Positions 1-64,000 of a stretch of DNA of 64,000 nucleotides are shown here, piece after piece. The notes under the pieces were generated by a model. That model was not told where the DNA came from. It ran no database searches and saw only the letters and a list, made by a program, of their open reading frames with translations. The DNA is taken from the NCBI GenBank assembly GCA_016841525.1, contig JAENYZ010000002.1, positions 330,078-394,077 of the forward strand, written 5' to 3'. Every line of letters starts with the position of its first letter. Position 1 is the first letter of the stretch. Origin of the DNA: Anaerolineaceae bacterium. GTDB taxonomy: Bacteria; Chloroflexota; Anaerolineae; Anaerolineales; Anaerolineaceae. The position numbers were made by a program, and so were the translations under genes.

Positions 1-53
1 TCAACGAAATAGATATTGAACCTTTGTTAACTAACCTTAAAGGTTTTTCATGA
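1..53 (+). CDS. C-terminal tail of an upstream gene (partial)
   Basis: The first bases read as an open frame of 16 codons, ending NEIDIEPLLTNLKGFS and then TGA. The stop overlaps the next start as ATGA, a four-base overlap typical of translationally coupled genes. This is why I treat the stretch as the end of a real upstream gene, although it is too short to identify. The product is unknown. Confidence 0.45.
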   Translation, partial: NEIDIEPLLTNLKGFS

Positions 54-1033
54 TAAAGTCAAACATTCTACACCCTTCGCGATATCACGGCTTTGGGACA
101 AAGCCTCCCTTTTTTGAGGGATGGTATTACAAACTGGTCAGTATGAATGAAAAGCAGCGATTGGCAGTTATCCCTGGCGTCTTTTTATCTGAAGACAAAA
201 CAAAAAGCCATAGTTTTATACAGGTTTTTGATTCTGAGAAAGCGCAGGTGCATTACCATCGCTTTTCCATCGATGCCTTCAGTGCAGCAAGCGATTTATT
301 TGAGATCAAGATTGGCCCTAACACATTCACCTCCAGCAAGGTCAGATTGGCAATAGATGATGAACTGGAGAAGGTCCACGGCAGCTTAACTTTTGAGGGA
401 CTGAATCAGTGGCCAGTGCGATTTAACTCACCCGGGGCGATGGGTTGGTTTGCCTGGGTGCCATTTATGGAATGCTATCATGGCGTGATCAGTATGAACC
501 ATATTATTAATGGCCATCTGGAAATTGAAGGTCGGCTTTTTGATTTTTCAGGCGGCAAAGGTTATATCGAAAAGGATTGGGGAAAACAATTTCCTTCAGC
601 GTGGATTTGGGGTCAGAGTAATCATTTTGATGTACCAGGCGTGAGCCTGATGCTCTCAGTCGCAGTCATTCCCTGGTTGCGTAATTCCTTTGGCGGTTTC
701 ATCATTGGATTGTTGTACCAGGGGGAGATTTTGCGCTTTGCTACTTACAACCGGAGTAAAATCGAACAATTATCAGTTGACGACAAACAGGTAAACCTGG
801 TTGTTCGGAACGCTAATTATCGTTTGGAGATTCAAGCCTTTAGGACGGGAGGAGGATTGCTGCATGCGCCAACAAAACTTGAGATGGGCAGACGAATCCT
901 GGAGACGCTGGATGCAGAAATTTTTATCCGGTTAAAGAATATGAAGGGAAATGTATTGTATCAAGGGACAGGTAAAAATGGCGGCCTTGAGGTCGTTGGG
1001 GATATGGACCAACTTCTGACTTTGGTCCTGTAA
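50..1033 (+). CDS. Tocopherol cyclase-like family protein
   Basis: A 327-residue soluble protein resembling the tocopherol cyclase family (lipocalin-like double barrel). Visible family marks are FFEGWYYK at residues 21-28 and KGYIEKDWGKQFPSAWIWGQ at 170-189. The conserved Trp, Lys and Asp residues of this second block are typical of bacterial members. In plants and cyanobacteria the family closes the chromanol ring of vitamin E. In anaerobic bacteria the substrate is unknown, so the name gives fold rather than reaction. No signal peptide or membrane segment is visible. The ATG overlaps the preceding stop as ATGA, which suggests co-translation with the gene entering from the left. Confidence 0.8.
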   Translation: MIKSNILHPSRYHGFGTKPPFFEGWYYKLVSMNEKQRLAVIPGVFLSEDKTKSHSFIQVFDSEKAQVHYHRFSIDAFSAASDLFEIKIGPNTFTSSKVRLAIDDELEKVHGSLTFEGLNQWPVRFNSPGAMGWFAWVPFMECYHGVISMNHIINGHLEIEGRLFDFSGGKGYIEKDWGKQFPSAWIWGQSNHFDVPGVSLMLSVAVIPWLRNSFGGFIIGLLYQGEILRFATYNRSKIEQLSVDDKQVNLVVRNANYRLEIQAFRTGGGLLHAPTKLEMGRRILETLDAEIFIRLKNMKGNVLYQGTGKNGGLEVVGDMDQLLTLVL

Positions 1034-1079
1034 CCTTTTTGATTAGTTGAGTTAGATTATTGAAGTGAATATTCGATGA

Positions 1080-2003
1080 TCAGTTCGCCGAAATTCGGGC
1101 TTTAAATTCATCGAGAGAGTAATTGCCGTAAATTTCGATACGTTCTAAATAGAACAGGTTTCGCCATGTATGAACGATATTTGTTCCCAGGCCCATCCCT
1201 GCCCGATAGCCGTAATCATTAACTTTTTGTGCAAGAAAAGGATCAATTGTGCCAAAGGGATAAGCAAAGGTGAGTATCTGCGTAGAAAGTGCATTACTAA
1301 GCCGAGATTTGGATTCTCCAATTTCTTTTGCGACGCTGTCATGCGCCAAGGTCAGATCTATATGGGAAAATCCGTGACTGCCGACATCCCAACCGGCATC
1401 CATCATTTCATTCAGCTCTTTGACATCTACAAAATTTTCCACACCGCCGAGTCGATTCGCAACGATGTAGAATACCCCGGTGAAGTTGAATTCTTTCATT
1501 ATTGGGAAGGCATTTTCATAGACACTTCTATGACCATCGTCAAAACTTATCAGGATCGGTTTTTCAGGCAGTTCTGCCCCATCTACAAGCGCGTCCAGGA
1601 ATAAGGATAGCGAGATCGTTGTATAACCCATCTCAGACAAAGCTTCCATCTGTACTCGAAAATCTGGAATGGAGACGGTGTACCGGTTGTTGAATTCCTG
1701 TCCCTCAACGTGGTGGTAGAGCAGGATGGGAGCAACAATCTGCCCAGCTTCGTTGTAAACTAATTTGGGTGTGGGCGTATTCGTGGTTGTTGGCGTTGGC
1801 GGCAGCGGAGTTGAGGTCACTGTGCTGGTAGGTGGAATCGTTTGGGTTACTGTTGGCGGGGCGGATGTGGGCGTTGTCTCTTCAGTTGATGTAACCGTGA
1901 TTGTCGCAAGTGAGCTTCCCTGAGCAGGATTACAGGCGTTTAATAAAAGTATGCTTGAAATTAGGCAAGTTAACAATAAAAGCCGAACTTGAAATTTTGA
2001 CAT
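1080..2003 (-). CDS. Polysaccharide deacetylase lipoprotein (NodB domain)
   Basis: A 307-residue exported protein. The N-terminus is a lipoprotein signal with lipobox LLNAC, the lipidated Cys being residue 24. A Thr/Pro-rich linker follows at about 31-79, probably spanning the wall layer. The NodB homology domain then runs to the end. Catalytic marks are LISFDDGH with the Asp pair at 155-156, and the zinc ligands His210 and His214 in SHGFSH. The family removes acetyl groups from peptidoglycan or other N-acetylated glycans outside the membrane. The substrate here is not known. The gene is convergent with the upstream neighbour and divergent from the TspO gene. Confidence 0.88.
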   Translation of the reverse strand: MSKFQVRLLLLTCLISSILLLNACNPAQGSSLATITVTSTEETTPTSAPPTVTQTIPPTSTVTSTPLPPTPTTTNTPTPKLVYNEAGQIVAPILLYHHVEGQEFNNRYTVSIPDFRVQMEALSEMGYTTISLSLFLDALVDGAELPEKPILISFDDGHRSVYENAFPIMKEFNFTGVFYIVANRLGGVENFVDVKELNEMMDAGWDVGSHGFSHIDLTLAHDSVAKEIGESKSRLSNALSTQILTFAYPFGTIDPFLAQKVNDYGYRAGMGLGTNIVHTWRNLFYLERIEIYGNYSLDEFKARISAN

Positions 2004-2142
2004 GTGAACAGCGCCCTCAATTGAACCCTATTGTTTTTAGTTTGTTAGAAAACAAAAACATCGGTTAATATGACAATTCTTATCAGGTTATATTATAACA
2101 CCTTTGAATTGAGAATTTCATCTTTAGCTTCGTCAAGACTTA

Positions 2143-2204
2143 CTTAAGAATCTGCATCGCTTAAGCTGCCACTTAAAATTATCGTATATTATGATAAACT
2201 TAAG
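2143..2204. promoter_or_regulatory. Cluster of CTTAAG half-sites upstream of the TspO gene
   Basis: CTTAAG occurs at 2143, 2160 and 2199, with a one-mismatch copy (CTTAAA) at 2172. All lie within 90 bases before the TspO start, in AT-rich DNA that also carries TATGAT-like sequence. The arrangement could be an operator, but CTTAAG is a short palindrome and chance clustering in AT-rich DNA is possible. Confidence 0.25.
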
Positions 2205-2227
2205 TATCAAATTAAAAAGGAGATTAT

Positions 2228-2998
2228 ATGAAACCTAAACGAATTTTTATGATTGTCAGCCTGGTATTTACTTTAACGGTGAATGCCCTGGCGAACATAT
2301 TGCCCATTAATGGGTTAACAACAGGGGAAGTTTCTGATCGATACCCGGTATTATTTGTTCCTGCGGGATATGTTTTTTCAATCTGGGGATTGATTTATTT
2401 AGCTCTGATTGCCTTTGCAATTTACAGCGTCACCAAAAAAGGCTTGGAAAATGGGAAAATTGATTCCATTGCCTGGTGGTTCGTGGCAGCAAACCTGCTC
2501 AACGGTGCGTGGATCTTCTTCTGGCATTACGAGCAATTCCCAATCACCCTTATCATCATGCTGGGTCTGCTGGCTTCATTGATTGGGATTTATCTCAAAT
2601 TAGGCATTGGAAAGGCAAATTTCGAACTCAAAGAAAAGCTTTTTGTTGCTGCACCCTTCAGCATTTACCTTGGGTGGATCACCGTCGCGACGGTGGCAAA
2701 TGTTGCCCAAGTTTTATATGTTTCTGGCTGGCGAGGCGGCCCGATTTCTCAGCCGATCTGGACTGTGATCATACTCCTGATCGCTGCCGCTTTGGGGGCG
2801 ATAATGATCTTCAAGCGGAGTGAAGTTGCTTACCCACTGGTATTGACCTGGGCTTTTGTTGGTATCTGGGTCAAGCAGCAGGGGAATACAAACCTGGTCG
2901 CGATCGCTGCACTGATCCTGGCGATACTAATCGCTGCACTTGCTCTGGGAAGGGCTTTCTTTTATAAGCCAAAGAAGCTAGAAAACATCAACGTTTAG
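2228..2998 (+). CDS. TspO/MBR-related tryptophan-rich membrane protein
   Basis: A 256-residue integral membrane protein with about seven hydrophobic segments and many Trp residues. The block FVPAGYVFSIWGLIYL near residues 47-62 matches the TspO/MBR signature region. It is longer than classical TspO (about 160 residues) and belongs to the extended bacterial and eukaryotic branch often called tryptophan-rich sensory protein. Classical TspO binds porphyrins and cholesterol-like ligands. The ligand of this branch is unclear. AAAAGGAG lies a few bases before the ATG. A strong hairpin follows the stop. Confidence 0.75.
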   Translation: MKPKRIFMIVSLVFTLTVNALANILPINGLTTGEVSDRYPVLFVPAGYVFSIWGLIYLALIAFAIYSVTKKGLENGKIDSIAWWFVAANLLNGAWIFFWHYEQFPITLIIMLGLLASLIGIYLKLGIGKANFELKEKLFVAAPFSIYLGWITVATVANVAQVLYVSGWRGGPISQPIWTVIILLIAAALGAIMIFKRSEVAYPLVLTWAFVGIWVKQQGNTNLVAIAALILAILIAALALGRAFFYKPKKLENINV

Positions 2999-3009
2999 AA
3001 GAAACAAAA

Positions 3010-3036
3010 AACGCCCCCAACCAGGGGGCGTTCCTT
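3010..3036. terminator. Bidirectional intrinsic terminator
   Basis: AACGCCCCC pairs with GGGGGCGTT around a five-base loop. A-rich sequence precedes it and a T-rich tail follows it. It lies between two convergent genes (TspO on plus, the zinc peptidase on minus) and can serve both. Confidence 0.88.
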
Positions 3037-3050
3037 TTATTCCTTAAGAA

Positions 3051-3752
3051 TTACCCGCGTCGTCGGCCTCCGCCTACCAGTGACGCAAAATAGAGAAGCT
3101 GCATGACGGATGACGCAATGGCTGCGACATAGGTCAGGGCAGCAGCATTTAGAACCTGGCTGACACCCTTTCGTTCTTCTTCCGATTGGATAATGCCGCT
3201 CTGAGCCAGCATGTTTTTCGCACGCTTCGAAGCGTTCAATTCAACTGGCAGTGTTGCAATTGAAAAAATTGCACCGGCGGAAAATGCGAAAACACCCATC
3301 CAGGCTAAATTCCCAAGATTGAGCAGCAAGCCGATCAGGATCAGGATCCAGCCAAGAGACGTGCCAATATTGACGGCAGGCACCATTGCAGACCGAATTT
3401 TCATTGGCAAATAATTTTCTTTATCCTGCTGTGCGTGTCCCAACTCATGTGCAGTGATTGCCATGGAAGCCACTGTTGGACTCTGGGCAATATCTCTTGA
3501 AAGGCTGAGGACATTGTTGCGCGGATCATAATGATCTGTTAATTGTCCCTGGACACCTTTGAGTTTTAAATCATACATACCAAGGCGCTCGCTTAATCGT
3601 TGTGCGACCTGCACCCCGGTGAGTCCGGCACGATTTCGCACCTGTCCCCAATGCGCATACCTGCTGTTGATGTAGAACTGGGCAATCATGCTCAATATGA
3701 GTGCTGGCAGCATGTAGATTAAATAGTTGATATTAAACATAGGTAGAAACAT
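3051..3752 (-). CDS. YugP-type neutral zinc metallopeptidase
   Basis: A 233-residue membrane protein of the Zn_peptidase_2 (YugP) family. A first hydrophobic segment occupies about residues 8-28, the active-site helix carries HELGH at 102-106, and two or three further membrane helices follow (about 125-170 and 205-228). The His and Glu residues are the expected zinc ligands and catalytic base. The family is widespread and poorly characterised, and is presumed to act on membrane or membrane-proximal proteins. An AGGAAGG site precedes the ATG. It lies just downstream of the S41 protease gene on the same strand, 21 bases away, so the two are probably co-transcribed. Confidence 0.88.
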   Translation of the reverse strand: MFLPMFNINYLIYMLPALILSMIAQFYINSRYAHWGQVRNRAGLTGVQVAQRLSERLGMYDLKLKGVQGQLTDHYDPRNNVLSLSRDIAQSPTVASMAITAHELGHAQQDKENYLPMKIRSAMVPAVNIGTSLGWILILIGLLLNLGNLAWMGVFAFSAGAIFSIATLPVELNASKRAKNMLAQSGIIQSEEERKGVSQVLNAAALTYVAAIASSVMQLLYFASLVGGGRRRG

Positions 3753-3773
3753 ATTTACCTTCCTTAATGCTGC

Positions 3774-5093
3774 TTACTGAATTATCTCCTTCAGAACCTC
3801 AATGGCTTTCTCCAGCTGAGGATCCAGGCCCTGTTCGTAATCTTCCTGTGTCATCTCAACGATATATTCCGGTTCCAATCCTTGTTCGCTAATTTGGCGG
3901 CCTTCGGGGGTGAGCCAACGGGCAATTGTAACGCGTACGCCGCCCGCACTATCCTCGAGGGCAATCCAGGTTTGAACAGAGCCTTTTCCATAAGTGGTTG
4001 TACCAACTAATGGGGCGCGCTCCAGGTCTTGAATCGCACCAGCGGTGATTTCGGCTGCTGAAGCAGTGCCCCCGTTGACGAGAACCACCAAGGGGATTTG
4101 TGTGGCAAGTCCACCAGGAATGGCTTCATAGCTGTAAGTCTCCCCATCGCCGTATTGTTCGTACATGACCACGCCTTCTCCGATGAATTCAGAGACAACT
4201 TGAATGGCTGTGTTGAGGTAACCGCCGCCGTTATCCCGTAAATCAAGGATCAATCCGTCTGGATTCTGGTCTAACAATTCTGCCAGCGCTTCACGAAGCT
4301 GCTCTGTTGTGTTATCACCATATGTGTAAAGTGCCACATAAGCGATATTGTCTTCTAATATCTCATAATCGACGGTGGGGACAACAATGTTTCCCCGGGT
4401 GATGGTGACGTTGAAGATTTCAGATTCGCGTTCGATCGTGAGAGTCACATCAGTCCCTGCCGGGCCGAGAATTCGCTGAAGCACAAGATCCCCGGGCACA
4501 CCGGCCATATCTTCACCATCTACACCGACTACTATATCATTTGGCTGCAAGCCGGCTTCGTCTGCAGGTGAGCCTTTCATCGGGCTGATGATCTGCACAA
4601 AGTCACCTGTGATATCAACCCAGGCGCCGATACCCTCATATTCACCTTCAAGGGATTCATTTGCCTGTTCAAATTCATCAGGGTTCATGTAAGAAGTGTG
4701 CCGGTCACCCAGGGCGCTAAGCATACCCTCAATTGCCCCGCGCATTAATGCCAGGTCATCAACTGGTTGATCCACGTATTCCTGATGGACAATATCCCAG
4801 CTTTCCCAGAAGGGGGCGAATAATTCCTGGTATTCTTCAGGGGTTGAGCCTGAGGGGTCAATGTATGGGCATTCAGGGCATTGTAAAACTTCTTCTGTGC
4901 TTTCCAGCTCCGGTACCAGGGTAAAACTTTGTTCTGGACAGGGTGGACATTCTGACGGCTCAGAAACAATGGCTGCTGGATTTAAGAGCCTTTGGGCAAA
5001 GTAGCCTGTGCCGACACCGGCAGAGAAAACGCCAGCGATAAGGAGGATCCCAATGCCTACTATTAAACAGGATTTCAAACCTTTATTTTCCAT
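3774..5093 (-). CDS. S41 family C-terminal processing peptidase (CtpA/Prc-like)
   Basis: A membrane-anchored serine protease of 439 residues. An N-terminal uncleaved anchor at about 8-32 is followed by an extracytoplasmic linker with two CPxCP cysteine pairs, a PDZ domain at about 148-233, and the S41 catalytic domain. The nucleophile is Ser345 in GGTASAAE and the general base is Lys370 in TYGKGSVQT. The family processes the C-termini of exported proteins. The ATG at 5093 is preferred over an in-frame GTG six bases earlier, because AGGAG lies five bases before the ATG and overlaps the GTG. The paired CPxCP motifs in the stalk are unusual and could bind metal or form disulfides. Confidence 0.93.
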   Translation of the reverse strand: MENKGLKSCLIVGIGILLIAGVFSAGVGTGYFAQRLLNPAAIVSEPSECPPCPEQSFTLVPELESTEEVLQCPECPYIDPSGSTPEEYQELFAPFWESWDIVHQEYVDQPVDDLALMRGAIEGMLSALGDRHTSYMNPDEFEQANESLEGEYEGIGAWVDITGDFVQIISPMKGSPADEAGLQPNDIVVGVDGEDMAGVPGDLVLQRILGPAGTDVTLTIERESEIFNVTITRGNIVVPTVDYEILEDNIAYVALYTYGDNTTEQLREALAELLDQNPDGLILDLRDNGGGYLNTAIQVVSEFIGEGVVMYEQYGDGETYSYEAIPGGLATQIPLVVLVNGGTASAAEITAGAIQDLERAPLVGTTTYGKGSVQTWIALEDSAGGVRVTIARWLTPEGRQISEQGLEPEYIVEMTQEDYEQGLDPQLEKAIEVLKEIIQ

Positions 5094-5314
5094 ATTCACT
5101 CCTAATAAGGATAATTAGCTTAAGGTTTATCCTACCCTGAAGAGGGAAGGACTCACCTAAGATTTTATGTTGTTTTACAAGTATTTTATGAAGATTACCA
5201 CAAAATTGTTAACAAATGATAGATTTGTAACAGGTTATTGCAGCTGAAGTATGCACAAAAGAAAAGCAATTGAATCCCCTGAGATCACCTTCTAAAGGGA
5301 GGACGCAGGAAACT

Positions 5315-6568
5315 TTACGGTAAAGTCATTTCATGAAAACCTAAAGCCTCTAACAGCATGCTTGTCATTGCCGCAGCACCAATGATCAGGCTGCTTTCAT
5401 CGATATCAAAATCGGGGGTGTGCAGGAGCGCATATTTTTTCTCTTCCGGGTTTCCTGCGCCAAGCCAAAACATTGCACCGGGAATTTCTTTTGTATAGTA
5501 AGCGAAATCTTCGCAGTTGAAGGGAAAAGCAGCCTTTAGTTGGATTAAGTGATTTTCACCGACAGAAGCTTTGAGCGCTGGCAAAACGGACTGGACCAAT
5601 TGGGCATCATTCCGCATATCCATCATTGACCCCACATGTTCGATGTGATAATTTGTTTGTGAAAGTTTGCAAATTCTACTCAATGCTGCTCGAATTCGCC
5701 CCAGGGCAGCGCGCCGCAAGTGAGGCGTGGCAGCTTTCACACCAATTCCAAATTGCCCATGCCAGGCTTCCGGATGTTCACCTGACAGAGATGCGTCATA
5801 AATAATAAAATTTTGAAGTGTTTTGGGCGGCGATTTGAGCAATTGCCAAAAGTTCTGCATTTCCTGCCAGGTTTCCGGCAGCTGCCAATGATTAAAGTGC
5901 AGGATTGCCCTGCAGCAGCGTTTTGCGACAGCATCCAGGTCAGGGTATGAAAGTGACGAGTTTTCTTTCGGCGAAAGGCTCGCAAGGTAGTGGTCAAACC
6001 CTGCGAGGAATAAGCCATCCGTCCATGCGATTTCATCGGCAGGGAGCGGTGCGACATGTAAGCCAAGAATAGCTTTTGGCACCGGCCTGGTTAAGACACC
6101 TGCATGGATCATGCGCAAGGCACCGGTGATTTCTTCCTCTTCAGGCTGGAAGATAAAGCGAAGATTGCCGGGGATTTCGTCGGAGAGTTTGGTCATGATT
6201 GCTGCTGTACCCACGCCGATGGCACTGTGGGCATCATGACCGCAGGCATGCATGATGCCGGGAAATTTTGAGCGATATGGGACTTTGTTGGCTTCAGCGA
6301 TCGGGAGGGCATCAATGTCCACCCTGAAGGCTGCCATGGGCTTACTGGGGTCGGTGATCAGATCAGCAAACAAACCATGTCCGCCGATATTTCGATGCAC
6401 CTCAAGCCCTAATGTATCCAATACATTTGCGAGGTAAGCAGTTGTCCAGGATTCGTTTCCAGACAATTCGGGGTGAGCGTGAAGGTCACGTCGGATTTGA
6501 CGCATGAAGGGAAAAGCATCCCTGGATTCTTCTTTGATGCGTGCTGCCAGTGCTTGATTGATGTGCAT
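5315..6568 (-). CDS. M20 family amidohydrolase/peptidase
   Basis: A 417-residue cytoplasmic metalloenzyme of the M20D amidohydrolase group (hippurate or N-acyl amino acid hydrolase-like). The metal-binding core is visible as FRVDIDALPI and MHACGHDAHSAIGVG, followed by FQPEEE. The C-terminal zinc ligand region contains HTPDFDID. The central dimerisation region is divergent from well-known members, with little resemblance to the usual block, so the substrate cannot be assigned. It stands alone on the minus strand between the S41 protease and the polyphosphate kinase gene. Confidence 0.85.
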   Translation of the reverse strand: MHINQALAARIKEESRDAFPFMRQIRRDLHAHPELSGNESWTTAYLANVLDTLGLEVHRNIGGHGLFADLITDPSKPMAAFRVDIDALPIAEANKVPYRSKFPGIMHACGHDAHSAIGVGTAAIMTKLSDEIPGNLRFIFQPEEEEITGALRMIHAGVLTRPVPKAILGLHVAPLPADEIAWTDGLFLAGFDHYLASLSPKENSSLSYPDLDAVAKRCCRAILHFNHWQLPETWQEMQNFWQLLKSPPKTLQNFIIYDASLSGEHPEAWHGQFGIGVKAATPHLRRAALGRIRAALSRICKLSQTNYHIEHVGSMMDMRNDAQLVQSVLPALKASVGENHLIQLKAAFPFNCEDFAYYTKEIPGAMFWLGAGNPEEKKYALLHTPDFDIDESSLIIGAAAMTSMLLEALGFHEMTLP

Positions 6569-6624
6569 GCAGTTAAATCAACACCTGAAAAATGGGCTGA
6601 AGTGCCTGGATATCCATTTGGCGA

Positions 6625-7551
6625 TCAATAGATTTCGGGTACAAAATTTTGTTTTTCGTAGGGCGGACGAACGTATCCCGGGTTCTCCTGACGTGCTGGC
6701 AGTTCCACTTTTTGTGGGGTGAGGTCGTTGTATGGTATTTTGCTCAACAAGTGTGAGATGCAATTCAACCGTGCCCTTTTCTTGTCATCCGCGTTGACGA
6801 CGTACCAGGGCGCCTGGCTGATGTCGGTATACTGCATCATGACATCCTTGGCTTTGGAATATTCAACCCAGCGACTGCGAGCTTCCACGTCCATGGGGCT
6901 CAATTTCCATCGTTTGGTCCGATCTTTCAAACGAGCAGTAAATCGTTTTTCCTGTTCCGCATCACTGACTGAGAACCAGTACTTGATGAGGATGATTCCG
7001 GATCGAACGAGCATTCTCTCGAATTCTGGACAAGACCGAATGAATTCCCAATATTCGTCATCGCTGCAGAAGCCCATCACGCGTTCGACGCCTGCACGGT
7101 TATACCAGCTCCGGTCGAAGAGCACGATTTCGCCTGAGGCTGGCAGATGGGCAACATAGCGTTGAAAATACCACTGCGTTTTTTCCCTTTCGGTTGGTAC
7201 GCCCAGGGCGACCACCCGTGCATAACGGGGGTTAAGGACCTGGGTAATGCGTTTGATCACGCCCCCTTTGCCTGCTGCATCCCGACCTTCAAAAACAACC
7301 ACTACCTTCAAACCCTTATGCTTGACCCATTCCTGGAGTTTAACAAGTTCAACCTGCAGGCGGCTTAATTCCTGCTCGTAAAATTTCTTCTTCAGTTTCT
7401 TTTTACCCGAGGCATTTTCTTCAGGCTGTTCTTCCGGTGCTGTTGTGGTTTGTTCTTCGTCACTGATTTCAAGCACAGTTTCTTGAGATTGATCGTCCCA
7501 ATTTGTTTCCGCATTCATTTTTTCTGCTTGAGTATCCCCATTGATGCCCAT
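6625..7551 (-). CDS. Polyphosphate kinase 2 family protein (PPK2)
   Basis: A 308-residue cytoplasmic kinase that transfers phosphate between polyphosphate and nucleotides. The P-loop GRDAAGKG lies at about residues 89-96 and the lid/Walker B block FDRSWYNRAG at about 145-154, both diagnostic of PPK2. An acidic, low-complexity N-terminal extension of some 50 residues precedes the kinase core. The start chosen is the second of two adjacent ATGs, six bases after GGAGG. A longer frame could begin at an upstream TTG, but this would place the ribosome site inside the gene. Whether it favours GDP, ADP or AMP cannot be read from sequence alone. Confidence 0.93.
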   Translation of the reverse strand: MGINGDTQAEKMNAETNWDDQSQETVLEISDEEQTTTAPEEQPEENASGKKKLKKKFYEQELSRLQVELVKLQEWVKHKGLKVVVVFEGRDAAGKGGVIKRITQVLNPRYARVVALGVPTEREKTQWYFQRYVAHLPASGEIVLFDRSWYNRAGVERVMGFCSDDEYWEFIRSCPEFERMLVRSGIILIKYWFSVSDAEQEKRFTARLKDRTKRWKLSPMDVEARSRWVEYSKAKDVMMQYTDISQAPWYVVNADDKKRARLNCISHLLSKIPYNDLTPQKVELPARQENPGYVRPPYEKQNFVPEIY

Positions 7552-7918
7552 CATGATCCTCCGTTTCAACTCCTGGTGATAACTTTATTTTACATTAAAA
7601 TTTAACTTCAGCAGGAATAATTTGGCAGGAAAGGGGATATTTTTACGGTCTGAAGAAAATTTGAGGAAAAGTTATACATTCTTTTGAAGGAGAAATCGTT
7701 ATCGCGAAAGAATGGACTTGTCGGAGTGCCGGTTTCAACCCGGTTTTTATTCTTAAAAATTATTTGCGGTAATCCTAATTTAAATTGGCATTTGAAAAAT
7801 TAGCGGATTAACCCTCACACCCTATGAATTCTGCCCCTTTAGGCGTTTCGCTTAGCTTCAGGCAGGATCCTCACACCAAATGCCGGCATACTCGATCATT
7901 TACAGTTCCCGAATAAAT
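7552..7918. other. Intergenic region without a gene
   Basis: An AT-rich stretch with no supported gene. It includes GGAGTGCCGG followed by CAACCCGGTTTTTATTC (about 7724-7761), which resembles part of the repeat element near 41.7 kb. A second patch with CCCTCACACC and a GGCGTTTCGCTTAG core lies at about 7811-7880. These are probably decayed copies of the dispersed repeats found elsewhere in the window. Confidence 0.4.
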
Positions 7919-8356
7919 CTATTTTGTCTTAGATTGTAAAAGTTTGATGTACAGGTATGGCACCGGTGCGAAAAGAATGACCATACTCCAATAGGATAGG
8001 GGATGTGCAGTCCAGGCACCGCTGGGGTATGTGCCGGCTGCAAATACAACAGCACCGGAGATAAATATGGTTAAGGAAAGGACGCCCAACAACGCGATGT
8101 TTTCCTGCTTGAAAAGGGTCTTAAAGCTGTAATAGATACCAAGGATAATCCCGATCACATCCATGCCAGCCAGTCCGAACATAAAGGGCATGGTCTGTTC
8201 CTGCCAGCCGCCCGGCGGGGGGAGAATGGGGAAGGGGGCAGGTTCGTCCTGGAGCAGCAGAAATCCTGCCTGAAGCAAGACCAGCAGGTGCAGGCTTTGC
8301 AGCAAACCATAATATGCAATGAGGAATTTTAGCTGTTCTGAATTTTTGTGTTTCAT
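7919..8356 (-). CDS. Small integral membrane protein, function unknown
   Basis: A 145-residue protein with four predicted membrane helices (about 12-32, 54-75, 83-104 and 115-137). The first loop is Pro/Gly-rich and the C-terminus is short and basic. I do not recognise a family. It follows prmA on the same strand after 63 bases and may be the last gene of the heat-shock transcript, though nothing links it to that function. Confidence 0.6.
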   Translation of the reverse strand: MKHKNSEQLKFLIAYYGLLQSLHLLVLLQAGFLLLQDEPAPFPILPPPGGWQEQTMPFMFGLAGMDVIGIILGIYYSFKTLFKQENIALLGVLSLTIFISGAVVFAAGTYPSGAWTAHPLSYWSMVILFAPVPYLYIKLLQSKTK

Positions 8357-8419
8357 GATTTATTTTCTACATAAGGTTTTTAGGTTAGCCTTTTAACCGA
8401 CAAATTGAGACAATTTTTC

Positions 8420-9358
8420 TTAACCTTTGCGGAGTGCAAAACTGACCCAATCTGCATCGGATAATTTTTGCATAACAATAAATCCTGCATTTTGAGCTGC
8501 TTCAAGTACATTATTTTCCTGGTGATCGAGAATACCTGACAGCAGGAGGATGCCATCCTCCTGTACGATCTTTTCAAGTCCCTGTTCGAACAATCGAATG
8601 ATGATTGGTGCGAGAATGTTGACCAAAACCAGCGGCGCTTCCTGGCAGCTGAATCGACCCGAAAGTATGTCTTTGACAGAGCCTTTTCCAATTTCAAGAT
8701 CGCTTGGAGAAACCTGGTTCAATCCCCCATTTTCATGGGTTGATTTGACCGATTGTTCGTCTGTATCCACTGCGATGACGTGGCTTGCCCCTAACTTCAG
8801 GGCGGCAATAGAAAGGATCCCCGAACCGCATCCGACATCGATCACATTTGTCCCGGGTTGAATGTTTTTCTCTAACAAGCGCAAACATAATTGTGTTGTT
8901 GGGTGGGTACCGGTGCCGAAAGCCATGGCGGGATTGATGCGGATGATATGCCGTTTTTCCCCTGATCTTGGCTCCTGCCAGGCAGGTAAAACCAGTAAGC
9001 TTTCCCCCAGGGGAATGGGGTTATAGTGTTCCTTCCAGGCAGACATCCAATCCTGGTCTTTAACGAGTGTGTATTCCGGTTGGGGGATGGGGCTTATCTG
9101 GCTGAGATGCCACAATGCCTGTTCGATCGCTTGTTTTTTTGTTTCCAGCGCGCCATCTACTTTCAGATAACCGGAAACAGCGACCTCTCCTGTGGGCTCA
9201 TTCTCCTGGGTGTGGGGGTTGAATTTTGTGAGGCTTTCAACCACGACACCATCAGAAATAAAACGCCCCAGCACTTCTGCCAGGGCTTCAGCAATCTCGC
9301 CATCGGTTTGTATTTTTATTTGCATCCAATGGGTTTTATCTTCTGAATCAGGCACCAA
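8420..9358 (-). CDS. prmA: Ribosomal protein L11 methyltransferase
   Basis: A 312-residue SAM-dependent methyltransferase that trimethylates ribosomal protein L11. The L11-recognition domain occupies roughly the first 100 residues. The signature [16 protein letters not shown] is at 142-157, SAM motif I ([16 protein letters not shown]) at 172-187, and the later LVNILA block is also present. Its start overlaps the end of dnaJ by 11 bases, so the two are translationally coupled. The dnaJ-prmA order is common in bacteria and supports the assignment. Confidence 0.95.
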
Positions 9359-10469
9359 AGACCTCTTTTAATTTTTCAAAAAAACTTTGCTCCTGAATTT
9401 TTATATCAGGATCCATGGTTTCAGCAAGCTTTTCAAATAATTCACGTTGTTCAGCAGTTAAGCGGTTGGGCACCTGGACGGAGACCGTGACCAGTTGGTC
9501 ACCTTTGCCGCCGCCGCGTAGATGGGGTATGCCCTGTTCTCGTAATCGGAAAGTTTTTCCAGGCTGTGTTCCAGGCGGGATTCGCAGATCGACGTCGCCA
9601 TTCAAGGTGGGAACACGTATCTCGTCCCCAAGGACAGATTGGGCAATATTTATGTCTAAATCGAGGAGGATATCGTCTCCCTGACGGCGGAAGAAGGGAT
9701 GGCTTTCTACTTCAATTTCAATGTAAAAATTGCCGTTTGGGCCGCCATTGATCCCGGGTTGTCCTTCACCAGCGAGGCGAATTTGAACGCCGTTTGAAAC
9801 ACCGGCGGGAATGGTGACCATTTTGGAGATTGTCTTTCGCTCAAGACCTCTGCCATTGCATGTTGGGCATGGTGTGTCGATGACCTCACCTCGTCCATTA
9901 CATCGGGGGCAGGTCACTACTTGCACCATTGAACCCAGCAGGGTCTGGTGTACCTGTCTAACTTCACCTTGTCCATTACAATTTGGGCAGGTATGGGGTG
10001 ACGTGCCTGGTTTTGCGCCTGAACCTTTGCAGGTATGGCATTCTTCATCACGGGTGATTTTTACTTCTTTTTCCACACCAAAGGCAGCTTCTTCAAATGT
10101 CAATCTGACTTTGCTTGAAAGGTCTGCTCCCCGGCGGGGGGCATTGCGTGAACGACGCCCACCCATACCGCCAAAACCGCCAAAACCAAAAATGCCTTCT
10201 AAAATATCAGAAAGATCGATATTGTTGAAGTCGGGCATACCCTGGGTGTTTACACCGGCATGGCCGTAACGATCATATGCCGCGCGTTTGTCGCTGTCTG
10301 AAAGCACAGCATAGGCTTCATTGATCTCTTTGAATTTTTCTTCAGCGTCCGGGTGATCGCTCACATCCGGGTGGTACTGGCGTGCCAGGCTTCTGAAGGC
10401 GGATTTCAATTCGTCTTCGCTTGCGCCTCGAGAGACACCCAGTACTTCATAATAGTCACGTTTTGCCAT
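9348..10469 (-). CDS. dnaJ: Chaperone protein DnaJ
   Basis: A full-length 373-residue type I DnaJ, the co-chaperone that stimulates the DnaK ATPase. The J domain has HPD at residues 33-35. A Gly-rich segment ([13 protein letters not shown]) follows. Four CxxCxGxG zinc-binding repeats run from about 143 to 205, and the C-terminal substrate-binding domains complete the protein. It lies 166 bases downstream of dnaK on the same strand. A strong hairpin lies in that gap and may set the ratio of dnaK to dnaJ message. Confidence 0.97.
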
Positions 10470-10580
10470 AATTAATGCTTATCTTCTTTGCGGGATATTT
10501 CTACATTGTTTCCAAATCCGGATAAGTTTACTCAGAATAAGGAAAACTGTCAAATCTCCGCTTTGGTTAAAAACTTTAAG

Positions 10581-10610
10581 CAGGTGTCCGGAATTGAGCC
10601 CGGACACCTG
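10581..10610 (-). terminator. Strong hairpin between dnaK and dnaJ
   Basis: CAGGTGTCCGG pairs perfectly with CCGGACACCTG around an eight-base loop. On the minus strand it is followed by CTTAAAGTTTTT, so it could act as a partial terminator or as an RNA stabiliser for the dnaK message. dnaJ and prmA lie beyond it on the same strand. Confidence 0.6.
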
Positions 10611-10624
10611 TCTTTATATTTGTC

Positions 10625-10644
10625 AGCAAGTTTAATTAAACTTG
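10625..10644. repeat. Perfect 20-bp palindrome over the dnaK stop codon
   Basis: GCAAGTTTAATTAAACTTGC is self-complementary and spans the dnaK stop codon. With the larger hairpin just downstream it could form a tandem 3' structure protecting the dnaK message. Confidence 0.5.
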
Positions 10645-12537
10645 CTTGAATTCTCCGTCAACGACATCCTCATCGCTTGCGGGTCCTTCATCAGGGGATT
10701 TTCCGCCAGATCCTTCTTGCCCTGGTGTTTCGCCCTGTGCTTGGTAGGCTGCACTGCCAAGCTGCTGAAGAACTTCGGTTAAGGCATCTGTTGCTGAGTT
10801 GATTGCGTTGATGTCTTCACCTTCTTTGACCTCACGCACCTTTGCTGCTGCGTCTTCGACCTTTTGTTTCAGGTCGCCGGGCACTTTGTCGCCAAGGTCT
10901 TTAAGGGTCTTTTCAGATGAATAAACCATGTTATCCGCTCGATTTTTCGCTTCAATCAAATCACGGCGTTTACGATCTTCTTCTGCATGCAGTTCTGCTT
11001 CCTGTCGCATCTTTTCGACCTCATCCTCGCTGAGACCTGAGGAAGCGGTGATGGTAATATTCTGACTGCGTCCGGTTGCTTTATCCTGTGCGGTAACTTC
11101 CAAAATGCCGTTGGCATTGATATCGAAGGTCACCTCGATTTGAGGGACGCCACGAGGTGCAGGAGGAATGCCATCAAGAACGAATTTTCCAAGGGATTTG
11201 TTGTTGGCAGCCATGGGACGTTCGCCCTGCAGGACATGAATTTCAACCTGTGTTTGACTGTCGCTAGCTGTTGAGAATACCTGGCTTTCCCGTGTTGGGA
11301 TGGTGGTATTGCGCTTGATCAGGGGGGTTGCGACACCGCCCAGGGTTTCAACAGAGAGGGTCAGGGGTGTGACATCCAGCAAAAGGATGTCTTTTACTTC
11401 ACCGCCCAAAACGCCGGCTTGAATGGCTGCGCCAACAGCGACAACCTCATCCGGGTTAACACCCTTGTGAGGCTCTTTGTTGAATAATTTTTCAACTTCA
11501 GATTGGATCTTCGGCATACGGGTCATTCCGCCCACGAGGACGATCTCGTCAATTTCTCCCTTTGAAAGGTTGGCATCATTGATTGCCTGTTTGACGGGGG
11601 TCAGACTTCGCTCAACCAAATCCTCGGTGAGCTGCTCGAGTTTGGCACGGGTTAAGGTCATCACCAGGTGCTTCGGACCTGAGGAATCAGCTGTAATATA
11701 GGGCAGATTGATCTCAGCCTGCATGGTTGAGGATAGTTCAATTTTGGCTTTCTCTGCTGCTTCTTTCAAGCGCTGAAGAGATTGGCGGTCGTTGCGCAAA
11801 TCAATACCGTTAGATCGCTTGAATTCATCTGCGATGTAGTCGATGATGCGTTGATCAAAGTCGTCCCCACCAAGGAAAGTATCACCGCTGGTGGATCGAA
11901 CCTGGAAGACACCTTCGCCGACATCCAGGATGGAGATATCGAAAGTGCCGCCGCCCAGATCATAGACCGCGATTACTTCGTTTTTCTTCTTATCCAAGCC
12001 ATAAGCCAGTGAAGATGCGGTTGGCTCGTTTATGATCCGCAGCACTTCCAAACCTGCAATTTTGCCAGCATCCTTGGTCGCATTGCGCTGGGCATCATTG
12101 AAGTATGCAGGTACGGTAATGACTGCTTGCGTCACCGGTTCACCCAGGTAAGCTTCTGCATCCCGTTTAATTTTTGAAAGGATCATTGCAGAAATTTCTG
12201 GCGGAGAGTATTCTTTGCCAGCCAATTTGACACGCAGGTCACCATTGGGGGCTTTTGCCACCTGGTAGGGCACTAGTTTCATCGCACGCTGGACTTCCGG
12301 GTCGTCATATTTACGCCCCATAAAGCGTTTGATTGAGAAGATGGTGTTTTCAGGATTGGTGATTGCCTGGTTACGAGCAACACGCCCTACAAGGCGCTCA
12401 CCATTCTTATTGACTGCAACAACAGAAGGGACAAGACGTTCACCTTCTGCGGATGGAATGACAACGGGTTCGCCAGCGACCATCACTGCAGCGACAGAGT
12501 TGGTTGTTCCGAGATCGATACCTATGATTTTTCCCAT
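10636..12537 (-). CDS. dnaK: Chaperone protein DnaK (Hsp70)
   Basis: A full-length 633-residue Hsp70. The ATPase domain begins [10 protein letters not shown] and contains [14 protein letters not shown] and the VGGMTRMP block. The linker ([11 protein letters not shown] region), beta-sandwich substrate domain and helical lid follow, with a Gly/acidic C-terminal tail ending [16 protein letters not shown] lies seven bases before the ATG. The gene follows grpE after 18 bases and is part of the hrcA-controlled operon. Confidence 0.98.
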
Positions 12538-12555
12538 TTTTATGCCTCCTATAAA

Positions 12556-13152
12556 TTATCGTGCGACCCGCACCATAGCGGGGCGAATAATGCGGTCAGA
12601 GATACGATAGCCCTGTTGGACAACATCGATGATCTGGCCTTCTTTGAATTCTTCGTGTTCTTCTTGTGTAATAGCTTCGTGGATGTTTGGGTCGAATTCA
12701 TCACCGGGGTTGACCTCCAGGGGTTCAACACCTAGGTTTTTCATCTGGGTGATCAGTTTTTGGTGAATTAATTCAATGCCGTTAACCCAAGTGCTTAAAT
12801 CTTTTCCCTTAGGTTCGTTTTTTAGTGCGCGTTCAAGGTCATCGACAGCACCCAGGAATACCTTGACGATGCTTGTCATGGAATCCTGGTAAGATCGGGC
12901 AGCATCACGCTGAACTCGTTTTTTGTAATTATCAAAGTCTGCACGTGTTCGAAGCCAGCCGTCCTTATGCTCTTCAATTTGCTCCTGGAGATTTTCGATT
13001 TCCTTTTCCAGGGCATCATATTCATCAAAAGTCAGCGCGACCATGGTTTGTTTTTCGTCCGCGCTGCTTTCTTCTTTCGAAGTACTGCTGTCTTGTTGAT
13101 CCATTTTTTCTTCCTCTTTATTTTTTGATTTTTTTTGTTTGTCTTTATCCAT
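12556..13152 (-). CDS. grpE: Nucleotide exchange factor GrpE
   Basis: A 198-residue GrpE, which releases ADP from DnaK. A Lys/Glu-rich disordered N-terminus is followed by a long coiled coil (about 45-110) and the C-terminal beta domain, which ends with QQGYRISDRIIRPAMVRVAR-like sequence diagnostic of the family. Two in-frame ATGs lie 12 bases apart. The inner one is chosen because GGAG lies at a suitable distance before it, whereas the outer has no clear ribosome site. It lies between hrcA and dnaK in the same operon. Confidence 0.95.
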   Translation of the reverse strand: MDKDKQKKSKNKEEEKMDQQDSSTSKEESSADEKQTMVALTFDEYDALEKEIENLQEQIEEHKDGWLRTRADFDNYKKRVQRDAARSYQDSMTSIVKVFLGAVDDLERALKNEPKGKDLSTWVNGIELIHQKLITQMKNLGVEPLEVNPGDEFDPNIHEAITQEEHEEFKEGQIIDVVQQGYRISDRIIRPAMVRVAR

Positions 13153-13197
13153 AAATTTCTCCATGTCAATGATGACGTTTTATTGAATAATTCCGTA

Positions 13198-14229
13198 TTA
13201 AACTGCCAGTGTTTCGGTTACCAAATCACTGAGGACATTTGCGACAAACCGCACGGTTGAGATTGTTCGGTCGTAAGGCATCCGGATGGGTCCAAGGACG
13301 CCGATGGACCCGGTCAGTGTGTTCGGGTCGCCATACCGGGCAAGGACAATTGAGCACTGGCGCAATTCCTGCCAGGTGCCTTCGCCGCCGATCAAAACCT
13401 GGATGCCCCCCACGTCTGTGTTCATCACCGTGCTCGCCAGCAAGCTTTCTAGCAAAGAACGTTCTTCTAAAATGTGCAGTGCCTGACGGGCTTCATCTGA
13501 CTCGGCAAATTCCGGTTCAGAGAGGACATTGGTCATACCGTCCAGGTATATTTCACCGGTCGTAGACTCTTGAATCAATGTCATTTCAGCAATAAGAATG
13601 TCCAAAATATCCTTGCCCAGGGAATCCATTTGGAAGCGCATCCGGGATATCTTTTCGACATCACAACGGGTGCACATGTTCGAGATTTGCGCTGCAATTG
13701 TTGAAAGCCTTTCCTGTGAAACAGGTTCGCTTAAGGAAATGAATTGCTGTCGAATTTCTCCGCCCATCAAGACCAAAACCATCAGTAACTGCCGGCCTCG
13801 AGTGGCGATCAGCTCCAGGTGCTTGAAGATCGCTTTCTCTGCATGAGGGGCTGTCACCAGTGAAGCCGCCTGGGATTGGTTCGCAAGCACGGAGGCTGCC
13901 AACCTGAGCCATTGCTCAATATCCTGGCGCGATTGGTAAAACTGGTGGGTAATGGTGCGTCGTGTGTTGGTGGGGAGCCCGCTTTTCTGAACCAGGTTTC
14001 CAACAAAGAAGCGGTATCCTTCTTCTGTAGGGACGCGACCTGCGGATGTATGAGGCTGCCGCAGCAGTGCATAATCGGTCAGCGCTGACATCTCGTTGCG
14101 AACCGTTGCTGAACTCATCGCAAGATTGTACTTTTCCACAAGGGATTTTGAGCCGACCGGCTGCGCCGTGCGGATGTGTTCGTGGATGATCAGGGTTAAG
14201 ATTAGTTTTTGTCGATCAGTCAGTTGCAT
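13198..14229 (-). CDS. hrcA: Heat-inducible transcription repressor HrcA
   Basis: A 343-residue repressor that binds CIRCE operators and is inactivated on heat shock. The winged-helix DNA-binding domain covers about residues 1-75 (LTDRQKLILTLIIHEH, GSKSLVEKY, SSATVRNEM, LRQPHTSAGRVPTEEGYRF). The GAF-like domain follows, with the C-terminal IGVLGPIRMPYDRTI block. GAGG precedes the ATG. It is the first gene of the operon and a perfect CIRCE lies just upstream, so it represses itself and the chaperone genes. Confidence 0.97.
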   Translation of the reverse strand: MQLTDRQKLILTLIIHEHIRTAQPVGSKSLVEKYNLAMSSATVRNEMSALTDYALLRQPHTSAGRVPTEEGYRFFVGNLVQKSGLPTNTRRTITHQFYQSRQDIEQWLRLAASVLANQSQAASLVTAPHAEKAIFKHLELIATRGRQLLMVLVLMGGEIRQQFISLSEPVSQERLSTIAAQISNMCTRCDVEKISRMRFQMDSLGKDILDILIAEMTLIQESTTGEIYLDGMTNVLSEPEFAESDEARQALHILEERSLLESLLASTVMNTDVGGIQVLIGGEGTWQELRQCSIVLARYGDPNTLTGSIGVLGPIRMPYDRTISTVRFVANVLSDLVTETLAV

Positions 14230-14250
14230 AAAATTGCCTCAATTACGATT

Positions 14251-14277
14251 TTAGCACTCTCAAGGCGAGAGTGCTAA
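14251..14277. promoter_or_regulatory. CIRCE operator (HrcA binding site)
   Basis: TTAGCACTC, nine bases, GAGTGCTAA: a perfect match to the CIRCE consensus, lying 22 bases upstream of the hrcA start. It would place hrcA-grpE-dnaK-dnaJ-prmA under HrcA repression. Confidence 0.97.
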
Positions 14278-14292
14278 AACAGCACAAACTTA

Positions 14293-14321
14293 ATGTTACC
14301 ATGGGCAAAAATTAGCGTCAA
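14293..14321 (-). promoter_or_regulatory. Promoter of the hrcA operon
   Basis: On the minus strand TTGACG (-35) and TAACAT (-10) are separated by 17 bases. The predicted start of transcription falls about 10 bases before the CIRCE, so the operator would sit in the early transcribed region, a common arrangement. Confidence 0.75.
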
Positions 14322-14365
14322 GAAAAATTTAGTGGATTAAATGTAAAAGATTTGTTAGAAATGGG

Positions 14366-14590
14366 TGTTGGGCGATCAGGTATAAGGCGATCAGGTATTA
14401 GGCGATCAGGTATTGGGTAATTAGGTATTAGTGTAGTGCGGTTGAAAAAGAAGATTCCTCAAAAATGAATTACAGAATAGCCCCCCTAAACCCCCGCAGG
14501 CGGGGTAAATAGAATATCCATTACCTAATAAATCCTGTCAAAGTAAATCAGGACGGGTCATTAGTACCTTATACCTGATACCTGGTAACT
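14366..14590. repeat. Intergenic element with 15-bp tandem repeats and inverted ends
   Basis: Three consecutive 15-base copies of GGCGATCAGGTATTA-like sequence begin at 14371, followed by a degenerate fourth. The right end (about 14550-14590) carries the opposite orientation, with ACCTTATACCTGATACC. Between them is a small hairpin CCCCG-CAGG-CGGGG. A related element occurs at 36.25-36.51 kb in inverted orientation, sharing the TGACCCGTCCT block. The stretch between hrcA and the next gene otherwise holds no gene. Confidence 0.65.
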
Positions 14591-14595
14591 AATCC

Positions 14596-15621
14596 CTACT
14601 CCCTTTCAACCGTCACTCTGTACACATGCCGATCAATACCACCGAATTTATACTTATAGGGTTCGTCGCCGCGCATGAAGTCGAATTCACGGATGCCGTT
14701 TTCGGCAGCCCATTCGATCAGGTATGCCAGCAGCACCCACCCTGGGGAATAATCGCGGTACTCCCACTCCCAACCAGAGTTGTACAGCCAGAGACGATCA
14801 TTGAAATTAAAGGAAAGATTTGCAGCAGCTTTCTCGCCATCCAGGGTGAAAAATGCCAGCTGCAGCCAGCCTTGTTCAAAAGCTAGGCGGGCAGTGTTGT
14901 GGATGTGCTGGCACATGGCGTCGGTTAAGAAATCCCGTTTGTTTGGGTCCTGTGCCATCATATCAATGAAGACCTGAACATCTGCTTCAAGGTTCTCTTC
15001 AGCTTCTGTGAAGTACAGTCCGGGTTCTGCCAGGCTTTGGTCCACATTGCGCAGCTTACGTCGGATCTCATGGCGTTGTTTTTTGTCAATTTGTGCAAGG
15101 TAGGTTTCAAAATCACCCGGCAGGGGGATATATGGCGAAGGCTGCAGATGAATTTCTTGATGTTTCCATCCCCGAGTTTCGGCTTCCGATTTTAAGACGC
15201 TTAATGTGGGCGATTCTTCTAAAAGATTATAAAGATCCAAAACTTCCCAAGGGGGGAGATCAGAATTCAGTAGAAAATCGATCAAGCCTTTGGTAAAGGT
15301 TTGCAAATCTTCGGGTTTAACAATAAAGTCCAGAAAATCAGAGACCTCGATTGCACCGACAAACATCAAAGCGGGTTTACCGAGGATGTTAATTGAATAA
15401 AAGAGTGGGGCGATGCCCACCAAACGATCTTCCTGGAATGCAGCCACCAAAACCAGTTGACTGTCTAGCTCCCATTCGCCGCCGCCGCGTGTTTCCCACC
15501 AGGTCTTTAAATACTCATAGGTCAGGAATGGTACATGACTTGCACTTTGTGTTAAGAGGGAATGCCAATCCTGTTTATAATTTGCCAGTTCTTCGAATGT
15601 ATTGTATCGTTTAAATTCCAT
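14596..15621 (-). CDS. FemAB-like / GNAT-fold acyltransferase (Acetyltransf_6 type)
   Basis: A 341-residue soluble protein of the FemAB-related GNAT superfamily that includes the BioF2-like or CelD-like domain. Recognisable are the central KKQRHEIRRKLRN block near residues 155-170 and the C-terminal WLYNSGWEWEYRDYSPGWVLLAYLIEWA-type region with FDFMRGDEPYKYKFG near 315-330. Members transfer acyl or aminoacyl groups in cell-wall or exopolysaccharide pathways, but the substrate here is unknown. TATAAT lies only seven bases before the ATG, so the mRNA is probably leaderless. It diverges from the PP2C-like gene. Confidence 0.75.
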   Translation of the reverse strand: MEFKRYNTFEELANYKQDWHSLLTQSASHVPFLTYEYLKTWWETRGGGEWELDSQLVLVAAFQEDRLVGIAPLFYSINILGKPALMFVGAIEVSDFLDFIVKPEDLQTFTKGLIDFLLNSDLPPWEVLDLYNLLEESPTLSVLKSEAETRGWKHQEIHLQPSPYIPLPGDFETYLAQIDKKQRHEIRRKLRNVDQSLAEPGLYFTEAEENLEADVQVFIDMMAQDPNKRDFLTDAMCQHIHNTARLAFEQGWLQLAFFTLDGEKAAANLSFNFNDRLWLYNSGWEWEYRDYSPGWVLLAYLIEWAAENGIREFDFMRGDEPYKYKFGGIDRHVYRVTVERE

Positions 15622-15628
15622 GAAAAAG

Positions 15629-15658
15629 ATTATACCTTAGCGTGAGAGTGTGTATAAT
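15629..15658. promoter_or_regulatory. Back-to-back -10 elements in a divergent promoter region
   Basis: TATAAT on the minus strand (15629-15634) lies seven bases before the acyltransferase ATG. TATAAT on the plus strand (15653-15658) lies about 40 bases before the PP2C-like gene. No convincing -35 elements are visible. Confidence 0.5.
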
Positions 15659-15690
15659 GAAGTTGTAGACCCTATCAAGAAAATGACCAG

Positions 15691-18102
15691 GTGACCATGT
15701 ATGATTTAAAACTGCTACCACTAAAATTAGATCAAGGACAGCAAGAATTTGCATCTTTGGGATTTACTGCCTCAGCGCCGCCCCGACGCGCTTCTCGCAG
15801 CCGCTCTGAAGATATGCTGATTTTATCTTTATCATTCAAGGGTGATGCCCAAACTGCTTCAGATATCCAAAAATCCTGGTTGGATAATTTGATCCAGTCC
15901 TTTTTTAAGACCGGTGGTTCGGTAACTTCCGCAATGCGAACCCTGATTGAGACCCTGAACCTGACAATGATGGAAAAGAACGTTAAGTCCGGGCGGGATG
16001 CAGGACCAACCACTGCAGCGATTAACCTTGCCGCTATCCATCGCAGGGTTCTTTACATCGCCCAAAGCGGTTTCACCCATGCCTTTGTTTTGAATCAGCA
16101 GGGGCTTGCGCATTTTTATGATGCAAGTCGGTCAGACCGGGGATTGGGTTTTAGCCGTTCACCCAATATTCGATATTACCAGGCAGAAATTGGTCGGGGA
16201 TGTTATTTTTTCATAACGGATTCCCCCCCAGAAACATGGACTGAGGATGCAATATTTACAGGCGGCTATCCATCGCTGGATCAATTACGCCGCAGGTTAT
16301 TAAACCAGGCACCGCAGTCCTTCAGAATGGATTTGGCGCAAATCCTTCCTGGTGAAGGCAATGTCCAGATTCAAAGCCCCCAGGAAGCAGCGGCGCTTAA
16401 AGTGCAAAACGTGAAAGGGGAGGACAGCCACGTCACACCTGAGACTCTGCCTGAGATCACAGCTGAGCCAGAAGAAGACACGCTGTTTGATACGCGAGAA
16501 ATCAAACCAGGATCGGATTCACATGAAATTGATCTTCCTGATACAGAGGACGAGGAAGCAGCAGAAGACCTCGTTGAGGCGGAAATTTCAGATAGTCCTG
16601 AGCCCGAGGTACTGCAAGAGGACTTTTCTCAAAAGGCTGCTTTCGATTCACAAGTTGAAGAAGATACAGAAGGTGGAGAGACGATTGATGAACCAAAACC
16701 TGCCAAATCCAAAAAACAGGAGAAAAAGAAAAAATCAAACATCAAGATGATTGCTGAACGGGACCAGATACGGGAACGAAGTTTGCAAGGGCTGGCAGCG
16801 GTACTTTCAGGTTGGCGGTCATTTCGTGAAAAAGTCAGCACATTTTTCACGGACCTGGTCAGCCACTGGGTGCCTGCAGGCTCTGACGGCACCCCGAGAC
16901 TTTCAAGGGGAACGATGCTGCTGGTGGCAGTGCTTGTTCCAGTGGTTGTGGTGGCTATTGGTGCCAGCGTCTATTTTGCAAGGGGAAGGTCTTTGCAGTA
17001 TGAGTCGTATTTTGAACAAGCTCAACTTTCAGCGACTGTCGCCTTAAGTGCTGAAGACCTCAATCAATCACGGGAAGCCTGGCACCAAAGCCTGGCATAT
17101 TTGGACCAGGCTGAATCTTACAAAGAAACGGATGAAATTTCCGAACTTCGTCAGCAGGCTCTAGATGCCCTCGATCAACTGGACGGTGCTTTAAGGTTGT
17201 CTTACCAGCCTGCAATTGTCGGCTCACTTTATTCTGAAATTAACATCACTGAGATTATTTCGTATGGTCCTGATCTTTATATGCTGGATTCTACGGGCGG
17301 CCGGGTCATTCATGCTGAGCGAGTGAGCCAGGGATATGAGATCGACCCTGATTTTGTGTGTGCAGCAGGGAATTACAGCGGCGGGAGAATTGAAGCACTG
17401 GTAGATATGGTATCCTTGCCGATTAATAATCCCTACCAGGCGCATGTCCTGGCTGTTGATGCCCTGGGGAATGCTGCATATTGCGGTCCCGGGCAAAACC
17501 CCGTTGTTCAAATCCTGCCTTCAATGGCCAGTAATTTTGGTGAAATTAAAAGTATTGCTTATGACAGCAATTATTTATATGTTCTTTTACCAGCAAGCAA
17601 CACCATCCTAGTATACCGACCAACAAACGGACAATATTTGGATCCGCCCTCAAGCTTTTTCGAAGGTGTTGAGAATACGCCAAATATAAGCACTGTAGAG
17701 GACCTTGCGGTGAACGGCCCATCATTGTATTTGCTGCAGAATGATGGCAAATTGATAGACTGCACCACCAGCGGATTGGGCGTTAATCCGGTTACCTGTG
17801 TGAACCCTGTGGATTATATTGATGGGCGTCCCGGAAAAGAGGACCAGGTATTTACCATGCCTGAGTCAAGTTATCGCGGCATTCTTTACACAAGTCCACC
17901 TGACCCCTCTATCAGCATACTAGATACAATTAATGCGGATATTTACAGGTTTTCGCTGCGTTTCAGGTTGTATAAACGACTTAGACCTGAAATGGGCGAT
18001 TTTGAATTGGAATCCCCTGTTGCCACAGCCTTCACCATTGGCATTGATCGCGTCGCATTTTTGGCTTTTGGTCACCAGGTTTTCTATGCTTATGTAGAAT
18101 AA
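15691..18102 (+). CDS. Single-pass membrane protein: PP2C-like domain plus extracellular propeller-like domain
   Basis: An 803-residue protein. Residues about 15-235 resemble a PP2C-type phosphatase fold (RSRSEDMLIL, GPTTAAINLAAI, FFITDSPPETW). The usual GDSR metal-binding motif is replaced by AQSG and several metal-binding Asp residues are not evident, so it is probably catalytically inactive. A long acidic linker with a Lys-rich patch (KKQEKKKKSN) follows. A membrane helix lies at about 407-429, then a coiled-coil-like stretch, then a 300-residue beta-rich domain likely outside the cell. It may be a regulatory or sensor protein. Translation may begin at the GTG given or at an ATG two codons later. 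Confidence 0.65.
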   Translation: MTMYDLKLLPLKLDQGQQEFASLGFTASAPPRRASRSRSEDMLILSLSFKGDAQTASDIQKSWLDNLIQSFFKTGGSVTSAMRTLIETLNLTMMEKNVKSGRDAGPTTAAINLAAIHRRVLYIAQSGFTHAFVLNQQGLAHFYDASRSDRGLGFSRSPNIRYYQAEIGRGCYFFITDSPPETWTEDAIFTGGYPSLDQLRRRLLNQAPQSFRMDLAQILPGEGNVQIQSPQEAAALKVQNVKGEDSHVTPETLPEITAEPEEDTLFDTREIKPGSDSHEIDLPDTEDEEAAEDLVEAEISDSPEPEVLQEDFSQKAAFDSQVEEDTEGGETIDEPKPAKSKKQEKKKKSNIKMIAERDQIRERSLQGLAAVLSGWRSFREKVSTFFTDLVSHWVPAGSDGTPRLSRGTMLLVAVLVPVVVVAIGASVYFARGRSLQYESYFEQAQLSATVALSAEDLNQSREAWHQSLAYLDQAESYKETDEISELRQQALDALDQLDGALRLSYQPAIVGSLYSEINITEIISYGPDLYMLDSTGGRVIHAERVSQGYEIDPDFVCAAGNYSGGRIEALVDMVSLPINNPYQAHVLAVDALGNAAYCGPGQNPVVQILPSMASNFGEIKSIAYDSNYLYVLLPASNTILVYRPTNGQYLDPPSSFFEGVENTPNISTVEDLAVNGPSLYLLQNDGKLIDCTTSGLGVNPVTCVNPVDYIDGRPGKEDQVFTMPESSYRGILYTSPPDPSISILDTINADIYRFSLRFRLYKRLRPEMGDFELESPVATAFTIGIDRVAFLAFGHQVFYAYVE

Positions 18103-18133
18103 TTAATCACCATTTTGTAAGGTCTATAACCAG

Positions 18134-18158
18134 AAAAAGGGGTGTTTCACCCCTTTTT
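18134..18158 (+). terminator. Intrinsic terminator after the PP2C-like gene
   Basis: AAAAAGGGGTG pairs with CACCCCTTTTT around a three-base loop, ending in a T run. Confidence 0.9.
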
Positions 18159-18301
18159 GGTTTAAGCAAATCGAATGTGCTTTTGAATAAATTAGGTCTC
18201 TCACATTTTGTGAAGTTACATGTCACTTCTCTCTAATTCCCCCTGGGATTAATGTTACAATTGATTGTCAAAGCCAAAATGAGGAATGAATGAGGAGTCT
18301 T

Positions 18302-19846
18302 ATGGAAAAAGAGGATCCCAGGATTGCAGAACTGCGAGAAAAGCGAGAAAAAGCCCTGATAGGGGGCGGCCAATCTCGGATTGATCGGCAGCATGCAAAG
18401 GGTAAATTAACAGCGAGAGAACGACTGAATTTGTTGTTAGACGAGGGGAGCTTTACCGAATTAGAAGCTTTCACAGTGTCACAAAATGATCCCGACGGAA
18501 AAGATATATACGGTGATGGCGTTGTGACCGGATACGGTACCGTTGATGGGCGAACCATTTATGTTTACGCACAGGACTTTTCTGTCCAGGGCGGAGCGTT
18601 AGGCGAGATGCACAGCCGAAAAATTTGCCGGGTGATGGACCTGGCTGTTGCAAACGGCAGCCCTATCGTTGGGTTGATCGATTCCGGCGGCGCTCGCATC
18701 CAGGAAGGCGTCAAGAGCCTTGGCGGGTATGCTGAAATTTTTAAGCGTAATGCGCAGTATTCCGGTGTTGTGCCGCAGATCAGTCTGATCCTCGGGCCAT
18801 GCGCAGGTGGGGCAGCTTATTCACCGGCCGTCACCGATATGATCATCATGGTTGAGAAGCAGTCCTTCATGTTCTTGACGGGTCCACAAGTCATTAAAAC
18901 GGTAACCGGTGAAGAGACGGATTTTGAATCCCTTGGCGGTGCGCAGGTGCATTTGAATCTGAGCGGTACAGCCCACCTGATCACCAAAGACGAGGAAAAG
19001 GCGCTGGCTTTAGCTCGTTACGTGCTGGGCTATTTGCCTTCAAATAATGTCGAAAACGGTCCTGTACATGATGTTAATGACAACCCGTTTCGAAAAGCTG
19101 AAGAATTGAATCATCTCGTGCCAGTTGATCCCACCGAACCCTATGCCATGCACATGGTCATCGAGGCCGTAGTGGATCGGGGCTCTTTCCTTGAACTTCA
19201 AGCCGGTTATGCAAGGAATGCGATTGTCGGTTTAGCCAGGTTTGACGGCCGCCCTGTTGGGATCATTGCACAGGAACCAAGTGTGATGGCAGGTGTATTG
19301 GATATCGACTCGGCAGATAAAATCTGCCGGACGGTTCGTTTTTGCGATGCATTCAACCTTCCGCTGGTGACCTTTGTTGATTCCCCTGGATTCTTGCCGG
19401 GTGTCAGCCAGGAACACGGCGGCATTATCCGCCACGGTGCAAAAGTTCTTTATGCTTATTCAGAGGCGAATGTGCCAAAGATCAGCATTGTGACCCGCAA
19501 GGCGTATGGCGGTGCTTACGTGGTGATGAGCAGTAAGTACCTGGGGACAGATATCAATTACGCCTGGCCGAGCGCAGAAATTGCTGTGATGGGGCCATCC
19601 GGTGCGGCTAATATTCTTTATCGAAAAGAATTAGCTGAAGCAGCGGATCCTGAAGCCGAGAGGGAGCGATTAGAAGAGGAATACCGAAAGAATTATCTGA
19701 CCCCCTATGCTGCTGCGAATGCCGGCTATATTGATGATGTGATTGAGCCGGCTGAAACCCGGATGATGATCATTAAAGCCTTGAGAGCAATCAGGAATAA
19801 ATCTGAAGATCGTCCCCCGAAAAAACATGGCAATATGCCGGTCTGA
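18302..19846 (+). CDS. mmdA: Biotin-dependent decarboxylase carboxyltransferase (alpha) subunit, methylmalonyl-CoA type
   Basis: A 514-residue carboxyltransferase of the acyl-CoA carboxylase beta-chain family (PccB/MmdA). Crotonase-fold blocks are clear: ARERLNLLLDEGSF near the start, IDSGGARIQEGV, GPCAGGAAYSPAVTD and VTRKAYGGAYVVM, with the C-terminal YRKNYLTPYAAA region. The next three genes encode an OadG-type subunit, a biotin carrier and the OadB/MmdB sodium pump subunit, so the enzyme most likely decarboxylates methylmalonyl-CoA (or a related acyl-CoA) coupled to sodium export. The ATG at 18302 follows AGGAG. An in-frame ATG 12 bases upstream is the alternative start. Confidence 0.92.
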   Translation: MEKEDPRIAELREKREKALIGGGQSRIDRQHAKGKLTARERLNLLLDEGSFTELEAFTVSQNDPDGKDIYGDGVVTGYGTVDGRTIYVYAQDFSVQGGALGEMHSRKICRVMDLAVANGSPIVGLIDSGGARIQEGVKSLGGYAEIFKRNAQYSGVVPQISLILGPCAGGAAYSPAVTDMIIMVEKQSFMFLTGPQVIKTVTGEETDFESLGGAQVHLNLSGTAHLITKDEEKALALARYVLGYLPSNNVENGPVHDVNDNPFRKAEELNHLVPVDPTEPYAMHMVIEAVVDRGSFLELQAGYARNAIVGLARFDGRPVGIIAQEPSVMAGVLDIDSADKICRTVRFCDAFNLPLVTFVDSPGFLPGVSQEHGGIIRHGAKVLYAYSEANVPKISIVTRKAYGGAYVVMSSKYLGTDINYAWPSAEIAVMGPSGAANILYRKELAEAADPEAERERLEEEYRKNYLTPYAAANAGYIDDVIEPAETRMMIIKALRAIRNKSEDRPPKKHGNMPV

Positions 19847-19857
19847 GAGGAAGATCA

Positions 19858-20211
19858 ATGAGTGAATTTCAGCAAGGTTTATTGATTACTGCTATTGGGA
19901 TGGGGCTTGTATTTGCCGTTATTATCTTCTTGTGGGGATTAATGGCATTGATGATGCGTGTAACCTCGGGGAGAAAGCAAGAACAGGACCCTGGGGAAGA
20001 AGCACCTGCAATGGATGCCCCGGTGATGCCCGAGATACAAAAAACAGAGTCTCAGCGGCGCGCTGCTGCCGCCGCCGCAGCTGTTGGCATTGCCTTATCT
20101 GCCTTAAGAGTCAAAACAGCTCAGTCAAAAGAAGAGCGCAGCGGAGAACTCAGCCCCTGGCAGGCAGTTCATCGTCCAAGACAATTCAATCGCATAAAGA
20201 GGCGAGGATAA
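19858..20211 (+). CDS. OadG-family small membrane subunit of the decarboxylase sodium pump
   Basis: A 117-residue protein with one N-terminal membrane helix (about 8-33, [20 protein letters not shown]) and a hydrophilic tail rich in Ala and basic residues. This is the layout of OadG/MmdD subunits, which anchor and assemble the decarboxylase complex. It lies 11 bases after the carboxyltransferase gene and four bases before the biotin carrier gene, with AGAGGAAG before the ATG. Confidence 0.85.
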
Positions 20212-20215
20212 GACC

Positions 20216-20653
20216 ATGAAATTGAAAGTAATTATTGACGCTCAAACTTACCAGGTAGAAATTGAAGATATCCATGACCGACCGGTCATTGCATATGTTG
20301 AAGGTGAGAAATTCGAAGTTTGGCCGGAGGAATCAACTGACGCAGGTCGACAAGATTTTGCAAGAGCACCTGAAATCTCTGTTCCCGATACCCAACAGCC
20401 GCCTGCATCTGCTGCGGCAGCACCCCAGGGCAGTTCGGTGAAGGAAATCCTCTCACCGCTGCCGGGCGTTATCGTTGCCGTCCTGGTAAAACCGGGTGAC
20501 AGCGTTCAACACGGCCAGGAACTCTGTACTTTAGAAGCGATGAAGATGAAAAACGCCATCCGCAGCAACCGCGAGGGAACAATCGCCTCGGTTGGGGTTA
20601 ATGTCGGTGACCAGGTTAATCACGGTCATGTCCTGATGACTTTCAAAGAATAA
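20216..20653 (+). CDS. Biotin carrier subunit of the decarboxylase
   Basis: A 145-residue biotinyl domain protein. The attachment motif EAMKM is at 107-111 with the biotinylated Lys at 110, flanked by the two-fold related segments [15 protein letters not shown] and [14 protein letters not shown]. An Ala/Pro/Gln-rich hinge at about 58-72 lets the domain swing between the carboxyltransferase and the membrane decarboxylase subunit. It is embedded in the same operon, which confirms its role. Confidence 0.92.
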
Positions 20654-20666
20654 GGGGAGTTTGATA

Positions 20667-21785
20667 ATGGATTTTGAATTCCTGATAGAAGAGATCACCC
20701 GGGGTATTGTCAACTTCACCTGGCAAAATGGGGTTATGGTTTTGGTAGGTGTCGTGCTGATTGCCCTGGCTGTGATTAAAGAATACGAGCCAGTTTTATT
20801 GCTGCCGATTGGCTTTGGTTGCATCATGGCAAACATTGGTATGTCCACGGATGTTGGCTTCATGAAAGTCATTTATGATGCGGGCATCAAGACGGAGCTG
20901 TTCCCACTGCTGATCTTTGTGGGCGTTGGGGCGATGATTGATTTCAGTCCCTTGCTGGCACAACCAAGAATGGTGTTGTTGGGTGCAGCAGGTCAATTTG
21001 GTATCTATGGCACGCTGTTGTTAGCGCTACTGCTTGGATTCCCGATGAATGAAGCAGCCTCAATCGGTGTGATTGGTGCTATTGACGGCCCAACCGCGAT
21101 ATTTGTAGGCAGCAAATTGGCGCCTGATCTTTTAGCACCCATAGCAGTTGCAGCATATTCTTACATGAGCCTGATCCCGATCATCCAGCCGCCGATCATG
21201 AAGCTTCTCACCACTCGCAAAGAACGGCTGATCCGAATGGAGTATGCGCCGCGTCCGGTTTCACGTTTGACCCTGGTTGTGTTCCCGATTTTTGTAACCC
21301 TGGTCGTCAGTCTGGTGGCGCCCGATGCTGCCCCCTTGATCGCATCGTTAATGTTGGGGAACTTGCTGCGTGAGAGCCTGGTTGTGGACCGGTTGAACAA
21401 AGCAGCCCAGAATGAAATTATCAATATTGCCACCTTATTTTTAGGTTTGGCAATTGGGGCAACGATGAAGGCAGAATCATTTCTCAACCTGCAAACTTTG
21501 ATGATTTTAGGCTTGGGTTTGATTGCCTTTATTTTAGACACGGTTACTGGCTTATTATTTGGAAAATTGATGTCGGTTTTGAGCGGTGGAAAGGTCAATC
21601 CCTTGATTGGTGCATGCGGCATCAGCGCTTTCCCGATGGCTGGCAGACTTTCAGCCAAGATGGCACAGGACGAGGACTTTGAAAATTTCATCCTGATGCA
21701 TGCAATGGGCGCAAATACTGCCGGTCAGCTTGGCAGTGTGATTGCCGGCGGTCTATTACTGGCACTGGTCTCCGGGATGGTGTGA
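20667..21785 (+). CDS. mmdB: Sodium-translocating decarboxylase beta subunit (OadB/MmdB)
   Basis: A 372-residue membrane protein with about nine to eleven hydrophobic segments, matching the sodium pump subunit of oxaloacetate and methylmalonyl-CoA decarboxylases. Family blocks include FGCIMANIGM, GVGAMIDFSPLL, AASIGVIGAIDGPTAIFV with the essential Asp, PPIMKLLTT, and NPLIGACGISAFPMAGR near the end. It releases CO2 from carboxybiotin and exports sodium. The ATG seven bases after AGGGGAG is chosen. A TTG two codons upstream is possible but poorly placed. Confidence 0.94.
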   Translation: MDFEFLIEEITRGIVNFTWQNGVMVLVGVVLIALAVIKEYEPVLLLPIGFGCIMANIGMSTDVGFMKVIYDAGIKTELFPLLIFVGVGAMIDFSPLLAQPRMVLLGAAGQFGIYGTLLLALLLGFPMNEAASIGVIGAIDGPTAIFVGSKLAPDLLAPIAVAAYSYMSLIPIIQPPIMKLLTTRKERLIRMEYAPRPVSRLTLVVFPIFVTLVVSLVAPDAAPLIASLMLGNLLRESLVVDRLNKAAQNEIINIATLFLGLAIGATMKAESFLNLQTLMILGLGLIAFILDTVTGLLFGKLMSVLSGGKVNPLIGACGISAFPMAGRLSAKMAQDEDFENFILMHAMGANTAGQLGSVIAGGLLLALVSGMV

Positions 21786-21867
21786 TCTGAATTTATTGCG
21801 TAATTTGATTTTTGAAATTCGTATAGATAAATCTAAAAAATATTTTAACTAAAGGAGGATTTTAGCG

Positions 21868-22548
21868 ATGCAATATAAACTAGAAGGGGATGTTTTTCCA
21901 TCTGTAGAGATCCAATTGGCTCGAGGGGAATCAGTATTTACAGAATCTGGCGGGATGGCCTGGATGAGCCAGGATATTGAAATGTCAACCAGCACCCGTG
22001 GCGGCTTGATGGCTGGTTTGGGACGGGCATTAGCCGGGGAGTCGCTGTTTATGGTGACTTATGCCTGCAAAGGGCAGGCCGGGACGGTGACGTTCACCCC
22101 TGAAGCCCCTGGACGGATCCTCGATTTGGATTTAGCGCCCAATCAATCTCTGATCTGTCAAAAGGATACCTTTTTGTGCGCTGAACAATCTGTGAAGATG
22201 GAAATGCATTTTAACCAAAGGTTAGGTGCGGGAATTTTCGGCGGCGAAGGTTTTATTCTCCAGAAAGTTACCGGTCCTGGCAGGGTATTTATGGCTGTGC
22301 CTGGTGAGGTGCATGAACGAACCCTGGCAGGTGGAGAAAAACTGCTGATTGACCCGGGACATATCGCCATGTTTGAACCCAGTGTCGGCTATGACATCAA
22401 GATGGTGAAAGGTCTGAAAAATGTTATTTTTGCTGGTGAGGGTCTTTTCCTGGCGACATTGACAGGACCGGGGAAAATCTGGCTTGAGACCATGCCAATT
22501 GCCAACCTGGCTGCAAAGATACGCAAGTATATTCCATCAAAGGGATAA
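21868..22548 (+). CDS. TIGR00266/AIM24 family protein
   Basis: A 226-residue soluble protein of the TIGR00266 (AIM24-like) beta-roll family. Typical features are the opening MQYKLEGDVFPSVEIQLARG, the SGGMAWM block, and several Gly-rich beta turns (GFGEGF-type, here GGEGFILQKVTGPG). The molecular function of the family is not established. A strong AAAGGAGG precedes the ATG. It follows the decarboxylase operon but after an 82-base gap and is probably separate. A T-rich hairpin ends the transcript. Confidence 0.82.
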   Translation: MQYKLEGDVFPSVEIQLARGESVFTESGGMAWMSQDIEMSTSTRGGLMAGLGRALAGESLFMVTYACKGQAGTVTFTPEAPGRILDLDLAPNQSLICQKDTFLCAEQSVKMEMHFNQRLGAGIFGGEGFILQKVTGPGRVFMAVPGEVHERTLAGGEKLLIDPGHIAMFEPSVGYDIKMVKGLKNVIFAGEGLFLATLTGPGKIWLETMPIANLAAKIRKYIPSKG

Positions 22549-22586
22549 GTCTAAAGAGATTTGAGAATCTCAACCTAATTATAAAG

Positions 22587-22624
22587 AAAAGAAGGTTGCC
22601 AAAAAACTGACGCCTTCTTTTTTT
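22587..22624 (+). terminator. Intrinsic terminator
   Basis: AAAAGAAGG pairs with CCTTCTTTT, followed by further T residues, 40 bases after the AIM24-like gene. Confidence 0.75.
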
Positions 22625-22700
22625 GATTGGGGACAATTGTTCATTTGCGTTAATCATAAGCTCATTGCGTATGGATTTGTTAATGAGAGAATTTTTTTAG

Positions 22701-23633
22701 CTATCTTACGCAAGGCTGTGTTATTTCCAGAATTTGGCGATCTGCATCCAGATAAACTTCACCCCCAACAGGCAGGACTGTGTTTGGACAATTATGGCCA
22801 AAGTCGTTCATTTTTAAAATAGGAAAATGAAAGGCTTCTGTCACCTGCAGTAGTACGTCCTCCATGTGCGGTTTAGGGCTAGCAATTTTTTCCATACTGT
22901 CGATGTAGCCGAGGAGTACTCCCCTGATTTGGTCAAATACGCCCATTTGTTGTAAGTGGTAAAAAGCACTTTGGCAGGCTTTGGCTGTGATCTGGTATTC
23001 TTCAATAAAGAGTATGGCACCAGATAGATCTGGCCAATAAGGCGTTCCAGCTAACTTAAGCATACAGCCCAGGTTGCCACCGATGAGTCTACCCAACGCC
23101 TGACCGCCTCGAATAGTTTTTCGCATTTGATTTGTTGGGTAAGCGCCAATAGCGCCATGGATTAAAATGCGGGTGAATTCTTTTTCTTCATAAGGTGTCA
23201 AATTGTTACCAAAACCCCACAGAATATCATTCCCATGGAAAACAATTTGATTTGTTTTCTTATAAATTGCATTTAGTAAAACAGTGATGTCACTTAAGCC
23301 GAGAAATATTTTTGGGTTTTTCTTAACAACAGACCAATCAATAAAAGGAAGGGTCGTGTTTGCTGTTTCACCACCCTGGGCGCAAATAATCCCTTTTATT
23401 GAGGGATCAGCAAACATATCATTGATATCTTTTGCTTTTCCCTTGGGTGCATTTGCATCGTCAAATTTTTCTGAGCTCAGGTAAGATCCCAGGTGGATAT
23501 TGAAGCCAATATTATTAAGATAAGCACAGCCAGCTTTTAGTTTTTGTTCTTGTTCCGGTGAAATTGGTTCGGAAGGGGCAATAACACCGATGGTGTCACC
23601 CTTTGTGAGTTTTTGCGGGATTATTGGCGACAT
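22701..23633 (-). CDS. S66 family peptidase (LD-carboxypeptidase / MccF-like)
   Basis: A 310-residue cytoplasmic serine peptidase. The N-terminal block KGDTIGVIAPSEPIS and ICAQGGETAN precede FLGLSDITVLL, where the Ser of the LSD motif is the nucleophile. The Glu (FIEEYQ) and His (near FGHNCPNTVLPVG) of the S66 triad are also recognisable. Relatives either trim murein tetrapeptides during recycling or cleave microcin C-like aminoacyl nucleotides. The sequence does not separate the two. AAGGAAG precedes the ATG. Confidence 0.88.
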   Translation of the reverse strand: MSPIIPQKLTKGDTIGVIAPSEPISPEQEQKLKAGCAYLNNIGFNIHLGSYLSSEKFDDANAPKGKAKDINDMFADPSIKGIICAQGGETANTTLPFIDWSVVKKNPKIFLGLSDITVLLNAIYKKTNQIVFHGNDILWGFGNNLTPYEEKEFTRILIHGAIGAYPTNQMRKTIRGGQALGRLIGGNLGCMLKLAGTPYWPDLSGAILFIEEYQITAKACQSAFYHLQQMGVFDQIRGVLLGYIDSMEKIASPKPHMEDVLLQVTEAFHFPILKMNDFGHNCPNTVLPVGGEVYLDADRQILEITQPCVR

Positions 23634-23756
23634 GACTTCCTTGTGACGTTAAAGGAACTTTGGTTTTATGTCTGTTTGAGATTATTGACGTAATAATTAA
23701 GGGTTTTTTCCCTCAAAATTGCTATCTCGATGGGTTACCGATCAGAAATTTTAATC

Positions 23757-24245
23757 TTATAGTTCTTTAGGTCTATACAATCCAATCAGGTCACCCATTG
23801 TGTCGAGTGAAAGCTCCTGCCAGCTGTCAATTGCCAGGACCAGGTGCGCCAGGGCAGCCGTCGGGAGGGATTCAATTTCACCATCGATGATCTGTAAAAA
23901 AGCTTCCATGCCGGGGTTGTGACCAACGACCAGGACTGTGTCATCATCGTCGCTCAAATCGCTTAATGCAGCAACAAAATCTTCTGGTTCTGCCATGTAA
24001 AGTTCATCGGTAAAGATGATGCGGTTTTCATAATCAAGGGTGTCGACAATCACTTCGACGGTTTCCTTCGCCCTTGTGGCTGATGAAGAGAGGATAACAT
24101 GTGGGTAAAGATTGTTTTTGTCGAGTTCCTGGGCAATGCGTTTGCTGTCTCGCCTGCCGCGTTTCTTGAGAGGTCGTTCGTGATCTGACAGGCTGCTGTC
24201 CTTCCAGCTCGATTTCGCATGACGCATGAGTAAAAGGGTTTTCAT
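23757..24245 (-). CDS. SixA-type phosphohistidine phosphatase
   Basis: A 162-residue member of the histidine phosphatase superfamily. The catalytic RHAKSS motif is at residues 8-13, followed by DHERPLKKRG, VILSSSATRAKET and VVGHNPGM. The family removes phosphate from histidine in phosphorelay domains. The partner is unknown here and no phosphorelay gene lies nearby. The gene is about the usual length for SixA. Confidence 0.88.
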   Translation of the reverse strand: MKTLLLMRHAKSSWKDSSLSDHERPLKKRGRRDSKRIAQELDKNNLYPHVILSSSATRAKETVEVIVDTLDYENRIIFTDELYMAEPEDFVAALSDLSDDDDTVLVVGHNPGMEAFLQIIDGEIESLPTAALAHLVLAIDSWQELSLDTMGDLIGLYRPKEL

Positions 24246-24340
24246 CCTGACTGCTCCTTTTAATGGCTTGAATTCGAAGAAAATGATAACACAGGTTATA
24301 AATTTAGAACACTGAGAAATGAATTCTTATTGATTTTCAC

Positions 24341-25282
24341 TCACATTATTTTGTTGCTGTAAATTTCGGCAGCTTCAACAGCAGCCTGGATATGCTCAAT
24401 GTTGATATCTGAAGGCAATGTGCAATCTGCACCGATCATCAAGTTCTCAACGCCAAAGTTATCGATAATGTCAAAAACATTTTGCTGGATTGCCTTAACA
24501 GGTCCATTAACAATGACACCCATGTTGTCCATCCCACCCAGAATAGTACGATTGAATAATTTTTTCCCGGCAGCAAGGGGAATATTGTTTTTCGCTGTGG
24601 CAGCCCAGTTGATGACATCGCCAGGATAATTACTGTAATGATGAGGGCGAATGTTATCTCTGCAGATGTGGGTGATATTCAGTTCCCCTTTATCCTTGAT
24701 TGTGTTCAGGACGGTGAGGTCATGCGGTTTTATATAATCCATGAACATCTGCTCTTCAAAACGGTCTGCTTCACCCCCCTGGGCAGAGAAATAAATGCCG
24801 TCTGCGCCAGCATCCAAACACGCTTCGGCGAATATGGCTAAACTCTCGGCAATGGTTTTCAAACCCACGTTGACAGACTGTGGGTCTGCTTTAAGATGTT
24901 CGGTGACCAGCTTTCCAGAAGCATGATTGCCAGAGGAAAATGGGTTGAAAATTGTGGTCGTGGTCAGGCAAGCACCACCCAGAGCATCGGTGATCATTTT
25001 TATCTCATCAAGCTGCTCCTGGAAGAAATCACTTTCTAAAGGTGCGGGTTTAATTTTGCGCCAATCGGAAGGGTTTTTTATTTCAATGTCAACCCTGTAT
25101 GGGTGTTCATTCATAATTTTTAGAAAATCAATGCCCGATTTGAGGAAATAATCCAAATGGGCTTTGACAGAGTCTTTGCCCCTGATTTCCCCTTTTGGAG
25201 GAAAATGATACCAGAAACTGACGGGGACCCGGTCTGGCTTTTCGCCATTTATTGCTGTCCAAACACGTTGAATTTTATTCAT
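24341..25282 (-). CDS. Uroporphyrinogen decarboxylase (URO-D) fold methyltransferase-like protein
   Basis: A 313-residue TIM-barrel protein of the URO-D superfamily. The opening NKIQRVWTAINGEKPDRVPVSFWY and the block LDAGADGIYFSAQGG are characteristic. In anaerobes such proteins are usually cobalamin-dependent methyltransferase components (MtaA/CmuA-like) rather than haem enzymes. No corrinoid protein is adjacent, so the substrate is open. AGGGGAGG precedes the ATG. A perfect 10-bp stem hairpin lies about 45 bases upstream and may be a control element. Confidence 0.82.
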   Translation of the reverse strand: MNKIQRVWTAINGEKPDRVPVSFWYHFPPKGEIRGKDSVKAHLDYFLKSGIDFLKIMNEHPYRVDIEIKNPSDWRKIKPAPLESDFFQEQLDEIKMITDALGGACLTTTTIFNPFSSGNHASGKLVTEHLKADPQSVNVGLKTIAESLAIFAEACLDAGADGIYFSAQGGEADRFEEQMFMDYIKPHDLTVLNTIKDKGELNITHICRDNIRPHHYSNYPGDVINWAATAKNNIPLAAGKKLFNRTILGGMDNMGVIVNGPVKAIQQNVFDIIDNFGVENLMIGADCTLPSDINIEHIQAAVEAAEIYSNKIM

Positions 25283-25326
25283 ATTTTTTTACCTCCCCTT
25301 GATTCTACCTGATGTGGTTTTTAAAT

Positions 25327-25361
25327 GTTGAACTGCAGAATGGAATATTCCGCAGTTCAAC
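25327..25361. promoter_or_regulatory. Strong hairpin upstream of the URO-D-like gene
   Basis: GTTGAACTGC and GCAGTTCAAC form a perfect 10-bp stem around a short loop that itself contains GAAT/ATTC pairing. No T run follows on either strand, which argues against a terminator. It lies between the URO-D-like start and a gene-free region, so an operator or 5' RNA structure is more likely. Confidence 0.45.
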
Positions 25362-25554
25362 AAAGCACCATTAAGGAGAGTCTATCCGTAATGTTGGATC
25401 AGACAATATTATTATTGCGGATTTCCAGACGGAAGTTAAATTTTTGTATAAGCTTTGGATTGTCCTTTGAACCTTTAGATTGTTTAACGAGGAATCAGGT
25501 GTCTTTATGAAAGATTTTTGTTTGAAAGAGGAGGATGCTATCAGGATTGCAGGA
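25362..25554. other. Gene-free interval
   Basis: AT-rich DNA between the hairpin and the terminator of the pentapeptide gene. I see no ribosome site leading a convincing reading frame. Confidence 0.4.
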
Positions 25555-25585
25555 TAAAAAAAGAGGACGGATAAATTCCGTCCTC
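25555..25585 (-). terminator. Intrinsic terminator of the pentapeptide-repeat gene
   Basis: GAGGACGG pairs with CCGTCCTC around seven bases. On the minus strand the stem is followed by a run of seven T residues. Confidence 0.92.
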
Positions 25586-25613
25586 TCGATCATATCAAGC
25601 CATTGACATATTT

Positions 25614-26276
25614 TTATTTTTTATGTTTTCCACGGGCGATGGCGTAAATGATGAGTGCAAAAATCCCCAGCGAAGCGCCCACCAACACGGACCATGCCCA
25701 TTTGGGAAGTTCAACAAAGGGCTCTGGCAAGCTTGCGGGCGGAACCTTTGCCCCTGACCAGTTGACATTGTGTGCGCGGGCACCTTCCATATTGGTTTCA
25801 GAAAAGTCTGCGCCCTCAACATTGACGGAAGACAGTCTAGCATCCGCCAGGTTGGCACCGGTGAAATCCGCATCCTGGAAATTGGAGCGGATGATGCCAG
25901 CGTTTCGTAAATTGGCATTTCTGAAGCTTGCCTGTTCTGCATCAACGCCGATCAGGGCGGATTCATGGAGGTCCGTTTCTTTAAATTCTGTCTTAACCAG
26001 ATCACCGCCTATAAGAACCGTGTTATGCATGGCTGCTTTGTGAAGTTTTGCCCGGTAAAAGTTCGAACTCATGAATAAGCCGTGAGAGAGATCCGCATCA
26101 GACAGGTCTGTTTTTCGCAGGATCGCCCCAATGGCAGAAAGGTTTCTTAATTTCATGCCAATCAGTTTTGCACCTGAAAGATCTTGCTTGGTGCGGATCG
26201 CTTGGCGCGCGTCCTCATCGCTGACAGGTTGAATGACTTCTGAAGCTTTTTTCTCGATTTTAATTTCTTGTGTCAT
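25614..26276 (-). CDS. Pentapeptide repeat protein with C-terminal membrane anchor
   Basis: A 220-residue protein. From about residue 30 to 170 it is built of A(D/N)LxX pentapeptides (for example ADLSH, ANLRN, ADFTG, ANLAD), which fold as a right-handed square helix. A hydrophobic helix at about 190-211 (WAWSVLVGASLGIFALIIYAIA) and a Lys-rich end suggest a tail-anchored protein facing the cytoplasm. The function is not predictable from the fold. GGGGAG precedes the ATG, and it lies close to the DUF2807 gene on the same strand. Confidence 0.85.
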   Translation of the reverse strand: MTQEIKIEKKASEVIQPVSDEDARQAIRTKQDLSGAKLIGMKLRNLSAIGAILRKTDLSDADLSHGLFMSSNFYRAKLHKAAMHNTVLIGGDLVKTEFKETDLHESALIGVDAEQASFRNANLRNAGIIRSNFQDADFTGANLADARLSSVNVEGADFSETNMEGARAHNVNWSGAKVPPASLPEPFVELPKWAWSVLVGASLGIFALIIYAIARGKHKK

Positions 26277-26306
26277 AGTAGTCTCCCCTTATATTTTATC
26301 GAATTT

Positions 26307-26975
26307 TCAGCCTTCAATCAACCTTTTTGACTTACCAAATCCGCTGATGACCTGACGAACTTTGGGTTGTCCATAGTAATTGACCTGTCCCAAGCCCGAA
26401 ATTGTGATGTCCAGGCTGTCCTGAACACGCAGGGTGGCATTGCCCTGCCCGGATATGGTAATTTGTGCAGATTGACTTGCAAGATTCGAGGCGTCGACGT
26501 CAGCTGATCCGGAAATTCGGAGTTTGTGTTCATCTGCCCGACCGGAAATTTTAAAGTCGCCACGACCGCTGATGCTGGAATCCAGCACCTTAGACTCGAG
26601 CTGGTCAATGGTGATATTCCCAAGGCCGGAAATTTTGAGCCTCAAGTTACCGGCTGTTAGCGCACTGCACTGCAGTGTGCATTTGCCGCTTACCTTGATT
26701 TCTGAGATGTCTTTGAATGTCAGGTGGTAGATCACCCTGTGTTCTTCGTTGGTAAAGACTGAAGATATTACCTTCCCAATTCGATTGAGCCAATCATCAT
26801 CAATGCCTAAAACCAGTGTGTCGCCGCGCACTTCAGAGATCAGTTCCGAAAGCAATTCTTGATCAGCCTCAATGGTGAGCGATTCTGATTCACCCTGGGT
26901 CAGGATCAGGGTCCCAAAGTCACGAAAAGAGACTTTATTAAAGGTGTCTATTTGACGAGTTTCTGTGATCATCAT
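26307..26975 (-). CDS. DUF2807 (head GIN domain) protein
   Basis: A 222-residue beta-helical protein with regularly spaced ISGxG turns (IKVSGKC, LKISGLGN, SSISGRGD, LRISGSAD, ITISGQGN, ITISGLGQ) at about 20-residue intervals. This is the mark of the DUF2807 or head-GIN family, which forms a right-handed beta-helix. Most members are secreted. This one has no visible signal peptide. AAGGAG precedes two consecutive ATGs, and the second is better spaced. It lies 30 bases upstream of the pentapeptide gene, probably in the same transcript. Confidence 0.82.
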   Translation of the reverse strand: MMITETRQIDTFNKVSFRDFGTLILTQGESESLTIEADQELLSELISEVRGDTLVLGIDDDWLNRIGKVISSVFTNEEHRVIYHLTFKDISEIKVSGKCTLQCSALTAGNLRLKISGLGNITIDQLESKVLDSSISGRGDFKISGRADEHKLRISGSADVDASNLASQSAQITISGQGNATLRVQDSLDITISGLGQVNYYGQPKVRQVISGFGKSKRLIEG

Positions 26976-27125
26976 TTCTCCTTATATTCATTTTAATAAT
27001 TAACAGTAATTGTAACATAAATATCAAGAAAAACAAATTGAAGATAAGGAAAATTCAAATATTGTTGAATTATATTCAATATTGATTTAATATTATTAAT
27101 CGCTTTGGGTCGGTTAATTGAAATT

Positions 27126-27536
27126 TTAGCCTTGTTCTGACGCGGGGGAAAAAATGATGTTCTTCCAGGTTGATTTCGCCCAAGCTAAATCCTCGGGTTT
27201 ATCAAGGTAAAAAGCGGCTTGTAAACACGAGGTGTCGCTTGCTGTAAAAGTATAGAGCGCTAATCGATCTTTTTCATCGCTGGTCTTTTGAATCTGTGTG
27301 TATCCCAAACCAACGACTTCGCCCTTTGTAGAGACCAATTTTTCAAGTGCATCCGTGGGGATTTTATCCTGAATTTTGTTGAGCAGTTCCAGCTTGCCGG
27401 TGTTTTCTGGCAAACGAAAGGCAGCGATCACGATCGTAATCCCTGTTTTCCAAAAGATCAGTTTTTGATTTTCTGTCCGACGTTCAAAATCATCTGTGAT
27501 GTCAATGAACCATTCTTTTGTGATCTGAAGTGCCAT
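27126..27536 (-). CDS. Hypothetical protein
   Basis: A 136-residue soluble protein of mixed alpha/beta character with no signal peptide and no motif I recognise. AAAGGA precedes the ATG at a good distance. It diverges from the Mth938-like gene. The function is unknown. Confidence 0.65.
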   Translation of the reverse strand: MALQITKEWFIDITDDFERRTENQKLIFWKTGITIVIAAFRLPENTGKLELLNKIQDKIPTDALEKLVSTKGEVVGLGYTQIQKTSDEKDRLALYTFTASDTSCLQAAFYLDKPEDLAWAKSTWKNIIFSPASEQG

Positions 27537-27664
27537 ATGATCCTTTCATATCCTGGCTTGTTTGTTTGTTTGCCGTGTGCTGCTTTCAAAGATTATAATT
27601 AATTAATGCTTATTATACCTATCAGGAAAAAGCCTGGATTTATATTCGTTAAGGTAAGGTACTG

Positions 27665-28048
27665 ATGTTTAAAGATTCTGAGGGTCCCATAGAGTCCTTT
27701 GATTGGGGGTGCTTTGTCATCAATGGTGAAATGCATTCTGCGGAAGGTGCGGGTGTGGGTAAGGATATCTGCATCATTGATGGGATTGTAACCCCATGGT
27801 CAGCGCGAAAAGGGCATTTGCTGAAGCCGAAAATGGTATCCAACATCATGAGCTCAGGTATCAAAATTTTGGTGATAGGCAACGGCGTTAATGGTGCCTT
27901 GAAGGTGCCTCAAAAGACGCGCAAGGCGATATCGGAAGCAGGCATATCTGAGTTAATTATTGAGAGAACGCCGGAAGCCTGTGCAACATTCAATCGGCTC
28001 TTTAGGGCGGGGGCGTTGGTTGCATTCTTAGCGCATGGGACCTGTTGA
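27665..28048 (+). CDS. Mth938-like domain protein (DUF498 family)
   Basis: A 127-residue protein of the Mth938-like family. Visible marks are IESFDWGCFVINGE near the start and ILVIGNGVNGALKVP at about 69-83, followed by the TPEACATFNRL helix. The fold is known from structural genomics and the role is not settled. Some relatives are mitochondrial assembly factors. It is the usual full length. Confidence 0.82.
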   Translation: MFKDSEGPIESFDWGCFVINGEMHSAEGAGVGKDICIIDGIVTPWSARKGHLLKPKMVSNIMSSGIKILVIGNGVNGALKVPQKTRKAISEAGISELIIERTPEACATFNRLFRAGALVAFLAHGTC

Positions 28049-28201
28049 TTGGAGTAAATCTCCTGAAATTTATAGAATTTCATTGCTGGAATTTCTTGTG
28101 ATGACTGGCATCCTCTTAATGTGGTAGTGTATCCAGGGCAATTGCAAAGTCGGTGTATCTAATCAAACCATACTCAAATCTAAAAATTGAAGGCACTAAA
28201 G

Positions 28202-28401
28202 CCTTCCCCTGGAGGGGAAGGTGGCGCAAAGCGCCGGATGAGGTGTTTCATATTATATTCAACAGATAACTTGGTGTTGTTGTTGCGCCATCACTGTTAT
28301 ATTATTACTCTTGTTATTCTGAACAGATCAAAATTGAGTTATATTCCCCATTTTTCACCTCATCAGTCTGCTTCGCAGACAGCTTCCCCTCCAGGGGAAG
28401 C
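28202..28401. repeat. MITE-like palindromic element with nested hairpins
   Basis: The left end carries CCTTCCCC-TGGA-GGGGAAGG, then GGCGC-AAA-GCGCC, then GATGAGGTG. The right end carries CACCTCATC, then GTCTGC-TTC-GCAGAC, then GCTTCCCCT-CC-AGGGGAAGC. Thus the two ends are about 45-base inverted repeats in which the second hairpin keeps its stem with different bases. No transposase is encoded. The 93-residue frame crossing it is not a gene. Flanking DNA (28049-28687) has no other gene. The 13-mer TGGTAGTGTATCC occurs on both sides, at about 28124 and 28571. Confidence 0.78.
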
Positions 28402-28687
28402 CCATAAACCGTGCCAAATTTGCTTATTAAAAGGAAAATTGTGTGTAAAAAATAATTTGAATATCTAAACTAAAAATGTAAATAATTAACAAGGAAATGG
28501 GTTGGAAGATAAAATATTCAGCGGTTTTCCTTAACTTTATTTTGAATTTGTTTACAATTTGCGATTGCCCTGGTAGTGTATCCTTGACATTCCTGTTCCA
28601 TGTAATTATTGGTTATAATGAGAACTTGTTTTGTGTTCATTTCAATTTGTTCAGTTTAATAATTACCTCTTACAAGGGATATATTCA

Positions 28688-29617
28688 GTGGCAACGATCG
28701 ACCTTCACATTCATTCAAACTACAGCAACGATGCCGATTTCCCACCGGACAAGCTAGTTGATCGCTGTTTAAAAGCGGGTTTAAGCCATGCTGCCATTGC
28801 GGATCACAATTCTGTGAGGGCAATTGATGCTGCTATTGCGGCTGCCAGGGGCACCTCTTTAACGATCATCCCTGCTATTGAGATGGATTGTGTTCTTGAT
28901 GGCATTGTTTTGCATATTTTGGGCTATGGTATTGAAACCAGCGATCCAATCTTTTATGAAATTGAAGAGGACCTGCATCAACAAGAATATGCAAACTCAT
29001 CCAGGCTGATTCAACTTGTCCGGCAGCTTGGGATTGAATTTGATGATGCAGTTCTTGAAGCCCTATCTTATGATGGCGTGATCACGGGTGAGATGATCGC
29101 TGAAGCAGCATTGTCCTTTGATGTTGAGGGTAGAAATAAACTTTTAGACCCCTATCGCGGTAATGGTGAGCGTTCTGATAACCCCTATGTGAATTTTTAC
29201 TGGGATTATTGCTCCCAGGGCAAGCCAGCGCATACCCCGATGAATTTTATCAGCCTTTCAGGGGCAATTGAGATTATCAAAACGAACAACGGCGTTCCGA
29301 TCCTGGCGCACCCGGGTATTAATGTAAAGGAAGATGGGGCGTTTCTTGAGCGGATTTTATCAGCAGGTGTTATGGGGATTGAGGTATACAGCAGCTATCA
29401 CAATAAAGAACAGGTTAAATTCTATCGTCAAGCGGCGCTGTCAAAAGAACTATTGATGACTTGCGGCAGTGATTTCCACGGGAAGAATAAGAAAAGTATC
29501 GAAATTGGAAGCACGGATTGTGAAGGGCAGGAAGCTGAGATCATTGCTCGATTAACTGGAATGATCGATAAATTACACCAGCAGCTTGAGCCGCCATCTA
29601 TTGAAATTAGCCTATAA
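28688..29617 (+). CDS. PHP-domain metal-dependent phosphoesterase
   Basis: A 309-residue phosphoesterase of the PHP superfamily, TrpH/RnaAM (YciV) type. Metal-binding blocks are DLHIHSNYSNDA at the N-terminus, IADHNSV, PAIEMD, HPG in the PILAHPGI strand, and CGSDFHG near the C-terminus. Relatives hydrolyse 3',5'-nucleoside bisphosphates or short RNA 5' ends. The start is taken as GTG because AAGGGA lies eight bases before it and the metal-binding His-x-His follows at once. A longer frame from an upstream ATG would add unrelated AT-rich sequence. Confidence 0.85.
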   Translation: MATIDLHIHSNYSNDADFPPDKLVDRCLKAGLSHAAIADHNSVRAIDAAIAAARGTSLTIIPAIEMDCVLDGIVLHILGYGIETSDPIFYEIEEDLHQQEYANSSRLIQLVRQLGIEFDDAVLEALSYDGVITGEMIAEAALSFDVEGRNKLLDPYRGNGERSDNPYVNFYWDYCSQGKPAHTPMNFISLSGAIEIIKTNNGVPILAHPGINVKEDGAFLERILSAGVMGIEVYSSYHNKEQVKFYRQAALSKELLMTCGSDFHGKNKKSIEIGSTDCEGQEAEIIARLTGMIDKLHQQLEPPSIEISL

Positions 29618-29665
29618 TAAATATCTTGAACATTTCTAATTCGACTATCAATAAAGGAGTATTTT

Positions 29666-31468
29666 ATGCCAGGCACACCCCCACGCTGGGATCTTTCAAA
29701 TGTATATCAGGGTCTGGAATCCCCGGATCTGCAGAAGGATATTGAATGGGTTAAGGATGAAACCGAATCCATCAAAAAGCTCTACCAGGATGAGCTTATC
29801 AGCTTAGACACAAGCAGTTCCAAGGAGCGCATCAATCAAGCTATCAGCACGATGGTGGACAAGTTGAATTCGTTAATGATAAAAGCCGGCACCATCAACG
29901 CGTTTTTGCATTCATACATATCGACGGACTCCTTCAATAAGCAAGCTGCAAGAATGGGGTCACAATTCGACCAGGTGATGGTCAGCATCCAAAAAGTTAG
30001 TGTTTTGCTGGAAGCCTGGGTAGGACAATTCAAGGATATCCTTCCCGAGGTATTTGCCCTTGGAAACAGTGCTGGTGAGCATGCCTTCCCAATCATGGAA
30101 ATGGCTGAACAAAGCCAGTACTTGATGAGCGAAAAAGAAGAAATCCTGACCAGTGAACTGAGCCTTTCCGGGTCACGGGCTTGGGGAAAGCTTCAAGGGG
30201 TTGTCACCTCTCAAAAGACCGTTGAATTTGAATTGGACGGCGAGACGAAGACGCTGCCAATGCCTGCTTTGATCAACTTGCATGCACACCCTGAGGAGGA
30301 CGTCCGCAAACGGGCGTATGAAGCCGAAATGGACACCTGGGAATCTGTTAAAGAGCCCCTGGCTGCAAGCATGAATGGCATTAAAGGCTGGGTGAATACC
30401 CTCAATGATCATCGGGGACGAAAGGATGCTTTGCATCAACCGCTCGACCAGGCACGGATTGACCGTGAAACCCTGGATGCAATGATGGGTGCAATGGAGG
30501 ATTCTTTCCCGGTTTTCAGGAAATATTTCAAAGCAAAAGCTGCCAGGTTTGGCCAGGAAGCCTTACCCTGGTGGAATGTATTTGCTCCAACCGGCGCATT
30601 GGATAAGGAATACACCTTTGACGAAGCCAGGGACTTCATTCTGAAGCATTTTGGGAATTTTTCAGAGGAATTGCGAGATTTTGCAAAGAACGCCTTCGAA
30701 AACAACTGGATAGATGCCGAACAGCGGTCGGGGAAACGCGGCGGCGCTTTTTGTATGAGCGTACCTGGGGTGAAAGAATCCCGAATCATGTGTAATTTTG
30801 ACGGTTCCCTGGACCAGGTGATGACCATTGCCCATGAGCTGGGACATGGCTATCATAATTTTAACATGTACCAGGCTGACAAAACCCCACTTCAGCGGCA
30901 AACACCGATGACGATGGCTGAGACCGCCTCAATTATGTGTGAAACGATTGTTTTTAATGCGGTCATGGACACCATCACAGATCCGCAAGAAGAACTTGCA
31001 CTGCTTGAAACGGCTTTGATTGGTGACTCACAGGTGATTGTGGATATTTACTCACGGTTCTTGTTTGAAAAAGAGGTCTTTGAACGACGGAAAAAAGCAG
31101 AGTTGAGCGCCGATGAACTTTGTGAAATTATGGAAGATGCCCAGGCGAAGACCTATGGTGAGGGATTGGACCCGGCATTCCGTCATAAATTCATGTGGAC
31201 ATGGAAACCGCATTATTATTCTGCGGGACTTTCCTTCTACAACTTCCCTTATGCTTTTGGTATGCTGTTTGGCATCGGTTTGTATGCGATTTACAAACAG
31301 CGTGGTGATGCGTTTATCCAGGATTATAAGAAATTGTTGTCCAGCACGGGTGAAGCACCTGCTGCAGAATTGGCTGCCCGATTTGGCATTGATATCCGCT
31401 CGAAGAAATTCTGGGAAGATAGTTTAGCTGTCATTGCAGAACGGATTGATCGCTATTGCGAACTCTAA
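29666..31468 (+). CDS. M3 family oligoendopeptidase (PepF-like)
   Basis: A 600-residue cytoplasmic zinc peptidase that cleaves short peptides. The zinc motif HELGH is at 390-394 within AHELGHGYHNF, and the downstream Glu ligand is in MAETASIMCE. The family's C-terminal YSAGLSFYNFPYAFGMLF block is clear. It is full length. AAAGGAG precedes the ATG. It lies 48 bases after the PHP gene and may share its transcript. Confidence 0.94.
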   Translation: MPGTPPRWDLSNVYQGLESPDLQKDIEWVKDETESIKKLYQDELISLDTSSSKERINQAISTMVDKLNSLMIKAGTINAFLHSYISTDSFNKQAARMGSQFDQVMVSIQKVSVLLEAWVGQFKDILPEVFALGNSAGEHAFPIMEMAEQSQYLMSEKEEILTSELSLSGSRAWGKLQGVVTSQKTVEFELDGETKTLPMPALINLHAHPEEDVRKRAYEAEMDTWESVKEPLAASMNGIKGWVNTLNDHRGRKDALHQPLDQARIDRETLDAMMGAMEDSFPVFRKYFKAKAARFGQEALPWWNVFAPTGALDKEYTFDEARDFILKHFGNFSEELRDFAKNAFENNWIDAEQRSGKRGGAFCMSVPGVKESRIMCNFDGSLDQVMTIAHELGHGYHNFNMYQADKTPLQRQTPMTMAETASIMCETIVFNAVMDTITDPQEELALLETALIGDSQVIVDIYSRFLFEKEVFERRKKAELSADELCEIMEDAQAKTYGEGLDPAFRHKFMWTWKPHYYSAGLSFYNFPYAFGMLFGIGLYAIYKQRGDAFIQDYKKLLSSTGEAPAAELAARFGIDIRSKKFWEDSLAVIAERIDRYCEL

Positions 31469-31572
31469 TTTCAGAAGATTTAAACATCTAAAGGGTTTTT
31501 AATAAAATTGAAGATGCTGTCATAAAAGAGCTTTTAATCCGCTTGCGACCTAGGATAGTGAGCGTCTTTTTT

Positions 31573-31708
31573 CCTCTCCCTCCCCGAGGGAGAGGAATGA
31601 GATGAGGGTGTGAAACTTTCCAATTGCAAAAAGACGTAAACCAAAGCTTTTATTCAAATTTCTGTGGAAACCCTCACCCTGCCCTCTCCCTTTGACAAAG
31701 GAAGAGGG
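31573..31708. repeat. Intergenic repeat with two hairpins
   Basis: The left hairpin is CCTCTCCCTC-CCC-GAGGGAGAGG (perfect). The right hairpin is CCCTCT-C-CCTTTG pairing with CAAAGG-A-AGAGGG, with one mismatch. GATGAGGGTG and CCCTCACC lie inside in opposite orientation, so the whole is a palindromic element of about 136 bases. This fills the gap between the M3 peptidase and arsC genes, and no gene is seen there. Confidence 0.7.
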
Positions 31709-31840
31709 CTTTTGGTATGAACATAAACCAAACGGTTAACCTTATCCAAAATTAACAGGATTTATTAGCCTTTACTAGTGGTTATTTATTTTTTCTCGGC
31801 CAAGCTTTATTTTCGCATAGATATATCTTAAGAGCTTAAA

Positions 31841-32272
31841 TTAAACCTTGTGTTCTTCATACAGCCAGGTTTGAATTTTGGCTTTGATCTGATCCCGAAT
31901 TTCTCGAAAGAATGCCAGCTTTTCTTCTTCCATACCTTCGAAAGCTGCAGGATCTTCAAAGGGCCAATGCATCCGTGTACCCATGCCGGGGAAGAAAGGG
32001 CAGCGTTCATCCGCGTTACCGCAAACTGTGATCAGGTAGTCAAAGTCGATTTTTCCCATGTATTCATCAAGGTGTTTGGATCGATGGGCGCTCATGTTAT
32101 AGCCGGTTTCTTCCATCACAATGGTGGTGTAGGGATTGACCCCATGCGGTTCAAGACCTGCGCTGTAAACTTCGAAGGCATCGCCACCCAGCTCACGCAG
32201 CCAGGCTTCGGCAATTTGACTGCGGCAAGAATTGCCGGTACACAGGAATAGAACTTTTGTTTTTTCAGGCAT
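31841..32272 (-). CDS. arsC: Low-molecular-weight phosphatase-type arsenate reductase
   Basis: A 143-residue member of the thioredoxin-coupled ArsC / LMW-PTP family. The P-loop CTGNSCRS is at 11-18 with nucleophile Cys11. The redox region has VCGNADERCPFFPG near residue 80, providing the second and third Cys. It reduces arsenate to arsenite. No arsenite pump or ArsR gene lies beside it here. Confidence 0.88.
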   Translation of the reverse strand: MPEKTKVLFLCTGNSCRSQIAEAWLRELGGDAFEVYSAGLEPHGVNPYTTIVMEETGYNMSAHRSKHLDEYMGKIDFDYLITVCGNADERCPFFPGMGTRMHWPFEDPAAFEGMEEEKLAFFREIRDQIKAKIQTWLYEEHKV

Positions 32273-32376
32273 TCATTATCTCCATAAGACAGATGGGTTT
32301 TTATTTATCGTATCAGGATTTGATGAACTTCAGGTTTTTGCCAGGTTATTAATCGGTTAAAACCTACAAATGAAAA

Positions 32377-33051
32377 TCATTCGAGGGAGAGTAAAGCGCC
32401 GTGGTCTTTAAGCCACTTTCGGTGCTTTTTATAATCGGGTTTGATCTGAGCTACGGCATCCCAAAATGCTTTGCTGTGATTTCTCACTTTGAGATGGGCT
32501 AACTCGTGGACAACCACGTAATCAATGATTTCATACGGTGCCATGGACAGGCGATATGTAAAATTGAGGTTGTTTTTTCCGGAACACGATCCCCATCGGG
32601 TGCGGGCGCTGGTGATGCGCACCTGGCTGACATTAAACTTATAGTCGATTTTGTAGCTTGCAATCAGATCGGCTGTAATCTTGCGGGTCTCTTCACGATA
32701 CCATTCCGTAAAAATTTCTTTTGCGCGATCCTTCGTCCCCCTGGAGAGATAAAACGCGCCGTCCAGTTCCAGCAGCGGACGCTGTCGATTTGTTAACCTC
32801 AAGGGGTATTTATCTCCCAGGTACCAGAATTGTTCGCCCGGGATGAATGACGGCGGCGCTAACTCAGGATACTGCCTGGCAAGCCGGGATTGGGTTTTTG
32901 TGATCCAGTCCGCCTTTTTTGCGACCATTATTTTTATCAGGTCGTCATCGGCAGTGTCAGGGGCACGCACGATCAATCGCCCATCGGGTTTGATTTCGAG
33001 GCTGAAGGTTTTACGATTGGATCGGATGATTTGGGAGATTCTTGGTGTCAT
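32377..33051 (-). CDS. YgjP-like (DUF45) metallopeptidase-fold protein
   Basis: A 224-residue protein of the YgjP/SprT-related family. The motif HELAH is at 182-186 with a third His six residues on (LKVRNHSKAFW). SARTRWGSCS near 149-158 and the C-terminal HRKWLKDHG are also typical. The second ATG is preferred. A TATAAT box lies nine bases before it, so the message would be nearly leaderless, while the first ATG would fall upstream of the predicted transcription start. Confidence 0.82.
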   Translation of the reverse strand: MTPRISQIIRSNRKTFSLEIKPDGRLIVRAPDTADDDLIKIMVAKKADWITKTQSRLARQYPELAPPSFIPGEQFWYLGDKYPLRLTNRQRPLLELDGAFYLSRGTKDRAKEIFTEWYREETRKITADLIASYKIDYKFNVSQVRITSARTRWGSCSGKNNLNFTYRLSMAPYEIIDYVVVHELAHLKVRNHSKAFWDAVAQIKPDYKKHRKWLKDHGALLSLE

Positions 33052-33085
33052 GATGGCGTAATTATACATGAGATGAGATCGGTGA

Positions 33086-33190
33086 GTGGTGGAACAGGTA
33101 TTGGGTGTAAGTCAATTAATTATTAGGAAAGCCAACTGCTATCCAACTGGTTTTGATTTCTTTTCCGAATATCTAATACCCAATTGACAA
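33086..33190. repeat. Short element with AGGTATTGGGTGTAAGTCAATT-type inverted ends
   Basis: AGGTATTGGGTG...GTCAATT on the left and ATCTAATACCCAATTGAC on the right are inverted relative to each other. The wording resembles the GGTATTAGG-type elements at 14.4 and 36.3 kb. TTGACA in its right end may provide the -35 box of the next gene. Confidence 0.4.
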
Positions 33191-33242
33191 TAACTCGTGT
33201 ACAATCTTTTATATATGAGGTCTCAAGCTGTGGAGGAAATTT

Positions 33243-33560
33243 ATGTCTTTCAATGTTTTGTTTATGGCACATTCGCCTGATGCAGACGCTGATCTGCATC
33301 GTTCCATGATTGACACAGGAAAGTTCAAGCTGTGGTCCGTTGTGGTACGGAACCAGGCTGAGGCTTTGGCTGTTGCAAAAAATTTGGTTGAAGAACACCG
33401 GATCGATTCAATCTTGCTTTGCCCGGGTTTTACCCATCAGGATGTCGCTGAGATTGTTACAGCCTTTGATGGACAGGTTGGGGTCTCTGCTGCGCGCGGC
33501 GATGGCTTGAGTAATAAAATTGCTGCCCAGGCAAGGGCACGAGCTTATGGTGGGGTTTAA
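33243..33560 (+). CDS. DUF6506-like small protein
   Basis: A 105-residue soluble protein that I tentatively assign to DUF6506. Its pattern MSFNVLFMAHSPDADAD...LVEEHRIDSILLCPGFTH suggests a small alpha/beta fold with a nucleotide- or ligand-binding style GF turn. There is no assigned function. GGAGG lies six bases before the ATG. A TTGACA box lies about 55 bases upstream, and a small hairpin AGCGGTG/CACCGCT follows the stop by about 20 bases. Confidence 0.65.
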   Translation: MSFNVLFMAHSPDADADLHRSMIDTGKFKLWSVVVRNQAEALAVAKNLVEEHRIDSILLCPGFTHQDVAEIVTAFDGQVGVSAARGDGLSNKIAAQARARAYGGV

Positions 33561-33581
33561 AGTCAGGCATTTTGGATTTTC

Positions 33582-33604
33582 AGCGGTGAAATATTTACAC
33601 CGCT
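33582..33604 (+). terminator. Hairpin downstream of the DUF6506-like gene
   Basis: AGCGGTG pairs with CACCGCT around nine bases. There is no immediate T run, so termination activity is uncertain. Confidence 0.4.
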
Positions 33605-33729
33605 AAATATCATGGATAATTTTTTGTTATGAATCTGCATTTCTTATTCGTATTTTATTGGTGCTGCAAGGCTCAAATTTCTTGTGTCCGAAAATCATTG
33701 TTATTTAATTCAACGCAGGGGGTAACATC

Positions 33730-34080
33730 TTGCTGACCTGGGATCAATTTTGGCCAAACATTCGTAACCTGCACGGCCGGGAGCTGAAGACGCTAAGGCA
33801 GGGACATCCTTTTGAGGTGTCTGAAGTTGATCATACGCATGTCATCCTTTCGCCCGCTGTAAGCGGTAAACCCCGCATAATCAAGCGGGACACCCTGGAG
33901 AATGCTTTTGGTGCCCTGCTGGATCGTCGTGAGTTGTCTGGTATTGAGATCGCTGAGGAGTTTTCTGCTTTTAATGCGGTTTATGTGGTGGCGTTGCTTG
34001 CGGCATTGCCAGATGTCGCGGTGGTTGCGCGACCTGTTCGCCTGATTTTTATGGGGCATCAGTTGTTTTATTTAGAGTGA
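33730..34080 (+). CDS. Hypothetical protein
   Basis: A 116-residue protein with no recognised family. It begins at TTG, seven bases after a strong AGGGGG site. The N-terminal half is mixed charged sequence and the C-terminal half is hydrophobic (AVYVVALLAALPDVAVV), possibly one buried helix. A hairpin AGATCAAGG/CCTTGATCT follows the stop (34104-34128). Confidence 0.55.
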   Translation: MLTWDQFWPNIRNLHGRELKTLRQGHPFEVSEVDHTHVILSPAVSGKPRIIKRDTLENAFGALLDRRELSGIEIAEEFSAFNAVYVVALLAALPDVAVVARPVRLIFMGHQLFYLE

Positions 34081-34103
34081 GGGGTTGAACTCCAATTGAT
34101 AAA

Positions 34104-34128
34104 AGATCAAGGTGATAAGCCTTGATCT
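34104..34128 (+). terminator. Hairpin downstream of the hypothetical gene
   Basis: AGATCAAGG pairs with CCTTGATCT around seven bases. Only scattered T residues follow, so this is a weak terminator candidate. Confidence 0.45.
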
Positions 34129-34505
34129 ATTGATGTAATTTCTTTCGCAGATGGAATTTGTCATGAAGGTAAAAAAGCAGTTTCTTCATTGAGAAATACC
34201 CCTTACGCACCGTTTTAGGTATGTTTCAAATTTCAACCCTGTTTGACAAAATGATATTGGTTTATTAAAACAAGTTGGCGGGATGACCCTCACGTCGTAC
34301 CTCCTCTGCACCTAAAGGTGTTCCGCTGCGCTGCAGGCATAGAAACGCATCCCGCCCTACGAATTTATGAAGTCAGGTAGGGGTGGCTCTGTCCCCACCT
34401 TATAGATTTTCAATTAATGTAGAACACTTACAGATTTTTGGGATTCTACTGGTCTGGCGGGGGTAGAAAATCCGTTTTTGGTGCTGTCTGTTATAATTTC
34501 CCCTT
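34129..34505. other. Intergenic region with palindromic repeat and promoter
   Basis: No gene. A repeat at about 34274-34362 has GGCGGGATGA at its left and CGCATCCCGCC at its right in opposite orientation, with GCACCTAAAGGTG and GCGCTGC palindromic pieces inside. TGTTATAAT, an extended -10, lies at 34489-34497 directly before the next gene. Confidence 0.5.
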
Positions 34506-35723
34506 ATGATAAACCGTCTGCAGAGAGAATTTTCACAATACCCGCGCCAGTTCTGGCTGATTTTCGTCGGCATGGCAATTGCCATGACCGGTGCGACCAT
34601 GATCTGGCCGTTCTTGATGATTTATGCCAGCGATAAGCTTTCGCTTTCACTGGCTGCTGCAGCCAGCTTGATGTCAATCAACGCGGTTACCGGCCTGGTC
34701 TCGGCGATCATTGCCGGCCCGATCGTCGATCGTTTAGGCCGTAAATGGGTGATGGTGGTCAGCCTGGTTGGCAACGGCGTGTGTTATATCTTTCTTAACC
34801 GGGCTTCAAGCTATCCCGCCTTTGCCCTGATCATGGGCATCAGTGGGGCTTTTTCACCGCTGTACCAGGTGGGCAGCGATGCCATGCTGGCAGACCTCTT
34901 CCCGGTGGGCAAGCGGGCGGATGCCTATGCCCTGTATCGAATGGCCCGGAATATTGGCGTGGCAGCAGGACCGGCATTGGGTGGGCTGGTTTTAGCACGC
35001 TCATACAGCATAGGGCTCTTTAGCGCGGCAGCAGGTTATATTTTTTTCGGCTTGTTATTGCTTTTATTTGCACGGGAAACGCTGCCTGAAGGCATCAACG
35101 AGGAAAAATCCAGCCTGGTGAGACAATTAAGAGGCTATTGGCAGGCATTGACTGACAAAGCCTTTATGTCCCTGGTCGGGGCTTTTACGCTCATTCAAAT
35201 GACCGCTTCTTTGATGTGGGTGCTTCTGTCTGTGTACGTGAAGACGGAATACGGCATTCCGGAGCGTTTATACGGATGGCTGCCGACCACCAACGCATTG
35301 ATGGTGGTTTTCTTTCAGGTTCTGATCACTCGTAAAACCCGGTCTTATCCAAACGTCCATGTGATGCGTTGGGGGTCAATATTTTATATCTTTGCACCGC
35401 TGATTGTCGCTCTATCATCTGGCTTTTGGGGGTTCTGGATGGCAATGGTGGTCATGACCCTTGGTGAGCTGGTGGTCGTGCCGAGAACCAGCGCCTATGC
35501 TGCTAACCTCGCGCCGATTGACAAGCGCGGCCGCTATATGAGCCTTTATGGATTATCCTGGAATGTGGCTGTGGGGATCAGCCCGGTTTTAGGAGGATTT
35601 CTCAGCGACCGAATTTGTCGCCAGGCACCATGGTGGGGCGGCGCTGTTTTTGGCCTTTTGGCTGTGGTTGCCTTCTGGACAATGAGTAAAAATTCATCAA
35701 CTGAGGTTTCTAACCAATCTTAA
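34506..35723 (+). CDS. MFS transporter
   Basis: A 405-residue integral membrane protein with 12 predicted helices. The loop 2-3 signature is present as GPIVDRLGRKWVMV near residues 73-86, and the second-half equivalent as DKRGRYMSLYG. The substrate is unknown. Sugar- and drug-exporter branches share this layout. The ATG lies only eight bases after a TATAAT box with an extended TG, and no Shine-Dalgarno is visible. Initiation is therefore probably leaderless. Confidence 0.9.
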   Translation: MINRLQREFSQYPRQFWLIFVGMAIAMTGATMIWPFLMIYASDKLSLSLAAAASLMSINAVTGLVSAIIAGPIVDRLGRKWVMVVSLVGNGVCYIFLNRASSYPAFALIMGISGAFSPLYQVGSDAMLADLFPVGKRADAYALYRMARNIGVAAGPALGGLVLARSYSIGLFSAAAGYIFFGLLLLLFARETLPEGINEEKSSLVRQLRGYWQALTDKAFMSLVGAFTLIQMTASLMWVLLSVYVKTEYGIPERLYGWLPTTNALMVVFFQVLITRKTRSYPNVHVMRWGSIFYIFAPLIVALSSGFWGFWMAMVVMTLGELVVVPRTSAYAANLAPIDKRGRYMSLYGLSWNVAVGISPVLGGFLSDRICRQAPWWGGAVFGLLAVVAFWTMSKNSSTEVSNQS

Positions 35724-35734
35724 CATTTAAAGCC

Positions 35735-35764
35735 TTGACAAAAGATCCACTTATTGCGTATGAT
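35735..35764 (+). promoter_or_regulatory. Sigma-70 type promoter of the LuxR-like gene
   Basis: TTGACA (35735-35740), an 18-base spacer and TATGAT (35759-35764). The palindromic operator begins at the very next base. Confidence 0.85.
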
Positions 35765-35780
35765 TAGAACATATGTTCTA
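35765..35780. promoter_or_regulatory. SOS-box-like (LexA/DinR-type) operator
   Basis: TAGAACATATGTTCTA is a perfect 16-bp palindrome containing GAAC-N4-GTTC, the core of the Gram-positive LexA (DinR) box. It abuts the -10 box and covers the expected transcription start, which is ideal for repression. Recognition by a Chloroflexota LexA is inferred. Confidence 0.7.
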
Positions 35781-35838
35781 TTTATTTATGGGCAGATTAT
35801 GGTACGCAAGCGCGCGGGGTCTACAGGAGGATTCCAGA

Positions 35839-36243
35839 ATGACAAGAGTATTGATTTTCAAAGAGCCGGATGCTTTTGGCGTTGTAGAAGTAAACGCCCC
35901 GGCTGAGCGGATCATTCGGGCTGTTAACCAGGGTCGTTGGGAAGCCTATTTGCCTGATGCTAAAGGACCTTTATATGCCCGTAAACAAGGTGATATAGTT
36001 GTGATCACCCGGAGCGCGCCCGTACCGGAACAAGACCTTCCTAAACTCAGCCGAAGGGAGCACCAGGTTTTAGTATTGCTGGGGGAGGGCTTAACCACTG
36101 CCCAAATCGCCCTCAAGCTTGGTTTGCGTCCCCGAACCATTCGGGGGTATGTGGCGAATATGAAGGCGCGCCTTGATGCGCATAATATCCAGCAGCTTGT
36201 TGCTCGAGCCGTCGCATTGGGGCTGTTCAGGCCGGAGTTGTGA
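35839..36243 (+). CDS. Small LuxR-type helix-turn-helix protein
   Basis: A 134-residue protein. Residues 1-60 form a small domain of unknown type (starting MTRVLIFKEPDAFGVVEV). Residues 68-130 are a GerE/LuxR helix-turn-helix with LSRREHQVLVLLGEGLTTAQIA and TIRGYVANMKARL. The ATG eight bases after AGGAGG is clearly preferred over an upstream in-frame ATG. There is no receiver domain, so the input signal is not phosphorylation. The promoter bears a SOS-like box, pointing to DNA-damage control. Confidence 0.82.
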   Translation: MTRVLIFKEPDAFGVVEVNAPAERIIRAVNQGRWEAYLPDAKGPLYARKQGDIVVITRSAPVPEQDLPKLSRREHQVLVLLGEGLTTAQIALKLGLRPRTIRGYVANMKARLDAHNIQQLVARAVALGLFRPEL

Positions 36244-36248
36244 GTTGT

Positions 36249-36512
36249 GAATCAGGTATCATGTATCAGGTACTGGGTATTAGGTACTAGTGGCCCGTGA
36301 CCCGTCCTCATGTTCCTTCTGTGATTGACTGAATACTGTAATAATTGACTGGAAATACGGTTGTTTATGTTCCCACTATTGATGTTACTAGGTCAGCTTG
36401 AGGAATGCCCAAGTACCTGAGTGATCCCGTCAACGGAAATGAGGACGATATACTGTTTCCCAATAACTAATTCCTAATACCTGATAACTATTCTCCAATT
36501 CCTACTCTTAAA
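36249..36512. repeat. Intergenic element with GGTATCAGGTA-type inverted ends
   Basis: The left end reads CAGGTATCATGTATCAGG then GGTATTAGGTACTA, followed by TGACCCGTCCT. The right end carries CTAATACCTGATAACTA in the opposite sense. This is the counterpart of the element at 14.37-14.59 kb, in inverted orientation. There is no gene in it. Confidence 0.62.
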
Positions 36513-36518
36513 CCAAAA

Positions 36519-36545
36519 GAGGCTATCCCGGGTTGGGATAGCCTC
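36519..36545 (-). terminator. Intrinsic terminator of the ferredoxin gene
   Basis: GAGGCTATCCC pairs perfectly with GGGATAGCCTC around five bases. On the minus strand it is followed by TTTTGGTTT. Confidence 0.88.
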
Positions 36546-36574
36546 TCGGTTTGTCAATCAATTATTGAGGTAGA

Positions 36575-36769
36575 TTACTCTTCAACAATGATGATCGCTT
36601 CTTCAGGGCATTCTTCGACTGATTGTCGAACTGCGTCTTCGTATTCTTCTGGTACAGGGTCAAGTAAAACTTCTGCAAAGGGCTCATTAGCCAGGCTGAA
36701 TACCTCAGGGGCCAGACCTTCACAAATCCCGCAACCTAAGCACAAATCTTCATCAACGATAACCTTCAT
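36575..36769 (-). CDS. Small [4Fe-4S] ferredoxin
   Basis: A 64-residue acidic electron carrier. CLGCGIC at residues 10-16 supplies three cysteines and CPEEAI near residue 54 the fourth, giving one cubane cluster, as in monocluster ferredoxins of Thermotoga or Desulfovibrio type. GGAGG precedes the ATG. It is a single-gene transcript with its own terminator. Confidence 0.92.
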   Translation of the reverse strand: MKVIVDEDLCLGCGICEGLAPEVFSLANEPFAEVLLDPVPEEYEDAVRQSVEECPEEAIIIVEE

Positions 36770-37064
36770 TAGACATCCTCCTAAATATATTTTGAACTCT
36801 GACTGAACGTACGAGTGTTTTTACACCGTTTTGGTCTTATCAATCGCTGTGTGCGTTGATAGTTGGTACGTTTTCCAGCGACATTATACCACAAGCAATA
36901 GAAATGAATAGTTATTTTTAGCATTCAATTCAGTGATGAATTAAATATGGATAATACCAAAAAGAATGATTTTGCAATTATTAGCGGGATTTATCGTCCA
37001 CTCATCGCCTAATGAAATTATTGATGGAATGCCATTTATGAAATTTACCGTATAATTCAAAGGG

Positions 37065-37577
37065 ATGAATGAGGAGGAACCAATTTTGCCTGATGACTTA
37101 TTGACCTTATTGCCTTATGGATTGGCAGGCTCAGTTTACCGCAGCCCGCTGCCTTTCAGCCCGCTTTTTGACCGCAAGGGGTTACTGCTGGATGCATTTC
37201 TCAAGCATGGCGTTGACGTTGTGGTCATGCTGACGCCGAAGTCAGAAGTTAAAGATTTGACCGGCCTGGATTTGTTTACACGCTATCAACAGCTTGGTTT
37301 TGATGTAATTTATGCCCCAGTTCAGGATTTTTCAATTCCCCCAAAAGGCGCTTTCCAGGAACCGGTTAAACGAATTTTGCGCGCTGCGAAGTCTGGTCTG
37401 ACATCAGTCATACACTGCCATGCAGGGCTGGGACGGACGGGTATGTTTGCTGCTTGTTTGGCAAAGGTCGTTTTCGATCTGGATGGCGGGCAAGCATCTG
37501 ATTGGGTGCGCCAGTATATCACCCGTGCAATTGAAACCCCGGAACAACGGCGATTTATCGAAGAATTTGTTTATTGA
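37065..37577 (+). CDS. Protein tyrosine / dual-specificity phosphatase-like protein
   Basis: A cysteine-based phosphatase of up to 170 residues. The P-loop HCHAGLGRTG is at 117-126 with Cys118 and Arg124, and a likely general acid Asp88 is in VQDFSIP. TATAAT lies eight bases before the ATG. Alternatively, translation may begin at a TTG at 37086, eight bases after GAGGAGG, which would fit the promoter better and shorten the protein by seven residues. The substrate is unknown. It is convergent with the DUF4261 gene, only five bases apart. Confidence 0.85.
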   Translation: MNEEEPILPDDLLTLLPYGLAGSVYRSPLPFSPLFDRKGLLLDAFLKHGVDVVVMLTPKSEVKDLTGLDLFTRYQQLGFDVIYAPVQDFSIPPKGAFQEPVKRILRAAKSGLTSVIHCHAGLGRTGMFAACLAKVVFDLDGGQASDWVRQYITRAIETPEQRRFIEEFVY

Positions 37578-37582
37578 CAGGG

Positions 37583-38428
37583 TTAACCGGGCTTTGTAAT
37601 ATCATCGGGCGCGCTCTTTTCGATCACCAGCGTACCGGATGGACCCATCAGGAAATCTGCGCCTTCTGGCACTTCAGCAAACTTCAAGTATTGTCCCTGC
37701 TGCGTGATTTCCAGGGTGTCCCCTGCGGTGACGAAAACATCCTGTTCATAGAGGTAATAAAAGATATTGACAAAGTGGTTGATGATTTCTACCTCATCCT
37801 CATTGTCACGTACAAAATAAGCTAAATCGGGCACATCAAAGATGTGATGCCCTTTCGTAACCAGCCAATAATTTTCCTTTTCAACAAAGAATTTAACCGT
37901 GCCTGCCCACAAATTTAGCGGAATATCCTGTCTATAACTACGGATGGCATCAGGGCTGAGATAGTCTGCCGGTGGGTGGGCTGTCCATGCGTTTTCGTTG
38001 ACGATGCCCAGCAGATCCTCACCCGCAAAGGCGCGGGCTGTTTGATAAAGGGTGATCATTTTTTCAACAGGATCGTATGCTGAACCCCGATAAACAAGGC
38101 TGAGATGGGATTGGTGCTGGCGCATGGCGGCTTTTATTTGCGGCTGCCATGGGGAGGTGTGGATTGTGCAGTCTGCGATTTCCTGGGGAAGCGGGTTGGT
38201 TAATCCCGCGATTTGAATTCTATGTAATCCAAATTGAATCTCGCCAAGGCATTGTTCGGCTTGCTGTATGGTCCATGAAACCTGAATGCCCTGGTCATTT
38301 GAGCTGTCTAGAACTGGTTGGATCGCCACAATTATATCTTCCTCATCGGGTGTGGGGAATGACGGTGCGCCATAGATTAAATGAATTGTTGGCAGAAGCT
38401 GGTTTGTCATTTGTGATTGATCTGTCAT
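37583..38428 (-). CDS. DUF4261 domain protein
   Basis: A 281-residue soluble protein, assigned to DUF4261 from the general layout (HHIFDVPDLAYFV and NHFVNIFYYLYEQDVFVTAGDTLEI in the C-terminal third). Relatives are often annotated beside other orphan domains and have no known activity. It is about the usual size. The assignment is moderate. Confidence 0.65.
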   Translation of the reverse strand: MTDQSQMTNQLLPTIHLIYGAPSFPTPDEEDIIVAIQPVLDSSNDQGIQVSWTIQQAEQCLGEIQFGLHRIQIAGLTNPLPQEIADCTIHTSPWQPQIKAAMRQHQSHLSLVYRGSAYDPVEKMITLYQTARAFAGEDLLGIVNENAWTAHPPADYLSPDAIRSYRQDIPLNLWAGTVKFFVEKENYWLVTKGHHIFDVPDLAYFVRDNEDEVEIINHFVNIFYYLYEQDVFVTAGDTLEITQQGQYLKFAEVPEGADFLMGPSGTLVIEKSAPDDITKPG

Positions 38429-38581
38429 TGTTCCCTATCTCTTTTCAATTGCTGTTTGAATATGATTATGCCTTATTCTGCTTATTCTTCAAAGGTCCAA
38501 TACCCCGAAAATTTAGGAATGTTTACAAGCAGGGCATGCTCAGTGGTAAAATGGAAAAAACATTGAGAAAGAGGTTGAAAA

Positions 38582-39106
38582 ATGGCGAATTATCCATTAA
38601 GTGTTACGTACACGCCAGAAGCAAAGGATTATGTCCGTGCTTCACGCGCGTTGGCGAAGAAAACGACCAGCTTCATCATAATGGCGGCGCTCCTTATTCT
38701 GGCGATGCTGGGGGCGCTGGTTGTTCTGCTTGTGCCATCCCTTGGCGATCAAAACTGGAAAAACATTGCCCTGATACTGTTGGTTGTGGGCATTTTCTAC
38801 ATTGTTTATTATTTTGCCGTTATCCCCTGGCAGCTCACCCGGGCTTATAAGAAGAATGAACACCTGAAAGTGGAACGGACTTTCATTTTTACAAACGAGA
38901 ATATCCAGGTAAAGGTGGGGGAGGATGGTACAGTATTGAATTGGGACCAATTTCAAAGAGTAATGGATGCCAAAGATTTCTACCTGATGGTCTTTAAAGA
39001 CGGACAAAAATTATACTTTTTCATCCCTGAGCGGGCATTCAACGAAGAAATGACAGAAGAAACCTTTATCGATCTACTGTATGAGAAATCCATTCAAATC
39101 ATTTGA
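38582..39106 (+). CDS. YcxB-like membrane protein
   Basis: A 174-residue protein with two membrane helices (about 32-55 and 63-83) and a C-terminal cytoplasmic domain of YcxB/PH-like character (ENIQVKVGEDGTVLNWDQFQRV, DFYLMVFKDGQKLYFFIPERAF). The tryptophan-aspartate strand and the IPxRAF end are typical of the family. No function is assigned. AGAGG precedes the ATG. Confidence 0.78.
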   Translation: MANYPLSVTYTPEAKDYVRASRALAKKTTSFIIMAALLILAMLGALVVLLVPSLGDQNWKNIALILLVVGIFYIVYYFAVIPWQLTRAYKKNEHLKVERTFIFTNENIQVKVGEDGTVLNWDQFQRVMDAKDFYLMVFKDGQKLYFFIPERAFNEEMTEETFIDLLYEKSIQII

Positions 39107-39170
39107 CGAACCCAAATAAGCAGCTTGAGTACCATGCGCTTTAAACTCGCGACAGCATTGGAGAAAAAAC

Positions 39171-40868
39171 ATGACTTTAGAAACGATCCTTATTTCTTTG
39201 GGGATTGGATTGGTGGTTCTGATCCTCTTCCTGGTAGGTTTTGTGATATTACGTACAGTTTTATATTCCCCGCCTCAAAAGAAGCTCCCACCCAGGGACT
39301 TTGTGTCGATCGACGGCCGGTCAGTGGCAGAGCGTTTGGGCCTGGCAGTGCAATACCGGACAATAGCCGATCATGATCCATCGAAGATTGATGGGAACAG
39401 TTTTTTAGGGCTGCACCGATTGTTCAAAACCCTTTATCCCCAGGTTCATGACAAGCTCACTCTTGAAACAGTCAATGACTACAGCTTGCTTTACACCTGG
39501 CAGGGGAAGAATCCGGATCTAAAGCCGATCATGCTCATTTCGCATTTGGATGTCGTTCCGGCAGATGAGAGCGAGGACGGCGGCTGGAAATACCCACCTT
39601 TCAGCGGTGAAATTGCTGAAGATTGTGTGTGGGGGCGGGGCACCCTGGATATTAAGAATGGGGTCATCGGTATTTTTGAGGCGGTAGAATATTTGATCAA
39701 GCATGATTTTGAGCCTGAACGCACGGTTTACCTGGGGTTTGGTCATGATGAGGAGATTGGCGGGAAGAACGGCGCCGCAGCCATCGCTGCTTTGCTTGAA
39801 TCTCGCGGCGTTGAGCTTGCCTGTTTGCTGGATGAAGGCGGTGCTATAATAGACGCGTTCCTGCCCGGTGTTGAAACCCCGGTGGGTGCAATTGGCATTT
39901 CAGAAAAAGGCTATCTCAGTTTGAAATTGTCGGTTTCCGTTGAGGGTGGGCACTCATCAATGCCGCCGCAAGAAACAGCCATCGGGATTCTTTCCAAGGC
40001 TATTGCGAACCTTGAGTCCAAGCCCATGCCAACCCACCTTGAAGTGGTGGAATTCTTGATGAGTTACCTGGGGTCCGCGCTGCCCTTTACACAGCGAATG
40101 ATGTATGCAAATACCTGGTTATTTGGCGGTGTTTTGAAGAAGAAATTAGCGAAGTCGAATATGTTAAACGCAAGCATGCGTACAACCACCGCACCAACTA
40201 TCGTCAATGCCGGTGTTAAGGATAATATTCTGCCAGGTAAAGCTGAAGCAGTTGTTAATTTCAGGATCATGCCTGGGGATGATTTACGCGCTGTTTACGA
40301 GATGGTTTTAGAGCGGATCAATGATGAACGCGTGCAAGTGTCTCCATTGGAAGGGGAGACATTGGAAGGGGAGTCTGGCTGGAACCCATCACCTGTTGCT
40401 GATACAGAATCGCCTTATTTCGGCCGCCTTGAAAACCTCGTCAGGCAAGCATTCCCCGGATCATTAACCTGCCCTTACCTGGTCTTGGGTGGGACGGATG
40501 CCCGCAGATATGCACCTGTGACGGCGAATGCCTTCCGATTTAACCCTGTTAGGGTGAGCAGGGAAGACCTGCAGCGGATGCACGGCGTGGATGAATGCCT
40601 TTCGATTGAAAACTGCGCCAAAATGGCCTCGTTTTATATTGCTTATATCCAGGAGATCAGCAGCCTGACCGATGAGGAAGAACCGGTATTGGAAGAAGTG
40701 GTTGTATCTAAAGAAATTGAAATAGAGCCTGAGTTGCTTGATGCTGACGAGGAAATTGTATTGACAGATGAAGAGAAGGCGGCTTTCCAGGCAGCATTGT
40801 CCGATCGAGGAGTCGATAAAACATCTGGAGAGGAAGTATCCCAAGAATCCCGGGAAGAATATCTCTAG
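39171..40868 (+). CDS. M20 family carboxypeptidase with N-terminal membrane anchor
   Basis: A 565-residue M20 peptidase of the carboxypeptidase S (CPS1)-like group. An N-terminal membrane helix (about 7-30) is followed by metal-binding blocks LISHLDVVPAD, WGRGTLDIKNG and FGHDEEIGG. The dimerisation region and the C-terminal LGGTDARRY follow. The last 65 residues are a long acidic tail not found in the core family. The function is release of C-terminal residues from peptides. GGAG lies seven bases before the ATG. Confidence 0.9.
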   Translation: MTLETILISLGIGLVVLILFLVGFVILRTVLYSPPQKKLPPRDFVSIDGRSVAERLGLAVQYRTIADHDPSKIDGNSFLGLHRLFKTLYPQVHDKLTLETVNDYSLLYTWQGKNPDLKPIMLISHLDVVPADESEDGGWKYPPFSGEIAEDCVWGRGTLDIKNGVIGIFEAVEYLIKHDFEPERTVYLGFGHDEEIGGKNGAAAIAALLESRGVELACLLDEGGAIIDAFLPGVETPVGAIGISEKGYLSLKLSVSVEGGHSSMPPQETAIGILSKAIANLESKPMPTHLEVVEFLMSYLGSALPFTQRMMYANTWLFGGVLKKKLAKSNMLNASMRTTTAPTIVNAGVKDNILPGKAEAVVNFRIMPGDDLRAVYEMVLERINDERVQVSPLEGETLEGESGWNPSPVADTESPYFGRLENLVRQAFPGSLTCPYLVLGGTDARRYAPVTANAFRFNPVRVSREDLQRMHGVDECLSIENCAKMASFYIAYIQEISSLTDEEEPVLEEVVVSKEIEIEPELLDADEEIVLTDEEKAAFQAALSDRGVDKTSGEEVSQESREEYL

Positions 40869-41067
40869 ATCCTCACTCGTAGACTCAAATATCATTAAAA
40901 CATTCGGGGCTTGTCTGTCCTCAATTAGTCGAAACTTCGTGCCGTGCCCATACAGAGCCAATTATTTTTTTGTTCAGGCAATTATTGGTTTATACCACTA
41001 TGTTTTCATTGACCCGTGGACCAATAAAATAAGTTATAAATTATCCACTTGCTTGGTCTGCTGATAA

Positions 41068-41511
41068 TCAGCCCCAAACAATTTTAGGGGAATCACCGCG
41101 CAGAAAGTCTGCCAATAAATCACCTTCTTTTGAGCCGGCTCGATCAGCCAGGAGGGCGATCAGGTCTTTTTCGGTGACCGGTTCATCGGGGTCCCGGGCT
41201 GTTTTATCCAAATCGACGCCGACACCGACCAGGAGCTTGCGCAGGGTGGGCTCGTCAAGCTGGACCTGTTCCATGACTTCGGAAAGCGTGTAGGTGATGG
41301 GGTGTGCTTCAATCACATTTCCCAGGAAATTGTCCAACCTTTTCAGGTCGTAGATCACCAGTTTTAAATCGGCGTTGTTGAGTTGGATGTATTCCTCTAC
41401 ATTTGTCATGACCTGTTCGGTTTGATGATGGATCTTTTCCGCCAGTACACGGACAGCTTCCTGATGTTGAATTTCTTCTTCGTCACCCGTATTGATTGCT
41501 TTTGGGTCCAT
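41068..41511 (-). CDS. Hypothetical protein
   Basis: A 147-residue acidic, mostly alpha-helical soluble protein, with a heptad-rich N-terminal half (about 15-60). I do not recognise a family, and no signal peptide or membrane segment is seen. It sits between the carboxypeptidase and amidase genes. Confidence 0.6.
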   Translation of the reverse strand: MDPKAINTGDEEEIQHQEAVRVLAEKIHHQTEQVMTNVEEYIQLNNADLKLVIYDLKRLDNFLGNVIEAHPITYTLSEVMEQVQLDEPTLRKLLVGVGVDLDKTARDPDEPVTEKDLIALLADRAGSKEGDLLADFLRGDSPKIVWG

Positions 41512-41658
41512 ATTGGTTTGCCTTTCATGCTGTTTGGAATGGCGCTTATTATGATGATATCAGAAAATGTAACAGGGGTGGGGGATTTTTATTGATTTTT
41601 TAGGTCAATTAAATTGGAATGAAAATGTCATAATCCAAGGTAAATCTACTGGGCTTTC

Positions 41659-41783
41659 CGGAGTGTGGGTCCCACGCCAAACCCTTGTGGTTTGGTGTCA
41701 ACCCGCTTTTTCGATAGCCTCGATCTGTTTGATGTTCAAACCTTGCGGACTGACCCTCACCAGGGCAGGGTCCGCACTCCAAG
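41659..41783. repeat. MITE-like element with GGAGTG-type terminal inverted repeats
   Basis: GGAGTGTGGGTCC on the left and GGTCCGCACTCC on the right are about 11-of-14 matched inverted ends of a 125-base element. Inside, GCCAAACCC-TTGT-GGTTTGG makes a further hairpin and CAACCCGCTTTTT follows. A similar fragment lies near 7.73 kb. No gene is present between 41512 and 41795. Confidence 0.6.
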
Positions 41784-41795
41784 ACGAGGGATTAT

Positions 41796-42980
41796 TTACC
41801 GCATGATTCGCGGCAAATAATAGCGGTGATTCAATTCAGGTGGGACTACCGAAATATCCTGGCATGTCACACCCCGAAAGTCACAGATCCCTGCCACAAT
41901 GGCTTTTGCTGCAAGGATCTTGAAGGCTTCATCATGAAGGTAGGTGTTATCAGGATAAAAGGTGTCCATGAATGCCAGTTCGATCAAAATCGCAGGCATT
42001 TGAGCGTAATTGATTTCCCCATAGGCATCATAGGATTTTTTTACCCCGCGGCTCCACCAATCGTTGTCAAATTCGTCCCTGATGGTGCTGATGATTCTAT
42101 TGTGGACAGAAGACGCAAGCAACGGTGACCCAGGGTTGTTATCATGGTCGTAATAGGTTTCCGTGCCTGTAAGGGTGCCATCCCAACCATTGTTGTGCAG
42201 GCTGATGAAAATATCCGCGCCGTAATAGTTCGCCATGTAGGGGCGCGCTCGTATGTCGCTGTTGTAATTGGTGTTGCTGCCGTCATAAATGGTTGCCGGC
42301 AGTCCTGCAGCGATTGCGTATTGACGGCTGTTCTCCTGCCAGGTCGGGTAACCGCTGACGCCGATCCCTGCGTTGGGGTTGAATTGACGCAGTTGGATTA
42401 CCGTCGCCCCCTGGTTGGTCAGCGCAAACTGGACGTAATGCATAATTTCAGAATTGAGCGTGTCCTCTCGGATGCCCCAGAATTCAGATCGCTGCCACCA
42501 CCACTCGCCATATAATTCATTCCAGTAAAGGCCGTGACCCGGGCTGAGGGCGACCTTAACGCCAGACAGCGGACCTGAGCGGATGGATTCGAGAATCTCA
42601 GGTGGGTCGATCAGATCTTCGTATACAGGCATGGGCTGTCCCCAGTGATCCAGGGTCTGGCCTTCTACTTTGAAGGTGGTCATAAAATGCCTGTTGATGT
42701 CAAAGGCTTTATCCAGATCTGCCTGTAGTTGGGTGAAGATGCTTTCGTCAAACGTCCCCGGGGGCAGGATGGATTGGTCGAGGTTTATCACAAGGGCTTC
42801 ACCCTGGAAATAGACCTCAATAACAGAGGCATTTTTTTCTCTTAGCAAGGGATGTTCGTTCAGGAATGCGGAAATTTGGGATGGACCTGGAATGGGTGTT
42901 TGAGATTGTCCCAATCTGGGCGCGCTAAATGAGATGAATAATAATGCTGCGCTGATGAATAATTGGATGGATTTTTTCAT
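41796..42980 (-). CDS. Secreted N-acetylmuramoyl-L-alanine amidase (Amidase_3) with YLPRIMR tail
   Basis: A 394-residue exported peptidoglycan amidase. The signal peptide covers about residues 1-26, then comes a pre-domain of about 110 residues. The Amidase_3 domain begins VKVALSPGHG with zinc ligand His149, and continues with ISLHNNG and ILIELAFMD, the expected second His and catalytic Glu. It cleaves the bond between MurNAc and L-Ala. The last residues, YYLPRIMR, match a C-terminal motif shared with two other secreted proteins in the window. Confidence 0.88.
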   Translation of the reverse strand: MKKSIQLFISAALLFISFSAPRLGQSQTPIPGPSQISAFLNEHPLLREKNASVIEVYFQGEALVINLDQSILPPGTFDESIFTQLQADLDKAFDINRHFMTTFKVEGQTLDHWGQPMPVYEDLIDPPEILESIRSGPLSGVKVALSPGHGLYWNELYGEWWWQRSEFWGIREDTLNSEIMHYVQFALTNQGATVIQLRQFNPNAGIGVSGYPTWQENSRQYAIAAGLPATIYDGSNTNYNSDIRARPYMANYYGADIFISLHNNGWDGTLTGTETYYDHDNNPGSPLLASSVHNRIISTIRDEFDNDWWSRGVKKSYDAYGEINYAQMPAILIELAFMDTFYPDNTYLHDEAFKILAAKAIVAGICDFRGVTCQDISVVPPELNHRYYLPRIMR

Positions 42981-43341
42981 GTTTTACCGATAAATAATGA
43001 TTGATGATTATGATACTCGGTTGCAAAGAATGTTCCATTAAGAAATTGTTAGGAAAATTGGAGATATTTGAAGCCCTGGAAAGGCATTTCCTTATCTCTG
43101 ATTGACTGTGCCGCTAAAATCAATTTCTTGATTTTATTATTGATGGCTGCAAATCAAAAAACCGGGAACTTAACAAGACTTTTAACTCAACCTTATTGAT
43201 CAAGGTGCTTGTGAAGAATTTTGATCTGATGCACAATGGGGAGGTTGAGAGCGATGTTGAAGCTATGATGGCGGGTGAGTAGGGAAATATTTACATATTT
43301 TTTTAAATTCCTGATTTTATCCAATTCAGCAGGATAATTTT
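42981..43341. other. Intergenic region, possible gene remnant
   Basis: No supported gene. A 50-codon open stretch ending at a TAG near 43282 reads like coding sequence (…HNGEVESDVEAMMAGE) but has no usable start and no ribosome site. It may be a decayed gene end. TTGTTT at about 43342 marks the -35 position of the next promoter. Confidence 0.3.
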
Positions 43342-43371
43342 TTGTTTTTTATTCAGCATAATCTGTATAAT
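43342..43371 (+). promoter_or_regulatory. Promoter of the methyltransferase/kinase gene group
   Basis: TTGTTT (-35) and TATAAT (43366-43371) are separated by 18 bases. Transcription would begin near 43378, making the ATG at 43399 the first well-placed start. Confidence 0.65.
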
Positions 43372-43398
43372 TATTATATGAAGGAAAGGGATAAGACC

Positions 43399-43875
43399 AT
43401 GAAAGAAAAAACGATTGAATATCTAAGCAATATTTTCCATGTGGCGACCATTATTCTTTACTTCACCCTTCTTTTTGCCTTGGTTGACCCCCCAAGCCTG
43501 CCAATTTTAAACTATCTCGCTTTCATATTCCTGGGATTGGGGATCATCTTCCTGGTGATGAGCCTGCGCCAGCATCAAGGCAAGGATAATCAAGCTATGG
43601 TATTTGACAGCAGCGTCTATGGGCTTGTGCGTCATCCTATGTATTTAGGGGCTATTTTCTTTTTTATAGCGATGGTGTGTTTTTTGCCGCATTGGATAAT
43701 GATGATCCTCAGCCCCCTCAATATCCTCCTTATTTACAGATTTATTCCGCTTGAGGAAAAGAAGAATATTGAAAAATTTGGGGAACCCTATCGCAATTAC
43801 ATGATGGATGTGCCGAGGATCAATCTAATTGTTGGGATCATAAAATGGATTAAAAGAAAACGCAATGATGAGTGA
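43399..43875 (+). CDS. Isoprenylcysteine carboxyl methyltransferase-like (PEMT/ICMT) membrane protein
   Basis: A 158-residue membrane protein with four hydrophobic segments. The C-terminal signature LVRHPMYLGAI and EEKKNIEKFGEPYRNY is typical of the ICMT/PEMT superfamily, which binds SAM at the membrane face and methylates small thiols, lipids or isoprenoid-linked groups. The substrate is unknown here. The start after GGAAAGGG is preferred. Two upstream in-frame ATGs lie before or at the predicted transcription start. Confidence 0.82.
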   Translation: MKEKTIEYLSNIFHVATIILYFTLLFALVDPPSLPILNYLAFIFLGLGIIFLVMSLRQHQGKDNQAMVFDSSVYGLVRHPMYLGAIFFFIAMVCFLPHWIMMILSPLNILLIYRFIPLEEKKNIEKFGEPYRNYMMDVPRINLIVGIIKWIKRKRNDE

Positions 43876-43919
43876 AATATCAGTTTCTAACTCTGCAAAT
43901 CGTCAGGAAATATAATCCT

Positions 43920-44963
43920 ATGACCAAGAAAGATTTTAAAGATCTCTCACGTCTGGAACGCCTCTACCGCTTCCGCCAGCTTGCGAAAAACGCCCTGCGT
44001 GGTTATGGCATGGAGAGTGCTGAATTGAGATTTCTTCAATATGGGGAAAATGTGATCTACCGGGTCGATTATCCAAATGGACCTTATTCGAGCGGCAATG
44101 ATACGCTTTATGTGCCTGATCGCTATTTGCTCCGTTTGCATGCCTGGGACGAGCCGGAATATATTAATTCGGAGATGATCTGGCTAAGTGCCCTGGCTAA
44201 CAGCGCAAACCTCCCGGTGCCAGTGCCTTTGTGCACGTTGGATGGTGATTACCTCTTCAAAATTTCCGACCCCGATCTTGGCGTGAGCCGCTGGGTGACA
44301 CTTTTATGCTGGATAGATGGTCGTAAAAGGAATAAAGGATTACGCCCGATCCATATGTCTGCTCTGGGACGAATGGTTGCAGAGCTCCACAATTATTCTT
44401 CCAGCTGGCAGCCGCCTGAGGGTTTCTCACGTCCGAAATGGGATTGGGATGCCCAGTTGGGCGGGTCTTTATTTGATGTTGATCGAGATGAATTGATCGA
44501 GACAATGCCGATCCAGTTTCAAGAGCCATTCAGGATCGTCTCTACCAGGGCTAAGAACGCTATGAGCAACCTTGGTGAAGGTTCAAATGCTTTTGGTTTG
44601 ATCCACGCTGATTTGTATCCTGAAAATGTCCTGTATAGGTCTGGGTTAGCTTGCCCGATCGATTTTGAGGACTGCGGCTACAGCTATTGGATCTGGGATA
44701 TTGCCGTTGCCCTGTGTACCTGGGCATGGGAAGAGAATTGGGAAGAGATGCGGGATGCTTTTTACGAGGGATATAACGCCATTCGAACCCTGCCTGAGGA
44801 ACAGTGGCGTATGCTCGATTTATTTGTCGCCACCCAATACGCGACCATGTTGTTGTGGGCGTCCGCTTTTTTATGGCATGATCCCAGAAGGTCGGGGGAA
44901 TATACATCGTGGCGGGATAACAGCGGACAGCGGCTTTTGAAGTATTTTAACCTCGAGGGTTGA
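43920..44963 (+). CDS. Aminoglycoside phosphotransferase-fold kinase (APH family), first of a tandem pair
   Basis: A 347-residue kinase-fold protein. The catalytic loop LIHADLYPENVLY and the metal-binding DFEDCGY block are clear (about residues 215-250). Relatives phosphorylate choline, homoserine, fructosamines or drugs, and the substrate cannot be read from sequence. The ATG after AGGAAAT is preferred over a GTG that overlaps the preceding stop. It is followed almost immediately by a second, divergent kinase of the same fold. Confidence 0.8.
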   Translation: MTKKDFKDLSRLERLYRFRQLAKNALRGYGMESAELRFLQYGENVIYRVDYPNGPYSSGNDTLYVPDRYLLRLHAWDEPEYINSEMIWLSALANSANLPVPVPLCTLDGDYLFKISDPDLGVSRWVTLLCWIDGRKRNKGLRPIHMSALGRMVAELHNYSSSWQPPEGFSRPKWDWDAQLGGSLFDVDRDELIETMPIQFQEPFRIVSTRAKNAMSNLGEGSNAFGLIHADLYPENVLYRSGLACPIDFEDCGYSYWIWDIAVALCTWAWEENWEEMRDAFYEGYNAIRTLPEEQWRMLDLFVATQYATMLLWASAFLWHDPRRSGEYTSWRDNSGQRLLKYFNLEG

Positions 44964-44976
44964 TGGAGTGAATAAT

Positions 44977-46050
44977 ATGAATCGCCAAAAATTAATTGAG
45001 AAACATGAAATCGGTCTGTTAGACCATGCTGTCAGGCTGTTCGATCTTAATTCAGAGAAAATTTCACCTTTTGAAAGCTACGAAGGGTGCAGGAATTTAG
45101 TTTATGAAGGCAAAAAGGGTGAACTCAGTGTGATCTTAAGGGTTTCTTATCATCAAGATCGAACACGCGAACAAATCCAGGCTGAGTTGGATTTTATCAA
45201 CTACCTTGCAGCAAATGGTGTGAAGGCGGCTGTACCCCTTTATTCAAAAAACGGAAGATTTGTAGAGGAAATTTCTTTTGAAGGACTTCCGACTTACCTG
45301 GTTTGTTTCAAAAAAGGGGTTGGAATGCGTGTTCCGGATAATGACTACCGCTATCGCGAGGGTGTTCCCCTTGAAGAATATTATCAAAACTGGGGGAATA
45401 TATTGGGGCAAATGCATCGACTCTCCCAGGTATATCAGCCGCCAAGTCCTGATGTAGCACGACCGGATTGGTTTGAAATCCACGCTGATAAACTGGATAT
45501 AGAGGAGATGGTTCCGGAGGAGTTACCAATCGTAAGGGAATGTATCCACGCCCTGCTGAATGCGATAAGAGGATTATCCAGGGATGATCGAAGTTATGGT
45601 CTAATTCACGGGGATTACAATGACGGTAACTTCACAGTGGATTATAACAACGGCGATATCACGGTCTTTGATTTTGATGACTGCTGTTATTTTTGGCATG
45701 CTTATGAATTGGCTGCTGCTTGGGAGGGGGGCATAGGCAGGACGATGTTTGCGGGTCTTGAAGCACGAAAAGGTTTCATGGACCATTATATGGAAAATGT
45801 CCTCAAAGGGTATGCAAGGGAAAATAGGATAACGGATCGCTGCCTGGAGAAAATCCCCTTATTCATCAAGCTGATCCAGGTTGAAGAATTTTTACATTTT
45901 GTGCAGTACATCCATAACAGGGAGGATGTTGAAGTTCAGCAGCACCTGAATTATCTGATCGCTTGCATTGAGCAGGATTTACCCTATATGGGCTTTTTTG
46001 ACCCAATTTTCTCACCCAAAAAGCCTTTTCTATTAGAGAAATTCCCCTGA
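44977..46050 (+). CDS. APH-family kinase, second of the tandem pair
   Basis: A 357-residue protein with the same fold as its neighbour: GLIHGDYNDGNFTV and the metal site DFDDCCYFW near 210-235. The N-terminal SYEGCRNLVYE strand likely binds ATP. It differs strongly from the preceding gene, so the pair is not a recent duplication. An ATG eight bases after GGAG is chosen over an upstream GTG. The tight spacing suggests one transcript and possibly related substrates. Confidence 0.8.
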   Translation: MNRQKLIEKHEIGLLDHAVRLFDLNSEKISPFESYEGCRNLVYEGKKGELSVILRVSYHQDRTREQIQAELDFINYLAANGVKAAVPLYSKNGRFVEEISFEGLPTYLVCFKKGVGMRVPDNDYRYREGVPLEEYYQNWGNILGQMHRLSQVYQPPSPDVARPDWFEIHADKLDIEEMVPEELPIVRECIHALLNAIRGLSRDDRSYGLIHGDYNDGNFTVDYNNGDITVFDFDDCCYFWHAYELAAAWEGGIGRTMFAGLEARKGFMDHYMENVLKGYARENRITDRCLEKIPLFIKLIQVEEFLHFVQYIHNREDVEVQQHLNYLIACIEQDLPYMGFFDPIFSPKKPFLLEKFP

Positions 46051-46146
46051 ATTTTCTGGCAATGTATTCTGAATTGGGGGTTGATCGACCTTTTACCGAT
46101 TCAATTAAGATGATTTCAAATGATCTTCCACAGAAGTATTCTATCA

Positions 46147-46626
46147 CTACCAAAAGCCAACATGGACTTCCCTTGCTTCCTCTTCCAAAAGGGGACCAAC
46201 CACTTCGATGGGTTTATTTCCCCTGGAAAGAACGTCGCGGCAGGAAAGGAGAAGTTCGTCTTCACTCTCACCGGTGAAGGAATAGAGTCCCTGCTGGCTG
46301 AGGCCAAACACCACCCGGTGGATATTACTCCAAAAAATTGCACCGGCGCACATCGGGCAGGGTTCAGTGCTGGCGTAGAGGGTGCAGTTAGCGAGGAAAT
46401 CAGCTTTGTATAGATTAGCGGCATCTCGTACCAGGTTTGTCTCGGCATGCCCGGTGATGTTATGTTCGGTCACTACGGTGTTTTCTGCGGTCAAGAGGAC
46501 CTTCCCATCGGGATCGGCAAGGAGTGCACCAAAGGGATGATTGCCATGTTCTCGTGCCTGGCGAGCAAGGTCAAAACTTAATTGTAGTAATTTTAAATTA
46601 TTTTCTTCCATTTTTTCTACCATCAA
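46147..46626 (-). CDS. Nucleoside/guanine deaminase family protein
   Basis: A 159-residue zinc-dependent deaminase. The zinc ligands are HAE at 60-62 and PCPMC at 89-93. The C-terminal EEEAREVHVGFW end and the size match bacterial guanine deaminase or related nucleoside deaminases rather than tRNA-specific TadA, although the core motif cannot prove the substrate. Several ATGs lie near the N-terminus, and the longest is given. Confidence 0.85.
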   Translation of the reverse strand: MMVEKMEENNLKLLQLSFDLARQAREHGNHPFGALLADPDGKVLLTAENTVVTEHNITGHAETNLVRDAANLYKADFLANCTLYASTEPCPMCAGAIFWSNIHRVVFGLSQQGLYSFTGESEDELLLSCRDVLSRGNKPIEVVGPLLEEEAREVHVGFW

Positions 46627-46666
46627 TTTTTGATTAAAATTTCTGTTTGCTTATCCGCAGATTTTT

Positions 46667-47896
46667 CTAATAATTGATAAACTGCTCATCAATTTTTTCT
46701 TTGATGGCTTGAATGACAATGGGGTCATCATTCCAGGCGCCAAGATTTAAAATTGGGAATCCGTCCGGGGTACTTGCTTCATGCACCAATTCAGGGACAT
46801 CAAATTGACTGTGAATGGAATCGGCACTGATTGCTGCTGAGAAAAATACAATCTCTTCAACCCCGTTGGCAATGAAATCTTCCACTGCAATTGCTGGTTT
46901 TGGTTCTTTAAATTCCATCCAGGCCAAACTTAAATTTTCTGGCAAAAATCCTGCATTTTCGAAATCTTTGAGAACGTCCATTCGGAAGCCAATTTCTTGT
47001 TCCGTCTCCGTTGGCCACTCCACATCCCATTCATCTGGCTGTCCATGTCCAACTAAAAGCACACCGACCTTTTCAGGGGGTGTATCGCCAATGTTGGCGT
47101 TGGCACGCTGGATGAACATACTGCGCAAGGTTTGGGAGTCGTACAGGGGTCCGGTAAAGGATAAGGTGGCCCCATATTCTTCAACTTTCAATTCTTTTAC
47201 CAGATCTTCCCCTTCAGCGGTGTGATTTGAAATGGTGAGGAATACCTCGCTCACGATGATGTGGCTGGCACCTTCATTCAAAGCTTGTATGACGGCAGCA
47301 TCAGGCCTGGGATCATCATCCAGGAAACTGATATAGAATTTTGTGGTGTCGTCACCTTCCTGACGATAGGCTTCTTCGAGACTCTGGAGCATTTGCAAAT
47401 GCATTTGACGGTGATGGCTGGAGCCGACCTCAAGATAGGCATTTCGCAATTGATAAACAAAGAGCGGTCTGGCAATCAGCGGGACGAAGGGGATGTCCTG
47501 TTCATCGAACTCATTAAACTGATTGATCCACCCAATGGGGTTGTAAGTCTCAGGTTCCCCATGGGTGAAATAAACCACGGCGGTATGACCATCCCCTGGA
47601 TCCCCTTTTGCCCGGGTGAGTTCTGGCGGTTCCCGCGTATCACCTTGTGCCAGGAAGCGCTGTGTATTAATTAGGTAGCTCCCTGTGAAGGTAAGTAAAG
47701 TCAGGATAATTGCTGCAGGTACCGTCCACCTTCCCTTAAAGAACCTTGTGATGAAGAAAATAATTACCACAGCAGTAAGGGTGCTGAGGAACAGGAATAA
47801 GTTCATTTGAAGTGGATGAACCGTTAAGAATTCAAGAACTAAAAATCCAAGCAATCCCCCTAAAACGATGAGTATAAGCCATTTCAAATATTTCAT
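46667..47896 (-). CDS. Membrane-anchored ferrochelatase/CbiX-fold protein
   Basis: A 409-residue protein with three membrane helices at the N-terminus (about 5-27, 31-50, 57-77) and a soluble domain resembling the ferrochelatase/CbiX chelatase fold. Both halves have a strand-turn of chelatase type (VVYFTHGEPETY and VGVLLVGHGQPDEW), and a later region resembles the FVSDHxExLYD block (FFSAAISADSIHSQFDV). The canonical His/Glu pair is not clearly kept, and a membrane anchor is unusual. It may act on an unusual metallo-tetrapyrrole or be a non-enzymatic relative. Confidence 0.65.
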   Translation of the reverse strand: MKYLKWLILIVLGGLLGFLVLEFLTVHPLQMNLFLFLSTLTAVVIIFFITRFFKGRWTVPAAIILTLLTFTGSYLINTQRFLAQGDTREPPELTRAKGDPGDGHTAVVYFTHGEPETYNPIGWINQFNEFDEQDIPFVPLIARPLFVYQLRNAYLEVGSSHHRQMHLQMLQSLEEAYRQEGDDTTKFYISFLDDDPRPDAAVIQALNEGASHIIVSEVFLTISNHTAEGEDLVKELKVEEYGATLSFTGPLYDSQTLRSMFIQRANANIGDTPPEKVGVLLVGHGQPDEWDVEWPTETEQEIGFRMDVLKDFENAGFLPENLSLAWMEFKEPKPAIAVEDFIANGVEEIVFFSAAISADSIHSQFDVPELVHEASTPDGFPILNLGAWNDDPIVIQAIKEKIDEQFINY

Positions 47897-48096
47897 GATG
47901 GACCCTCTTATTAAATGTTTGATTCGTTGTTTCGCTAAAATTTAATCTAAATAAAATTTTACACTGATTTGTAAGTAGAGTTCAAGTATTTGTGAAAGCT
48001 TGTCTGTAATCTATCTGTCCCATGTGGCGAAATTTATGTGACACCTATGCTGAACGCACGGTACCCACCAAAAATTTAAATTCAGTGCGAATTTTC

Positions 48097-49938
48097 TATG
48101 CTACAATAAGCCTAATTGCACCGCACCACAGGAGGACATGCATGCCCGCACCAGAGACCATCCGTCAACTCGTCGAACGTTTTGATTACAACAAAGACGC
48201 TTACCGTTCACCACATTACAACGAAGCCCAGCTCCGCCAGGAATTCCTTAATCCCTTCTTCAAAGCTTTAGGGTGGGATGTTTATAACGAAAAGGATTAT
48301 GCCCTGCAGTACCGCGAAGTGATCCACGAGGATTCGATCCACATCAAGGGCAGCCCCAATGCAAAGGCACCCGATTACGCATTCCGTTTAGGCGGGGTGC
48401 GCAAATTTTTTGTTGAAGCAAAAAAGCCGGCAGAGGACATCCAGAACACAAAGGAATTTGCCTACCAGCTGAAAATCTATGCCTGGAACAGCGGTTTGCC
48501 CCTTTCAATCCTGACAGATTTTGAAGAATTCGCCGTCTATGACTGCCGCAGCAAGCCCAATCTTTCAGACAGCCCGGCGACCGGGCGTGTCTTGCTGATC
48601 ACTTACGATGAGTATTTGGAACGCTGGGATGAGATCGCCGCGATCTTCTCACCGGATGCGATCAGAAAGGGTGCCTTTGATAAATATACCGAGGATAACA
48701 CCGCCAAGCGGGGCACGATAGGGGTGGATGATGCCTTTCTTGAAGAGATTGAAGACTGGCGCACGCTGCTGGCGCGCAATATTGCCCTGCGCAATGAGCA
48801 GATCATCAACGAACGCCAGCTTAATTTCGCTGTCCAGATGACCATCGACCGGATCATCTTCCTGCGCATCTGCGAGGACAGGGGCATCGAACCCCCGAAC
48901 CAGCTACTTGAATTGATAAAAGACGATCATATCTACCAACGCCTGGTAAGCCTTTTTGAACGGGCAGACCTAAAATACAATTCGGGCTTGTTCCACTTCA
49001 AAGCTGAATCTGGCAATAAAAACAATGTCGATACCTTCACCCCATCCCTGGTGATTGACGACAAAGTTCTCAAGACGATCATCAAGAGTTTGTATTACCC
49101 CTGCCCTTACGTGTTCAAGGAGATCCCCGTTGAGATCCTCGGGCAGGTTTATGAACAGTTTTTGGGCAAGGTGATTCGACTGACGCCCGGCGGCAGGGCA
49201 AAAATTGAAGAAAAGCCCGAGGTGCGCAAAGCCGGCGGGGTTTATTACACCCCCAAGTACATTGTGGACTATATCGTGGAAAATACCGTGGGAAAATTGC
49301 TGGAAGGCAAAACCCCTGACCAGGCAGCCAGGCTCAAGATCGTCGACCCTGCCTGCGGTTCAGGTTCCTTCCTTCTGGGCGCTTTCCAATACCTGATGGA
49401 TTGGCATGAAGCTTATTACCTGGCGCACGACCCGGAGAAGTGGACAAAGGGCAGGGATCCGGCGCTGGTCCAGACCGCGGATGGGGACTGGCGGCTGACC
49501 ACGGATGAAAAGAAGCGCATCCTGGTGAACAACATCCACGGGGTGGCATGGCATTAATTACCTTGGCACCAGTGAGTTTTCACAGGGTGCAATGGCCTGG
49601 TCGCCAAACAAGCTGTTTTTGCCACTGATTTTGAAATATGTACTTTTTATCCTTATTAATTGTGGCTGGTGGGTGACTTGCCCACCCGCCAGTTATTTTA
49701 ATCATATTGCTTTTGTACTGATGCGGAGTCATGCAGATATCGTTTTGACATCCAGGATGATATCTACAGTTTCCCGGTGGAAAACAGTAAGCGATCTATA
49801 GAAAATCCCCTCCAAATAACACCAGAGTAGGTGATGTACTCAAAACTATATCTTAAATAAACCAATTAAGTTTGTGGATTGTCCTGAAGAACAACCACGG
49901 CGTTAATTGTCTTCATAAAAGCTGCGGCAGAAAAGCAT
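48097..49938. repeat. 1,842-bp direct repeat, left copy
   Basis: The whole segment recurs at 54156-55997, offset by 6,059 bases, in the same orientation. It includes about 45 bases of upstream DNA, the truncated methylase gene and 380 bases downstream. The two copies are identical by eye except for single bases near each end and a central block (48858-49236) with about 47 differences in 379 bases. No inverted ends or transposase are visible. Confidence 0.93.
48142..49557 (+). CDS. Truncated restriction-methylase (nuclease plus start of methylase domain), copy 1
   Basis: A 471-residue protein with the N-terminal layout of a Type IIG/ISP-like restriction-modification enzyme. A PD-(D/E)xK nuclease core has PDYA at 77-80 and VEAKK at 91-95. 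A helical region follows, then methylase motif X (GGVYYTPKYIVDYIVE) and motif I (DPACGSGSF from residue 402). The frame ends at NNIHGVAWH, where relatives continue with GVDID and then the NPPY motif, so the catalytic half of the methylase is missing. AGGAGG lies six bases before the ATG. An earlier in-frame start has no ribosome site. Confidence 0.85.
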   Translation: MPAPETIRQLVERFDYNKDAYRSPHYNEAQLRQEFLNPFFKALGWDVYNEKDYALQYREVIHEDSIHIKGSPNAKAPDYAFRLGGVRKFFVEAKKPAEDIQNTKEFAYQLKIYAWNSGLPLSILTDFEEFAVYDCRSKPNLSDSPATGRVLLITYDEYLERWDEIAAIFSPDAIRKGAFDKYTEDNTAKRGTIGVDDAFLEEIEDWRTLLARNIALRNEQIINERQLNFAVQMTIDRIIFLRICEDRGIEPPNQLLELIKDDHIYQRLVSLFERADLKYNSGLFHFKAESGNKNNVDTFTPSLVIDDKVLKTIIKSLYYPCPYVFKEIPVEILGQVYEQFLGKVIRLTPGGRAKIEEKPEVRKAGGVYYTPKYIVDYIVENTVGKLLEGKTPDQAARLKIVDPACGSGSFLLGAFQYLMDWHEAYYLAHDPEKWTKGRDPALVQTADGDWRLTTDEKKRILVNNIHGVAWH

Positions 49939-50130
49939 GAAAATGGTCTAAGGCTGAGATCAGAGGCACAATTCCCATAGTTGTCTTTAGTCACATCTTT
50001 CATTGTTTTGCTTTGAACTAATAATCCATTTTGTGAGTCGAAGTTAGTGTTATCATTCGCGATATAATGAAAATAAACTATATATTTACAAGATGTAATC
50101 TTTGGAAAATACCAGGAAGGGAAGTTTGAT
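49558..50130. other. Gene-free region after the truncated methylase
   Basis: The first 380 bases repeat at 55617-55997. A stem of CTGGTGGGTG with CCACCCGCCAG (49666-49692), with one wobble pair, is terminator-like and is followed by T-rich sequence. A 69-residue frame here occurs in both copies but shows no ribosome site or family. The remainder, to 50130, is AT-rich with no gene. Confidence 0.5.
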
Positions 50131-50586
50131 TTGTTCGAATTTGAAAATAATAACCTGGAAAATGTAAAATGGGAATTGTGGTATCAAGACACCTTTGATC
50201 AGGAGAGAGGGCGTAAAAGAGTTCTTGAGGGAAACAGCTTATTTGAGGGGTTGATCCAATTATGGGCACACCACTTATATGAAACTGTCAGACCAAATGG
50301 CATGATTGGTTTTTCCCAATTTAATTTGTGGTTAAGACAACGAAAATCCAGCATTAGCATCCTTGGAGATATAGCGGGGCAAATAAAATTACGACTGTGG
50401 GTGTTTGAAGAACGAAGGGTGGATTATTCGGGATACCTGCAAGCAGCCGATAGGGAGATTCTTGAAATTATTGCTGAAGTGCATTATATGCTGATTGTAG
50501 GCAATCGAAACAGTGAATTAATCATTGATGAGGTGCTTTCTTCAAAAAATCGAGAAGAATTTATTTCACGGATCGTTGATTTATGA
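50131..50586 (+). CDS. Hypothetical protein in the island
   Basis: A 151-residue soluble protein with no signal peptide and no recognised family. The start is TTG, a few bases after AGGAAGGGAAG. It is rich in Trp, Glu and Arg and predicted mostly helical, with NNLENVKWELWYQDTF near the start. It is AT-rich relative to core genes and lies in the accessory island between the methylase repeat and the surface-protein gene, so recent acquisition is likely. Confidence 0.5.
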   Translation: MFEFENNNLENVKWELWYQDTFDQERGRKRVLEGNSLFEGLIQLWAHHLYETVRPNGMIGFSQFNLWLRQRKSSISILGDIAGQIKLRLWVFEERRVDYSGYLQAADREILEIIAEVHYMLIVGNRNSELIIDEVLSSKNREEFISRIVDL

Positions 50587-51133
50587 TAAGCATGCTAGAA
50601 GCTGCTTCTTATATACCGGGGGATTCCAGGCAGCAGCTTGTGTTGGGCTGGCGTTTTCTAAATCAATATGCCTTTTATTGATGTTGTTACCAGATTTAAC
50701 CCCCAGCTGCTACTGGATAGAGAGTTTTTGATTGAGTCAAAAGTGCGTAAGATTTAGCCTTCGTATTCAAGGCTCGTACAAGATCACATGAAGATATGTA
50801 CGAAAGAACTTTGGTAAAGTCTGCTAGCACAGTTCAATACAAAATCAGAATATCGTCTACCAATATTTTTCCATCAAATCTAAAAATCTATCGATGCAGG
50901 TTAAATTCCTGGGCATTTTCAGGCTGGGAATTCTAGTTTTCCATTGAACAACACAAAAATTGTGATATAATAAATTAATATCATTTTTAGACTCATGATA
51001 TCAAAATACAATGTGCAGGGGGAAAATATAAGCAATTGTCTTATTTAACAGCACTCTCATCGTACTCGTCTTGTCAAAATGTTTAAAGCAATTAACAAGG
51101 TATTAATAATACCGAATAGGCAAATTTATCTTA
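50587..51133. other. AT-rich gene-free interval
   Basis: More than 500 bases with no supported gene. Only short inverted repeats such as GAAGCTGCTTC are present. The end of the interval carries AAAAGGAG, the ribosome site aimed at the out-of-frame ATG of the next gene. Confidence 0.4.
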
Positions 51134-53893
51134 TTGAAAAGGAGTCCTTGTTATGATGACAAAAAAAATTTGATTCTCTTTTTATTCTTTGTTCCTCTAA
51201 TCATGTTAATTATGATCATTTTAACAACGACGCCAGTCTACGCAGCAGGCGAGGATGATTTTACAATCACGGTCAGAACAGACTACCCGGGCACGTCCTC
51301 CGATACAGAATTCACCATCCCGACTTACATTGGCGAAACCTATAACTATAATGTGGATTGTGATGGCGATGGTACCGAAGAGGAAACCGGTGTCACCGGT
51401 AACTATACCTGTAAATATTCCACCATGGGGACATATGAAATCCATATTAAGGACAACACAAAGGAATTTACGGGTTTTCCCCGGATATATTTCAATAATT
51501 CAGGCGATAAAGAAAAATTATTAACAATTGAGCAGTGGGGGTCAGGAAGTTGGTCTTCGATGGAAAGTGCTTTTTATGGATGTACTAATTTGGCTGGCCA
51601 GGCATCTGATATGCCTAACCTCAAATATGTTACTGATATGCATCGTATGTTTATGGGGGCAAGCCAATTCAACCAGTCTATTGGGGATTGGAATACAAGC
51701 AGCGTCACAAATATGGGCGATATGTTTTATGGTGCCAGCGCATTTAATCAGCCAATTGGCGGTTGGAATACCAGTAATGTCAATAATATGGGTAGAATGT
51801 TCTTCGGTGCCAGTGCCTTTAACCAGGATATTGGGGCGTGGAACACAGAAAGTGTAAAAAGTATGCACCAGATGTTCTTAGGTGCCAGTGCCTTTAACCA
51901 AGGAATAGGCGGATGGAATACAAGCAGCGTTACGTTTATCGATGGGATGTTTGCAAATGCCAGTGCCTTTAACCAGCCAATTGGTGGATGGAATATAAGT
52001 AATGTCTCGGATTTGACCTATATGTTCTCTGGTGCCAGTACCTTTAACCAGAATATTGGCGGATGGAATATCAGTAATGTCTCGGATTTGAGCTATATGT
52101 TCTCTGGTGCCAGTGCATTTAATCAGAATATTGGGGGTTGGAATACAAGTAATGTCATATATATGTACGATATGTTCTCAGGTGCCAGTGCATTTAATCA
52201 GAATATTGGTGGTTGGGATACCAGCAACGTTCTGGGAATGGGACACATGTTTCAGGATGCTAGCGCCTTTGACCAGGATCTTGGCGAGTGGAATGTCGCA
52301 TCCTTGACACAAGCCAACGACATGTTTAGCGGTATTGCCCTTTCCACCTCTAATTATGACGCCCTTCTGATTGGTTGGGACAGTCAAGTTCTACAGCCCG
52401 GGGTCGCTTTCAGCGGCGGCAGCAGCACTTATTGTGCGGGTGAAAGCGCCAGGGAACATATGATCAGCACTGATGAATGGAGCATCATCGATGGCGGCAA
52501 ACATTGCCCGGATACTTTTGATTTTGTAATCACAGTAAAAACCGATAACCCCGGGGAATCCGACCCTGATCAGTTCACAATCCCTACTATTGGTACAGGA
52601 TATGACTACAATGTGGATTGTGACAACGATGGTAGTGATGAGTTTACTGGTGCAACCAGTAACGTCACTTGTGACTATGATTCTCCTGGTACATATACAA
52701 TACGTATTAAGGACAACAGCGGTGCCGGCACTGGTTTTCCCCGCATCTATTTTGGTAACACAGGTGATAAAGGCAAATTGTTGACGGTTGCACAATGGGG
52801 GAAAAGTTTTTGGAGTTCTATGGAAAGAGCTTTCATGGGTTGTTCAAATCTACTTGTCCAAGCCCCTGACACGCCTGACCTCCAATATGTAACTGATATG
52901 AATTATATGTTCTATGGTACCAGTTCATTTGATCAGGATATCGGAAGCTGGGATACCAGTAAGGTCACGAATATGGGCCATTTGTTCGGTGGTGCCAGTG
53001 CTTTTAACCAGAATATTGGGGGCTGGGATACCAGCAAAGTCACAGATATGAGTTATATGTTCGCTGGTGCTTCTGCATTTGACCAGCCGATTAACGGTTG
53101 GAATACCAGCAATGTGACCGATATGCGCGTAATGTTTTATGAAGCCATCGCCTTTAACCAGCCAATTGGAAGTTGGAGTACAAGTAATGTCACTGATATG
53201 AGTTTCATGTTCTTTGGTGCCAGTGCTTTCAATAAGGATATTGGGAGCTGGGATACAAGCAACGTTACGAATATGTATTACATGTTCAAGCAAGCAAGTG
53301 CATTCAATCAGGACATTGCAAGTTGGGATACCGGTATGGTCACTGATATGGGGGGGATGTTCTCTGGTGCCAGTGTATTCAATCAGGATATTGGGAGTTG
53401 GAACACCAGTAATGTAACGAATATGAAGGCGATGTTTTATGAAGCCAGTGTATTCAACCAGCATATTGGTGGTTGGGATACCAGTAAGGTCATCGATATG
53501 GGCTTCATGTTTTTAGGAAGTAGTGCATTTAATCAGGATATTGGGAGCTGGGATACCAATCAGGTTTCGGATATGGGATATATGTTTCAGGATGCCAGCG
53601 CCTTTGACCAGGATCTGGGTGAGTGGAATGTCGCGTCCTTGACACAAGCCAAAGACATGTTTAGCGGTATTGCCCTTTCCACCGATAATTATGATGCCCT
53701 CCTGATTGGTTGGGACAGTCAGGAACTTCAAACTGGGGTCACTTTTAGCGGCGGCAGCAGCACTTATTGTACGGGTGAAAGTGCTCGGCAGCATATGATC
53801 ACCACTGATGGATGGATCATCACCGATGGCGGTATGAGCTGTGAATCGGATTTCGCAATTTACTTACCGCTGATCATAAAGTCTGTGCCTTAG
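51134..53893 (+). CDS. Secreted BspA-family (DUF285) repeat surface protein with A8 tract at its start
   Basis: A 919-residue exported protein. The signal peptide is about residues 12-38. Two homologous halves each have a beta-sandwich-like head (beginning [13 protein letters not shown] and [12 protein letters not shown]), nine or ten 25-residue repeats of the form MxxMFxGASAFNQxIGxWNTSNVxx, and a cap with SGGSSTYC. This is the BspA/DUF285 surface-protein layout. The C-terminus [11 protein letters not shown] matches a tail shared with other secreted proteins. The in-frame start is a TTG without a ribosome site. The ATG that AAAAGGAG serves (51153) is one base out of frame because the following A tract has eight residues rather than nine. 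Confidence 0.85.
51161..51168. repeat. A8 homopolymer, candidate phase-variation site
   Basis: Eight consecutive A residues follow MMT at the ATG-led start. With nine A residues the frame would read [16 protein letters not shown], a complete signal peptide, and continue into the surface protein. With eight it ends at TGA after six codons. Confidence 0.65.
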
Positions 53894-54200
53894 TGATTCG
53901 ATGATATCATAAATATGCATTGGTCAAAGACCATGTGCGTTGAAAACCTTGATTTGCCGCATGGGTATTTGCGTTTATTGGATTCAATAACCAGCCATCG
54001 AATAATTGAATATGCATGGTGGGTTGATTTGCGCGTGTGTTGATAATTAACTCCTGGTTTTCTTTCATTTTCATTTTTTGGCAATTGTTTCTCACCAACC
54101 TAAAGAGCAGCGGAACATCTTTAGGTGCAGATCCTCCTAAGGCTGACTACCTTTTTATGCTGCAATAAGCCTAATTGCACCGCACCACAGGAGGACATGC

Positions 54201-55616
54201 ATGCCCGCACCAGAGACCATCCGTCAACTCGTCGAACGTTTTGATTACAACAAAGACGCTTACCGTTCACCACATTACAACGAAGCCCAGCTCCGCCAGG
54301 AATTCCTTAATCCCTTCTTCAAAGCTTTAGGGTGGGATGTTTATAACGAAAAGGATTATGCCCTGCAGTACCGCGAAGTGATCCACGAGGATTCGATCCA
54401 CATCAAGGGCAGCCCCAATGCAAAGGCACCCGATTACGCATTCCGTTTAGGCGGGGTGCGCAAATTTTTTGTTGAAGCAAAAAAGCCGGCAGAGGACATC
54501 CAGAACACAAAGGAATTTGCCTACCAGCTGAAAATCTATGCCTGGAACAGCGGTTTGCCCCTTTCAATCCTGACAGATTTTGAAGAATTCGCCGTCTATG
54601 ACTGCCGCAGCAAGCCCAATCTTTCAGACAGCCCGGCGACCGGGCGTGTCTTGCTGATCACTTACGATGAGTATTTGGAACGCTGGGATGAGATCGCCGC
54701 GATCTTCTCACCGGATGCGATCAGAAAGGGTGCCTTTGATAAATATACCGAGGATAACACCGCCAAGCGGGGCACGATAGGGGTGGATGATGCCTTTCTT
54801 GAAGAGATTGAAGACTGGCGCACGCTGCTGGCGCGCAATATTGCCCTGCGCAATGAGCAGATCATCAACGAACGCCAGCTTAATTTCGCTGTCCAGATGA
54901 CCATCGACCGGATCATTTTCCTGCGTATCTGCGAGGACAGGGGCATCGAGCCGCCAAATCAACTGCTTGAATTAACAAAAGACGATCAAATCCACAAACG
55001 ATTGGTGAGTCTCTTTGAACGGGCAGACCTCAAATACAATTCGGGCTTGTTCCACTTTAAAGCCGAATCAGGCAATAAAAACAACGTGGATACCTTCACC
55101 CCTTCCCTGGAAATTGACGACAAAGTCTTGAAAACGATCATCAAGAGCATGTATTACCCCTGCCCTTATGTGCTCAAGGAGATCCCCGTAGAGATCCTTG
55201 GGCAGGTCTATGAGCAATTTTTGGGCAAGGTCATTCGCCTGACGCCCGGCGGCAGGGCAAAAATCGAAGAAAAGCCCGAAGTCCGGAAAGCCGGTGGGGT
55301 TTATTACACCCCCAAGTACATTGTGGACTATATCGTGGAAAATACCGTGGGAAAATTGCTGGAAGGCAAAACCCCTGACCAGGCAGCCAGGCTCAAGATC
55401 GTCGACCCTGCCTGCGGTTCAGGTTCCTTCCTTCTGGGCGCTTTCCAATACCTGATGGATTGGCATGAAGCTTATTACCTGGCGCACGACCCGGAGAAGT
55501 GGACAAAGGGCAGGGATCCGGCGCTGGTCCAGACCGCGGATGGGGACTGGCGGCTGACCACGGATGAAAAGAAGCGCATCCTGGTGAACAACATCCACGG
55601 GGTGGCATGGCATTAA
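54201..55616 (+). CDS. Truncated restriction-methylase, copy 2
   Basis: A 471-residue protein equal to copy 1 except for seven residues in the central region (for example LIKDDHIYQ versus LTKDDQIHK, and SLVIDDK versus SLEIDDK). It has the same PD-(D/E)xK nuclease residues, methylase motifs X and I, and the same premature end at GVAWH. About 40 of 47 base changes in the divergent patch are silent, so the donor of the patch was under selection as a protein. AGGAGG lies six bases before the ATG. Whether either copy is expressed or active is unknown. Confidence 0.85.
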   Translation: MPAPETIRQLVERFDYNKDAYRSPHYNEAQLRQEFLNPFFKALGWDVYNEKDYALQYREVIHEDSIHIKGSPNAKAPDYAFRLGGVRKFFVEAKKPAEDIQNTKEFAYQLKIYAWNSGLPLSILTDFEEFAVYDCRSKPNLSDSPATGRVLLITYDEYLERWDEIAAIFSPDAIRKGAFDKYTEDNTAKRGTIGVDDAFLEEIEDWRTLLARNIALRNEQIINERQLNFAVQMTIDRIIFLRICEDRGIEPPNQLLELTKDDQIHKRLVSLFERADLKYNSGLFHFKAESGNKNNVDTFTPSLEIDDKVLKTIIKSMYYPCPYVLKEIPVEILGQVYEQFLGKVIRLTPGGRAKIEEKPEVRKAGGVYYTPKYIVDYIVENTVGKLLEGKTPDQAARLKIVDPACGSGSFLLGAFQYLMDWHEAYYLAHDPEKWTKGRDPALVQTADGDWRLTTDEKKRILVNNIHGVAWH

Positions 55617-55724
55617 TTACCTTGGCACCAGTGAGTTTTCACAGGGTGCAATGGCCTGGTCGCCAAACAAGCTGTTTTTGCCACTGATTTTGAAATATGT
55701 ACTTTTTATCCTTATTAATTGTGG

Positions 55725-55751
55725 CTGGTGGGTGACTTGCCCACCCGCCAG
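55725..55751 (+). terminator. Terminator-like hairpin after methylase copy 2
   Basis: The same CTGGTGGGTG / CCACCCGCCAG stem as in the left copy, followed by TTATTTTAATC. Confidence 0.45.
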
Positions 55752-56012
55752 TTATTTTAATCATATTGCTTTTGTACTGATGCGGAGTCATGCAGATATC
55801 GTTTTGACATCCAGGATGATATCTACAGTTTCCCGGTGGAAAACAGTAAGCGATCTATAGAAAATCCCCTCCAAATAACACCAGAGTAGGTGATGTACTC
55901 AAAACTATATCTTAAATAAACCAATTAAGTTTGTGGATTGTCCTGAAGAACAACCACGGCGTTAATTGTCTTCATAAAAGCTGCGGTAGAAAAGCATTTT
56001 TGAAGTCGAAGT

Positions 56013-56045
56013 GCCTGGCGGATGTGATGTTCGCCAGGCTTTTTT
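56013..56045 (+). terminator. Intrinsic terminator
   Basis: GCCTGGCG pairs with CGCCAGGC around 11 bases, followed by six T residues. It lies just outside the right repeat boundary. Confidence 0.9.
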
Positions 56046-56269
56046 CTGCCGGGTGCGCGACAAATGCCCTAAAGTGCTGAAAGTGTGGATTGTGTGCAGC
56101 AATTGTAATAACATAAGCATGTAAATGGTGCGCAGAAACCCTATGTCGTACCTCCTCAGGGCTTAGCCACTGCGTACCCAACATCAAGCTGAAGCGCAGC
56201 AGATAGACCCTACGGCTTCTCTGCTTTTTTTGCATTACCCTGACGGGCACGGGTGACAAGATTATACTT
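56046..56269. other. Gene-free interval with decayed repeat
   Basis: Contains ATGTCGTACCTCCTC and GCTGAAGCGCAGCAG, similar in wording to the 34.27-34.36 kb repeat. No gene is seen. Confidence 0.4.
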
Positions 56270-56309
56270 GATACAGGCAGGTCGAATGGATGCTCGGCCT
56301 GCCTGTATC
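56270..56309 (-). terminator. Long hairpin after the secreted beta-rich protein gene
   Basis: GATACAGGCAGG pairs with CCTGCCTGTATC, and the stem can extend four more pairs with one wobble. It lies nine bases after the stop of the minus-strand gene. No T run follows, so it may be a 3' stabiliser or a rho-assisted terminator. Confidence 0.6.
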
Positions 56310-56318
56310 TGTCTGGAT

Positions 56319-58076
56319 TTATTTGACGATCAGGGGCAAATAGATGTAAAAGGTGTTATCCTCAACCACCGTTAATGTCACGTAGTCATCGCTAAAGTCA
56401 ATTTCCATTTTTAAGCCGCCTGCAAGGGTGGGTAATGACACTGTGTCAAAAGTCCCTGTACCGGTAACATGGTCAATAATGAAGAAGGTGTCGCCTGCCT
56501 GGGGTGTAAAACCAGGCAAAATAGTGACGGCTAATGTGCCGTGCATCGTTGCGGTCCCAGTTACCACCAGTTGGTCATACTCTGTGCCAGCGGTTGTTCC
56601 ACCCAGTTCAATAATTAACAAGCCGGTTTCTTGCTGGGTGTAATCCCCATCCACGGTGATACGCCCTGGCGATACACCCGGGCTGACCGTGCCGCCGTTG
56701 ACCAGGTTTGCCGCCAGCGTCCCTGACCCGACCAAGCTTTCACCGTTTCCAAGGGTAAGCGTATCGCCCGGGTCAAAGGTACCGCCGCTCATTTTAAACA
56801 CAAGATCACCCGCAACAACCGTAACGGTGCCATTGTTCGTAAATGGGATGTCCATCGTCGTGGTCGTGCCGTCCGTATTCTTAATGAAGCTGCCGTTGTT
56901 CGTAAAGCATTCAGTCTCACCGCCGGTCATGGTGGTGGTGGCGTTGGCATTAAAGATGCCGTTATTAACAAATTCTGCAGAATTGGCTAAAGCCAGATCG
57001 CGTTTATTCCAATTGGCTGTTGAATTATTGGTCAGGGTGTGTCCATCAAGAGTAAAGTCATTTTGTGAATAAATAGATATTCCCATTTTAAACACTGCGG
57101 GATTATCTACAGTGGTTGTGCCGCCACCGGTAATTTTTCCTGCCAACCAATCGAATTGCGTGGTAATGGACAAATTCCCAAGATTTTGGAGCTCACCATT
57201 ATAATCCAGGCTTAATTTGAACAAAGCATAGTCATAAGCCTGGCTTTCCAGGATCAATTTTCCCCCATAATTGATATAGGTACTCTCTGCCATCTTTGAA
57301 ATTGTGGCACCAGTTTTGAAAGTGACCACGCTGGTTCCGGTGGTTGGCTGGACTATTAAGCCAGTGCTGCTAATATCAGGCGGTGAAAATGTACCAAATA
57401 TATTTACTGTCCCTCCCCTTGCGGAAAATCTATAAACAGCCACAGTAGAGCCACTGTTAAAATTAAAAATCTGACCAGAGGCTGTTTCATTATCGCCTAA
57501 CCACAAGTATTCGCCTTGAAAAGTTCCTGTGTGCGTCCCACCTCGTTTGAGCGCCACACCACCAGTATACGAGCCAAGGGCAGTACCGGTCACGTTTCCG
57601 GCATTATTTAATGCCGCGTAGATATACAAATCTCCTGTACCCAGTTTTGTAATACTGCCAGTTGAGCTTATATTTACAACCCCACCCTCTGAAACAGAAA
57701 AATTGATATAGATACTACTATCTGCGGTATTTGCAGTTACATCACCGTCAATTGTCCAGGCTGCAGCATTGACAGCAGAACCGTAATTAATCGTCAGGAC
57801 CGCCCCAGGGTTGATGGTAATGGTATTCACTGTCACACTACTTAGTGAAGCAATTGTGGGTTGATTCGTTGTTCCGCTTGAAATTTCTACGTTATCTCCT
57901 GCATTTGGCACATGACCACAGCTCCAATTCGCTATGGTGAACCAGTCTGCACTAGTGTCTCCTTCCCAGATGCATATTACTGCTGACTGCACCGGTTTGG
58001 GAAAGACTAATGTAAGGCTCAGGCATAGACCCAGCAGCAAAATGGCTCTAAGGAAATTGGTGTTTGTTCTTGTCAT
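56319..58076 (-). CDS. Secreted beta-rich surface protein with YLPLIVK tail
   Basis: A 585-residue exported protein. The signal peptide is about residues 1-31. The body is a long series of short beta strands rich in Gly, Thr, Asn and Val, resembling passenger-type beta-helix adhesins, with a segment like PGRITVDGDYTQQETGLLIIELGG near 468-491 that is typical of autotransporter-associated strands. There is no translocator barrel. The C-terminus is NTFYIYLPLIVK, the same kind of tail as the BspA-like protein and the amidase. The likely role is adhesion or envelope coating. It runs opposite to the neighbouring methylase genes. Confidence 0.8.
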   Translation of the reverse strand: MTRTNTNFLRAILLLGLCLSLTLVFPKPVQSAVICIWEGDTSADWFTIANWSCGHVPNAGDNVEISSGTTNQPTIASLSSVTVNTITINPGAVLTINYGSAVNAAAWTIDGDVTANTADSSIYINFSVSEGGVVNISSTGSITKLGTGDLYIYAALNNAGNVTGTALGSYTGGVALKRGGTHTGTFQGEYLWLGDNETASGQIFNFNSGSTVAVYRFSARGGTVNIFGTFSPPDISSTGLIVQPTTGTSVVTFKTGATISKMAESTYINYGGKLILESQAYDYALFKLSLDYNGELQNLGNLSITTQFDWLAGKITGGGTTTVDNPAVFKMGISIYSQNDFTLDGHTLTNNSTANWNKRDLALANSAEFVNNGIFNANATTTMTGGETECFTNNGSFIKNTDGTTTTMDIPFTNNGTVTVVAGDLVFKMSGGTFDPGDTLTLGNGESLVGSGTLAANLVNGGTVSPGVSPGRITVDGDYTQQETGLLIIELGGTTAGTEYDQLVVTGTATMHGTLAVTILPGFTPQAGDTFFIIDHVTGTGTFDTVSLPTLAGGLKMEIDFSDDYVTLTVVEDNTFYIYLPLIVK

Positions 58077-58504
58077 GATGTCTCCTAATTTATTATTTGA
58101 TTGTTAGTGAATGGGTTGGTTGTGGTTTGACCCACCAAATACTTGCATAAAGAATCGGTAGAAATTAACGGAAATTTCCGTTTATGTGAAAAAGACTGCA
58201 TATTTTACTCTGTAGATTTAAGGCACAAAAGTGTGGAGGGTGATAAAGATAATTATAAATCAATTTAATTAAATTTGAATATTTGTCAATCCAGGAAAAT
58301 GTAAAAATTTTGCTTGAAATCTGTCAACCTGACAAGGTTAGAGATTATTACCCTGACCATTTCTTTTTCTAATTTATGCACGGTATTCTTATAATCTGAT
58401 TGTAAAATGGAGGTCATGTCGGCTCCTATGTGACAATGTTTTATAACACTTTGTTTGAAGTGTTTTATAATAAACAAGAGCCAACACAACCAAGGGACGG
58501 AATC
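58077..58504. other. Gene-free divergent interval
   Basis: AT-rich DNA between the divergent surface-protein and restriction genes. Promoters for both are expected here, but no confident -35/-10 pair was found. AAGGGA at 58492 is the ribosome site of the restriction gene. Confidence 0.4.
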
Positions 58505-58650
58505 ATGAAAAAACTGCTGAAAGCCTACATGAAGGAGATTGCAGACACCACTAAACGCGGCGATGCGCGCGAGGAATCCTATTACGGATCCCTAGCGAAC
58601 CTGCTGAGCGACTTTCCTCTTGAACGGGGACGTTCCACAGATGTACCACT
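58505..58650 (+). pseudogene. N-terminal fragment of the large restriction-modification gene (frameshifted)
   Basis: The frame from ATG 58505, seven bases after AAGGGA, encodes MKKLLKAYMKEIADTTKRGD and continues to …ERGRSTDV, then loses homology. Read one frame earlier from 58645, the sequence gives TTLPKKTDAGNPDFRVW and joins the long frame downstream. A single missing base between 58644 and 58645 explains this. The lost join separates the start from the nuclease motif. Confidence 0.82.
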
Positions 58651-58713
58651 CTGCCGAAAAAGACAGATGCAGGCAACCCCGATTTCCGTGTATGGGATGG
58701 CGATCATTTCATT

Positions 58714-61635
58714 GTGGGATACATCGAAGCCAAAACCCCCGGCACCAACCTTGACCAGGTCGAAACATCCGAGCAGTTGGACCGTTACCTGAACACCTTC
58801 CCCAACGTGATCTTGACGAATTTTTATGAATTTCGCCTGTACCGTGAAGGTCAGTTGATTGACCACATTACCATCGGGCGGCACTTCACCGCCAGGCAGT
58901 TGAAGACCACCCCGACCGTTGAAAATGCCGACGAATTTGAAACCTTGATGGCGAAGTTTTTTGCCTTCAAATTGCCAAAAACATTTACAGCAGAAAAGCT
59001 GGCGGTTGAGCTGGCAAAGCGAACCCGTTTCTTGCGCGACCAGGTGGTGGCGGAAGAACTGCGGGATGAAAGCACGGGCGGTGGGGATTTGTCTGGCTTT
59101 TATAATGCATTTAAAAGGTATCTGATTGCAGGTCTGACCCAGGAACAATTCGCTGACCTGTATTCCCAAACGATCACCTACGGCTTATTCGCCGCGAAGA
59201 CCCGCGCAGAGGGGCACTTCAACCGAAAGCTGGCTTTTGACTATATTCCACCAACAATCGGCATCCTGCGGGATGTATTTCGATTCATCTCCCTGGGAGA
59301 ACTCTCACCCCAAATGGAAGTGATTGTGGATGACATCACCGCGGTCTTGAACGCGGCGGATATCAACAGCATCCTCGATCAGTATTACAAGGAGGGCAAG
59401 GGGGAAGACCCGATCGTCCATTTTTACGAGACCTTCCTCAATGAATATGACCCCGAAACCCGTGAGCGGCGCGGCGTGTATTACACCCCGGAACCCGTCG
59501 TGAAATACATCGTGCGATCGGTACATCAGCTGCTCAAGGACAAATTTGACCTGCGGGATGGGTTGGCAGACCCCAAGGTGACGCTGCTTGACCCGGCAGC
59601 CGGCACCCTGACCTTTCCTGCGGAAGCAATCAAACTGGCTGTAGCGGAATATGTGGAGAAATACGGCGAGGGCGGCAAAAAGGGCTTTATCCGCGACCAG
59701 ATCCTGAAGAATTATTACGCTTTTGAATTGATGATGGCACCCTATGCCATCGGTCACATGAAGATCAGCATTTTGCTGGAATCGCTGGGGTATAAACTCC
59801 AGGCAGATGACCGCTTCCAGCTTTATCTGACCAACACGTTGGAAATGGAAGAGATCGACCAGATTGGCATCCCGGGATTGCAATCCCTGAGCGATGAAAG
59901 CAAGCTGGCAGGCAAGGTCAAGAAGGATAAGCCGATCCTGGTGATCATGGGCAACCCGCCTTATTCGGGGATGTCTGCGAATAAGAATGATTGGACGGAA
60001 GAACTGCTTAAAACAGATGTCGACGGTGCTCAGAATTATTACACGGTTGATGGTAATTCGCTTGACGAAAAAAATTCAAAATGGTTACAGGATGATTATG
60101 TCAAATTTCTACGTTTTGCCCAATGGAAGATTCACAAAGTGGGTAGGGGAATTGTGGCAATGATAACTAACCATGGTTTTGTTGACAATCCAACATTCCG
60201 AGGAATGCGCCAGAGTTTGATGAAAACCTTTGATGAAATTTACATTCTTGACCTGCATGGGAACAGCCTGAAGAGAGAAACCACACCTGAGGGCAGCAAG
60301 GATGAGAACGTTTTTGATATCCGTCAGGGTGTGACAATTTCTTTGTTATTGAAGACCGGTGCGAAGGAAACCTCCTCAGTTTTCAATGCTAATCTATATG
60401 GGCTTAGGGAAGATAAATATCAATGGCTCAATAAAAATAATTATTCTACTTGTGATTACCAAAGAATTGAACCGAACAGCCCTTATTACTTTTTAATTCA
60501 AAGAAGTGTCGAGAACATTTTACACTATCTTGATTGGATGAAAATTAATGAGGTCTTCCCAGAAAATAGCGTTGGGATGTTTACCGCAAGAGATAGATTA
60601 ACAATAAGTTGGACGGAAAATGAAATTTGGAACACGGTTCAAAACTTCTCTAGCTATGATCCAGAACTTGCAAGAAGAATTTACAATCTTGGTAAAGATG
60701 TTCGAGATTGGAAAGTAAAGTTTGCACAAAAAGACCTTCTTGAAAGCAGTTTAGATAGAGAAAATATTATACCTATTCATTATCGACCGTTTGATATTCG
60801 ATATACATATTATACAGGGGTTAGCAGGGGGTTTCACTGTATGCCTAGGCCTCAAATTATGAAACATATGCTAAAAGAAAATATTGCCTTAACTGTTGGA
60901 AGGCAAGGTAAAGTTGTTGGTGAAAGTACAATTTGGAATTTAGCATTTGTTTCAGATAAGGTTGTAGATCTTAACATGTTTTATCGAGGTGGAGAATTAG
61001 TTTTGCCATTGTATTTATATCTTGATGATAAAAATAGGACACTATTCAATCATAAAGAACCAGAAAAACAGGTAAATCTCTCGAATAAAATTGTTGAGAA
61101 GCTAGCAACGACACTTAACAATAACCCTTCATCTGAAAAAATTCTATTTTATATCTATGCGGTTCTATATAGTAATGTTTATAGAGTAACTTATGATGAG
61201 TTCTTAAAAGTTGATTATCCTCGTATACCATTCACAACAAGCACTGATGTGTTTAATATTATGGCAGATTTAGGACACAGGTTGGTTGATCTACACCTTT
61301 TGCAGAGTACAGAACTAGATCAGCCGACAGTTAAATTTCAGGGTCAGGGACAGGATATGACGATCGGCAGACGACGGTATGACGAGGAAACAGGACGGGT
61401 ATTTATCAACAAGGATTATTATTTTGAAGGTGTGAAACCTGAGGTGTGGGCGTACCAGATCGGCGGCTACCAGGTGATGGATAAATACTTAAAGGACCGT
61501 AAAGGTCGCCGGATGGAGGATCCCCGGCATTACATCCACATCGCCACCGCCCTCGAAAAGACCATCGATATCCAGGCGGAGATCGACGCCATCTATCCCG
61601 AGGTCGAAAAGGATTTGATTGAGTTTTTGATGTAG
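58714..61635 (+). CDS. Type ISP/IIG-like restriction-modification enzyme, main frame after a frameshift
   Basis: The main open frame has 973 codons. With the frameshift repaired and the start at 58505 the product would be about 1,043 residues. The nuclease motif lies at PDF (58678-58686) and IEAK (58723-58734). The methylase domain follows, with RRGVYYTPEPVVKYIV (motif X), LDPAAGTLTFPAEA (motif I) and MGNPPYSG (motif IV). The C-terminal region (NIIPIHYRPFDIRYTYYTG, RGFHCMPRPQIMKHML) resembles the Type ISP C-terminal domain. There is no helicase domain. The segment about 60030-61330 is visibly AT-richer than the flanks and probably encodes the target-recognition part, exchanged by recombination. 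Confidence 0.85.
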   Translation: MGYIEAKTPGTNLDQVETSEQLDRYLNTFPNVILTNFYEFRLYREGQLIDHITIGRHFTARQLKTTPTVENADEFETLMAKFFAFKLPKTFTAEKLAVELAKRTRFLRDQVVAEELRDESTGGGDLSGFYNAFKRYLIAGLTQEQFADLYSQTITYGLFAAKTRAEGHFNRKLAFDYIPPTIGILRDVFRFISLGELSPQMEVIVDDITAVLNAADINSILDQYYKEGKGEDPIVHFYETFLNEYDPETRERRGVYYTPEPVVKYIVRSVHQLLKDKFDLRDGLADPKVTLLDPAAGTLTFPAEAIKLAVAEYVEKYGEGGKKGFIRDQILKNYYAFELMMAPYAIGHMKISILLESLGYKLQADDRFQLYLTNTLEMEEIDQIGIPGLQSLSDESKLAGKVKKDKPILVIMGNPPYSGMSANKNDWTEELLKTDVDGAQNYYTVDGNSLDEKNSKWLQDDYVKFLRFAQWKIHKVGRGIVAMITNHGFVDNPTFRGMRQSLMKTFDEIYILDLHGNSLKRETTPEGSKDENVFDIRQGVTISLLLKTGAKETSSVFNANLYGLREDKYQWLNKNNYSTCDYQRIEPNSPYYFLIQRSVENILHYLDWMKINEVFPENSVGMFTARDRLTISWTENEIWNTVQNFSSYDPELARRIYNLGKDVRDWKVKFAQKDLLESSLDRENIIPIHYRPFDIRYTYYTGVSRGFHCMPRPQIMKHMLKENIALTVGRQGKVVGESTIWNLAFVSDKVVDLNMFYRGGELVLPLYLYLDDKNRTLFNHKEPEKQVNLSNKIVEKLATTLNNNPSSEKILFYIYAVLYSNVYRVTYDEFLKVDYPRIPFTTSTDVFNIMADLGHRLVDLHLLQSTELDQPTVKFQGQGQDMTIGRRRYDEETGRVFINKDYYFEGVKPEVWAYQIGGYQVMDKYLKDRKGRRMEDPRHYIHIATALEKTIDIQAEIDAIYPEVEKDLIEFLM

Positions 61636-61680
61636 GTCACGCTTTCAGCGTGACTGTCACGCATGCAAAGCATGCATGAC
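61636..61680. repeat. Double hairpin repeat (GTCACGCT / AGCGTGAC)
   Basis: GTCACGCT-TTC-AGCGTGAC is followed by GTCA-C-GCATGC-AAA-GCATGC-A-TGAC. A related copy lies at about 62250-62300, so the DUF5661 gene is bracketed by two such elements. Confidence 0.7.
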
Positions 61681-61834
61681 CCACAATCATGTTTTGCTGA
61701 CGATAGATTTCCAGTAAGTTGGTTGAAGTGGGTGTAAGTTTTTATATTATGCTAATAATCCAGGGATATAATTTTTATTATGATGTAATTTATAAAATAT
61801 TCAGCAATAACTTGATATTAAGGAGATAGATAAA

Positions 61835-62137
61835 ATGAAGAAATGGACATTAGAGGACGCTTTGGCTACAGCAGAAAAACTGGGGATTGATTTCAGTAAA
61901 GTGAAATACACACCGGAAGAATTTCTGGTGGGGATGAACATCGAGCTGGAGCATGGACTGGTTAATCCCGTTACAAACGTCACCGATAACGACCCCCTCA
62001 CGACGGCGAAGATCGCCAAAGCCCACCTGAACGAATTCCCGGAGTATTACAATGAGGATATCGGCTTGAAAGCCTGGGAGCACGCGGTGGAAGCTTTCGA
62101 GGGTGATCCGAAGGGTAAGAAAATTCAAATCGTATAA
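61835..62137 (+). CDS. DUF5661 family protein
   Basis: A 100-residue soluble protein with the family pattern: FLVGMNIELEHGL near residues 29-41 and KIAKAHLNEFPEYYN near 58-72. No activity is known for the family. A good AAGGAG-type site precedes the ATG. It is flanked by two copies of a palindromic repeat, which suggests that it can move or be copied as a unit, though no recombinase is present. Confidence 0.82.
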   Translation: MKKWTLEDALATAEKLGIDFSKVKYTPEEFLVGMNIELEHGLVNPVTNVTDNDPLTTAKIAKAHLNEFPEYYNEDIGLKAWEHAVEAFEGDPKGKKIQIV

Positions 62138-62248
62138 GAAAGAGGATTGAAAGGTAAAGGATTTCCGATCCTTTGCCATTCAATTTTTAGGGAAAGTATT
62201 ATTAGGCGCGTTCTGATTTTGAATGCGCTGAAATAATTACAATAATCA

Positions 62249-62325
62249 GTAGGTCACGCTAGCTTCGCATGGGTGACTGTCACGCAGGGAGGGTGACCAA
62301 CGAGGGCGGACACAGAGGTCCGCCC
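62249..62325. repeat. Second GTAGGTCACGCT repeat and GGGCGGAC hairpin
   Basis: GTAGGTCACGCT with TGACTGTCACGCA and TGACC recurs here. The hairpin GGGCGGAC-ACAGAG-GTCCGCCC (62304-62325) is a common dispersed motif in such genomes. No gene lies between 62138 and 62439. Confidence 0.6.
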
Positions 62326-62439
62326 CTACAGAAGGCTTTATTTTTTCACTCGATTGCCGCTTGCGGCAATTTTTGCTTTAAAACCTGCCGCTTTTGACGG
62401 ATTGTAAACGCCCCTTTAATTTGCTAAACTCTTGTCAGA

Positions 62440-62457
62440 TTAGAACAAAAGTTCTAA
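62440..62457. promoter_or_regulatory. Second SOS-box-like operator
   Basis: TTAGAAC-AAAA-GTTCTAA has perfect seven-base arms and the GAAC-N4-GTTC core. It shares GATTAGAAC with the operator before the LuxR-like gene. It lies 17 bases before the GTG of the phage-like cassette. Confidence 0.68.
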
Positions 62458-62473
62458 TTAAGGAGAAGCCCGG

Positions 62474-62944
62474 GTGACCAATGCCCTGACCATACCCCCC
62501 TTAATGCGCTTTGCGTCGCACCCGGGTCTTCTCCCACCTGGTTCACTGATACACACTGAGGAGGATCACACCCTTATGACCGCCAGGAAGCGCCCGGAAG
62601 GCGAAGTTGGCTTTTATGTGGAACATTTCACCCGTGCTGAAATGCGGGACCTGGATCGTGCCCTGGGGGAATCGCTGCAGGGGGAGATCGGCATGCTGCG
62701 GGTCACCATGCGCCGGTTCTTTGAGCGGGCAGCCCGGGAAGCCGATGATATGGACGCCCTGGCGGATGTGCTGCGCGTGCTGGGTCTGAGCTGTTCACGC
62801 CTGGCTAAGATCATCCAGACCGAACGATCGATGCAGGATAAGCGCGCTGATGAGTTAGCTGACGCTTTAACCCACTCCATGACTGCCGTGCTGGACGAAC
62901 TGAGCAATGCAAGCCTGAATACCTCCGGCGAAGGGAAGGCTTAG
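62474..62944 (+). CDS. Phage-like small protein upstream of terminase (possible small subunit)
   Basis: A 156-residue protein starting at GTG, after AAGGAG eight or nine bases upstream. The middle is helical (RAEMRDLDRALGESLQGEIGMLRVTMRRFF) and acidic stretches follow. I do not recognise a family. Its position two genes before a terminase large subunit, the spacing of one base to the next gene and the absence of a signal peptide make a terminase small-subunit or packaging-accessory role plausible, but this is inference. Confidence 0.6.
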   Translation: MTNALTIPPLMRFASHPGLLPPGSLIHTEEDHTLMTARKRPEGEVGFYVEHFTRAEMRDLDRALGESLQGEIGMLRVTMRRFFERAAREADDMDALADVLRVLGLSCSRLAKIIQTERSMQDKRADELADALTHSMTAVLDELSNASLNTSGEGKA

Positions 62945-62945
62945 G

Positions 62946-63221
62946 ATGGACGAATCGACAGCATTGCTGACCGAGCAGTTACGCCATGCCAATGCCCTGC
63001 TGCAGGCACAGATCAAAACCCTGGATGCCCGCCTGGCGCACCAGCAAGCGATGAACCAGCAGCGTTTAGCCATGCTGGAAGAGCAGATCCGCGACCACGA
63101 GACCCGCATTCGAACGGCGACGGAAGGCGTGACGCAGTTCAAGCTTTTCTCCGGGCTGGCATCCGGGGGCTCGGGGTTGATGTCAATGGTGGCATTGATC
63201 AAGGCTTTTTTGGGCGGTTAG
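62946..63221 (+). CDS. Small coiled-coil protein with hydrophobic C-terminus
   Basis: A 91-residue protein. Residues about 5-62 form a strong coiled coil (LLTEQLRHANALLQAQIKTL and onward). The last 25 residues are hydrophobic and Gly-rich (FSGLASGGSGLMSMVALIKAF). The layout recalls small phage membrane proteins of the XhlA or holin-accessory kind, but no motif proves this. It begins one base after the preceding stop and ends three bases before the terminase gene. Confidence 0.6.
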   Translation: MDESTALLTEQLRHANALLQAQIKTLDARLAHQQAMNQQRLAMLEEQIRDHETRIRTATEGVTQFKLFSGLASGGSGLMSMVALIKAFLGG

Positions 63222-63224
63222 CAG

Positions 63225-64000
63225 ATGACGAAACTGGTAGAGCTTTTAAAGAAACTACTACGGGATGTGGTGCTCTTTGTACAGACGGCGAATGGGCTGC
63301 AGCTGCGCAGCTACCAGGAAGCTGTTGCCCGGTCGGTGATCCATTCCGTGGTGCACGGTGAGGGCTTGAGTTTTGTGGTGATCTTCCCGCGCCAATCGGG
63401 CAAGAATGAACTGCAGGCGCAGCTCCAGGCGTACCTGCTGACCCTGTTCTCCGCGCAGCAGCAGGAGATGGTGCAGGTTTCCCCCACCTGGCGCCCGCAA
63501 ACGGAAAACGCCATGCACCGCCTGGAGCGGGTGCTGAGTTCGAACCTGATCGTTAAAGACCGCTGGGAGAAGCACACCGGGCATATCTACCAGGTGGGCA
63601 AAGCGCGCCTGACCTTTCTTTCCGGATCCCCCACGGCCAACATCGTAGGGGCTACAGCAAATTTACTTTTATCGATCGACGAAGCCCAAGACATCGCCCA
63701 GGATAAATTCGATAAAGACATCGCACCCATGGCAGCCAGCACCAACGCCACCCGTGTTTTTTGGGGCACCGCCTGGACTTCAAATACACTGTTAGCCCGT
63801 GAAGAACGGGCAGCCAGGGCATTGCAAGAAAAAGACGGGGTCCAAAGGGTTTGGAAATTAACTTGCGATCATGTCGCTGCTGAAGTGCCCCCCTACGGTA
63901 AATTTGTGGCCGACCAGGTGGCCAAATTAGGCCGTAATCATCCCATGGTAAGAACGCAATACTTCAGCGAAGAGATCGACTCGGAGGGTGGCCTCTTTCC
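63225..64000 (+). CDS. Phage terminase large subunit (5' part, cut by the window edge)
   Basis: The first 258 residues of a terminase-like ATPase. Walker A is IFPRQSGKNE near residues 56-65 and Walker B is LLLSIDEAQDI near 145-155. The WGTAWTSNTLLARE block is consistent with motif III. It would drive DNA packaging in a phage or gene-transfer-agent-like particle. The open frame runs without a stop to the window end. The start is ATG three bases after the preceding stop. Confidence 0.82.
   Translation, partial: MTKLVELLKKLLRDVVLFVQTANGLQLRSYQEAVARSVIHSVVHGEGLSFVVIFPRQSGKNELQAQLQAYLLTLFSAQQQEMVQVSPTWRPQTENAMHRLERVLSSNLIVKDRWEKHTGHIYQVGKARLTFLSGSPTANIVGATANLLLSIDEAQDIAQDKFDKDIAPMAASTNATRVFWGTAWTSNTLLAREERAARALQEKDGVQRVWKLTCDHVAAEVPPYGKFVADQVAKLGRNHPMVRTQYFSEEIDSEGGLF

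Follow-up and report, generated by a model that had tools for sequence, protein, structure and literature searches.

A very probable LexA operator at the promoter of a small LuxR-type regulator gene in an Anaerolineaceae genome

The window analyzed here, i.e., the whole stretch of 64,000 nucleotides, contains a gene for a small LuxR/GerE-type regulator, a transporter gene directly ahead of it, and, close to the 3' end, the start of a phage-like gene cassette (Table 1). The preliminary description of this DNA had placed TTGACA, an 18-base spacer, and TATGAT directly before TAGAACATATGTTCTA at the regulator gene; reading the sequence at 35735-35780 confirmed this arrangement, with TAGAACATATGTTCTA being a perfect 16-base palindrome. 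Because the palindrome abuts the -10 hexamer, it covers the expected transcription start rather than the hexamers themselves. An open reading frame (ORF) listed from 35773 is a 156-aa 5' extension of the regulator gene and reaches into the palindrome. The MFS transporter gene at 34506..35723 is beyond the reach of the putative operator; an MFS-like ORF (by eye) lies ahead of the regulator at 13 of the 19 loci viewed.

Table 1. Features of the window around the LuxR-type regulator gene and the phage-like cassette.
Feature	Position	Strand	Basis or remark
-35 hexamer TTGACA	35735..35740	+	direct reading; TTGAC (by eye) in most homologous promoters
-10 hexamer TATGAT, 18-base spacer	35759..35764	+	direct reading
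Putative LexA operator TAGAACATATGTTCTA	35765..35780	+	abuts -10; core shared with lexA, one mismatch with recA
Ribosome-binding site AGGAGG	35825..35830	+	direct reading
Gene for 134-aa receiver-less LuxR/GerE-type regulator, ATG at 35839	35839..36243	+	PF00196
GerE helix-turn-helix domain, residues 69-123 of 134 aa	36043..36207	+	residues 91-145 of the 156-aa extension
MFS transporter gene, directly 5' of regulator	34506..35723	+	PF07690
Putative second operator of this type, TAGAACAAAAGTTCTA, ahead of phage-like cassette	62441..62456	+	same proposed LexA regulon
TTGCCGCTTGCGGCAA, candidate activator site	62354-62369		5' of the weak -35 of the cassette promoter; kept in 8 genus loci
CCGCTTTTGACGG, candidate activator site	62388-62400		5' of the weak -35 of the cassette promoter; kept in 8 genus loci

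The regulator protein matches the GerE family in the Pfam search (51.9 bits, cut-off 23.5), and the Pfam families listed for it include neither a receiver domain nor the autoinducer-binding domain that is a feature of quorum-sensing LuxR proteins, in agreement with the earlier reading of a small LuxR-type protein lacking a receiver. No family match in Pfam, NCBIfam, or PHROG was confined to residues 1-54, and the NCBIfam response-regulator matches begin at residue 55 or later. Most of the best 60 of 99 matches in a PDB profile search cover the helix-turn-helix part only, with NarL (1a04) being aligned over residues 12-121; a single-sequence structure prediction was poor (mean pLDDT 61). The protein was not found in a search of viral contigs. 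In an order-level search of 251 genomes, the matches listed outside its own family scored at most 70 bits and comprised the helix-turn-helix end of the profile only, with the exception of one genome (G221, 14-133, 58.7 bits).

The genome holds a single LexA match, to the equivalog TIGR00498 (164 bits, cut-off 110.95), with both the LexA_DNA_bind and Peptidase_S24 domains present. Its lexA promoter, which reads TTGACAtCGAACGTATGTTCGtg, carries CGAACGTATGTTCG (also written GAACGTATGTTC) with the same core as the site at the LuxR-type gene, GAAC-N4-GTTC, which is the core of the Gram-positive LexA (DinR) box in the Bacillus subtilis consensus. Across the family, the exact core was found at 46 of 51 lexA loci and seven of its eight letters at three more; the two failing loci are short, and the fixed offset used may be misplaced there. 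The lexA boxes mostly sit between the -35 and -10 hexamers (by eye). A second conserved stretch, TAGCACAAATGAGCG-like, lies 3' of the lexA box in the leader (L016, about 1745-1770) in many genera and is perhaps a weak second LexA site. This second stretch (TAGCACAAATG-like) had at first been considered as a target of the LuxR-type protein; this candidate was dropped, since the stretch is present in genera for which a full-length luxR homologue is not listed and reads by eye as a weak second LexA-like box.

At the genome's own recA, a one-mismatch form lies in the promoter spacer (TTGACA-cact-GAACATTTGTGC-TAAAAT), and the same weakened form was seen at the 11 other recA loci viewed from the genus. 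In 30 further recA loci, a form with six or seven of the eight core letters is located at the promoter in 26 (24 with seven and two with six), and the best places in the other four are away from the promoter (by eye). In 20 more loci, for which places were counted solely if ahead of a -10-like hexamer, 18 have seven letters, one has six, and one has none; a full eight-letter core was seen at none of the recA loci examined. From these lexA and recA promoter forms, GAAC-N4-GTTC is taken to be the family's LexA motif, seemingly with tolerance for a weakened right half. The scan of SOS genes suggested in the preliminary description returned the exact core at lexA, the one-mismatch form at recA, and GAACATTTGTTC at an operon for a family-B DNA polymerase; a clearly different motif at lexA and recA, which the preliminary description had named as refuting its reading, was thus not what the promoters showed.

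The boxed polymerase operon consists of a small RecA/ImuA-like gene (by eye), which matched phrog_16666 only and no Pfam or NCBIfam family, followed by the polymerase gene (PF00136, 120.6 bits). Further members of the proposed regulon in this genome, likewise preceded by the core, are a gene for a radical SAM protein that is related to TIGR03916 (E 1.8e-80) but, with 271 bits, falls short of the family cut-off of 343.5, one for an ATPase with weak FtsK/EccC matches, one for a 251-aa membrane protein (by eye) with no Pfam, NCBIfam, or PHROG match, and the phage-like cassette. At the membrane protein locus (L008:1501-2311), TAGAACAAGTGTTCTA is positioned between TTGACA and TATAAT; this pairing recurs in relatives, which repeat several of the box-gene pairings. 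Directly 5' of the boxed polymerase operon lies another small LuxR-type gene (140 aa, L005:1039-1461), to which an ORF at L171 is similar.

Conservation of the box at the LuxR-type gene was assessed by searching the 134-aa protein against the 147 genomes of the family. The resulting sample of 50 homologues, spanning 11 genera, was composed of the 30 loci returned and the next 20 places, with a contig-edge fragment (G028) left out. Within 250 bases upstream, 48 of the 50 have a box that matches 10 or more of the 12 letters and 45 have one that matches 11 or more, whereas only nine of 2,000 Markov shuffles reached 10 and a single one reached 11. One of the two misses is a homologue without a box (L046); at the other (L091), a box with 7/8 core and 4/4 flank letters shares one base with the start codon and was truncated by the scoring script, hence its count as a miss. 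A -10-like hexamer lies at most 12 bases 5' of the box in 45 of the 50 promoters. The exact core is present in just 20 of the 50 luxR boxes, and in 18 an A takes the place of the inner G in the right half-site, a form not seen at lexA.

Combined, these results indicate that TAGAACATATGTTCTA is very probably the operator of the organism's LexA, controlling the small LuxR-type regulator, because the same core is found at lexA, is weakened at recA, and is conserved at the homologues; the regulator gene would then very probably be an SOS gene. The SOS-type operator interpretation of the preliminary description is thereby supported, by the core shared with lexA and by the box at homologues in 11 genera. 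Points that speak against it are the bare core lacking enrichment in the genome, the 16-letter form being hardly enriched beyond the own genus and g26, the exact core at no more than 20 of the 50 luxR boxes, and the boxless homologue L046. Among the features of a LexA regulon that are testable in sequence, the palindrome at the promoter, the motif at lexA, the conservation, and the LexA domains were all found, and the recA box is imperfect. In the proposed mechanism, LexA would sit directly 3' of the -10 hexamer, over the transcription start, and when bound would shut the strong sigma-70-type promoter. Upon DNA damage, RecA would trigger LexA self-cleavage, the promoter would open, and the 134-aa LuxR-type protein would be made; binding, repression, and induction at TAGAACATATGTTCTA are all predicted steps. 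The most likely role of the 134-aa protein is that of a DNA-binding regulator in a second tier of the damage response.

An alternative reader of the palindrome is the LuxR-type protein (autoregulation), either as its sole reader or at a site shared with LexA. The site looks longer and more constant at the luxR gene than at lexA, and its TA flanks and ATAT centre also look more constant there than at recA, leaving room for a shared site or a second protein; its layout also fits the 7-2-7 spacing known from NarL-type sites. However, the LuxR recognition-helix residues that usually contact bases vary widely among homologues that keep the site (by eye), whereas the LexA recognition helix is nearly invariant (21 sequences), and boxes persist before the cassette in genomes for which no full-length luxR homologue is listed, e.g., Pelolinea submarina (G107). 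These observations favor LexA as the reader of the site, and the core in lexA promoters across the family also argues against the LuxR-type protein as reader, which is considered unlikely. In favor of a shared site, one bound by both LexA and LuxR is described for Vibrio fischeri luxR in PMC3323433. That TAGAACATATGTTCTA belongs to an unrelated repressor fond of GAAC-N4-GTTC palindromes is very improbable: palindromes this long are common among repressor sites, but a motif at lexA, weakened at recA and present before a DNA polymerase operon, is what is expected of LexA.

The core GAAC-N4-GTTC occurs at 32 places in the 3.2-Mb genome vs. 45 for the reversed control; since the bare core is not enriched, its genome-wide count was not used as evidence. 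A total of 24 of the 32 places are inside ORFs of at least 120 aa and eight are outside, with the TAGAACATATGTTCTA site being one of the 24, covered solely by the 5' extension of the LuxR-type ORF. Within the window, the 12-letter core is found twice against 0.74 expected, a count reached by 20 of 100 shuffles. The 16-letter form occurs at three places in the genome (control 0), which precede the 251-aa membrane protein gene, the LuxR-type gene, and the phage-like cassette. It was counted 29 times (forward) vs. three for the control in 16 genomes of the genus and 114 vs. 41 in all 147 family genomes; with the own genus and g26 set aside, the counts drop to 41 vs. 28, the excess lying mainly in those two. 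A chance palindrome beside an ordinary promoter, which would agree with the bare core being no commoner than the control pattern, is hardly credible given the box at 48 of 50 homologues vs. nine of 2,000 shuffles.

The proposed LexA control has several counterparts in known systems. The LexA (DinR) operators of Bacillus subtilis and other Gram-positive bacteria have the same palindromic core as the sites located here at the promoters of lexA and, imperfectly, recA. Unlike the Gram-positive DinR operators, the present site has TA...TA flanks and abuts the -10 hexamer, and the proposed regulon includes a LuxR-type gene; the host, from the family of Pelolinea, also differs. The LuxR of V. fischeri is a quorum-sensing protein of a proteobacterium, whereas the 134-aa protein is without a recognised ligand domain. 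For V. fischeri luxR, also a LuxR-family gene, PMC3323433 describes the direct control by LexA that is predicted here from sequence. The vpsT of Vibrio cholerae encodes a biofilm regulator, in another phylum, with a domain make-up that differs from that of the 134-aa protein. In a table of PMC5963079, vpsT is a LuxR-family regulator labelled SOS response, and a LuxR-family response regulator of Myxococcus appears in a mitomycin C proteome table (PMC12288472). The preliminary description had stated that a LuxR-type regulator under direct SOS control would be noteworthy; this noteworthiness is lessened by the precedents of V. fischeri luxR and V. cholerae vpsT. Among the titles and abstracts listed from the open literature, no SOS-controlled LuxR-type gene or gene transfer agent (GTA) was found for Anaerolineae. 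The present results provide a sequence-based outline of an SOS regulon for a little-studied group and place one of its transcription factors under probable LexA control, so that its damage response may include a second tier of regulation.

The cassette behind TAGAACAAAAGTTCTA measures about 11.5 kb and continues past the window end (62441-64000 and on; L180:1552-13025). Its genes are, in order, ORFs of 156 and 91 aa, a terminase large subunit, a GH25 lysozyme (PF01183), a portal (phrog_10963, 3e-34), and a protease-capsid fusion matching phrog_29592 and phrog_133; at the 3' end, four ORFs without a PHROG match are followed by a beta-glucosidase-like gene (by eye). The terminase was matched in 103 of the 147 family genomes (57 of the 64 good ones); 89 of these 103 genomes contain exactly one match. 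Four records of the phage collection match it with at most 31% identity, and the 50 terminase loci on viral contigs are all on contigs of at most 16.7 kb. A box with at least 7/8 core and 3/4 flank letters is located within 1450 bases 5' of the terminase at 22 of 30 loci vs. 10 of 1200 shuffles, and nine of 14 named loci have such a box with 4/4 flank letters, at least four being the same sequences as among the 30. Pelolinea submarina has a boxed terminase, and no portal or capsid was found within 10 kb of it. By its genes, the cassette resembles a gene transfer agent behind a LexA-type box.

Cassette promoters from eight loci of the genus share TTGCCGC-TT-GCGGCAA-like and CCGCTTTTGACGG-like elements before the weak -35, making TTGCCGCTTGCGGCAA and CCGCTTTTGACGG candidate activator sites; in other genera, a CTTTTGACAG-like element was noted by eye. 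The CCGCTTTTGACGG element, counted with at most one mismatch, shows no enrichment in this genome (nine places vs. 11 for the control), and a longer form of the activator element occurs at 26 places in the genus vs. eight for the control. The leader at about 62457-62540 keeps CCGGGTGAC...CACCCGG-like inverted stretches in the genus loci, and an Rfam search that included this leader returned no match. A GTG start at 62474 lies inside the conserved leader; therefore, the true start is probably further on.

The arrangement of the boxed cassette resembles LexA-linked GTA control in Caulobacter and Dinoroseobacter: PMC9632790 describes Caulobacter RogA as a LexA-like repressor of GTA activators, and for Dinoroseobacter, PMC6473078 lists promoters for which a CtrA or LexA site is predicted, a GTA cluster being one of the entries. 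Unlike that arrangement, the LuxR-type gene also occurs without the cassette terminase, as in G025 (98% complete), which has the gene and no terminase match. For the 51 genomes with both genes (luxR matches as listed), these are on the same contig in 19 and on different contigs in 32. The distance between them is 4.7-8.5 kb in ten g26 genomes, 4.6 kb in G055, 6.2 in G016, 8.3 in G022, 10.8 in G026, 13.9 in G027, 15.6 in G023, 23.6 in G069, 27 in this genome, and 278 kb in G010. A terminase match was found in 51 of 63 luxR-positive vs. 52 of 84 luxR-negative genomes, a weak association (Fisher p 0.018) in which 63 is a minimum for luxR-positive genomes and kinship and completeness are ignored. 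A tblastn search of 26 luxR proteins against the 14 named terminase loci gave no match at 1e-4. The weak co-occurrence, the promoter elements in genomes without the luxR gene, and G025 together argue against a tight link, and G025 also against a dedicated role. A circuit in which LexA would hold both the LuxR-type gene and a domesticated phage-like (GTA-like) cassette, with the SOS-induced regulator driving the cassette by activating its weak promoter via the upstream elements, is rather improbable. Since a LexA-type box also precedes this phage-like cassette, which is widely conserved, damage-induced gene transfer becomes a testable hypothesis in a cultured relative, Pelolinea submarina.

A second promoter with the same elements and a LexA box is located at about 15690-15860 of L353 (own genome around C5:455697-455763), where it precedes a short ORF that looks decayed. 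The gene at the equivalent place in L373 resembles the first gene of the cassette (by eye), and G025 has three matches of this second-promoter kind, two of which were flagged with a box by the script.
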